Shown here piece by piece: positions 1 through 32,790 of a stretch of DNA of 32,790 nucleotides. Each line of letters starts with the position of its first letter. Position 1 is the stretch's first letter. The notes beneath the pieces are model-generated. The model saw only the letters and a list, made by a program, of their open reading frames with translations. It had not been told where the DNA came from and did not search any database. Made by a program: the position numbers and the translations under genes. The stretch comes from Acidobacteria bacterium Ga0077522. GTDB lineage: Bacteria > Acidobacteriota > Vicinamibacteria > Vicinamibacterales > Vicinamibacteraceae. The stretch spans positions 1 to 32,790 of the forward strand of contig LNDN01000123.1 in assembly GCA_001464065.1 (NCBI GenBank), in the 5' to 3' direction.

Positions 1-2500
1 CGCGGGCGACCTGCTCGCCTTCCTCGAACTGCCGTGCCGCGGCGAGGTACATGCCGAGGTTGTAGAGGCCAGTGGCCAGGGACTGGTCGTTGGCCCCGAC
101 CACGCGCCGCAGCATGGCCGCGCCCTCGCGCAACGGGGCTTCCGCCGCCGCGACCTGTCGGTCCGCGAGCAGGAACGTGCCGACCATGACGAGGTCGCTC
201 GCCACATAGCGATGCTCCGCGCCGAGGATGCGGCGGTCGATGTCGAGGGCGCGGCGCTGCAGGCGGACCGCCTCGGCGAAGTCGCGTTGCTCGGCCTCGA
301 TGAGCGCCAGGTTGTTGAGCACGGTGGCGACCGACTCGGGGTCGTCCTCCATCTCGCGCCCGACGCGCTCGGCATCGGCGTACTGCCCCAGACCGACATG
401 GGCCGTGAGCATCGAGTTCAGCGTGCGCTGGACGTTGGGATGGACGGGGCCCGACACCGCGCGGTACCGGGCCAGCACGCCGTCGAGAATGGTCAGGGCC
501 TCGGCCGGCCGGCCGCGATTCTGCACGACGTTGGCGAGGTTGTTCAGGCGCACCTGGACGATAGGGTGGTCCTCTCCCAGAACCCGGCGCGCGTGCGCGA
601 CCGCCTCGCGGAACAGGGGCTCGGCTTCGTCGAGCTTGCCATCGCGGCGCAGGGCCTCGGCCAGCGCATCGAGCGCTTCGCCGACACTCGAGTGGTCCGG
701 GCCCTGCGTGCGACGCCGGATGTCCACCGCCTCGCGCAGCAGGCGCTGTGCCTCGGCGTAGTTGCCCTCCACGAGCCGCAGGCGCGCCAGCGAGACGAGC
801 GTGTCGCCGAGGGCGCCGGCCGCGTCGGGGTCGGCGCCGAGCGTGCGCGACATCTCCAGCGCCTCCTGCAGCGCCCGCTGCGCCGCCGCCAGTTCCCCAC
901 GCTCGACGTTCACGTAGCCGAGGTCCTCGAGCGTCGACGCCAGCGTCGGATGCGGCGCCATCAACCGTGGACGACGCAACGTGAGCGCCTGCTCGAGCAG
1001 GGCGGCGGCGCGGCCGTGATCGCCCTGCGCCAGGGCCAGCGTGGCGCGGGCGTGCAGGGACGACGCCCACTCGAGTTCCTGCCCGGCGACGTCCTGGTGC
1101 CGGGCGATGGCCGCATCGAGCAGGGGGACCGCCTCGGTGTACGCGCCGAGGCCGCGATAGACGTCCCCGATGACGCGCATCATCGTGCCCTGCAGCGGCG
1201 GGTCGCCGGCGAGTTCGCGCTCGATGCGCCGCGCGCCGCGGGCCAGCAACTGACGCGCCGAGATGTCCTGCCCGTAGGCCTGGTCGGGTTCGGCCGACTC
1301 GAACAGCTCCGTGAGGAACGCGGTGACCTGCGCGGCCTTGGCCGCCTCGGCGCGGGCACGGTCGCGTTCGCGCGCCACCTGCACCGTGTAGATGGCCGTC
1401 ATCGCCACGAGCAGCAGGGCCGCGGCGGCCGCGGCCACGACCGCCGCGCGGTGGCGACGCACGAACTTGCCGGCCCGATAGCGCCACGTGGCCGGGCGCG
1501 CCAGCACGGGCACGCCATCGAGATAGCGCCGTACGTCCTCGGCGAGTTGCTCGACCGACTGATAGCGCCGATCGGGTTCGACCTCGATCGCCTTGAGCGC
1601 GATCGTGTCCAGGTCGGCGCCCGCCCCGAGTTTGGCCGCCGCCGCCGATCGACGCGCGACCGACGAGGGCGTGCTGACCGGCGCTCCCACGAGGAACTGG
1701 TGGAACTCGGCGGCCGACCCGGTGCGCACCTGGCGCGGCCGCGTCCCGGCGAGCAGTTCGTAAAGGACGACGCCCAGCGAGAAGACGTCGGTACGGGTGT
1801 CGACATCGGCCTCGCCCAGGGCCCCGGCCTGCTCGGGACTCATGTAGTCGGGCGTGCCCACGAGCACGCCGACGCGGGTCAACGTCGGGCCCGACGGCGC
1901 GTCGCCGATGGCCTTGGCGATCCCGAAGTCGATGGCCTTGAGCACGGGCTGCCCGTCCTGATCGGCCACCAGCAGGTTGGACGGCTTGAGGTCGCGGTGG
2001 ACGATGCCCTTCAGGTGCGCGTGGCGGACGGCGTCGCACGCCTGCAGGAACAGCTCGAGGCGCGCCCGCAGCGGCAGGGCCCGCGACCAGACGTACTCGG
2101 TGACGGGCACCCCGCGCACGAGGTCCATGACGAAGTACGGCCCGTGCACGGAGTCGCCCGCATCGAGGATGCGCGCGATGTGCGGGTGGTCCATGCGCGC
2201 CAGCGTCTCGCGCTCCGCCTCGAATCGTGCGATGACGTGCAGGGACGCCGCCTCGGCGCGAATCAGCTTGAGCGCCACCTCGCGGTGCATCGGCGTCGTC
2301 TGCTCGGCGCGATAGACGATGCCCATCCCGCCGAGGCCGAGCACCTCGCGCAGCTCGTAGGGGCCGAGGCTGAACGGCAGGGTGGGCGACGACGCGCCAC
2401 TGCGCATGCCGCCTGTGGGGAACCCGTCGGACCCGCTCCACGACGGCTCCGCCGCCATCGCCGTGGTCTCGAGCCCGGTAGCGTCGGGGCGCGTCTCCAT
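1..2500 (-). CDS. Ser/Thr protein kinase with TPR repeats (Pkn type), partial
   Basis: Membrane-anchored eukaryotic-type protein kinase; the C-terminus lies beyond the left edge (833 codons present). Seen: glycine-rich loop LGLGGMGIVYRAE at about residue 54, ATP-binding Lys78 in VALK, catalytic HRDLKPSN with Asp170, DFG Asp191, and SPEQ in the activation segment near 221. A hydrophobic segment at about 352-372 (AAVVAAAAAALLLVAMTAIY) should cross the membrane. From about 380 on the protein is TPR-like helices with repeated A-E-x-L pairs (AEALTILDGVLARYRAV, AEAQRLLREAVDIRRR), resembling tetratricopeptide repeats of the NB-ARC/kinesin light chain kind. The family phosphorylates Ser/Thr on partner proteins, with TPRs as the likely sensor or docking part; its substrate is unknown. 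The ATG at 2500 follows a -10-like element directly, so the message is probably nearly leaderless. Confidence 0.93.
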   Translation of the reverse strand, partial: METRPDATGLETTAMAAEPSWSGSDGFPTGGMRSGASSPTLPFSLGPYELREVLGLGGMGIVYRAEQTTPMHREVALKLIRAEAASLHVIARFEAERETLARMDHPHIARILDAGDSVHGPYFVMDLVRGVPVTEYVWSRALPLRARLELFLQACDAVRHAHLKGIVHRDLKPSNLLVADQDGQPVLKAIDFGIAKAIGDAPSGPTLTRVGVLVGTPDYMSPEQAGALGEADVDTRTDVFSLGVVLYELLAGTRPRQVRTGSAAEFHQFLVGAPVSTPSSVARRSAAAAKLGAGADLDTIALKAIEVEPDRRYQSVEQLAEDVRRYLDGVPVLARPATWRYRAGKFVRRHRAAVVAAAAAALLLVAMTAIYTVQVARERDRARAEAAKAAQVTAFLTELFESAEPDQAYGQDISARQLLARGARRIERELAGDPPLQGTMMRVIGDVYRGLGAYTEAVPLLDAAIARHQDVAGQELEWASSLHARATLALAQGDHGRAAALLEQALTLRRPRLMAPHPTLASTLEDLGYVNVERGELAAAQRALQEALEMSRTLGADPDAAGALGDTLVSLARLRLVEGNYAEAQRLLREAVDIRRRTQGPDHSSVGEALDALAEALRRDGKLDEAEPLFREAVAHARRVLGEDHPIVQVRLNNLANVVQNRGRPAEALTILDGVLARYRAVSGPVHPNVQRTLNSMLTAHVGLGQYADAERVGREMEDDPESVATVLNNLALIEAEQRDFAEAVRLQRRALDIDRRILGAEHRYVASDLVMVGTFLLADRQVAAAEAPLREGAAMLRRVVGANDQSLATGLYNLGMYLAAARQFEEGEQVAR

Positions 2501-2510
2501 GGATGGCCTG

Positions 2511-2519
2511 ATGGTACCA
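2511..2519 (-). promoter_or_regulatory. Extended -10 element of the kinase gene
   Basis: On the minus strand TGGTACCAT lies 10 bases before the ATG at 2500. It fits TGnTAnnnT, with no recognisable -35. The predicted transcript start is about 4 bases before the ATG. Inferred from position and motif only. Confidence 0.45.
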
Positions 2520-2525
2520 GCGACG

Positions 2526-2969
2526 TCAGCTGGACGGCACGATGGGGGTCGACGCGATGAAGGCACCGGTCGTGCCGCTGTCGCCGACATACGTCACGGT
2601 GATGGCGACCCGCTCGGCCAGCACGCGCGCCGGCCGGTCGTCGCGGACCGTGATGACGCGCGACGACGCCGTCGCTCCCGCCGCGAGGCGGTTGACCGGC
2701 CACGCATCCTCGATGGTGGCCTGCAGCACCGTATCGGCCCCGCGCGAGAACTGCAGCGGCACGGTGCGGAGGATCGCGCCGGTCTGGCCGCCCACCTCGC
2801 GCACGGTGACGGTGACGGCGTAGACGTCCGCCGTCGGCCCCTGGGTGACGGTGGCCGACAAGGTCCCGGGGGTGATGTCGGCTGGCAGCCGCGATGGCTG
2901 GGTCGGGGAGTCACTCGAGCGACCGCACGCCGCGCACAGCACTGCCGCGAGGAGGATACGGAGCCGCAT
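2526..2969 (-). CDS. Small putative lipoprotein, function unknown
   Basis: A 147-residue protein. The N-terminus MRLRILLAAVLCAAC is a short positively charged signal peptide ending in a lipobox-like LCAAC, so Cys15 is the likely lipidated residue; Cys at -3 is atypical. The mature part begins with a Ser/Pro-rich linker (GRSSDSPTQPSR) and continues as alternating hydrophobic stretches that suggest a beta-sandwich (YAVTVTVREVGG, SSRVITVRDD, VAITVTYVGD). I do not recognise a named family. It lies 25 bases upstream of the kinase start on the same strand, but the kinase has its own -10 element, so co-transcription is uncertain. It diverges from the large secreted protein. Confidence 0.75.
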   Translation of the reverse strand: MRLRILLAAVLCAACGRSSDSPTQPSRLPADITPGTLSATVTQGPTADVYAVTVTVREVGGQTGAILRTVPLQFSRGADTVLQATIEDAWPVNRLAAGATASSRVITVRDDRPARVLAERVAITVTYVGDSGTTGAFIASTPIVPSS

Positions 2970-2975
2970 CGCGTC

Positions 2976-2984
2976 ACTCTACCA
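2976..2984 (-). promoter_or_regulatory. Extended -10 element of the lipoprotein gene
   Basis: Minus-strand TGGTAGAGT ends 6 bases before the ATG at 2969. This is an extended -10 of the TGnTAnnnT form with no Shine-Dalgarno after it, which suggests a leaderless message. Confidence 0.5.
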
Positions 2985-3078
2985 TCGGCACACGTCGCCT
3001 GATCGCTCACCGTCTGCTGCGGCTCGCGCGCCACGGCTGAGCCTCGTCTCCGCACGGCATGACGACGACGTGGCCTTG

Positions 3079-3087
3079 TGATAGAAC
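3079..3087 (+). promoter_or_regulatory. Extended -10 element of the secreted mosaic protein gene
   Basis: TGATAGAAC ends 11 bases before the ATG at 3099. A transcript start near 3094 would leave about 5 bases of leader. An earlier in-frame start at 3078 would overlap this element, which favours 3099. Confidence 0.45.
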
Positions 3088-3098
3088 GGGCGGCAGTC

Positions 3099-6000
3099 AT
3101 GCCGACTTGCCCCCAGACGCGTCTCTCATCGCTTACCTGTGCGTGGCTCCTGATCGGCACCGCGTCGGTGTCGGCGCAGCCCATCAGTTTGCCGGCCCAG
3201 CTCCTGACGCCGCCCGGGGGACGGAGCATGTCGTTCGGCACCAGCGTCGCCATCTCGGGCACGACGCTGGTGGTGGGCGACCCTGGCGACCAGCAGCGTG
3301 GGGCGGCGTTCGTCTACGAGTGGCGACAGGACGTGTGGACCCTCGTCACGAGACTGACCGCAGCCGACGCCCTGCCCGGCGATGCGTTCGGCGCCGCCGT
3401 CGCCATCGACGACACGACGATCGTCGTCGGCGCGCCGGGAGATGACGTGACGCGCGACGCCGCAGGCGGCATCACGCAGACGGTCTCGAACAAGGGCGCG
3501 GCGTACGTCTTTCGGCGCACCGCCGACGGTTGGACGCAGCAGGCGCGCCTCGATCGGTCGACCGTGAACGGCGTCGGCGCCGATCCGATCCTCCCGGTCG
3601 AGGAGGACCGTTTCGGCGCCACGGTCGCCGTGGACGGCGACGTCGTCATGGTGGGCGCACCGCAGTGGGACGAGCCGTTCTTTCGCGCACTGGACTCCGG
3701 CGGCGTGTTCGTCTACGAGCGGGCGGATGCACGGTGGACGTTCGCCACTGTGGTGGTCACTCGCGCCTTCGGACGGCCGACGTCGTTCATGCGTCTGGGG
3801 ACGACACTGGCCGGCGCCGACGGCGTCTTCGTGGCTGGCGGCGGGGAGGCTGGGGGGGGCAACGTGGTGCGGCTCGTGCGGGGGACGCTGCCGGTGCCCT
3901 GGCAGGCCATCGCCAGCCTGCCGACATGGTTCGACGAGCGGTTCGGTCCCGTGGATGACAGCGGCCTGCGCGCCAGCTTCGGCGAGATCGTCAGTCTGTT
4001 GTCGCAGGGCAGCGGCGTCTTGATGACCGAGATCGCATCGCAGCGCCTGGTGACCGCGACCGGGGAGGTCTCCACCCTCGGTCCCCTGCCAGCGGCCACC
4101 AGCCGTGTCTTCGAGACACCGACGACATTCGTGTCCGCGGTCGGTGGCAAGCAGGTCTTCACCGGCGACCTCGCGGGCACGTTCACGTTTCTTGCCGGCA
4201 ATCCGACTCTCGGGTTGATGGACGGCACGGGCACGACGGCCGGCTTCGGCATCGTCGGCGCCATCGCCCCGGACGGTCAGGGCAACTACTACGTGGCCGA
4301 CCTCGGCGCCATCCGCAAGGTGAGCGACGCGGGGGTGGTGACGACGGTGGCCGGGTTGCCCGGCGTGGTCGGCGCCGAGGACGGTCCCCCGGGCGTCGGC
4401 CGACTCGGCACGGCGCAATCGCTGGTCTTCGACCCGGCGTCGCAGACCCTGTACATCGCCGATCGGAGCGCGCTGCGGGCGATGGCCCCCGACGGCACGC
4501 TCTCCACCATCGCTGGCAATGCCGACATCTCTGGCACGACCGATGGTCTCGGCACGCAGGCGCGCTTCACGGCGCCCGGATCGCTGACGCGCGCGCCCGA
4601 CGGGACGCTCGTGATGGTCGACGGATTGACCATCCGGCGCGTGACGACCACCGGCCAGGTGTCGACGATCGCCGGCCAGAGCGGCACCGCCACCATCGTC
4701 GATGGCGCAGGCGGCGTCGCCCGCTTCGGACGCCCGACGACGCTGACGGTGGCGCCGGACGGCACGCTGTTCGTGGCCGACACCTCGCTGGTGCGACGGG
4801 TGGATGTCGACGGCACCGTGACCACATTGGCGGGGACCTTGAGGGCGGCGCCGGGCAACGTGGGAACCACGATGAATCGGGTGGCGCTCGGTGCGGGGTC
4901 TGCCGCCGTGGCGTTGCCCGATGGCGACGCCCCGCTGCGCCCGGCCGGCGAAGACGCCGGCGTGATCTGGGTGTCATCGACGTCCGACGCCACCGCGAGC
5001 GCGCTGCCCGCCTATCCGCCGACCGGCGCCCGCGCCTTCGGCACGGCCGTGGCCTTCGTCGGCGACCTGCTGTTCGCATCGTCCGAAGGCGTCATCGGCG
5101 GCGCGCCCATCACTGCGCTGCGCCGTGCCGGGGACCGCTGGCGTCCAACCGTCCAGTTCGTGCCAGAGGGCGGCAGCGTGACGGGCTTCGGTCGCATCCT
5201 GGCGGGTTCGGGCCGTTTCCTGGCCGCCGCGACGACCGGCACCAGCCTGGCCAGTACCGGCGTGGTCTTCGTCTTCGACCTCGACCGTCTGGACCTCGAC
5301 GACGATGGTCTGCCCGATCGGTGGGAGGAGCGCTACGGACTCGACCCGACGGTCTCCACCGGCGCGGACGGCGCCGACGGCGATCCCGACGGCGACGGTG
5401 TGACCAACGCCAGCGAACTCGTGGCGCACACGCACCCGCGCGGCGATCCGGGGGCCACGCGCTACTTCGCGGAAGGCGCGCGATCGGACTTCTTCGCCAC
5501 CACCTTCTCGATCGCCAATCCCGCGACGACGGCCGCCGAGGTGCTGCTGCGCTATGCGAGCGGGGACGGCTCGCTCGCCAGCACGCCCGTGACCGTGCCG
5601 GGACGCCAGAGCCGGACCGTCGCCGTGCCGCTCTCCGATGTGCGTGAGTTCGCCACGCGCGTCGAAAGCGACCGCCCCGTCGTGGTGGATCGCCTGATGT
5701 CGTGGGACACCGACACCTCCTACGGGTCACATGGCGAGCGCGCCCTCGCGGCCCCCTCCACCACCTGGTACTTCGCCGAAGGGGCCACGCACAGCGGATT
5801 CTCCCTGTTCTATCTGCTCTACAACCCGTCGGCGACCACCGCCTCGGTGACCGTGCGGTATCTGCGCGGGACGGGTGCCCCGCTGGACAAGATCTACGAG
5901 GTCGCCCCCGGCCAGCGCTTCAACATCTGGGTGAACCTCGAGACGTTCGATGGTCAAACGCTCCTGGCCGCCGCCGACGTCTCGGCGCGCATCACGGTGG

Positions 6001-6773
6001 ACAACGGCGTGCCGATCATCGCCGAGCGCGCCATGTATCGCACCACGCCGGGCGTGCCGTCCGACACGCCCGGCGCCCTCTTCGCCGCGGGCCACGAAAG
6101 TGCCGGCATCGCCGCACCGTTCTTCGACATGTTCGTGCTGCTGGCCAATCCCGCCGACGCGGTCAGCACCGTCCGTGCGCGCTTCCTGCTCGGCGACGGC
6201 CGGGTGGTCACGAAGGACTATCTCCTCCAGCCGAACAGCCGCTTCAACATCTGGGTCGATCAGGAGACGTTCGACGGCGTCCCCGGCACGCCGCTCGCCG
6301 CGGTCGGTGAGGTCTCGGCGACCATCGAGGTGATCGACGGGCCGGCGATCGTGGCCGAGCGCGCGATGTGGTGGCCCGGCCCGACGGCGGCCACCTGGGT
6401 GGAGGCGCACAACAGCCCGGGGGCGACGACGACGGCAACCAGGTGGGTGGCGGCCGCCGGTCATGTGGACGTCGGCATCGACACCTACTACCTCCTGGCC
6501 AACCCTGGTGACACCAGCGCGGCGGTCACCGTCACGCTGCTGTTCGGCGACGGGACGCCGGCCGCGGCCCGGACCTACACGGTCGCGCCGCGCAGCCGCT
6601 TCACCGTCCATGTGCGCAGCGAGTTCCCGATGGCGGCCGGCGGGCACTTCAGTGCCGACGTCACCACGGAGCCGTCGACGCCGATCGTGGTCGAGTGGGC
6701 GATCTATCGTGACGCGCTCGGCCAACAGTGGGGCGCGGGTCTGGCCATGACCATCGCCGCCGCACTTGGATAG
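3099..6773 (+). CDS. Large secreted FG-GAP / NHL / TSP3-like mosaic protein
   Basis: A 1224-residue exported protein. Signal peptide 1-28 ends in SVSAQ. Residues from about 46 to 220 hold three FG-GAP-like blades (FGTSVAISG, FGAAVAIDD, FGATVAVDG, each followed by VVG(A/D)P or MVGAP and a (A/V)(Y/F)V(Y/F) strand). About 357-581 is an NHL-like propeller, with repeats of the form APDG.LFVADTSLVRRVDVDG followed by TTLAG. One more FG-GAP-like blade follows near 645. About 726-781 is a thrombospondin type 3-like calcium stretch (DLDDDGLPDRWEERYGLDP, DGDPDGDGVTNASEL). About 786-1224 is four diverged copies of a roughly 110-residue beta-rich module with the marks (Y)FAEGA, (LL).NP and ERAM. Modules two and three share SRFNIWV/QRFNIWV and ETFDG at base level too, so they arose by duplication. 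No LPXTG, PEP-CTERM or type IX tail is visible. It is probably extracellular or surface-bound; ligand unknown. It stands alone as a transcription unit. Confidence 0.85.
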   Translation: MPTCPQTRLSSLTCAWLLIGTASVSAQPISLPAQLLTPPGGRSMSFGTSVAISGTTLVVGDPGDQQRGAAFVYEWRQDVWTLVTRLTAADALPGDAFGAAVAIDDTTIVVGAPGDDVTRDAAGGITQTVSNKGAAYVFRRTADGWTQQARLDRSTVNGVGADPILPVEEDRFGATVAVDGDVVMVGAPQWDEPFFRALDSGGVFVYERADARWTFATVVVTRAFGRPTSFMRLGTTLAGADGVFVAGGGEAGGGNVVRLVRGTLPVPWQAIASLPTWFDERFGPVDDSGLRASFGEIVSLLSQGSGVLMTEIASQRLVTATGEVSTLGPLPAATSRVFETPTTFVSAVGGKQVFTGDLAGTFTFLAGNPTLGLMDGTGTTAGFGIVGAIAPDGQGNYYVADLGAIRKVSDAGVVTTVAGLPGVVGAEDGPPGVGRLGTAQSLVFDPASQTLYIADRSALRAMAPDGTLSTIAGNADISGTTDGLGTQARFTAPGSLTRAPDGTLVMVDGLTIRRVTTTGQVSTIAGQSGTATIVDGAGGVARFGRPTTLTVAPDGTLFVADTSLVRRVDVDGTVTTLAGTLRAAPGNVGTTMNRVALGAGSAAVALPDGDAPLRPAGEDAGVIWVSSTSDATASALPAYPPTGARAFGTAVAFVGDLLFASSEGVIGGAPITALRRAGDRWRPTVQFVPEGGSVTGFGRILAGSGRFLAAATTGTSLASTGVVFVFDLDRLDLDDDGLPDRWEERYGLDPTVSTGADGADGDPDGDGVTNASELVAHTHPRGDPGATRYFAEGARSDFFATTFSIANPATTAAEVLLRYASGDGSLASTPVTVPGRQSRTVAVPLSDVREFATRVESDRPVVVDRLMSWDTDTSYGSHGERALAAPSTTWYFAEGATHSGFSLFYLLYNPSATTASVTVRYLRGTGAPLDKIYEVAPGQRFNIWVNLETFDGQTLLAAADVSARITVDNGVPIIAERAMYRTTPGVPSDTPGALFAAGHESAGIAAPFFDMFVLLANPADAVSTVRARFLLGDGRVVTKDYLLQPNSRFNIWVDQETFDGVPGTPLAAVGEVSATIEVIDGPAIVAERAMWWPGPTAATWVEAHNSPGATTTATRWVAAAGHVDVGIDTYYLLANPGDTSAAVTVTLLFGDGTPAAARTYTVAPRSRFTVHVRSEFPMAAGGHFSADVTTEPSTPIVVEWAIYRDALGQQWGAGLAMTIAAALG

Positions 6774-6857
6774 GTCGCGAGGGGCGCGCCGTATGCACGC
6801 TGCCGCCCCCGCGGTGAATGCCGATGGCCTCAGGAGAGGACTCGATCCACCTCGAGC

Positions 6858-7001
6858 CTGACGCATGCGATGCAGGGCGATCGCGAGCGCTGTCTCGACG
6901 CCGGCATGACCGACTACGTCACCACACCCATCGCTCCGGCAGCCATCGCCGCAGTCATCTCCCGATGGGGCCCTGAGCCCGCGGCGCGCGTCAGCGCCTG
7001 A
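6858..7001 (+). pseudogene. Remnant of a response-regulator receiver domain
   Basis: An open stretch of 47 codons ending in TGA at 6999-7001 reads like the C-terminal third of a CheY-type receiver: LTHAMQGDRERCLDAGMTDY followed by VTTPIAPAAIAAVISRW. In hybrid kinases this region is typically LTA.AM.GDRE.CL.AGMD.Y..KPI. The phosphoacceptor part is absent: no receiver-like sequence precedes 6858 in any frame I translated. The conserved Lys of the KP motif is Thr here. One residue also seems lost in the LTA.AM turn. It lies in the otherwise gene-free 6774-7146 stretch. I read it as a decayed end of a hybrid histidine kinase; a short functional protein is unlikely. Confidence 0.6.
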
Positions 7002-7119
7002 GTCGCGCCGAGGTCGCTCCAGTAGAGAGGTCCACGCGACGCCTCACCAGCGGTCGCGTCGAACCGCAGGTGACTTCGATCACCACCCCGCTTGACGACG
7101 GCCGAGGTTCGACATAGTG

Positions 7120-7137
7120 TTCAAGCGGACGCTTGAA
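7120..7137 (+). promoter_or_regulatory. Perfect palindrome, likely ArsR-family operator
   Basis: TTCAAGCGGACGCTTGAA is a perfect 8-bp inverted repeat with a 2-base centre, 9 bases before the ATG at 7147. ArsR/SmtB dimers bind such imperfect or perfect 'TTCAA...TTGAA' type palindromes at their own promoters. A related half-like cttga follows at 7141-7145. A -35-like TTGACG at 7092 with TAGTGT at 7115 (17-bp spacing) would put the operator on the transcript start. Confidence 0.7.
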
Positions 7138-7146
7138 TACTTGACC

Positions 7147-7830
7147 ATGGCCGACGTTCCCTTCAAGCAGCTCGCCTACGAGCAGGTCGCCCGGGTGGGC
7201 AAGGCGATCGCCAGCCCGATCCGGCTCGAGATCCTCGACCTGCTCGCCCAGGCCCCCAGCACGGTGGAGCGCCTCGCGGCGGCCATCGGCCACAGCGTCG
7301 CCAACACGTCACAGCATCTGCAGGTCCTGCGCCAGTGCCGCCTCGTCACCACCGAGAAGGCAGGGACATTCGTCACCTACCGTCTCGCCGGCGACGCCGT
7401 CGGGCCGTTCCTGCTGCAGGTGCGCACGCTCGCGCACGCGCGGCTGACCGAACTCGCGCAGTTGCGCCAGGACGTCCTGGCGCGGCGTGGGGCCCTCGAA
7501 GGCGTCGACAGCAAGGCCCTCGTCGCACGGGTCAGGCGCGGCGAGGTGACGGTGATCGACGTCCGCCCGTCGCCGGAGTACGCCGCCGGCCACATCGCCG
7601 GCGCCATCTCCATCCCGCTCGCGGACCTGCGACGTCGTCTGCGGCGGCTGCCGAAGGACCGCGAGATCGTCGCCTACTGTCGTGGCCCGTACTGCGTGAT
7701 GGCCCTCGATGCCGTCACCCTGCTCCGGACGCACGGGCGGACGGCCCACCACCTCGAATACGGCGTCGCGGAATGGCAGGCCCTGGGCGGACGCGTCGTC
7801 GTCGGGGACGCCCCTGCCTCCAGCCGCTAG
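7147..7830 (+). CDS. ArsR-family regulator fused to a rhodanese domain
   Basis: 227 residues. The N-terminal half (about 10-95) is an ArsR winged helix: YEQVARVGKAIASPIRLEIL, then the recognition region SVANTSQHLQVLRQCRLV. The C-terminal half (about 118-220) is a rhodanese domain with VIDVR.SPEYAAGHIAGA and an active loop AYCRGPYCVMA, in which Cys178 is the persulfide-carrying candidate; Cys183 and Cys64 are further thiols. Known ArsR-rhodanese proteins act as repressors that respond to sulfane sulfur or related thiol stress, or use the rhodanese domain as a sensor. The ATG at 7147 is chosen over the GTG at 7117 because the palindrome 7120-7137 would otherwise be coding and because family members begin just before F.(Q)LAYEQ. 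The next gene follows after 16 bases, suggesting an operon under autoregulation. Confidence 0.88.
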   Translation: MADVPFKQLAYEQVARVGKAIASPIRLEILDLLAQAPSTVERLAAAIGHSVANTSQHLQVLRQCRLVTTEKAGTFVTYRLAGDAVGPFLLQVRTLAHARLTELAQLRQDVLARRGALEGVDSKALVARVRRGEVTVIDVRPSPEYAAGHIAGAISIPLADLRRRLRRLPKDREIVAYCRGPYCVMALDAVTLLRTHGRTAHHLEYGVAEWQALGGRVVVGDAPASSR

Positions 7831-7846
7831 GCGTCGCCGGCTCCCT

Positions 7847-8686
7847 GTGCCAGACACCACACCACTGCTCGCGCATCCGCTCGATGCGCCCTCGATGTTC
7901 CGGCCCGCCGATCTCATGCAGGCCGTGCGCGAGGCGCGCGGCCTGACCGACGCGCCCGTGCCGACGGTGTGTGTACTCGACTTCGACGGGGATCTGTCGG
8001 ATGGCCTGATGCACGGCCCCAACGTGGCCCCGGTGCAGACCTGGGCGTGCTTTCACACCCAGATGCTCGGCGTGACGCTCGATGGCCGTCACTGCGGCGT
8101 GGTGCCACGAACGATCGGTGGTCCGTACGCCGTGCTGATTGCCGAGCAACTGCACGCGGCTGGCGCGCGGGTCATCCTCGGCCTCACGTCGGCGGGACGC
8201 GTGGCCCCCGCGCTGCCCCTGCCCTGCATCGTCGTGGCTGACCGCGCGGTGCGCGATGAGGGCACGTCCCTGCACTACCTGCCGGCGAGTGAGACGGTGC
8301 AGACCCCGACGCCTGACCTGGTGGACCGCCTCGTCCGGGCGCTCGACTCGGTGGCCCCGGTGCGACGCGGGTGCGTCTGGACGACCGATGCCCCGTACCG
8401 CGAAACCGAGGCACAGATTCGACGCTGGGCCGACGCCGACGTCCTCGCCGTCGAGATGCAGGCCGCGTCGCTCTTCGCGTTCGGCACGGCGCGCGCGGCG
8501 CAGGTCGGTGTGGTCGCGCTGGTCAGCAACAGCACCGACCACACGGGCGACCAGTTCGATACCGGAGAGCACGCCTATCGGCAGCGCGTGCTCTCCGCCG
8601 TCGTGCGGGCCGCGCACGACTTCATCGCCGCCGCGGACGCGACGGCCTGTCACGAGGCCGGCACGGCCGGACCTCCGGGAACCTGA
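7847..8686 (+). CDS. Nucleoside phosphorylase-like protein
   Basis: 279 residues from the GTG at 7847; an ATG at 7895 is the alternative, but the PLLAHPLDAPSMF stretch before it looks like protein. Features fit the PNP/UDP phosphorylase superfamily: an early strand VCVLDFDGDL, a glycine-rich turn (RTIGGPYAVLIAEQLHAAGA) with the following VILGLTSAG, and the purine-base/ribose-site motif AVEMQAASLFAFG in which Glu of VEM(Q/E) contacts the ribose. Late in the protein VGVVALVSNSTDHTG leads into a helix that closes the fold. Members cleave nucleosides with phosphate to a base and a sugar-1-phosphate; the actual substrate cannot be told. It follows the ArsR-rhodanese gene and precedes a methyltransferase by 4 bases, so the three probably form one unit. 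Confidence 0.75.
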   Translation: MPDTTPLLAHPLDAPSMFRPADLMQAVREARGLTDAPVPTVCVLDFDGDLSDGLMHGPNVAPVQTWACFHTQMLGVTLDGRHCGVVPRTIGGPYAVLIAEQLHAAGARVILGLTSAGRVAPALPLPCIVVADRAVRDEGTSLHYLPASETVQTPTPDLVDRLVRALDSVAPVRRGCVWTTDAPYRETEAQIRRWADADVLAVEMQAASLFAFGTARAAQVGVVALVSNSTDHTGDQFDTGEHAYRQRVLSAVVRAAHDFIAAADATACHEAGTAGPPGT

Positions 8687-8690
8687 CGCC

Positions 8691-9287
8691 GTGGATCGAC
8701 GGGCACACTGGGACAAGGTCTATCTCACGAAGGGTGAGCGCGACGTCAGTTGGTTCGAGGACGTGCCGGCGCGCTCGATCGAGATGCTCGAGGCGGCCGG
8801 ATTGACTCCGGCGACCTGCGTGCTGGACGTGGGCGGCGGTGAATCCCATCTCGTCGACCACTTGCTGGCGCGAGGCCTGCGCTGCCTGGCGGTGCTCGAC
8901 GTGTCGGCCGCGGCGCTCGAGCGAGCACGCGGTCGGCTGGGGCCGGCGGCGGCCGACGTGCAGTGGATCGTCGCCGATGTCGCGGGAGCGTGGGCGGCGT
9001 CGCCCGTCGACATCTGGCACGACCGCGCCGTGTTCCACTTCCTGACGACGCCGCAGGACCGGGCCCGCTATCGCGCGCACCTGATGGGCACGGCCGTCAT
9101 GGCGACGTTCGGGCCGGACGGGCCTCAGACCTGCAGCGGCCTTCCGGTGATGCGGTACTCACCCGAGTCGCTGGCGCAGGAGCTCGGCCCGGCGTTCTCT
9201 CTGGCCGAGTCACGGGCCTGGGTCCACACGACGCCGTGGGGCGCGACGCAGTCGTTCCAGTACGCCCGATTGACCCGCATCGCCTAG
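8691..9287 (+). CDS. Class I SAM-dependent methyltransferase
   Basis: 198 residues from a GTG 4 bases after the previous stop, so translation is probably coupled. It begins RRAHWDKVYLTKGERDVSWF, a usual start for small methyltransferases of this type. Motif I is VLDVGGGESHLVDHLL, motif II AVLDVSAAALERAR, motif III-like WIVADVAGAW, then DIWHDRAVFHFLT and MATFGPDGPQTCSGLPVMRYSPESL. Between RARYRAHL and GTAVMATF the usual ..LRPGG.. helix-turn appears to be missing about nine residues, which may matter for folding. Substrate unknown. The stop TAG at 9285-9287 overlaps the stop of the opposing gene in a shared CTAG. Confidence 0.85.
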   Translation: MDRRAHWDKVYLTKGERDVSWFEDVPARSIEMLEAAGLTPATCVLDVGGGESHLVDHLLARGLRCLAVLDVSAAALERARGRLGPAAADVQWIVADVAGAWAASPVDIWHDRAVFHFLTTPQDRARYRAHLMGTAVMATFGPDGPQTCSGLPVMRYSPESLAQELGPAFSLAESRAWVHTTPWGATQSFQYARLTRIA

Positions 9288-9856
9288 GCCGACAGCGCGC
9301 CACGCGCGGGCGACTGGTCGTGCCAGGCCAGCCGCCAGATCGTCTGCTGCCCATGGCGTGACCGCACCTGCACGCGACCGAGGACGACCAGCCCCCGCGC
9401 CGTGGCCAGCGTCTCGAAGCGATCCGGGCACTGACTGGTGCTGCACACGAGCCGATCGCCGCGGCGGCCTTGGAGCCGCGCCAGAAACGCCAGAATCAGA
9501 TTGGTGCCCACCCCGGCGAGAACGACGGTGGCAGGCGCCGGGGGCAGCGTCATGCGGAGGATATCGGCGCGCTCGATCCGAAACCTGCCGTGGTACCTGG
9601 GCGTGCGTTCGAGCAGGGCGGCGAGTTCGGCGACAAGGCGCGGACGCTTGTCCACGAAGACCACGGTCGCGCCCGGGTGGCGGTCCATGGCCACACAGCC
9701 GATCTGACCACCGTCGCAGCAGAGATCCCAGAGCGGCCGCGTCGGGTCGAGGCCGTCGAGCAGGGCATCGACGCGCGGCGAGCTCCGACGAGCCACGTGC
9801 CCGTCGACCGTCTCCTCATCCAGCGCCAGGCCCTGTCGTGTGCGCGTCTCGTGCAT
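9284..9856 (-). CDS. TrmK-like methyltransferase
   Basis: 190 residues. The SAM-binding motif is WDLCCDGGQIGCVAMDRHPG, then VVFVDKRPRLVAELAALLE, with a later TVVLAGVGTNLILAFLARL and a terminal strand QQTIWRLAW. The arrangement resembles the tRNA (adenine22-N1) methyltransferase TrmK/DUF633 family (DIGSDHAYLP..., VIAGMGG..., ending in YEIMVL) but the first motif is Cys-rich and the GMGG loop is GVGT. RNA modification is therefore a family-based guess. The gene has its own -10-like element overlapping the stop codon of the upstream methyltransferase gene. It ends tail-to-tail with the 8691 gene. Confidence 0.6.
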   Translation of the reverse strand: MHETRTRQGLALDEETVDGHVARRSSPRVDALLDGLDPTRPLWDLCCDGGQIGCVAMDRHPGATVVFVDKRPRLVAELAALLERTPRYHGRFRIERADILRMTLPPAPATVVLAGVGTNLILAFLARLQGRRGDRLVCSTSQCPDRFETLATARGLVVLGRVQVRSRHGQQTIWRLAWHDQSPARGALSA

Positions 9857-9868
9857 CGCCCAGCCTCG

Positions 9869-9877
9869 AGCCTATCA
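9869..9877 (-). promoter_or_regulatory. Extended -10 element made from a stop codon
   Basis: Minus-strand TGATAGGCT lies 12 bases before the ATG at 9856. Its TGA is at the same time the stop codon (9877-9875) of the upstream methyltransferase gene. Confidence 0.45.
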
Positions 9878-10648
9878 CCGTGAGGCGACCTGCCGGGGCC
9901 GGCTCGCGAGGATGTACTGGGTCGCGGGTCGCGTCCCGATGTCGTCGACGACGAAGCCCGCCGCTTCGAGGGCGGCACGCCACCGTCGCCGGTTCTGCGA
10001 CGAGCTCCAGAACCCGTGCCCGTGCAGCGCCCAGGGCATGGCCACCGCCACCCAGCCGTCGCTGTTGAGGCTCACGATCAACAGCTGTCCGCCCGGGCGC
10101 AGCACGCGTGCCGTCTCGCGCAGGGTCGCCTCGATGCCGGGCCACGGCAGGTGATCGATGGCCGCCACGCTGAACGCCGCGTCGAACCGACCCGCCGCGA
10201 AGGGCAACGTCCGCATGTCGGCGACGCTGACCTGCACGCGGGCATCGACACCAGCGGCGCGCACGTTGCGCATCAGGCGATCCGGCGAGTTGTCGTCGAT
10301 GCCGTAGTAGCCGCGATAGGCGTCGAGGGCAACGACCGTGGCCTGCGGTCTCGCGCGCAGGAACCCCACCGTGGCGCGCCCCGACCCCGCGCCGAGTTCG
10401 AGCACCTCGCCGGTCCCGGCCGGCAGGAAGGCCTCCGTCACGAGCCGCTGCGGCGAGGCGATCTGCACGGCGTAGTGCATCGCCACGGTCCCGGCCAGCC
10501 CCCACGCGGCCACGAGGCCGAAGCCGATGGTCGCCCCTCGCCGCCACCCGAGACGCCAGGCGACGATGGCCAGCACACCGCCCAGGAGGCTGACGAGTGG
10601 ATGTCCCCAGCGGAGGGGCCAGGCGTAGTCGAAGTCGTAGGTGAACAT
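9875..10648 (-). CDS. Membrane-anchored class I SAM methyltransferase
   Basis: 257 residues from the ATG at 10648 (MFTYDFDYAW); an ATG at 10660 would add MLPP. The N-terminus has two hydrophobic segments (HPLVSLLGGVLAIVAWRLGW and TIGFGLVAAWGLAGTVAMHY), so the enzyme is probably anchored to the inner membrane with its catalytic domain in the cytoplasm. Motif I is VLELGAGSGRATVGFLRARP, followed by VVALDAY, then VSVADMRTLPFAAGRFDAAF and VLRPGGQLLIVSLNSDG. Substrate unknown. The gene is divergent from the response regulator gene and shares with it the four-box operator at 10673-10711, so the two-component system may control it. No clear -10 or Shine-Dalgarno is visible. Confidence 0.8.
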   Translation of the reverse strand: MFTYDFDYAWPLRWGHPLVSLLGGVLAIVAWRLGWRRGATIGFGLVAAWGLAGTVAMHYAVQIASPQRLVTEAFLPAGTGEVLELGAGSGRATVGFLRARPQATVVALDAYRGYYGIDDNSPDRLMRNVRAAGVDARVQVSVADMRTLPFAAGRFDAAFSVAAIDHLPWPGIEATLRETARVLRPGGQLLIVSLNSDGWVAVAMPWALHGHGFWSSSQNRRRWRAALEAAGFVVDDIGTRPATQYILASRPRQVASR

Positions 10649-10672
10649 GGGCGGCAGCATGCGGCGTGCCGC

Positions 10673-10711
10673 CTGAACGCCCGCTGAAGGCGTTGTTCAG
10701 GCCCCGTTCAG
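10673..10711. promoter_or_regulatory. Four-box symmetric operator of PmrA/QseB-like type
   Basis: Half-sites CTGAAC (10673), CTGAAG (10684), GTTCAG (10695) and GTTCAG (10706) start exactly 11 bp apart. The first pair is the reverse complement orientation of the second pair, so two direct-repeat pairs face away from a centre at about 10692. OmpR-family regulators bind direct repeats at one-turn spacing (the PmrA/QseB box is CTTAA-N6-CTTAA). The right pair abuts the -35 region of the response regulator promoter and the left pair faces the methyltransferase gene. Confidence 0.7.
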
Positions 10712-10723
10712 GTCAGCTCGCGC

Positions 10724-10729
10724 TATAAC
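10724..10729 (+). promoter_or_regulatory. -10 element of the response regulator gene
   Basis: TATAAC ends 7 bases before the GTG at 10737. No good -35 hexamer; the last operator box sits where it would be, as in activator-dependent promoters. Transcription would start at or next to the GTG. Confidence 0.55.
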
Positions 10730-10736
10730 GACAGCT

Positions 10737-11420
10737 GTGCGAGTGCTGGTGGCGGAAGATGAGCGGGCGCTGGCCGATCAGCTCGACACGGCCCTCGGCC
10801 GGGCCGGCTACGCGGTGGACCGTGCGGCCGATGGTCCGTCGGCGGACCTCCTCGTGCGCACGGAGCGCTACGACGCCATCCTGCTCGACCTCGGGTTGCC
10901 CGGCGTGGACGGCCTGACGCTGCTGCGCACCTGGCGCGACGCCGGCATCGTCGTGCCGGTGCTCGTGCTGACCGCGCGCGGCAGCTGGACCGAGCGCGTG
11001 CTCGGCATCGACAGCGGGGCCGACGACTACCTCTCGAAGCCCTATCGCCTCGAGGAAGTGCTGGCGCGCGTGCGGGCCCTGATCCGCCGCGCGCACGGAC
11101 ACGCCCACCCGGAGCTGCAGTCCGGTGAGGTCAGGCTCGACCCACGCCACACGCGTGTCACCGTGCGGGGCGTCGACGTGACGCTGACGAGTCACGAGTA
11201 CCGCACCCTCGCCTGCCTGATGCATCACGCCGGCCGCGTCGTCTCGCGGCACGCGCTCGTCGAGCACATCTACGCCCAGGATCGCGACCGCGATTCCAAC
11301 ACGCTCGAGGTGTTCGTCGCCCGACTCCGTCGCAAGCTGGGCGCCTCGGTCATCGAGACGGTACGCGGCGTGGGCTACCGGATGGCTGACGCGCCTGGGT
11401 CTCCGGAGCCGGACGCGTGA
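10737..11420 (+). CDS. OmpR-family response regulator
   Basis: 227 residues. The receiver domain (1-120) has the acidic pair in VAEDER, phosphoacceptor Asp51 in ILLDLGLPGVDG, Thr79 in VLTA and Lys101 in LSKPY. The effector (about 130-220) is an OmpR/PhoB winged helix: LTSHEYRTLACLMHHAGRVV, then NTLEVFVARLRRKLGASVIE and TVRGVGYRMA. It is closest in layout to the PhoP/PmrA/QseB group. The start is a GTG with no Shine-Dalgarno and a -10 immediately upstream. The stop TGA overlaps the GTG of the kinase gene (GTGA, 11417-11420), so the pair is coupled. Autoregulation through the four-box operator is likely. Confidence 0.93.
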   Translation: MRVLVAEDERALADQLDTALGRAGYAVDRAADGPSADLLVRTERYDAILLDLGLPGVDGLTLLRTWRDAGIVVPVLVLTARGSWTERVLGIDSGADDYLSKPYRLEEVLARVRALIRRAHGHAHPELQSGEVRLDPRHTRVTVRGVDVTLTSHEYRTLACLMHHAGRVVSRHALVEHIYAQDRDRDSNTLEVFVARLRRKLGASVIETVRGVGYRMADAPGSPEPDA

Positions 11421-12429
11421 AGTCCGCGCGCTCGTTCCGATCGCAGCTGATCGCCGGCTCGCTCTTGTGGACCCTCGGCGTGATGCTGGTGGTCTCGGTG
11501 CTGCTGATCGCCCGCGGCCGCACCTCGCACTGTTGTCGTGGTTCCTGTCGATCCCCCTCACCCTCAGCCTCGTCGGCGGCCTGGGCTGTCTGGGCCTGGG
11601 CGCGCGGGTGATTTGGCGCAGCCTGCGGGCGATCGACCGGCTGCACGTCGATCTGGCAGACGTCCACGCCGGCACCACGGCACGTCTCAGCGGGACGTAT
11701 CCTGCCGAGGTCCAGCCACTGGTCACCGATCTCAACGCGCTGCTGACGGCCCGCGACGAGCGGGTGATCCGCGCCGCGGCACGAGCCGCGGACATGGCGC
11801 ACGGCCTGAAGACGCCGCTGGCGGTGCTGGCCCGCGATGCCGATCTCGTCGCCGCGCACGATCCGGCGCTGGCCGTCTCACTCGGCGCGCAGGTCTCCCG
11901 CATGGCGCGCCAGATCGACCATCACCTGTCACAGGCGCGCATGGTCGCCGCCGGTACCGCGGCCGGCCTGCGTGCACCGCTCGTCCCGGCCGTCAGTGGC
12001 CTCTTCCGGGCGCTCGAGCGGCTGCACGCCGACCGTCGGATCGCCCTGGCTCGGGACATCGCCGACGATCACGCCGTCCGGTGTGCCCCCGAAGACCTCG
12101 ACGAGATGCTCGGCAACCTGCTCGACAACGCATGCACCTGGTGTCGCAGCCGCGTGCACGTGGCGTCGACGCTCGTGGACGCGCAACTGATTGTGACGGT
12201 GGACGACGACGGGGATGGGGTGGAGGCGTCGATGGTGCCGCGGGTGCTGCAGCGCGGTGGCCGCGCCGACGAGCGGGTGCCGGGCACTGGCCTGGGCCTG
12301 GCCATCGTGCAGGACCTCGCGGAGTTGTACGGCGGCACGCTGACCCTCGAGCGATCGCCGCTGGGAGGTCTGCGCGTCCGGTTGGCGCTGCCGGCCGCCC
12401 CCGCGCCGCCCGCCGACCGCCCCGCGTGA
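11417..12429 (+). pseudogene. Sensor histidine kinase gene with a frameshift
   Basis: Cognate kinase of the 10737 regulator, PhoQ-like family with two membrane helices and almost no periplasmic loop. From the coupled GTG at 11417 the first helix reads LIAGSLLWTLGVMLVVSVLLIA. That frame runs out at 11611. The rest of the kinase is in another frame from about 11515 on: second helix LTLSLVGGLGCLGLGARVIW, then a HAMP-like linker, YPAEVQPLVTDLNALL, H-box DMAHGLKTPLAVL, N-box LDEMLGNLLDNACTWC, G1 VDDDGDGV and G2 GTGLGLAIVQDLAELYGG. The shift equals one missing base (or two extra) between about 11505 and 11540. If real, only a kinase missing helix one could be made, from an internal start; otherwise it is a sequencing or assembly error. 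The catalytic parts are all intact. Confidence 0.85.
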
Positions 12430-12456
12430 GACGAGGCGTCGGTCGGAGGCGACACC

Positions 12457-15400
12457 CTACGCCGCGCGCTCCTCGCCGACCGTACGGGGCGGCACCAGCC
12501 ACTCTTCGATGTCGGCGATGGCAATCGACGGCACGCGCTCGTGCAGCAGCAACTCGGTGGCCAGCACCTGCGGCTCGGCGTGGAAGTGCTGCTGGATGAC
12601 GTTGTCGCAGAGCACGTTGCAGACCGCGAGCAGGCTCATGCCCTGGTGATGCGCCATCCACGTCCGGACGGGGCGCGCCGTGTCGTCGCTGACGTCGACC
12701 GCCTCGTAGAGCCCGTACCGTCCCGACCAGCCGAGCGCCTCGATGCGCCGGAGGTTGCGCAGGCTGGCCTGCGGATCGATCATCAACGACAGGTACGACG
12801 AGTAGGGCGAAATCACCAGGTGCCGCCCGTTGCGCGGGTTGAGGGCGACGTCGGGCAGCCCGAACGCGGCATACCCGTACTCGTCGCTGCCGGCCGTGAC
12901 ACAGCCGGACTCGGAGATACCCCACGGCAGCTGGCGCGCGCGCGTGAAGGCCTGCTGCAGCCGCACCACCGCCGTCATGCTGTCCTGCATCAGCGTGCGT
13001 GGATAGTGACGCATCCACAGCGCCGGCATCAGGTACTCGAACATCGTCCCCGTCCATGAGGCGAGGACGCGGGTGCCACGCGACACGACGTGCGTCCGCC
13101 CGAGGTGGAACCAGCTGTCCTGCGGCACGTCGCCCTTGGCGATGGCCACGAACGCCGCGATGCGCGCCTCCGAGGCCAGCAGGTCGTACGTCGACGACTC
13201 CAGCGTGCCCGACGACGCGTCGTAGCCCACCGACAGCGTCTTCTTGCGCAGGTGGTACATGAAGGCGAAGTCCATCTCGCTCACGTACTGATCCGCCTGC
13301 GCGGCGATGGCCTCCAGGTCGACGCGCAGGGCCGGCGTCAGACCGGTCGCGCTCCAGGCGCGAGCGTGCGCCAGCCGCTCGGCCAACTCGACCGCCCACC
13401 AGGACGCGTCATCGGCGGCGTCGTTCCGGCGCGAACGCGCGACGGCGTCGGCCGCATGACGCCGCGCCAGCGCCTCCAGTTCCGGCAGCGCGCCCACCCA
13501 GTCGGCATCTCCGCGCAGCACGCGCTCGGCCAGGGCCTGCGCCCCGGGGTCGCCGGTGCCGCGCATGAGCCGCGCCAGGTCACGAATGCCGGCCCAGAGA
13601 CGCTCCTGTGGCGGGGCCTCGCGGGCGAACGCGAGGGCTGCCTGCTTCAGGGTCCAGAGGCTGGCCGCGAGATTGCCGCTGTCGACCGTCGAGGCGAACA
13701 TCGGCTCCATGGGGCGGCAGGTCTCGACGTCGGTCCAGTTGAGGACGTGACCACGCACCATCGGCAGTGCGGCCATCCCCGCGAGCGTGCGCCGCGTCTC
13801 GCGGGCGAACTCGGTCACGGTCAGCTGCCCCAGGTGGACGGCCGCCACCCGCGCGTTGAACAGGAAGCCGAGGTTGGTCGGCGACAGGCGCTCGGCCGCC
13901 GCGCCCCCCTCGTGCACGTGATCCGGAATCAGCCAGTGACGCGACTCGGTGCTCAGCTCGCTGAAGTAGCGCCACATCCGCCACGCCTGCATGCGCAGCC
14001 ACCGCTCGTCGTCTGGCGACACGGCGCCGACGCCGGAGCGTGGTGCTCGACTGAGCCAGGCCGCGAGCGGACGCGCGACCATCCAGAGCGCCAGGATCGG
14101 CGCGGCCGGCAGCAGGGCCTGCGGCCGCAGCAGCGCGAGGCCGCCCAGCAGCAGGAGCGCCAGGGCCGGTGACCAGTCGAGATAGACGTCCGCGGGGCGC
14201 TTGGGTCCACGCGTCTGGCGCGTCTCGGCCGCCGTCTCCCACTCGAGCAGGCGCTGCTTCGTGATGAACACCCGCGAGAGCGAGCGGACGACCGCGTCGA
14301 CGGCCAGCAGCGCGTCGTGCAGCAGGTAGGTCAGGCCGAGCACCATCAGCAGGTGCTGGCGCGCGAAGGCCCGCGCGGTGTCGACCAGCCAGCGGACGAA
14401 CCCACGGCGTCCCCAGGGGGCGCGCACGACGGCCACCGCGAGGCCCGCGTAGATCGGGAGGAGCAGCATCGCCACGCCGAGCATCGTCCACATCACCGCA
14501 CGGTCGGGCCACAGGACCCATCCGGCCAGCAGCAGCAGCAGCGAGGCGGGTTCGAGCAGGCTGCGGCGCAGGTTGTCGAGGATCTTCCAGCGCGCGAGCG
14601 CATCGAAGTGGCTCGGCACGGTGCGGCCGAGCCCATCCGGCACGCGTGGCAGCAACCACCGCAGGATCTGCCAGTCGCCACGCATCCAGCGGTGCTTGCG
14701 GCGGCTGTAGGCGCTGAAGTGCGTCGGGTAGTCGTCGATCAACTCGATGTCCGAGACGAGGCCGGCGCGCGCCACGATCCCTTCGATCAGATCGTGACTG
14801 AGCAGCGCGTTCTCGGGGAACCGACGCTCGAGCACGGCGTGGAAGGCATCGACGTCGTAGATGCCCTTGCCCGTGAAGCTGCCTTCCCCGAACAGGTCCT
14901 GGTAGGGATCGGAGACGGCGCGGGTGTAGGTGTCGATCCCGGTCTGTCCCGACAGGAGCCGGGCCAGCCAGCTGCGCGAGGCCGACTGCGTACTGATGCC
15001 GATGCGCGGCTGCAGGATGCCGTAGCCCTCGACCACCCGCTGTGTCGCCGGATCGATGACCGCGCGATTGAGCGGATGCGCGAGCGCGCCGACGAGACGA
15101 TGGGCCGAATCGCGGGGCAACTGCGTATCGCTGTCGAGCGTGATGACGTAGCGGATGCTGCCGAGCCCCTCGCGGTTGCCGACCTTGACCGGGAAGCTGT
15201 CGAAGCCGCCACGCAGCAGCCGGTTGAGATCGAGCAACTTGCCGCGCTTGCGCTCCCACCCCATCCAGCGTCCCTCGGCCGCGTTGTAGACGCGATGGCG
15301 ATGCAGGAGGTAGAAGGGGGTCTTTCCCGTCGAGCCGTAGCGCGCGTTCAGCCCCTCGACCAGCGACACGGCGAGCGGCACCAGGGGTTCGTGGGCCGCC

Positions 15401-16692
15401 GTCGCCTGATCGCCGGCGTCCACCGAGTCGGTCACCAGCGCGAAGTGGAGATGGGGATCGCGATTGGCCAGATAGCGAATCTCGAGATCCATGACCAGTT
15501 CGTGGACGTGCTGCTCGTCGAGGAGCAGCGCCGGCACGGCGACCATCGTCCGCGCCTCGGCGGGAATGCCCTTCGAGAAGTCGAGCTTGGGCAGCACCGT
15601 GGGACGCGTCGCGACAGGCACCAGCGCGTTGACGAGTTCGACGGCCGCCTGGGTCGCGGGTAGCAGCAACAACAGGAAGGCCACCCAGACGGGCGCCGGC
15701 AGGTCGACGCTGCCGACAATCGCCAGCACGATGGTCAGCGTCCCGAGCCCGATGCCCCCGAGGTACGCCGCGGCGGGTCGTGCGGTGATGGCGCGCGCCA
15801 GGCGGTGCCGCCACGGCGCGCGGAGGCCGACGAGCGACTCCAGCGCCGGCAGCCCCTCGCCCACGAGGTAGTAGCCGACGTGCATGCGGCGCGCGGCGAG
15901 TCCGTCGGCGCCGGAGGAGTACGCCTCCGCGACGTCGTCTGCCATGCAGATGGCGGCTTCGGCCACTTCCCGCTCGCTCGCACGGCTGTGCCGCGCGATG
16001 TAGGAGATGGCGTGCCGGTAGGCGTCGCGGCTGCTGTCGTCCATCGACGCGTACGCGCCGGCGGGATCGGCTCGCAACACGAGGTCGACGACGCTCGAAG
16101 CGGCGAAGAGACGCGTCCAGTTGGCGTCGGCGACGTGGCGAATGCCGTCGATGGCCGACGACAGGCGCACCTCGTCCTCGGACGAGGCGCCCGAGACGAC
16201 GCGGTCCAGGAGGGCGAGCATGAGCGCGCCGCGGGCCACACCACGAACGAAGGCCCCGAAGCTCGCCTCGTCGAAGCACACGCGGTGGGCATCGTCGAGA
16301 TACGCCGCGGCGATGGCCGCCACGCGCGTCTGCTCGCCCTGGCCCGTCGCGATCGACAGGTACTCGTGGGAGTTCCACAGGAAGTCGCGTGCCTCGCTCT
16401 CGGCAGACGCCAGCAGCCGCGCGTTGTCGGTCAGCCACGCGCGCACCACGGGCGACGCGTACTCGCGCGCCATGGCCTCGGTGAGCGCCGTGCGCAGACG
16501 GGCCGCGCGCCGACGAATCTGCCGCACGCTGGCGTGCCCCCGCCGCGCCTGAGGCAGCGCGATGGCCGCCATCCACCCGGCATACCGGGTGACCTGCAGG
16601 TCCTCGCACGGGTCGTCCGCGTCGGGAGCGCGGTCGAGGCCGCCGTGACGAGCGGGAGGACGTGGGTCGAAGGCCGACAGGGGCATGTGCAT
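12457..16692 (-). CDS. NdvB-like cyclic glucan synthase, short form without GH94
   Basis: 1411 residues, a membrane glycosyltransferase plus a glycoamylase-like domain. An N-terminal helical region reaches about 290; membrane helices lie near 310-350, 725-800 and 840-880. The transferase core (about 380-700) has VPALLLDEQHVHELV, the metal-binding TLDSDTQLP near 516, LLSHDLIEG near 631 and HRWMRGDWQ near 671, as in the GT84 domain of cyclic beta-1,2-glucan synthase. The remainder has the signatures SPTNLGFLFNARVAA, FASTVDSGNLAASLWTLKQA, and the glycoamylase block WTGTMFEYLMPALWM, WGISESG, SPYSSYLSL and MAHHQGMSLLA. The protein stops there, whereas NdvB (about 2800 residues) continues into GH94. 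Start: ATG 16692, with 16686 also possible; neither has a strong Shine-Dalgarno. It follows the ABC exporter gene by 23 bases. Confidence 0.85.
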   Translation of the reverse strand: MHMPLSAFDPRPPARHGGLDRAPDADDPCEDLQVTRYAGWMAAIALPQARRGHASVRQIRRRAARLRTALTEAMAREYASPVVRAWLTDNARLLASAESEARDFLWNSHEYLSIATGQGEQTRVAAIAAAYLDDAHRVCFDEASFGAFVRGVARGALMLALLDRVVSGASSEDEVRLSSAIDGIRHVADANWTRLFAASSVVDLVLRADPAGAYASMDDSSRDAYRHAISYIARHSRASEREVAEAAICMADDVAEAYSSGADGLAARRMHVGYYLVGEGLPALESLVGLRAPWRHRLARAITARPAAAYLGGIGLGTLTIVLAIVGSVDLPAPVWVAFLLLLLPATQAAVELVNALVPVATRPTVLPKLDFSKGIPAEARTMVAVPALLLDEQHVHELVMDLEIRYLANRDPHLHFALVTDSVDAGDQATAAHEPLVPLAVSLVEGLNARYGSTGKTPFYLLHRHRVYNAAEGRWMGWERKRGKLLDLNRLLRGGFDSFPVKVGNREGLGSIRYVITLDSDTQLPRDSAHRLVGALAHPLNRAVIDPATQRVVEGYGILQPRIGISTQSASRSWLARLLSGQTGIDTYTRAVSDPYQDLFGEGSFTGKGIYDVDAFHAVLERRFPENALLSHDLIEGIVARAGLVSDIELIDDYPTHFSAYSRRKHRWMRGDWQILRWLLPRVPDGLGRTVPSHFDALARWKILDNLRRSLLEPASLLLLLAGWVLWPDRAVMWTMLGVAMLLLPIYAGLAVAVVRAPWGRRGFVRWLVDTARAFARQHLLMVLGLTYLLHDALLAVDAVVRSLSRVFITKQRLLEWETAAETRQTRGPKRPADVYLDWSPALALLLLGGLALLRPQALLPAAPILALWMVARPLAAWLSRAPRSGVGAVSPDDERWLRMQAWRMWRYFSELSTESRHWLIPDHVHEGGAAAERLSPTNLGFLFNARVAAVHLGQLTVTEFARETRRTLAGMAALPMVRGHVLNWTDVETCRPMEPMFASTVDSGNLAASLWTLKQAALAFAREAPPQERLWAGIRDLARLMRGTGDPGAQALAERVLRGDADWVGALPELEALARRHAADAVARSRRNDAADDASWWAVELAERLAHARAWSATGLTPALRVDLEAIAAQADQYVSEMDFAFMYHLRKKTLSVGYDASSGTLESSTYDLLASEARIAAFVAIAKGDVPQDSWFHLGRTHVVSRGTRVLASWTGTMFEYLMPALWMRHYPRTLMQDSMTAVVRLQQAFTRARQLPWGISESGCVTAGSDEYGYAAFGLPDVALNPRNGRHLVISPYSSYLSLMIDPQASLRNLRRIEALGWSGRYGLYEAVDVSDDTARPVRTWMAHHQGMSLLAVCNVLCDNVIQQHFHAEPQVLATELLLHERVPSIAIADIEEWLVPPRTVGEERAA

Positions 16693-16715
16693 GGGTGTGA
16701 TGGGTTCCGGAAGGT

Positions 16716-18536
16716 TCAGCGGTAGCTGGCGGCCTGCAGCTCGAACATGCGGGCATAGCGCCCGCCCTGGGAGATCAGGCTGTCGTGGTGACCGTCTTCG
16801 GTGATGCGTCCGTCGGACAACACGACGATGCGATCGGCCATGCGCACGGTCGAGAAGCGGTGGGAGATGAGGAGGGCCATCTTGCCCGCCGTCAGCTCGG
16901 CGAAGCGCTCGAAGACCTCGAGTTCGGCGCGCGCGTCGAGGGCCGCCGTCGGCTCGTCGAGGATGAGCAGCTGGGCGTCGCGCAGGTACGCCCGCGCCAG
17001 CGCGACCTTCTGCCACTCGCCGCCCGAGAGGTCGACGCCGCCTTCGAAGCGGCGGCCGAGCAGCTGGTCGTAACCGCCGGGCAGCCGCGTGATGACGTCG
17101 TGCGCGAGGCTGCGCCCCGCGGCCTTGCGAATGCGCCACTCGTCATCGCCAGCCTCGAGTCGACCGACGGCGACGTTCTGCCGGGCCGTCATCTCGTAGC
17201 GGACGAAGTCCTGGAAGATGACGCCGATCTCGCGGTGCAGGTCCTCGATGTCGTAGTCGCGCAGGTCGACGCCATCGAGCAGCACGCGGCCGGCAGTCGG
17301 GTCGTACAGCCGCGTGATCAGCTTGACCAGCGTGGTCTTGCCCTGGCCGTTCTCGCCGACCAGCGCGATGCGCTCACCGCGCGAGATGCGGAAGTCGAGG
17401 CGGTCCAGCACGGGACGGGCGTTGCCCGGGTAATGGAACGACACATCCTCGAAGTGGAAACCGTCGCGGATCGGCCGCGGCGCCGGGATGGCGTGCGCCG
17501 AAGCGGCGAGCGTCGGCTTCACCTTCAGGAACTCGACCAGATCGGTGAGGAACAGCGACTGGTCGGCGATGTTGGAGAAGGTCGAGAAGATCGACTGGAT
17601 GTTGGCGCTGGCGCCGGCGATGCTGCCGGCGATGAACTGGAGCGAGCCCCACGACAGGTCGCCGGTCACCGTGCGATAGATCACGTAGCCATACGCCGAG
17701 TAGTAGCTGGTCGTGCTGATCACCGAGAGCAGACTGCCGCCCAGCAGTCGGCGCCGCGCCAGCGCGACGTTCTGCGTGTAGAGGTCGTCGGACAGCTGCG
17801 CGTACTCGCGCGTGATGTAGCCAGCCAGGCCGAACAGCTTCAGCTCCTTGGCGGTCTCCTTGCTCGCGCCGAGCACGCGGAGGTAGTCGAGCTGGCGCCG
17901 CATCGGTGTCTGCCGCACGTTGAGCGCGTAGCCGAGGAACGCGAAGTGGCTCTCGCCGAGGAACGCCGGCACCACGGCCAGGACGAGCACTCCGAGCAGC
18001 CACGGCGAGAAATGCAGGACGCTGAGCGAGAGGCTGACCGCGATGATCAGCTGCTGCGCGATGGCCCCGATGGCGTGGATCATCGTGATCCGGTCGGTGG
18101 CCTGGGCGCGGGCACGCTCCAGCAGGTCGTGGAAGGCCGGACTCTCGTAGGCCGTGAGGTCGAGGCGCGACGCGTGCTCCATCACACGCACGCTCACGTG
18201 CCGTGTGAAGCGGTCGGCGAGCAGGCCGTCGAAGAAGCCCGTGGCGCGACCGAGCACGCCACCGAGGATGGCCAGGCCGCCCTCGGCCGCCACCCACCAC
18301 CAGAAGTGGTCCGGCAGGGTGCCCCCGCCCGTCCTGATCTGGACGGCGTCGAGGATCCACTTGCCCACCGACAACATGGCCAGCGGAATCAGCGCAGCCG
18401 TGATCCGGAAGGCCCACCCCGCGGCAACCACACCGGGGGCGGACTCCCACACCATGCGCATCAGTGCCGGGACGTTGCGGAGTGCGGCAGCGCGTTCGCG
18501 CCAGCCATGCCAGAAACGAGGAGTCTGCTCAGCCAT
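16716..18536 (-). CDS. ABC exporter, fused membrane and ATP-binding domains
   Basis: 606 residues from the ATG at 18536; a GTG at 18563 would add nine residues. The first half has about six membrane segments (e.g. GWAFRITAALIPLAMLSVG, LIIAVSLSLSVLHFSPWLLG, YGYVIYRTVTGDLSWGSLQF). The second half is the nucleotide-binding domain: Walker A GENGQGKTT with Lys400, LSGGEWQK signature near 502, Walker B LLILDEPTAALDARAE near 525, and H-loop ISHRFSTVRMADRIVVL near 557. It works as a homodimer in the inner membrane, exporting lipids, glycans or peptides. The downstream NdvB-like gene makes a glucan exporter of the NdvA kind a fair guess, though the sequence alone does not show the substrate. The two genes probably form one operon. 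No promoter could be located upstream. Confidence 0.9.
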   Translation of the reverse strand: MAEQTPRFWHGWRERAAALRNVPALMRMVWESAPGVVAAGWAFRITAALIPLAMLSVGKWILDAVQIRTGGGTLPDHFWWWVAAEGGLAILGGVLGRATGFFDGLLADRFTRHVSVRVMEHASRLDLTAYESPAFHDLLERARAQATDRITMIHAIGAIAQQLIIAVSLSLSVLHFSPWLLGVLVLAVVPAFLGESHFAFLGYALNVRQTPMRRQLDYLRVLGASKETAKELKLFGLAGYITREYAQLSDDLYTQNVALARRRLLGGSLLSVISTTSYYSAYGYVIYRTVTGDLSWGSLQFIAGSIAGASANIQSIFSTFSNIADQSLFLTDLVEFLKVKPTLAASAHAIPAPRPIRDGFHFEDVSFHYPGNARPVLDRLDFRISRGERIALVGENGQGKTTLVKLITRLYDPTAGRVLLDGVDLRDYDIEDLHREIGVIFQDFVRYEMTARQNVAVGRLEAGDDEWRIRKAAGRSLAHDVITRLPGGYDQLLGRRFEGGVDLSGGEWQKVALARAYLRDAQLLILDEPTAALDARAELEVFERFAELTAGKMALLISHRFSTVRMADRIVVLSDGRITEDGHHDSLISQGGRYARMFELQAASYR

Positions 18537-18800
18537 GCGTTGTGGCCAGCTCTTCGCCGGCACCCCGCAAAGTGCAAGACTGCGGCCATCCTGTGCATGA
18601 GCTGAGCAGGCGACCGCTTACCCGACGATTGAGGCCGGAAATGAAGAAAGACGCGCCGATCTCGACCGGCGCTGGCGAGACGCGCGGCCGCTACGGCAGC
18701 GCTGGAGAGGGGGGAGGAGCGAGCGCGCCGGATGAGAGGGTTTCTGTACACCGCGCGTAATGCTGTTCGCTACACCACGGCTACGGTCGAGCCATGCACC
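18537..18800. other. Intergenic stretch between exporter and DUF1080 genes
   Basis: About 265 bases without a convincing gene. It should hold the terminator of the 18801 gene and the promoter of the exporter gene, but I find neither clearly. The only notable feature is a purine run GGAGAGGGGGGAGGAG at 18704-18719. Confidence 0.5.
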
Positions 18801-19544
18801 TCAGCGGTCGAGTTCGCGGATGTAGAGGTGGCGGAAGCGTACTTCGGTGCCGTGCGTCTGCAACTCGAGGGCGCCCGTCGCGCGCAGCGGTTGCCCGCGG
18901 TGAAAGTAGTTGTCGAGCGTCTGCCCGTCCACGGTCTGCTGGCCGTTGAGCCAGACCCACACCCGTTCGCCCACCATGCGAATCCGCAACTGGTTCCACT
19001 CGCCGATCGGTCGATCGGCCTTGACCAGCGGCCACTTGCCCGGACTGTCGTCGCGGTTGTTCCACAGCGCACCCGATCCGCGAAAGGCGCCGGTCTGCTG
19101 GTTCGTGGCGCTGGCGGGGTCCCACAGCTGCACTTGCGGGTAACTGCGGAGATAGACGCCGGTGATGCCGTTGGGCACGGTGAGCTTCCACTCGAGGAGG
19201 AGCTCGATGTCGCCGTAGGGCTTCTCGGTGGCGAGATGGACGCCGAGGCCATCGGTCACCAACTCGCCGCGGTCGCGGTCCACCCACCAGTGCCGATCGC
19301 GATCGGCATTCCACTCGGCCTGCTTCGCCGCGCGCTCGGCGTCGGTGAACGCCGCCTCGACGTACGGGCTGAACACGCCGCCCTTGCCGGGCCGGCCCCG
19401 CCAGCCGCTCAGGTCGCGGCCGTTGAACAGCGCCGTGAAGCCTTCGGGGATCGTCATCGCGGATGTCGGCGGCGGCGTCTGCGCCAGCGCCGGCATCAGC
19501 CACGCGATGGCCAGCATCATGAACACCACGCTCTGCACGCGCAT
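18801..19544 (-). CDS. Secreted DUF1080 protein, probable 3-keto-glycoside hydrolase
   Basis: 247 residues with signal peptide VQSVVFMMLAIAWLMPALAQ. The rest is one DUF1080 (PF06439, 3-keto-disaccharide hydrolase) beta-jelly-roll: FTALFNGRDLSGW, HWWVDRDRGELVTDG, LATEKPYGDIELLLEWKL, GITGVYLRSYPQVQLWDP, GSGALWN, then EWNQLRIRMVGERVWVWLNG, and a last strand VRFRHLYIREL. Members studied so far cleave glycosides whose sugar has been oxidised at C3. The ATG at 19544 follows the previous stop by two bases, with GGCGAGG as ribosome binding site inside the upstream gene. It is the last gene of the operon that also encodes an oxidoreductase and a cytochrome c-linked dehydrogenase, which could supply the oxidised sugar. 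Confidence 0.85.
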   Translation of the reverse strand: MRVQSVVFMMLAIAWLMPALAQTPPPTSAMTIPEGFTALFNGRDLSGWRGRPGKGGVFSPYVEAAFTDAERAAKQAEWNADRDRHWWVDRDRGELVTDGLGVHLATEKPYGDIELLLEWKLTVPNGITGVYLRSYPQVQLWDPASATNQQTGAFRGSGALWNNRDDSPGKWPLVKADRPIGEWNQLRIRMVGERVWVWLNGQQTVDGQTLDNYFHRGQPLRATGALELQTHGTEVRFRHLYIRELDR

Positions 19545-19546
19545 GA

Positions 19547-21910
19547 TCACCTCGCCGCCTCGGCACGACGCGCCCGGATGGCCTGTGGCTCGATCGGCGG
19601 CGCGGCGTTGCCCCACGCCTGGCGCACGTAGGTCAGGATGCCGGCGAGTTGTTCGTCGGACAGGCCCGCGAGCGGCGGCATGCTCGGGTAGGCGGGGTCT
19701 TCATCGCGCCCACGCAGCACGATGTCGATGAGGACGTCCGACGCACCGGTGACCCTCGGCGAACCGGCCAGCGGCGGCGCGAGCGCGGGCAGGCCCCGTC
19801 CATCCGCCTGGTGACACGCGGCACAGATGGCGAAGGCGGCCCGGCCCTGTTCGACCAGGGCCGCCGTCGCGGCATCCCGCGGCGACGCGGCGGCGGCGCT
19901 CGCGGTGGCCGGCGCGAGGCGTCGATCGGCCTCCACCCCCTCGCGCACGGCGGCGAGCTGCCATGCGGGTCGGCCCGGCCCTTCGGCGGTCAACCGCTCC
20001 AGCATCGCGCGGCCATCCGGACGCCCTTCCGCGCTGATGGCCGTCGCCAGCGCGGTGACCAGCGCCCGATGTTCCGGACGGTCGGCGGCCCACACCTCCG
20101 AACGCAGCAGCGCGTCGAGCGTCGTCCGCTCCCGGCCAGCCAGTCCGCTCATGAAGGCATCGACCACGAAGGGCTCCGAGAGATCGCGTCGCAGCAGCCG
20201 CAGGCGGGCCTCCTCGATCTCCGCGGCGGCAGACGCGCCGAGCGTGTAGAGCAGCTGGCGGCGGACCGCCACGTCAGGATCCTTGACCAGCGCCAGCACG
20301 GCTCGCCGCATCTCCGGATCCTCGAGACGGCCCTCCGCGACGCGCAGGGCCGCGATGCGCACGGGCGGTGACGCATCGGACAGTCGCGCCCGCACCAACG
20401 CCGCGTCGGCTTCGCCGAGGCCGTCGAGCGTCCACAGCCCGTGCAGGCGGACACGTGGATCGACGTGCGAGTCGGCGAGCGCCAGCACCGCGGGGGCGAT
20501 CGACGCGGTCCCCGAGGCCACGATCATCCGCTGGGCCATGTCGCGCCAGTGGCCGTTGGCGTGAGCCAGCAGCGGCACCCAGCTCGCGACGTCGCCGGCA
20601 CGCACGGCGGGCGGCGTCCCGAGCGGGCGCCCCTCGTGCACGATGCGGTAGATGCGTCCCATGCCGTGAAAGGGCTGGTGCAGGCCGCGCGCGATCACCT
20701 GGTTGCGCAGGAACGTGGTGAGGAAGATGTGGCCTTCGATGATGCCGCGGTACATGTCCGCGACGTAGAGCGCGCCGTCAGGACCGGTGGCCGTGAACAC
20801 CGGTCGGACGCGTTCGTCGTGCGAGAAGAGGAACTCGCGCTCGCGATAGGCATTCCTGCCGGTGATGATGCCGTCGCGCTCGCTCAGCACCGACCGGCGG
20901 ATGAGACGCCCGGCCGACTCGCCGACGAAGACGTTGCCGCGGTACTCGTCGGGAAACTGATCGCCGCGATAGACCATCGGGGCCGAGTTGGCCGTGAACA
21001 CCCGCAACCGCCCATCGTCGCGCAACTGGGCGCGGCGGTTGACGCCCGGCGTGATGGCGTGGGGCCAGACCTCGTTGTCCTGACCGATGCGGACGTCGAT
21101 GCCAGCGGCGGCCGTGTAGTGGGGATTGCGAGTGGCGTAGACCGTCGGCACGAGGCTGCCGCGGATGTGATCCTGGTTGTAGCTGAAGAAGAGACGCCCG
21201 TAGTCGTCGTGCGACATGCCCCACTGCCCGGCGAGGCGTCCGGACCGGCCTGACACGCGCTGCCCCCCGGCCACACGCAGGCGCTCGTCGACCTGCAGCC
21301 CGTAGGTCCAGTTGTCGAGCGTCCAGGACGGGCTGCTCGGCGCCAGGTGCGGGTTGACGGGCGTCGGCAACCCGCTCTGCAGCACCTCGCGCTGGTCGGC
21401 CTTGTCGTCGCCATCGGTGTCGCGCAGGAAGACGACGTCCGGCAGGGCGAAGACGAGCACGCCACCATCGACCAGCTGAATGCCGCGCGGCCAGTCCATG
21501 CTGGCAAACAGCGTCCGCGTGTCCATGCGGCCGTCGCCGTCGGTGTCGCGCAGGACGACGAGCCGGCTGGCTGGCGTCGGCTCGCGGTCGATGCCGGGCA
21601 ACAGGTCGCGCAAGGGCCAGTTGTACGACGGCCATTCGAGGACCCAGAGGCGATTGCGCTCGTCGAAGGCGAAGGCGATGGGGTCCTGCACCAGCGGCTC
21701 GGCCGCCACGAGTTCGATGCGGAAGCCAGGCGGCAGCTCCATCATGCGCATCGATTCGTCGGGCGTGCGCACCGGTGCCGGCGGAATCACCCAGTGCGCC
21801 GGCGGAGGGGCCGTGTCGATGGCGGCGCGGTCGCCGACCTGTGCGCCGAGCCCACCCGATGCCAGCGCCAGCGCCGCCAGCAGGCCAGCGGTCAGTTTCA
21901 GTGGCGTCAT
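19547..21910 (-). CDS. Secreted PVC-type dehydrogenase with HEAT repeats and cytochrome c
   Basis: 787 residues with signal peptide PLKLTAGLLAALALASGGLG. From about 50 to 400 there is a beta-propeller of the 'membrane-bound dehydrogenase' group (TIGR02604-like; related to glucose/sorbosone dehydrogenases): MMELPPGFRIELVAAEPLVQ, FDERNRLWVLEWPSYN, RDTDGDGRMDTRTLFA, GNVFVGESAGRLIRR, FTATGPDGALYVADMYRG. From about 430 to 650 come HEAT-like helical repeats (DPRVRLHGLWTLDGLG, DPDVAVRRQLLYTLG). The C-terminus holds class I cytochrome c: Cys696-x-x-Cys699-His700 in CAACHQADG, with Met of YPSMPPLAGLSDEQ as the likely sixth ligand. It would act in the periplasm and pass electrons to a cytochrome chain. 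Sugar or alcohol oxidation is inferred. The ATG overlaps the upstream stop as ATGA (21907-21910). Confidence 0.85.
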   Translation of the reverse strand: MTPLKLTAGLLAALALASGGLGAQVGDRAAIDTAPPPAHWVIPPAPVRTPDESMRMMELPPGFRIELVAAEPLVQDPIAFAFDERNRLWVLEWPSYNWPLRDLLPGIDREPTPASRLVVLRDTDGDGRMDTRTLFASMDWPRGIQLVDGGVLVFALPDVVFLRDTDGDDKADQREVLQSGLPTPVNPHLAPSSPSWTLDNWTYGLQVDERLRVAGGQRVSGRSGRLAGQWGMSHDDYGRLFFSYNQDHIRGSLVPTVYATRNPHYTAAAGIDVRIGQDNEVWPHAITPGVNRRAQLRDDGRLRVFTANSAPMVYRGDQFPDEYRGNVFVGESAGRLIRRSVLSERDGIITGRNAYREREFLFSHDERVRPVFTATGPDGALYVADMYRGIIEGHIFLTTFLRNQVIARGLHQPFHGMGRIYRIVHEGRPLGTPPAVRAGDVASWVPLLAHANGHWRDMAQRMIVASGTASIAPAVLALADSHVDPRVRLHGLWTLDGLGEADAALVRARLSDASPPVRIAALRVAEGRLEDPEMRRAVLALVKDPDVAVRRQLLYTLGASAAAEIEEARLRLLRRDLSEPFVVDAFMSGLAGRERTTLDALLRSEVWAADRPEHRALVTALATAISAEGRPDGRAMLERLTAEGPGRPAWQLAAVREGVEADRRLAPATASAAAASPRDAATAALVEQGRAAFAICAACHQADGRGLPALAPPLAGSPRVTGASDVLIDIVLRGRDEDPAYPSMPPLAGLSDEQLAGILTYVRQAWGNAAPPIEPQAIRARRAEAAR

Positions 21911-23166
21911 CGGCTCGTGGTCACGGCAATGGCGTCGATGGCCGTGCTCCTGCCTGCTCGGCCGGTGCCCTGGACCGAGATCTTCGACGCCGCCGGCGGA
22001 CGCGCGGGGTCGTAGATCGACGGACGCACGGTGTTGATCTCCTGATCGGCGCCCGGGTCGGAGACGTAATACGTGGCTTTCGCGATGTGTCGCATGTCGC
22101 TGCCGGCGGCGGCGAGCACGCGGGCCAGCTCGGCGAAGATCTCGCGCACCTGCGTCGTGGGCGCCGCCGACGCGCCGGTGAGTCCGCTGACGAAGACGGG
22201 CGCCCCACCGAAGATGCGGGCGATGCGGCTGTACCGCGCCGAGATCGGCTCGACGAGCGTCAGGCGCGCCTCTCCGTCCCGCGCGCCCGGCGCGGTGGCC
22301 ACCAGTTCGATCTCCACGGGCAGCGACGAGTTGCGCCATTCGGTGACGACCTGCGGCGGCGCCGTGCCCTCGAACGTGCTCGCGACGAGCCGCTGGAGGC
22401 GCTCGGCCTGCGCCATGTCGCCGAGGAACGCCTTGACCTGGACCACGTGCGACAGCGCCAGGCCGACGGTCTCGAGGTCGCCGCGCAGTTGCGCCATCGT
22501 GCCGCGCACGGCGACGTCGAACTCGCCGGGGGCGGCGCGGCCCGAGACGATGACGAAGGGCCCGGCCGGCTGGACCGCCACATGCGCGCCCTGCCCCGGC
22601 ACCGGGGCGAGCCCCTCCACGCGCAGTCGCGCCGGCGCGCCCGGGAGTTGCTGCCGCCCGGTCACGGCGATGGCATCCATGGCCACGAGCACGCCAGTGT
22701 GCGGCATCGTGGATTGGACGATCGTCAGCGCGGGCGTGGTGCGCGTGAACCGCTGCGCGATCAGCCGGTCGACCGCGGGGGTGACGGCGGTGTCCGACAC
22801 GTACACGTGCAATCGGGCGATGTGGTCGAGCCCGGTGCCGGCCGCCGTCAGCGCGGCCTCGAGGCTGCCGAGCACGTGCGTGGCCTGGGCCGTGGCATCG
22901 GCGCCGCCCTGGAGGCGTCCGTCGCCATTCAGCGGATACAGGATCGCCGTGTGGACCAGGGCCCCGGCCTCGACGACGACCGCCGAGGCGCGACCGGCGG
23001 ACGCGTCGGGTCCGACAACCCGGAGGCGCACGTCACGCACGGCCGATGACGGTGCAGGCCCCCCCGGTTGGGCAGCCGCGGGAGGAAGACCGGCGCAGGC
23101 TAGGAAAACGAGCCCGGTCGCGAGGCGCCGGGCCTGAAGCAGGGAGGGTCCGAGGGAGATGCGCAT
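21907..23166 (-). CDS. Secreted protein with three tandem Rid (YjgF/YER057c) domains
   Basis: 419 residues with signal peptide ATGLVFLACAGLPPAAAQ. Three diverged copies of the Rid fold follow one another: about 50-170 (ATHVLGSLEAALTAAGTGLD, HIARLHVYVSD, VLVAMDAIAVT), about 185-295 (FVIVSGRAAPGEF, QLRGDLETVGLALSHVVQVK, VEIELVAT) and about 310-419 (PVFVSGLTGAS, FAELARVLAAAGSDMRHIAK, ATYYVSD, TAIDAIAVT). Classical RidA is one such domain that trimerises and hydrolyses enamine/imine intermediates using a conserved Arg before the V.IE.IA strand. None of the three copies shows that Arg at the matching place (TIVQSTM, PPQVVTE, ASKISVQ), so deamination is doubtful. A covalent pseudo-trimer is an attractive reading. 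It is translated with the dehydrogenase (ATGA overlap) and follows the oxidoreductase gene by 12 bases. Confidence 0.8.
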   Translation of the reverse strand: MRISLGPSLLQARRLATGLVFLACAGLPPAAAQPGGPAPSSAVRDVRLRVVGPDASAGRASAVVVEAGALVHTAILYPLNGDGRLQGGADATAQATHVLGSLEAALTAAGTGLDHIARLHVYVSDTAVTPAVDRLIAQRFTRTTPALTIVQSTMPHTGVLVAMDAIAVTGRQQLPGAPARLRVEGLAPVPGQGAHVAVQPAGPFVIVSGRAAPGEFDVAVRGTMAQLRGDLETVGLALSHVVQVKAFLGDMAQAERLQRLVASTFEGTAPPQVVTEWRNSSLPVEIELVATAPGARDGEARLTLVEPISARYSRIARIFGGAPVFVSGLTGASAAPTTQVREIFAELARVLAAAGSDMRHIAKATYYVSDPGADQEINTVRPSIYDPARPPAASKISVQGTGRAGRSTAIDAIAVTTSR

Positions 23167-23178
23167 CCTGCTCGCAGT

Positions 23179-24228
23179 CTAGCCCGTGAGCGGCACCGCA
23201 CGCCTGGTCTCCGACGATTGGATCCCGGCCTCGATGATCGCCATCACCGTCAGGGCCTCCGCCGGCGACACGGGCGGCGGGCCGCCGGCACGGATCGCGT
23301 CGCGCATGGCCGCGTAGTAGCGACCGTAGTCGCCGGGCGGCACTGGCACGCGGAGCGGTTCCTCCCCCTCGCGCAGGACCAGCAGCGGCTCCGGGTCGAC
23401 GCCCCAGTCGGCCTGGCCCGGGCGCTCGCCGGCCATCAACCGACGCTCCTGCTGGTCCATGCCGCCCTTGGTCAGGCTGCCTCCGGTGCCTCGCACGAGA
23501 AAGCGCAGCGGCGCGTCGGCCGCCAGCATGCTGGACGTCAGGAGGACCTGGCGCGTCGGGTAGTCGAGACGCACGTGGAACCAGTCGTCGACTTGTCCGC
23601 CCGGCCGCTGCACCCGCAGGGCCGCCTCCACGGTGTCAGGCACCCCGAACAGCGCGACCGCCTGGTCCACCAGATGGGGGCCGAGGTCGTACCAGAGGCC
23701 GGCGCCGGGTCCGGTGCGCTCGCGCCAGCGGTCGCGCACCTGCGGACGCCAGCGTCCGATCTCCGACCGGTACTCGACCACCTCCCCGATCGTGCCGGCC
23801 TCCACCGCCTGTCGCACCCCGATGAAGTCGCCGTCGAACCGGCGGTTCTGATACACCGACAGCAGTCGCCCCGCGGCCTCCGCCGTCCTGACGACGCCGC
23901 GCGCCTCCTCGAGCGTGATCGTGAACGGCTTGTCCACGACCACATGGCGCCCCGCCCGCAGGGCCGCCTCGGCCAGCGAGGCGTGCGAGTCGTTCGGCGT
24001 CGCGATGACCACCAGCGAGACATCGTCCGCGCCGATGGCGTCGAGGGCCGACGCCACGACGCGCACGTCCGGGTAGGCCGCCGTCACCCTGGCGGTCTGG
24101 CTCGAGGCGACGACGCGCAGGCGGAGGCCTGGCGTCGTCGTGATGAACGGAGCGTGGAACGTGTGCCCGGCAAAGCCGAAGCCGAGCAACGCCACGCCGA
24201 TGGTGCCGTCAGGGTCGTGGTGTGTCAT
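23179..24228 (-). CDS. Gfo/Idh/MocA family oxidoreductase
   Basis: 349 residues, cytoplasmic, no signal peptide. Rossmann fold at the N-terminus: GVALLGFGFAGHTFHAPF, then LRVVASSQ, VSLVVIATPNDSHASLAEAA and VVVDKPFT, where the family's EKP Lys is kept as DKP. The second half is the usual substrate-binding sheet (GLWYDLGPHLVDQAVALFG, GRYYAAMRDAIRAGGPPPVS). Layout and the F.FA.KTFH-like start resemble the YdgJ/IolW subgroup acting on inositols and sugars. The ATG at 24228 has GGGAG upstream; an in-frame ATG at 24249 has none. It starts the sugar part of the operon that continues with the Rid protein. Oxidation at C3 of a glycoside is a plausible role given the DUF1080 protein downstream. Confidence 0.87.
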   Translation of the reverse strand: MTHHDPDGTIGVALLGFGFAGHTFHAPFITTTPGLRLRVVASSQTARVTAAYPDVRVVASALDAIGADDVSLVVIATPNDSHASLAEAALRAGRHVVVDKPFTITLEEARGVVRTAEAAGRLLSVYQNRRFDGDFIGVRQAVEAGTIGEVVEYRSEIGRWRPQVRDRWRERTGPGAGLWYDLGPHLVDQAVALFGVPDTVEAALRVQRPGGQVDDWFHVRLDYPTRQVLLTSSMLAADAPLRFLVRGTGGSLTKGGMDQQERRLMAGERPGQADWGVDPEPLLVLREGEEPLRVPVPPGDYGRYYAAMRDAIRAGGPPPVSPAEALTVMAIIEAGIQSSETRRAVPLTG

Positions 24229-24252
24229 GCGGGACTCCCGCCGAAGCATGAC

Positions 24253-24843
24253 TCACGACGCCGGGCCGTCACAAGGCGCGGGCTCGAATTCGCGCAGGCG
24301 ACGCAGGGCATCGGCCGCCGCGGCGGCTTCAGGGCGCTCACCGAAGTCGCCGCACGCCTCCGCGAGGACCTGCACGATGTCGTCGATCGTCAGGACGCCC
24401 ACCGTCGTCACCCTCGCCGTCGGACCGCTCAGTCTGAGGTAGGGGACGTGCCGGAGCCGCGTCCGCTCCGCGTCGGTCCCGACGACGAAGAGGACGGCGC
24501 ATGTCAGGTGGCGCCCATCGCGGCGCACGCGTGCCACGGCCGCGCGGACGGCCGCTCGCTCCTCCTGCTGGTCGGGCCGCCACACCCAGGCGACGACACC
24601 CCAGGTCATCACGGCCGTCGAGATGAGCCAGATCGGCGGGGTGCCGGGCAGGCGCAGCAGGTGCACGCCCTGCGACGTGCGCGGCATGGCCGGCATCGGG
24701 TCGAGGGCGAAGGCGCGCGCCGCAATGCGACGCTGCCAGTAGCCGAGCGGCAGCGCCGGCAGCACCTGGGCCAGCACCTGCGCGGCCAGCACGTTGCGGA
24801 TCGTCTTCGGGGCGTGCGGGTGCACGTCGCGGTGACTATCCAT
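24253..24843 (-). CDS. Protein of unknown function, 196 residues
   Basis: I do not recognise this protein. It begins DSHRDVHPHAPKTIRNVLAA and has one strongly hydrophobic stretch, PIWLISTAVMTWGVVAWVW (about 70-90), that could be a membrane helix or buried strands. The following part (VARVRRDGRHLTCAVLFVVG, YLRLSGPTARVTTVGVLTID, DIVQVLAEACGDFGERPEAA) reads as an alpha/beta cytoplasmic domain. There is no signal peptide. Its ATG overlaps the stop region of the 89-residue gene by 8 bases, so the two are probably translated together, and it precedes the oxidoreductase gene by 24 bases. Base composition agrees with a real gene of this genome. Confidence 0.6.
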   Translation of the reverse strand: MDSHRDVHPHAPKTIRNVLAAQVLAQVLPALPLGYWQRRIAARAFALDPMPAMPRTSQGVHLLRLPGTPPIWLISTAVMTWGVVAWVWRPDQQEERAAVRAAVARVRRDGRHLTCAVLFVVGTDAERTRLRHVPYLRLSGPTARVTTVGVLTIDDIVQVLAEACGDFGERPEAAAAADALRRLREFEPAPCDGPAS

Positions 24844-25105
24844 GGACGTCGCCCCCACCATGCTGGCGCAGGAACGTCAGCGGCGCGGCATCGACGCCGA
24901 ACTCGGTCCTCGCGCGGTGCCACAGCTCGCGCGCCTCGATGCGCGGACAGTCGTCCGGATCCCCGCACCCGCAGCGAGCCGACGCGCCATGGCGACGTAC
25001 GTGCGCCACCATGCGGTCGTGCCAGCGGCACAGGTCGTCGACGAGTTCGGCGCCGACGTCATCGCCGGGGCCAATGAGATAGCGATAGGGGGTGGTCACG
25101 AGCAT
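24836..25105 (-). CDS. Small Cys-rich protein of unknown function, 89 residues
   Basis: The ATG at 25105 has a strong GGAGGAGG six bases or so upstream, better than the ATG at 25141. The protein reads MLVTTPYRYLIGPGDDVGAE, then a helix VDDLCRWHDRMVAHVRRHG, then a Cys/Asp cluster CGCGDPDDCPR, and a helical tail ELWHRARTEFGVDAAPLTFL. The C-x-C-x5-C spacing with nearby His residues could bind a metal, but that is only a suggestion. It is overlapped by the 196-residue unknown and seems to be the first gene of the minus-strand cluster. No family recognised. Confidence 0.6.
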   Translation of the reverse strand: MLVTTPYRYLIGPGDDVGAELVDDLCRWHDRMVAHVRRHGASARCGCGDPDDCPRIEARELWHRARTEFGVDAAPLTFLRQHGGGDVHG

Positions 25106-25413
25106 GAACCTCCTCCCGCGCGACGCGAGGCTCGCATGCACGAGGTCGACGTCGCCGGGACGGCAACGAAACAGGAAACGGGATTCGATGGGAGGCGCGT
25201 CGCCGGCGGGTGGTTCGAAGGAACCGGGGCCCTACCGACGACCAACGATCGGGAAGACGCGGACGCTCATGTCGAATGAACGACGCGTGTGCGGCACGAT
25301 CCGATCGGGGCAGGCGGGTGACATCACAGAGACCTGTTTGCAGGCTATCGCGGACCCGCGACGGACGCAAACTCGTCCGAACGCCGTGTCCTGATGTGCT
25401 AGCGTGTCGCGCC
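25106..25413. other. Divergent intergenic region
   Basis: Stretch of 308 bases between the 89-residue gene and the M28 peptidase gene. It carries the GGAGGAGG ribosome binding site of the former at its left end and the -10 of the latter at its right end. I see no gene, terminator or clear operator in the middle. Confidence 0.5.
25397..25405 (+). promoter_or_regulatory. Extended -10 element of the M28 peptidase gene
   Basis: TGCTAGCGT ends 8 bases before the ATG at 25414; no -35 and no Shine-Dalgarno are visible. Suggests a leaderless message. Confidence 0.5.
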
Positions 25414-27069
25414 ATGCGATGTCCATCTCTTCGCCTCTCGACGACGGTCATCGGCCTCGTCGGGTCGACGACGCTGTTGCTGGCGGCCGGGCCCGAGCCC
25501 ATCGACCACGCCGTCAACGCCCGCATCCGTGCCGAGGCACGGGAGCGGTCGCAGATCATGCAGACCCTCCACGTGCTGACCGACGTGTACGGTCCCCGCC
25601 TGACCGGCTCCCCCAACCACCACGCGGCGGCGGAGTGGGCGGTGGCACGGATGAAGGAGTGGGGCTTCGACACCGGCACCCTCGAGCCGTGGGACTTCGG
25701 CCATCCCGGATGGCTCAACGAGCGGATGACCGCGCATGTCGTCGCGCCGGTCAAGGACGCGCTGGTCGGTGAGGTCCTCGCGTGGACCAACGGGACGGAT
25801 GGTCCGGTCCGCGCGGCCGCCGTGCACCTCGTACTGCCGGACCGGCCGACCGCCGCGGAGTTGACGACCTATCTCGAGGGCAAGGCAAGTGCCGTTGCCG
25901 GGCGCATCGTCCTCGTCGGGGCAGCCGCGAGCGTCCCGGTCACCTTCACGAAGCCGGCGATGCGTCGCGACTACGACGACCTCGCGGCGATGTTCGACCC
26001 GGTTACTCCCCGGGCGCCGCAGTTCGGTCCGGGCGGCCCTGCCGGCCGACCAGGGGCCACGCCCGATCCCGCGCGACTGACGCCCCGCCAGATCTCGGAG
26101 CAGGTCGACGCCTTCCTCATCGCGAGCAAGGCGCGGGTCCGCGTCAACGACGCCGGCCGCGAGCATGGTCAGATCCGCGCCTTCAACAACCCGAGCTTCG
26201 ATGGCAGCAAGACGTTGCCGACGCTGATTCTCCGCAACGAGGATTTCGGCCGCATCGCCCGGCTGCTCGCGGGTGGCCGCGCGGTCGAACTCGACATCGA
26301 CATCGTCAACCGCTGGTATGCCGAGGGGCGGACGTCCTTCAACGCGGTCGCCGAGCTGAGGGGCACCGACAAGGCCGGCGAGGTCGTCATGCTCGGTGGC
26401 CATCTCGATTCGTGGCATGCCGCGACCGGCGCCACCGACAACGCCATCGGCGTCGCCGTGATGATGGAGGCCGCGCGCATCATCAAGGCGCTGGGGCTCA
26501 CGCCGCGACGGACGATTCGGCTCGCGTTGTGGAGTGGCGAGGAGCAGGGCCTGCTGGGATCGAAGGCGTACGTGGCGAAGCACTTCGGCACGGCGGAAGC
26601 GCCGACGGCCGAGTTCGCCACGTTCGGCGGCTATCTGAACGTCGATTCGGGGACCGGGCGCGTGCGGGGGGCGACGGTGTTCGGCCCGTCGGAGGCGGCG
26701 CGCATCCTGCGCGAGATCGTGGCGCCGTTCGAGGATCTCGGCATCATCGGCGCCACGGCCACGAAGAGCCGTCGGCCGGGGGGCACCGACAGCACGTCGT
26801 TCAATGCGGCGGGGCTGCCGGGCATCGGCCTGCTCCAGGATCCGATCGAGTACCAGTCGCACACCTGGCACACCAACCTGGACACCTACGAGCGCATCGT
26901 CGAAGAGGACGTGAAGAAGAGCGCGGCGATGATCGCGTCGGCCGTGTATCACCTCGCGATGCGTGACGAGTTGCTGCCGCGATTCGCCAGGGCCGACATG
27001 CCCGAACCCGCGGGTGCCCCGGCAGTGGCGCCGACGACCACGGCGCCCGCGACCCCGGCGCGACAGTGA
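25414..27069 (+). CDS. Secreted M28 family zinc peptidase
   Basis: 551 residues. An N-terminal signal sequence (LRLSTTVIGLVGSTTLLLAA) leads to a start typical of these enzymes: TLHVLTDVYGPRLTGSPNH. An inserted PA-like domain (about 115-230, with VAGRIVLVGAA) is followed by the peptidase core. Zinc and catalytic residues visible: GGHLDSWH with His330 (and Asp332), TDNAIG with Asp342 bridging, GEEQGLLG with catalytic Glu376 and ligand Glu377, NVDSGTG with Asp411, and SHTWHTNLDTYE with His483 or His486. M28 enzymes are aminopeptidases or carboxypeptidases; here it should act in the periplasm or outside. The tail after 530 is Pro/Ala/Thr-rich and unstructured. A strong hairpin follows the stop. 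Confidence 0.92.
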   Translation: MRCPSLRLSTTVIGLVGSTTLLLAAGPEPIDHAVNARIRAEARERSQIMQTLHVLTDVYGPRLTGSPNHHAAAEWAVARMKEWGFDTGTLEPWDFGHPGWLNERMTAHVVAPVKDALVGEVLAWTNGTDGPVRAAAVHLVLPDRPTAAELTTYLEGKASAVAGRIVLVGAAASVPVTFTKPAMRRDYDDLAAMFDPVTPRAPQFGPGGPAGRPGATPDPARLTPRQISEQVDAFLIASKARVRVNDAGREHGQIRAFNNPSFDGSKTLPTLILRNEDFGRIARLLAGGRAVELDIDIVNRWYAEGRTSFNAVAELRGTDKAGEVVMLGGHLDSWHAATGATDNAIGVAVMMEAARIIKALGLTPRRTIRLALWSGEEQGLLGSKAYVAKHFGTAEAPTAEFATFGGYLNVDSGTGRVRGATVFGPSEAARILREIVAPFEDLGIIGATATKSRRPGGTDSTSFNAAGLPGIGLLQDPIEYQSHTWHTNLDTYERIVEEDVKKSAAMIASAVYHLAMRDELLPRFARADMPEPAGAPAVAPTTTAPATPARQ

Positions 27070-27075
27070 CGGGAC

Positions 27076-27110
27076 CGACGGGACAGGACCGCGATGGCCC
27101 TGTCCCGTCG
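27076..27110. terminator. Bidirectional hairpin between convergent genes
   Basis: CGACGGGACAGG (27076-27087) and CCTGTCCCGTCG (27099-27110) form a perfect 12-bp stem with an 11-base loop. It lies 6 bases after the M28 stop and 6 before the end of the opposing DUF1080 gene. No U-run follows, as is common in GC-rich genomes. Confidence 0.75.
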
Positions 27111-27115
27111 TGTGG

Positions 27116-28192
27116 TTACGTCCCGGGCGTCGTGATCGGGGTGACGACCAGCTTGCGGAACGAGACCTTCGAGTGGTCGCCCTGGATCATGATCGGCCCC
27201 GGGGCCAGTTCGTCGTTGTCCATCGCGCCGCCGGTCACGGCCGGCAACAGCGCGTTGTCGTGGACCTTCTTGCCGTTGAGCGTCGCCGTCAGACGATTGC
27301 CAACGACCACGGCCTCGAGCACCTGCCACTCGTCCGGGCCGTTGCCGGCATAGACGTCGGCCCGCTTCCAGCCGTAGATGTCCATCAACTGCCCCGGGTA
27401 GGCCGCCACACGCCCAGGCACCTGCAGCATCAGCTGCAGTTCGTAGCGCCCGCGCAGATAGAGCCCGCTGTTCTGGCCGGCGCCGAGATTGAACTCGGCG
27501 TCGATCTTGAAGTCCTTGAACCGCTGCTTCGTGTGCGGATTGCAGGTGGACCGCTCGCCGCGGGCCGGCACGCCGTTGGTCATCACGCCGTCGGCCATCG
27601 TCCACCGGTCGACGCAGGTGTCACCGGGCTCGGTGCCGAGACCGGCCCAGACCTCCTTGCCGACGCCGGGACCGACGATCACCACGGGTGCCCCGTAGGC
27701 ATGCGTGCCGTTGGCGTTCGAGGGCGGGAACGTCGGCTGCCGGACGCCGACCCACTTCACGGTGGCCGGGGCCGGCATCGGACGCGGCGTGGCTGGCGCG
27801 GCACCGGCTGGGCGCGGTGGCGCCGGGCACGGCACGCCTGGCGTCTCGTGCTGGCCAATCAGCTTGCCACCCTCGAGCTTCGCCCGATACAGCGGACCGC
27901 AGGACGGCTTGGGCAGCGTCTCGCCACCGCCCCCGTACTGCCACTGGAGCTCGCCGTTTTCGACCTTGATCCACGCGACCGGCGTGGCGTGGCCGCCGCG
28001 GTCGAGAAACAGGGCTTCGAGCGTGTCCCCGACCTGCTTGACGTCGAGGAAGTACACCTTCCGGACGTCGGGCCCGGTCCCCGTGATGTTCCAGCGCCCG
28101 ACGTAGGGACTCTCCTGGGCCGACACGCCAACGCCCGCGACGAGACCCGCGACGGCCATGGCAAGAGCTGACACCGCAACTGCGACACGCAT
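27116..28192 (-). CDS. Secreted two-domain DUF1080 protein
   Basis: 358 residues with signal peptide VSALAMAVAGLVAGVGVSAQ. The first domain (about 27-125) is a small beta-barrel-like unit: YVGRWNITGTGPDVRKVYFL, LEALFLDRGGHATPVAWIK, GGKLIGQHETPG. A Pro-rich linker follows (PPRPAGAAPATPRPMPAPA). The second domain (about 145-355) is DUF1080/PF06439: RFKDFKIDAEFNL, NSGLYLRGRYELQLM, MDIYGWKRADVYAG, EWQVLEAVVVGNRLTATLNG, IMIQGDHSKVSFRKLVVTPI. Related proteins hydrolyse 3-keto-glycosides. It differs from the 18801 protein by the extra first domain. A GGAGG lies 8 bases before the ATG. It follows the broken oxidoreductase gene, giving the same pairing as in the larger operon. Confidence 0.87.
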   Translation of the reverse strand: MRVAVAVSALAMAVAGLVAGVGVSAQESPYVGRWNITGTGPDVRKVYFLDVKQVGDTLEALFLDRGGHATPVAWIKVENGELQWQYGGGGETLPKPSCGPLYRAKLEGGKLIGQHETPGVPCPAPPRPAGAAPATPRPMPAPATVKWVGVRQPTFPPSNANGTHAYGAPVVIVGPGVGKEVWAGLGTEPGDTCVDRWTMADGVMTNGVPARGERSTCNPHTKQRFKDFKIDAEFNLGAGQNSGLYLRGRYELQLMLQVPGRVAAYPGQLMDIYGWKRADVYAGNGPDEWQVLEAVVVGNRLTATLNGKKVHDNALLPAVTGGAMDNDELAPGPIMIQGDHSKVSFRKLVVTPITTPGT

Positions 28193-28214
28193 CCTGGCTT
28201 CCTCCGGAGGCAAG

Positions 28215-28220
28215 ACTATA
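28215..28220 (-). promoter_or_regulatory. -10 element of the DUF1080 gene, overlapping a stop codon
   Basis: Minus-strand TATAGT contains the TAG stop (28218-28216) of the oxidoreductase gene. It is 22 bases before the ATG at 28192, leaving a leader of about 15 bases that carries GGAGG (28205-28201). Confidence 0.4.
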
Positions 28221-29123
28221 CGAGTTCGGCAGCGCCCCCTTCGTAGTACGACTGCAGCAGGGCATCCATCACGCGCGTGGCGCGGGCGCCGGTCTCGCCG
28301 GTGCTCGGGCACGAGCCCTGGCCCTGGAGCTGGTCGACGATGGTCTGCACGAGCGGTTGCTGGACGTGCGGTGGATGCGGCACCTCGAACGACTCGACGC
28401 CCGTGCCCCGCGTCACCACGACGGGCGCGTCGTCGAAGGTCGAAAACGCGAGCCGCCCGGCACTGCCGATGATCTCGACCCGGTCCGCGTCGGCGTCCGC
28501 CGTGAAGGTCCAGAGTCCCGTTCCGCGCACTCCCGACGCGAAGCCGAATGACGCACTGACGATGTCCTCGGCCCGATAGAAGCCACCCTGGTTGCTTGCC
28601 CCACCTGCCACGATGGCGATGGGTCCGAGCAGATGGTCGAGCAGGTCGATGGTGTGCGAGGCGAGATCGACGAAGAGGCCACCACCCGCGATGGCGGGAT
28701 CGACGCGCCAGGGCAACGCCTCGGCATCGAGCGCGTGGCGGCGCGTCAGCGTCACCACGACCGCGCGCACGGTGCCGATGGCCCCGTCGTCCACCAGCGC
28801 CTTGACCGTGAGGAAGCGAGGCAGCGCTCGCCGGTAGTAGGCCGTGAAGAGTGGCACGCCCGCCTTTCGGCAGGCCTCGATCATCGCTAGGCATTCCCGA
28901 TGGCACAACGCCATCGGCTTCTCCACGTAGACCGGCTTGCCGTGCCTCGCCGCGAGCTGGGCATGGACCGCATGGGCGTCTGGCGGAGTGGCCACGTAGA
29001 CGGCGTCGACCTCTGGATCGCGCACCAGCGCCTCGGCGTCGGCGTACCAGCGCGGGACGCCGTCGTGACCATCGCCGTGGCCGACGAGGCATCGCCGGGA
29101 CACACAGCACTTGTGCAGCGCAT
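28216..29123 (-). pseudogene. Gfo/Idh/MocA oxidoreductase gene with disrupted 5' end
   Basis: From about 29061 down to the stop the protein is a normal family member: GVPRWYADAEALVRDPEVDA, VYVATPPDAHAVHAQLA, VYVEKPMA with the EKP Lys, PLFTAYYRRALPRFLTVKAL, GGGLFVDLASHTIDLLDHLL and a C-terminal TGARATRVMDALLQSYYEGG. The first 45 or so residues that should carry the GxGxxG nucleotide loop are absent. A promoter and ATG are present at 29123, but that ATG reads MRCTSAVCPGDASSATAMV in a frame different from the body. The junction is a 37-bp copy (29052-29088) of part of the nearby histidine kinase gene. A GTG start in the right frame (VSRRCLVGHG) could make a protein without the Rossmann entry, presumably inactive. 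It is either a real rearrangement or a misassembly. Confidence 0.8.
29052..29088 (+). repeat. 37-bp exact direct repeat, copy 1
   Basis: Identical over all 37 bases to 30065-30101 (begins GCGGGACGCCGTCGTGAC, ends TGGCCGACGAG), with different bases on both sides. This copy lies at the break in the oxidoreductase gene. Confidence 0.95.
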
Positions 29124-29131
29124 GGCGGCCG

Positions 29132-29140
29132 AATCTAGCA
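29132..29140 (-). promoter_or_regulatory. Extended -10 element of the broken oxidoreductase gene
   Basis: Minus-strand TGCTAGATT ends 8 bases before the ATG at 29123. The same arrangement as at other starts in the window, so the promoter and start codon of this gene look original. Confidence 0.5.
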
Positions 29141-29204
29141 CACCAGGGGAAGACGACCGGCGCGCGCTGTGCAGGACGGGACAGCGGAGCGGGCCCGAGA
29201 CGCC

Positions 29205-29210
29205 TATTCT
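29205..29210 (+). promoter_or_regulatory. Possible -10 element of the histidine kinase gene
   Basis: TATTCT lies 15 bases before the ATG at 29226. A weak GGGAG occurs between them (29218-29222). Confidence 0.35.
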
Positions 29211-29225
29211 TGCGTTGGGAGACCC

Positions 29226-30299
29226 ATGCTTCACGAATTCGTCGCCGCTCACCGGGGGGAACTCCTCGCACGCTGTCGTGCGAAGGTCGCCTCGCGCGCG
29301 ACCCCGTTGCCGACCGCCGCCGAGCTGCGCACCGGTGTGCCACGCTTCCTCGACGACCTGGTCCACATCCTCGAGCGCCGCCTGACCACGAGCGACGAGA
29401 TGGACGACAACGCCGGCAGGCATGGCCGGGAACGCCTGCTGCAGGGCTTCAGCGTGACGCAAGTCGTCCAGGACTACGGCGACGTCTGTCAGTCCATCAC
29501 CGAGCTGGCCATCGAAGCCGATGCCCCGATCACGCCCGACGAGTTCCGCCGCCTGAACCTGTGCCTGGACGATGCCATCGCCCGCGCCGTCAGCGAATAC
29601 GGTCGCGAGCACCTCGAGACCGTGGTGGCCACGGCGTCGTCGCGCGAAGAAGAGCGGTTGGCGTTTCTGGCCCACGAACTGCGCAATCTGGTGAACACGG
29701 CCACCGTGGCGTTCGAAGTGCTCAAGCGGGGCGACGTCGCGATCGGCGGCAGCACGGGCCATGTGCTCGGGCGGAGCCTGACCGGCCTGCGCGACCTCAT
29801 CGCTCGCTCGGTCGAGGACGTGCGGCTGCGTCACGGGGCGCAGGACCATCGTCCGGTGGCGGTGGCGGACCTGCTGCGCGAACTCGGGGCGGCGGCCGCG
29901 CTCCAGGCCGCGGCGCGGGGGCTCACCCTGACGGTCACCGAAGGCGGCGACGACGTGACGGTGCTGGCCGACCGTCCCATCCTGTCGGCCGTGATCGTCA
30001 ACCTGCTGCAGAACGCGTGCAAGTTCACGCACGCGGGCACGGGGGTCACCCTCGGCGCCTCGGTGCGGGACGCCGTCGTGACCATCGCCGTGGCCGACGA
30101 GTGCGGCGGACTCGGTGACGTCGACCCGGAGCAGTTCTTCCGGCCCTACGAGCAGCGCCACACCGACCGGTCAGGCCTCGGGCTCGGCCTCTCCTTCAGT
30201 CGCTGGGGCGCAGGGGTGAACCACGGCACCGTGACCGTGCGGGACATCCCCGACACGGGGTGCGTCTTCTCGGTGCACCTGCCGCAGCACACCGCCTGA
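29226..30299 (+). CDS. Soluble histidine kinase with RsbRD-like N-terminal domain
   Basis: 357 residues, no membrane helix. The N-terminal 140 residues are helical and resemble the RsbRD N-terminal domain (HEFVAAHRGELLARCRAKVA, GVPRFLDDLVHILERRL, GFSVTQVVQDYGDVCQSITE). The kinase core follows: H-box FLAHELRNLVNTATVAFEVL, N-box VIVNLLQNACKFTH, G1 VADECGGL, G2 GLGLGLSFSRWG and end TGCVFSVHLPQ. The G2 helix reads SFSRWGAGVNHGTVTVRD, as usual in this group (…CRRAV.ANGG.I.VRD…) but more diverged. No partner regulator is adjacent, so it is an orphan kinase whose target is unknown. Its G1 region holds the original copy of the 37-bp repeat. The ATG at 29226 is preferred because RsbRD domains begin like this. 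Confidence 0.87.
   Translation: MLHEFVAAHRGELLARCRAKVASRATPLPTAAELRTGVPRFLDDLVHILERRLTTSDEMDDNAGRHGRERLLQGFSVTQVVQDYGDVCQSITELAIEADAPITPDEFRRLNLCLDDAIARAVSEYGREHLETVVATASSREEERLAFLAHELRNLVNTATVAFEVLKRGDVAIGGSTGHVLGRSLTGLRDLIARSVEDVRLRHGAQDHRPVAVADLLRELGAAAALQAAARGLTLTVTEGGDDVTVLADRPILSAVIVNLLQNACKFTHAGTGVTLGASVRDAVVTIAVADECGGLGDVDPEQFFRPYEQRHTDRSGLGLGLSFSRWGAGVNHGTVTVRDIPDTGCVFSVHLPQHTA
30065..30101 (+). repeat. 37-bp exact direct repeat, copy 2 (source)
   Basis: Encodes RDAVVTIAVADE in the G1 box of the histidine kinase, where it fits the conserved family sequence. This copy is therefore the likely original and the one at 29052-29088 the derived copy. Confidence 0.95.
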
Positions 30300-30320
30300 T
30301 CCCCGGACGCCGGTCAGGCG
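30293..30320. terminator. Hairpin built from two opposing stop codons
   Basis: CGCCTGA (30293-30299) and TCAGGCG (30314-30320) form a 7-bp stem, with an inner CCGG/CCGG stem in the loop. The TGA of the kinase gene and the stop of the convergent aminotransferase gene are in the two arms. Probably a bidirectional terminator. Confidence 0.55.
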
Positions 30321-31621
30321 CGGGCCGGCACGCCGGCGCCGCGCTGGGCGAGCAACGCCCTGGACGTCACCAGCAACACGCTCAGCGCCACGCCTTCGGC
30401 CGCAACCTGCACGGTGGCGAGATCCGGGAAGGTCGGCGCGATGCGCACGGTGCGGTCATCGGGGTCCTGGCCCAGCGGGTGCGTCGCCCCGGCGGGCGTC
30501 AGTTCGACGCCGGCCTCCTTGGCCGCCCGCACGAACTCACGGGCGCAGCCATCGAGCACGTCGAGGCTGATGAAGTAGCCGCCCTTGGGCACGAGCCACG
30601 AGGCCACGCCGGTGCCCCCCAGATGCGTGGCGAACGCCTCGGCGACGGCCGTGAACTTCGGCGCGACGATGGCGCGGTGACGATCCATGAGCGCGAGCAG
30701 GCCATCGGCGTCGCGCAGGAACCGCACGTGGCGCAGCTGGTTGATCTTGTCGCTGCCGATGGTGCGCTTGCCCATGCGGGCGAGGTACCACTTGACGTTG
30801 TCGGCCGACCCGGCGAAGAGCGAGACGCCTGCCCCCGCCAGCGTGACCTTCGAGGTGGACCCGAAGACGAAGGCACGGTCGGCGTGCCCATGGCGCGCGC
30901 ACGCCTCGATGAGGCTCGGGATCTCGATGCGTTCGTCGGTGAGGTGGTGCACCGCGTAGGCGTTGTCCCAGAAGATGCGGAAGTCCGGCGCGGCCGTCGG
31001 CATGGCCGCCAGCCGATCGACGACGGCGTCGGCATAGACGGCGCCCGACGGATTGCTGTACTTGGGCACGCACCACATGCCCTTGATGGCCGCATCCTCG
31101 GCCACCAGGCGCTCCACGAGGTCCATGTCCGGACCGTCGGCCCCGAGCGGCACCGGGATCATCTCGATGCCGTACTCCTGGCAGATCGCGAAGTGGCGGT
31201 CGTAGCCAGGTACCGGGCACAGGAACTTGACCACCGATTCGCGCGACCAGGGACGCGCACTGCCCACGGTGCCCTTGAGCAGGCTGTAGGCCACCGCGTC
31301 GTGCATCAGGGCGAGGCTGGAGTTGTCGCCGATGATCACCTGGGCCGGCGTGGCGCCGAACAGCGGCGCGAGCAGGGCGCGCAGTTCGGGCAACCCCTGC
31401 AGCCCGCCATAGTTGCGCACGTCGGTCTTGTCGGCGGCGAGCACATCGCCCTGCCCCGGCAGGTCGAGCAGGCCATTCGAGAGGTCGAGCTGTTCGGCGG
31501 ACGGCTTGCCCCGCGTCAGGTCGAGCGCGAGCCCGCGAGCGCGGAAGGCGTCGTACCGAAGCTGGATCTGGTCGTGAAACGCGGTGAGGTCGGCAGTCGG
31601 GACGGTCTGAAGTTGGGCCAC
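30314..31621 (-). CDS. Aspartate aminotransferase, class Ic type
   Basis: 435 residues, PLP-dependent, cytoplasmic. Features of the Asp_aminotransf (class Ic, PF12897) group: LALDLTRGKPSAEQLDLSNG near the N-terminus, DVRNYGGLQGLPELRALLAP, IIGDNSSLALMHDAVAYSLL, CPVPGYDRHFAICQEYGIEM, WCVPKYSNPSGAVYADAVVD, and FRIFWDNAYAVHHL with the Asp that pairs with the PLP ring nitrogen. The Schiff-base Lys is in FGSTSKVTLAGAG, and WLVPKGGYFISLDVLDGCAR and DDRTVRIAPTFPDL complete the C-terminal domain. It transfers the amino group between aspartate and 2-oxoglutarate. The frame is open to 31726; the GTG at 31621 is chosen because a -10-like TACCTT precedes it by 9 bases and family members start just there. 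ATGs at 31678 and 31687 are alternatives. Confidence 0.88.
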   Translation of the reverse strand: MAQLQTVPTADLTAFHDQIQLRYDAFRARGLALDLTRGKPSAEQLDLSNGLLDLPGQGDVLAADKTDVRNYGGLQGLPELRALLAPLFGATPAQVIIGDNSSLALMHDAVAYSLLKGTVGSARPWSRESVVKFLCPVPGYDRHFAICQEYGIEMIPVPLGADGPDMDLVERLVAEDAAIKGMWCVPKYSNPSGAVYADAVVDRLAAMPTAAPDFRIFWDNAYAVHHLTDERIEIPSLIEACARHGHADRAFVFGSTSKVTLAGAGVSLFAGSADNVKWYLARMGKRTIGSDKINQLRHVRFLRDADGLLALMDRHRAIVAPKFTAVAEAFATHLGGTGVASWLVPKGGYFISLDVLDGCAREFVRAAKEAGVELTPAGATHPLGQDPDDRTVRIAPTFPDLATVQVAAEGVALSVLLVTSRALLAQRGAGVPARA

Positions 31622-31630
31622 CAGACAGAG

Positions 31631-31636
31631 AAGGTA
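31631..31636 (-). promoter_or_regulatory. Possible -10 element of the aminotransferase gene
   Basis: Minus-strand TACCTT ends 9 bases before the GTG at 31621. Weak motif; supported mainly by the same geometry elsewhere. Confidence 0.3.
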
Positions 31637-31747
31637 CCCCAGGAATGCCGGCGACGGCGCGCCATGACTCCCCGTCATGGGGCCCATACCCGAACTGGAT
31701 GACTGGTGGGGCGGCGCGGGCGCCAACCCGGCGACGGACCTCGGGCC

Positions 31748-32710
31748 CTACATCAGGTCGGTGCGCCAGACGCGGATGTCCTCCGGCGGCAGCGCCAGGG
31801 CGGCGGCCCCGACGCCGAGCCGCCCCAGATACAGCCGATCGGCCGACGGCGCGGAGGCCACGACGACGAGTTGCGGCGGCAGGAACCCGGCGGGCAGCCA
31901 GCCGTGCAGCACCAGGCGCGCCTCGGCGGGATCACGCGCGATCATCGCCTGCAGGATGGCGCCGACGCGGGCACCGGTCGGGTCGCGGTCGCCGCACTCC
32001 TCGAGCGTCCACGTGCCGTCCTCGACGCTCAGCACCACATACGCCACGGCCCGCGTCCCCTCCTCGGCGACCAGGAACTGCAGTTCCCGTCGTCCTGCGA
32101 CGCCGAGACCCGCAAGCAACCGCTTTCGCGTAAAGGCGAAGGCCATCCGGCCCGCATCACGCTGCAGGTGAAAGCGCGTGCCATGGGCCGACGCCGCCGC
32201 CATGTCCACCACCATGGCGAGATCGCCGAGGTCGCCGCCGCGCACGGGCGCCATCGGCGCGCCCCGGCGCGTCGACTCCGTCACTCGCAGCGTCAGGTCC
32301 AGCGTCGGCAGCGGCGCGAAGCCCGCAGGCACCACGTCAGTGACGGCGGCCGTGGTGGACACCAGCGCGAGGTCGTCGCCTGCGGCCGTGGCCGCCTCGA
32401 CGACGCGGGCCACCAGCAGCCGCAGCGAGACACCACCGGAGTCGTCGTGTTCCACGAGATCTCCCACGCCGCAGATCCGGACGCGTCGGCCATCGAGGCT
32501 CCCCTCGAGGTCGTAGCGATGCGCCGATGCCAGGACGCGCGAGCCATCGTCGACGAGCGCCGTCCAGTGACGATGGGCACGCCCCCACGGTGACTGCGCG
32601 AGGGCGCGCTCGTAGCGGGCCCAGGACTCGCGCGACAGGCCATGGGCTGGTGGGGCCGTGGCGAGCATCTGCGTCAGGAGCGCGCCGTCGACCGGCACCA
32701 GCGTGGGCAT
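31748..32710 (-). CDS. GNAT-like N-acetyltransferase domain protein
   Basis: 320 residues. The order of segments fits a double GNAT-type fold: RVLASAHRYDLEGSLDGRRV, VRICGVGDLVEHDDSGG, VSLRLLVARVVEAATAAGDD, LALVSTTAAVTDVVPAGFAP in the first half, and RRELQFLVAEEGTRAVAYVV, WTLEECGDRDPTGARVGAIL, ARLVLHGWLPAGFLPPQLVV in the second. The VEHDDSGGVSLRLL segment replaces the usual V.P.yRg.G.g..L loop that binds acetyl-CoA, so activity is uncertain. The end (PPEDIRVWRTDLM) is typical of this small family. Substrate unknown. ATG 32710 directly follows a CATAAT -10. The aminotransferase gene lies 126 bases downstream with its own putative -10. Confidence 0.65.
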   Translation of the reverse strand: MPTLVPVDGALLTQMLATAPPAHGLSRESWARYERALAQSPWGRAHRHWTALVDDGSRVLASAHRYDLEGSLDGRRVRICGVGDLVEHDDSGGVSLRLLVARVVEAATAAGDDLALVSTTAAVTDVVPAGFAPLPTLDLTLRVTESTRRGAPMAPVRGGDLGDLAMVVDMAAASAHGTRFHLQRDAGRMAFAFTRKRLLAGLGVAGRRELQFLVAEEGTRAVAYVVLSVEDGTWTLEECGDRDPTGARVGAILQAMIARDPAEARLVLHGWLPAGFLPPQLVVVASAPSADRLYLGRLGVGAAALALPPEDIRVWRTDLM

Positions 32711-32716
32711 GCGGGC

Positions 32717-32722
32717 ATTATG
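32717..32722 (-). promoter_or_regulatory. -10 element of the GNAT-like gene
   Basis: Minus-strand CATAAT ends 6 bases before the ATG at 32710, with no Shine-Dalgarno between. Predicts a leaderless message. Confidence 0.5.
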
Positions 32723-32790
32723 GGCGCCCGCGTGACGTGTGCCGGGCGGGACAGCGCCCGGGCGCCGGGGCGTCCACGGTAGACGGATGA

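Follow-up and report, generated by a model that had tools for sequence, protein, structure and literature searches.

PmrA/BasR and QseB recognise sites built on the word CTTAA-N6-CTTAA, and the PHO box of Streptomyces, with GTTCACC in 11-nt direct repeats, uses nearly the same word as the array that is the subject of this study. In Salmonella, the PhoP box (T/G)GTTTA-N5-(T/G)GTTTA lies, in architecture I, ~12 nt before the -10 element, where it replaces the -35 element, and reversed PhoP boxes function only at 27, 37 or 48 nt (PMC3335776). The BqsR site of Pseudomonas is TTAAG-N6-TTAAG (PMC4682146). Inverted arrangements have also been described: the AgrR box of Cupriavidus has an inverted ATKACA-N4-TGTMAT core with a 10-bp step and optional, imperfect extra half-sites (PMC7380067), and the CusR palindrome is located between cusRS and the divergent cus/pco operon (PMC11195947). 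In addition, Meyer et al. postulated a divergent promoter between the Orf1-RR-SK1 and SHP-DHC-cytochrome b operons, with no DNA site given for the Orf1/RR/SK1 promoter in the available part of that article (PMC2909971).

In the open-access literature that we searched, we found no description of a four-box array with TTCA as its core word, and the papers on V. cholerae VC1638/39 and Pseudomonas BqsS hold no TTCA motif. Queries for TTCAG-N6-TTCAG and its variants returned no relevant paper from the open-access literature, which is weak evidence of absence, and the same literature yielded nothing on OmpR-family operators made of bidirectional direct repeats. Here, we analyse by computation an array of this kind in a window of 32,790 nucleotides (the whole stretch of DNA under study) from an acidobacterial genome. 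We read it as an operator to which the adjacent response regulator, of the OmpR family, would bind as two dimers and bring about class II activation of both flanking promoters, a reading to which we give a probability of roughly 0.8.

Results

The four-box array and its neighbours

The array spans 39 bases, with its left pair of boxes inverted with respect to the right pair. The boxes are CTGAAC (10673-10678), CTGAAG (10684-10689), GTTCAG (10695-10700) and GTTCAG (10706-10711), and direct reading of the sequence confirmed both the starts (10673, 10684, 10695 and 10706) and the exact 11-bp steps reported in an earlier, sequence-only reading of this DNA. The array and its neighbours are as follows.

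10673..10711, no strand assigned: predicted symmetric four-box operator, two opposite direct-repeat pairs with 11-bp steps throughout
10673..10689, minus strand: left direct-repeat pair, CTTCAG-N5-GTTCAG on that strand, predicted to serve the methyltransferase promoter
10695..10711, plus strand: right direct-repeat pair, GTTCAG-N5-GTTCAG, predicted to serve the response-regulator promoter
10737..11420, plus strand: OmpR/PhoB-family response regulator (receiver and Trans_reg_C), GTG start
11400..12429, plus strand: PhoQ-like histidine kinase, start approximate, frame shifted once near 11500
9875..10648, minus strand: class I methyltransferase with two N-terminal hydrophobic stretches (MFTYDFDYAWPL...), ATG start
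9284..9856, minus strand: second methyltransferase-fold ORF (Methyltransf_18, weak, at the cut-off)

Dinucleotide shuffles of the window gave an expectation of 0.00 for CTGAAS-N5-CTGAAS, against 2 occurrences observed, both of them in the array. Across the 5.4-Mb assembly this strict pair is again confined to the array (the reversed control gave 2 matches), and the core TGAA-N7-TGAA-N7-TTCA-N7-TTCA occurs once, the next best sites having 3 mismatches. The genome-wide motif search that had been proposed for defining a regulon thus returned the array at its own locus, while no regulon beyond the local operon was found in this assembly.

With the response regulator as query, we fetched 80 relatives, 73 of which were testable; a genome search supplied the same-genus orthologue L004, which has 80% identity. 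The scan of related genomes that the sequence-only reading had called for came out in its favour: boxes are kept upstream of orthologous regulators in 47 of the 73, an unevenly sampled set in which some rows are near-copies, at most 950 bp before the regulator or its operon. Over the 16 core bases, 35 of these 47 carriers match exactly, 11 have one mismatch and 1 has two, and the carriers include Acidobacteriota, Rokubacteria and alpha-, beta- and gamma-proteobacteria. The spacing 11-11-11 was found at 46 loci, while each of eleven altered spacings gave 0 or 1, and shuffled loci gave no array in 300 kb, even with 3 mismatches allowed. Whole-genome scans found the array in 15 of 396 Acidobacteriota genomes and in 30 of 151 genomes of one beta-proteobacterial family, with 0 for the reversed control in each. 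In the Acidobacteriota loci that share the layout of the window (L004, L024, L039 and L043) the four boxes lie directly upstream of the regulator; in proteobacteria the array mostly lies ~400-550 bp upstream of it, in front of the first gene of the operon, which encodes a PepSY protein.

The divergent gene is variable. It encodes a membrane-anchored methyltransferase in the window and in L004, L024, L039 and L043, a MacB/LolD-type ABC ATPase or MacB-type permease in L023, L103, L105, L106, L108 and L109, and, among beta-proteobacteria, a cytochrome c of the DUF1924 (SHP-like) type, a PepSY_2 protein or a protein resembling ferric reductases. The methyltransferase is therefore only a lineage-specific partner, and this variation indicates that the operator belongs to the regulator and recruits targets lineage by lineage. 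In the window, the second methyltransferase-fold ORF begins 18 bp downstream of the first, and the two probably share one operon.

The kinase scores best against PhoQ. Compared with L004, its frame (11400-11560) contains a single shift near 11500, and in the orthologues it is intact; the shift may be an assembly error. The Acidobacteriota orthologues carry two transmembrane helices and hardly any periplasmic domain, so that sensing of the signal probably takes place within the membrane or by way of a partner protein. Convergent to the kinase lies a very long minus-strand ORF (12457-17139) that by eye resembles an NdvB-type cyclic beta-glucan synthase; no array adjoins it. In rhizobia, the related FeuP/FeuQ system governs cyclic glucan export. 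Elsewhere in the window, a plus-strand ORF (7117-7827) joins an ArsR-type HTH to a rhodanese domain.

Other Acidobacteriota also have four-box arrays, built of TGAAG-type words or close variants, beside unrelated genes and mostly in the gap between a divergent pair (L104, L111, L114 and L117, at 1500-1538 in each). These may be the sites of a paralogous regulator whose operators are built in the same way, and as possible paralogous systems they were excluded from the array alignment.

The array as a unit

We searched 639 kb for a single direct-repeat pair accompanied by a -10 element, without assuming a partner pair. This yielded 63 promoter-linked half-sites (two-sided arrays enter once per side), and none in shuffled sequence. 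The earlier description of two back-to-back direct-repeat sites holds as to the two opposite pairs, and proves too weak as to their relationship, since 61 of the 63 half-sites have the inverted partner pair and 2 have none. Half-operators are thus almost never found alone, even where there is no divergent gene, which makes the four-box array the unit. Furthermore, seven second arrays (L025, L026, L027, L029, L036, L042 and L045) retain both pairs where the far side is occupied by the end (3') of an upstream gene and has no -10 element; in those that were traced, the upstream gene encodes a cytochrome ending in ..GFYED or ..GYYDE. The inverted half must then be needed for something beyond serving a second promoter, and cooperative binding of two dimers would be the simplest reading of its retention.

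Second arrays lie ~1 kb from the first in L025 (890-928), L026 (2497-2535), L036 (2482-2520), L042 (1001-1039) and L045 (2453-2491), upstream of PepSY_2 or ferric-reductase-like genes and with one promoter side only.

The arrangement might instead consist of two independent PmrA/PhoP-like sites placed back to back, one for each divergent promoter and with no functional contact between them, as each pair has its own -10 element at the right distance and most arrays lie between divergent genes. We consider this unlikely, because the inter-pair step is always exactly 11 bp and the partner pair persists in the seven second arrays and is missing so rarely from promoter-linked half-sites.

Promoters and start codons

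Alignment of 63 arrays revealed, on either side, a hexamer that resembles a -10 element and stands at offset 11 from the outer box, reading TATAAa/c on the right and CANARt-like on the left, where A at position 2 and T at position 6 are each present in 60 of the 63. Since no other column stands out among the aligned arrays, neither promoter shows a -35 element of its own, and the outer box takes its place. In the window, the corresponding elements are as follows.

10724..10729, plus strand: predicted -10 TATAAC of the response-regulator promoter, 12 bp from the outer box
10656..10661, minus strand: predicted -10 CATGCT of the methyltransferase promoter, 11 bp from the outer box, weak, identical in L004

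The presence of candidate -10 elements on both sides supports what had been claimed from the sequence, namely autoregulation together with control of the divergent gene, and the position of the array fits that of a class II activator at the -35 region. A repressor could use the same place, as the outer boxes cover the -35 region of both promoters, and bound regulator would then block the two overlapping promoters and impose negative autoregulation. Against this, the sequence outside the boxes shows no -35 consensus, the -10 elements stand at the fixed class II activator distance known from PhoP boxes, and related regulators activate from the same geometry; repression is accordingly an improbable use of the array. 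We also considered the distal pair as a reversed upstream PhoP box, an idea that was not adopted because its distance to the far -10 is ~33-34 nt, rather than 27, 37 or 48 nt.

The start codons GTG 10737 and ATG 10648 each lie exactly 7 nt after the respective -10 element. The five Acidobacteriota loci of the methyltransferase type share this -10-to-start distance, at most 1 nt off on nearly all sides, and in several further arrays from Acidobacteriota a start codon follows the -10 at 5-8 nt, on one side or on both. The two start codons of the window are fixed by homology, through RVL/RIL in the regulators and SLDF/TYDF near the methyltransferase start. As transcription normally starts ~7 nt past the -10 element, both mRNAs of the window are probably leaderless. 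An alternative methyltransferase start, ATG 10660, lies inside the predicted -10 and was rejected on the basis of this homology, ATG 10648 being the most likely start.

The response regulator and its recognition helix

The response regulator belongs to the OmpR/PhoB family (Pfam Response_reg 2.9e-23 and Trans_reg_C 1.8e-23, both above the cut-off), and its nearest solved relative is BasR/PmrA. It falls below the NCBIfam cut-offs for PmrA (NF007928, 219.6 vs 330 bits), QseB (NF007663, 206.5 vs 345 bits) and PhoP (NF008078, 183.8 vs 336 bits), and would thus work like these regulators and yet be filed as none of them.

All 47 array carriers share the recognition-helix signature RDSNTxEVFxxRLR, with E/D and F/V allowed at two positions. 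Taking the adjacent regulator to be the regulator of each array, the array accompanies 47 of the 51 regulators that have the signature and 0 of the 22 that lack it. Two of the four signature regulators without a nearby array (L051 and L055) have one ~2 kb upstream, and in Castellaniella L050 and L064, which have the full signature, no array was present in the stretch examined. On a maximum-likelihood tree, array presence requires 7 changes, as compared with 23.5 for shuffled labels, so that it is a subfamily trait, array and helix signature having been inherited in one clade; the Fisher value of 6e-15 takes no account of this ancestry, overstates independence and is not a count of independent events.

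Binding of the boxes by the adjacent regulator is what these patterns suggest, and another DNA-binding protein might in principle read them instead. This we judge very unlikely, given that the array comes and goes with the recognition helix of the adjacent regulator, that the one array in the genome adjoins the response regulator, and that its geometry is of the OmpR-family type. Finally, chance or base composition is excluded as the source of the array, with a negligible residual probability, since shuffles and reversed-pattern controls over 547 genomes gave 0 matches, against dozens of real ones.

Discussion

Taken together, these data suggest a model in which the adjacent response regulator uses the 39-bp array as its operator, and two of its dimers, probably in phosphorylated form, would occupy the opposite-facing direct repeats. 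Each dimer would substitute for the missing -35 element in the manner of a class II activator like PhoP or PmrA, the activated -10 element lying ~11-12 bp beyond its outer box. A single operator could in this way drive two divergent promoters, one for the regulator/kinase operon, giving positive autoregulation, and one for a divergent target operon, here that of the membrane-anchored methyltransferase, and in the Acidobacteriota lineage both mRNAs would probably begin at the start codon. As the inverted pair is retained where there is one promoter only, the two dimers probably act as a single unit and bind cooperatively.

The odds seem about even that this amounts to an undescribed class of OmpR-family operator, in which a four-box array is obligatory, two dimers must bind together, the two divergent promoters lack a -35 element and, in Acidobacteriota, both transcripts are leaderless. 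Such a class would extend over at least three phyla and would provide the DNA site that has been missing for regulators of operons that encode SHP cytochromes, PepSY proteins, ABC exporters and methyltransferases. With 16 fixed bases over 37 bp and zero background in the controls, the array is a highly specific DNA signature that crosses phyla and marks a widespread and little-studied two-component subfamily, and it allows the targets of these regulators, including SHP cytochromes and PepSY proteins, to be read from genomes. It also raises the question of why an operator with one promoter should retain an inverted second dimer site.

When compared with known systems, the array appears to combine a known geometry, that of PmrA/PhoP/BqsR-type sites (direct repeats, an 11-bp step and ~12 nt to the -10), with two features that we did not find in the literature searched: the TTCA core word and the obligatory symmetric arrangement. 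With the PhoP box it shares the hexamer direct repeat, the 5-nt spacer, the distance of ~12 nt to the -10 and the replacement of the -35. The core is GTTCA in the array and GTTTA in the PhoP box, one base apart, and in the right-hand boxes 62-63 of the 63 arrays have C as the fourth letter of the word; moreover, PhoP boxes are single or variously placed, whereas the array is an obligatory inverted double. The BqsR, PmrA and QseB sites consist of pentamer repeats with the same 11-bp period and have a promoter-proximal repeat that overlaps the -35. Their core is TTAA, as opposed to TTCA in all the aligned arrays, so that the sequence-only reading was right to set the array apart from CTTAA-N6-CTTAA, and BqsR clusters are head-to-tail arrays, in contrast to the symmetric pair of pairs seen here.

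The beta-proteobacterial carriers match the layout of Meyer et al., having a PepSY (Orf1)-RR-HK operon divergent from a DUF1924 (SHP-like) cytochrome. The window differs from that group: neither Orf1/PepSY, which the beta-proteobacterial relatives do have, nor SHP stands beside its regulator, and its kinase is sensor-less. AgrR, also of the OmpR family, resembles our system in combining inverted with in-phase direct repeats, in its class II position, in positive autoregulation and in having its target in a divergent intergenic region (the last two being predictions on the side of the array), but its box lacks two full direct-repeat sites. CusR, as is predicted for the regulator studied here, uses one symmetric operator for a two-component operon and a divergent target and has a very narrow regulon; its operator, however, is a simple palindrome with one inverted repeat, a different word and metal-efflux targets, whereas the unit described here consists of two direct-repeat pairs in inverted order.
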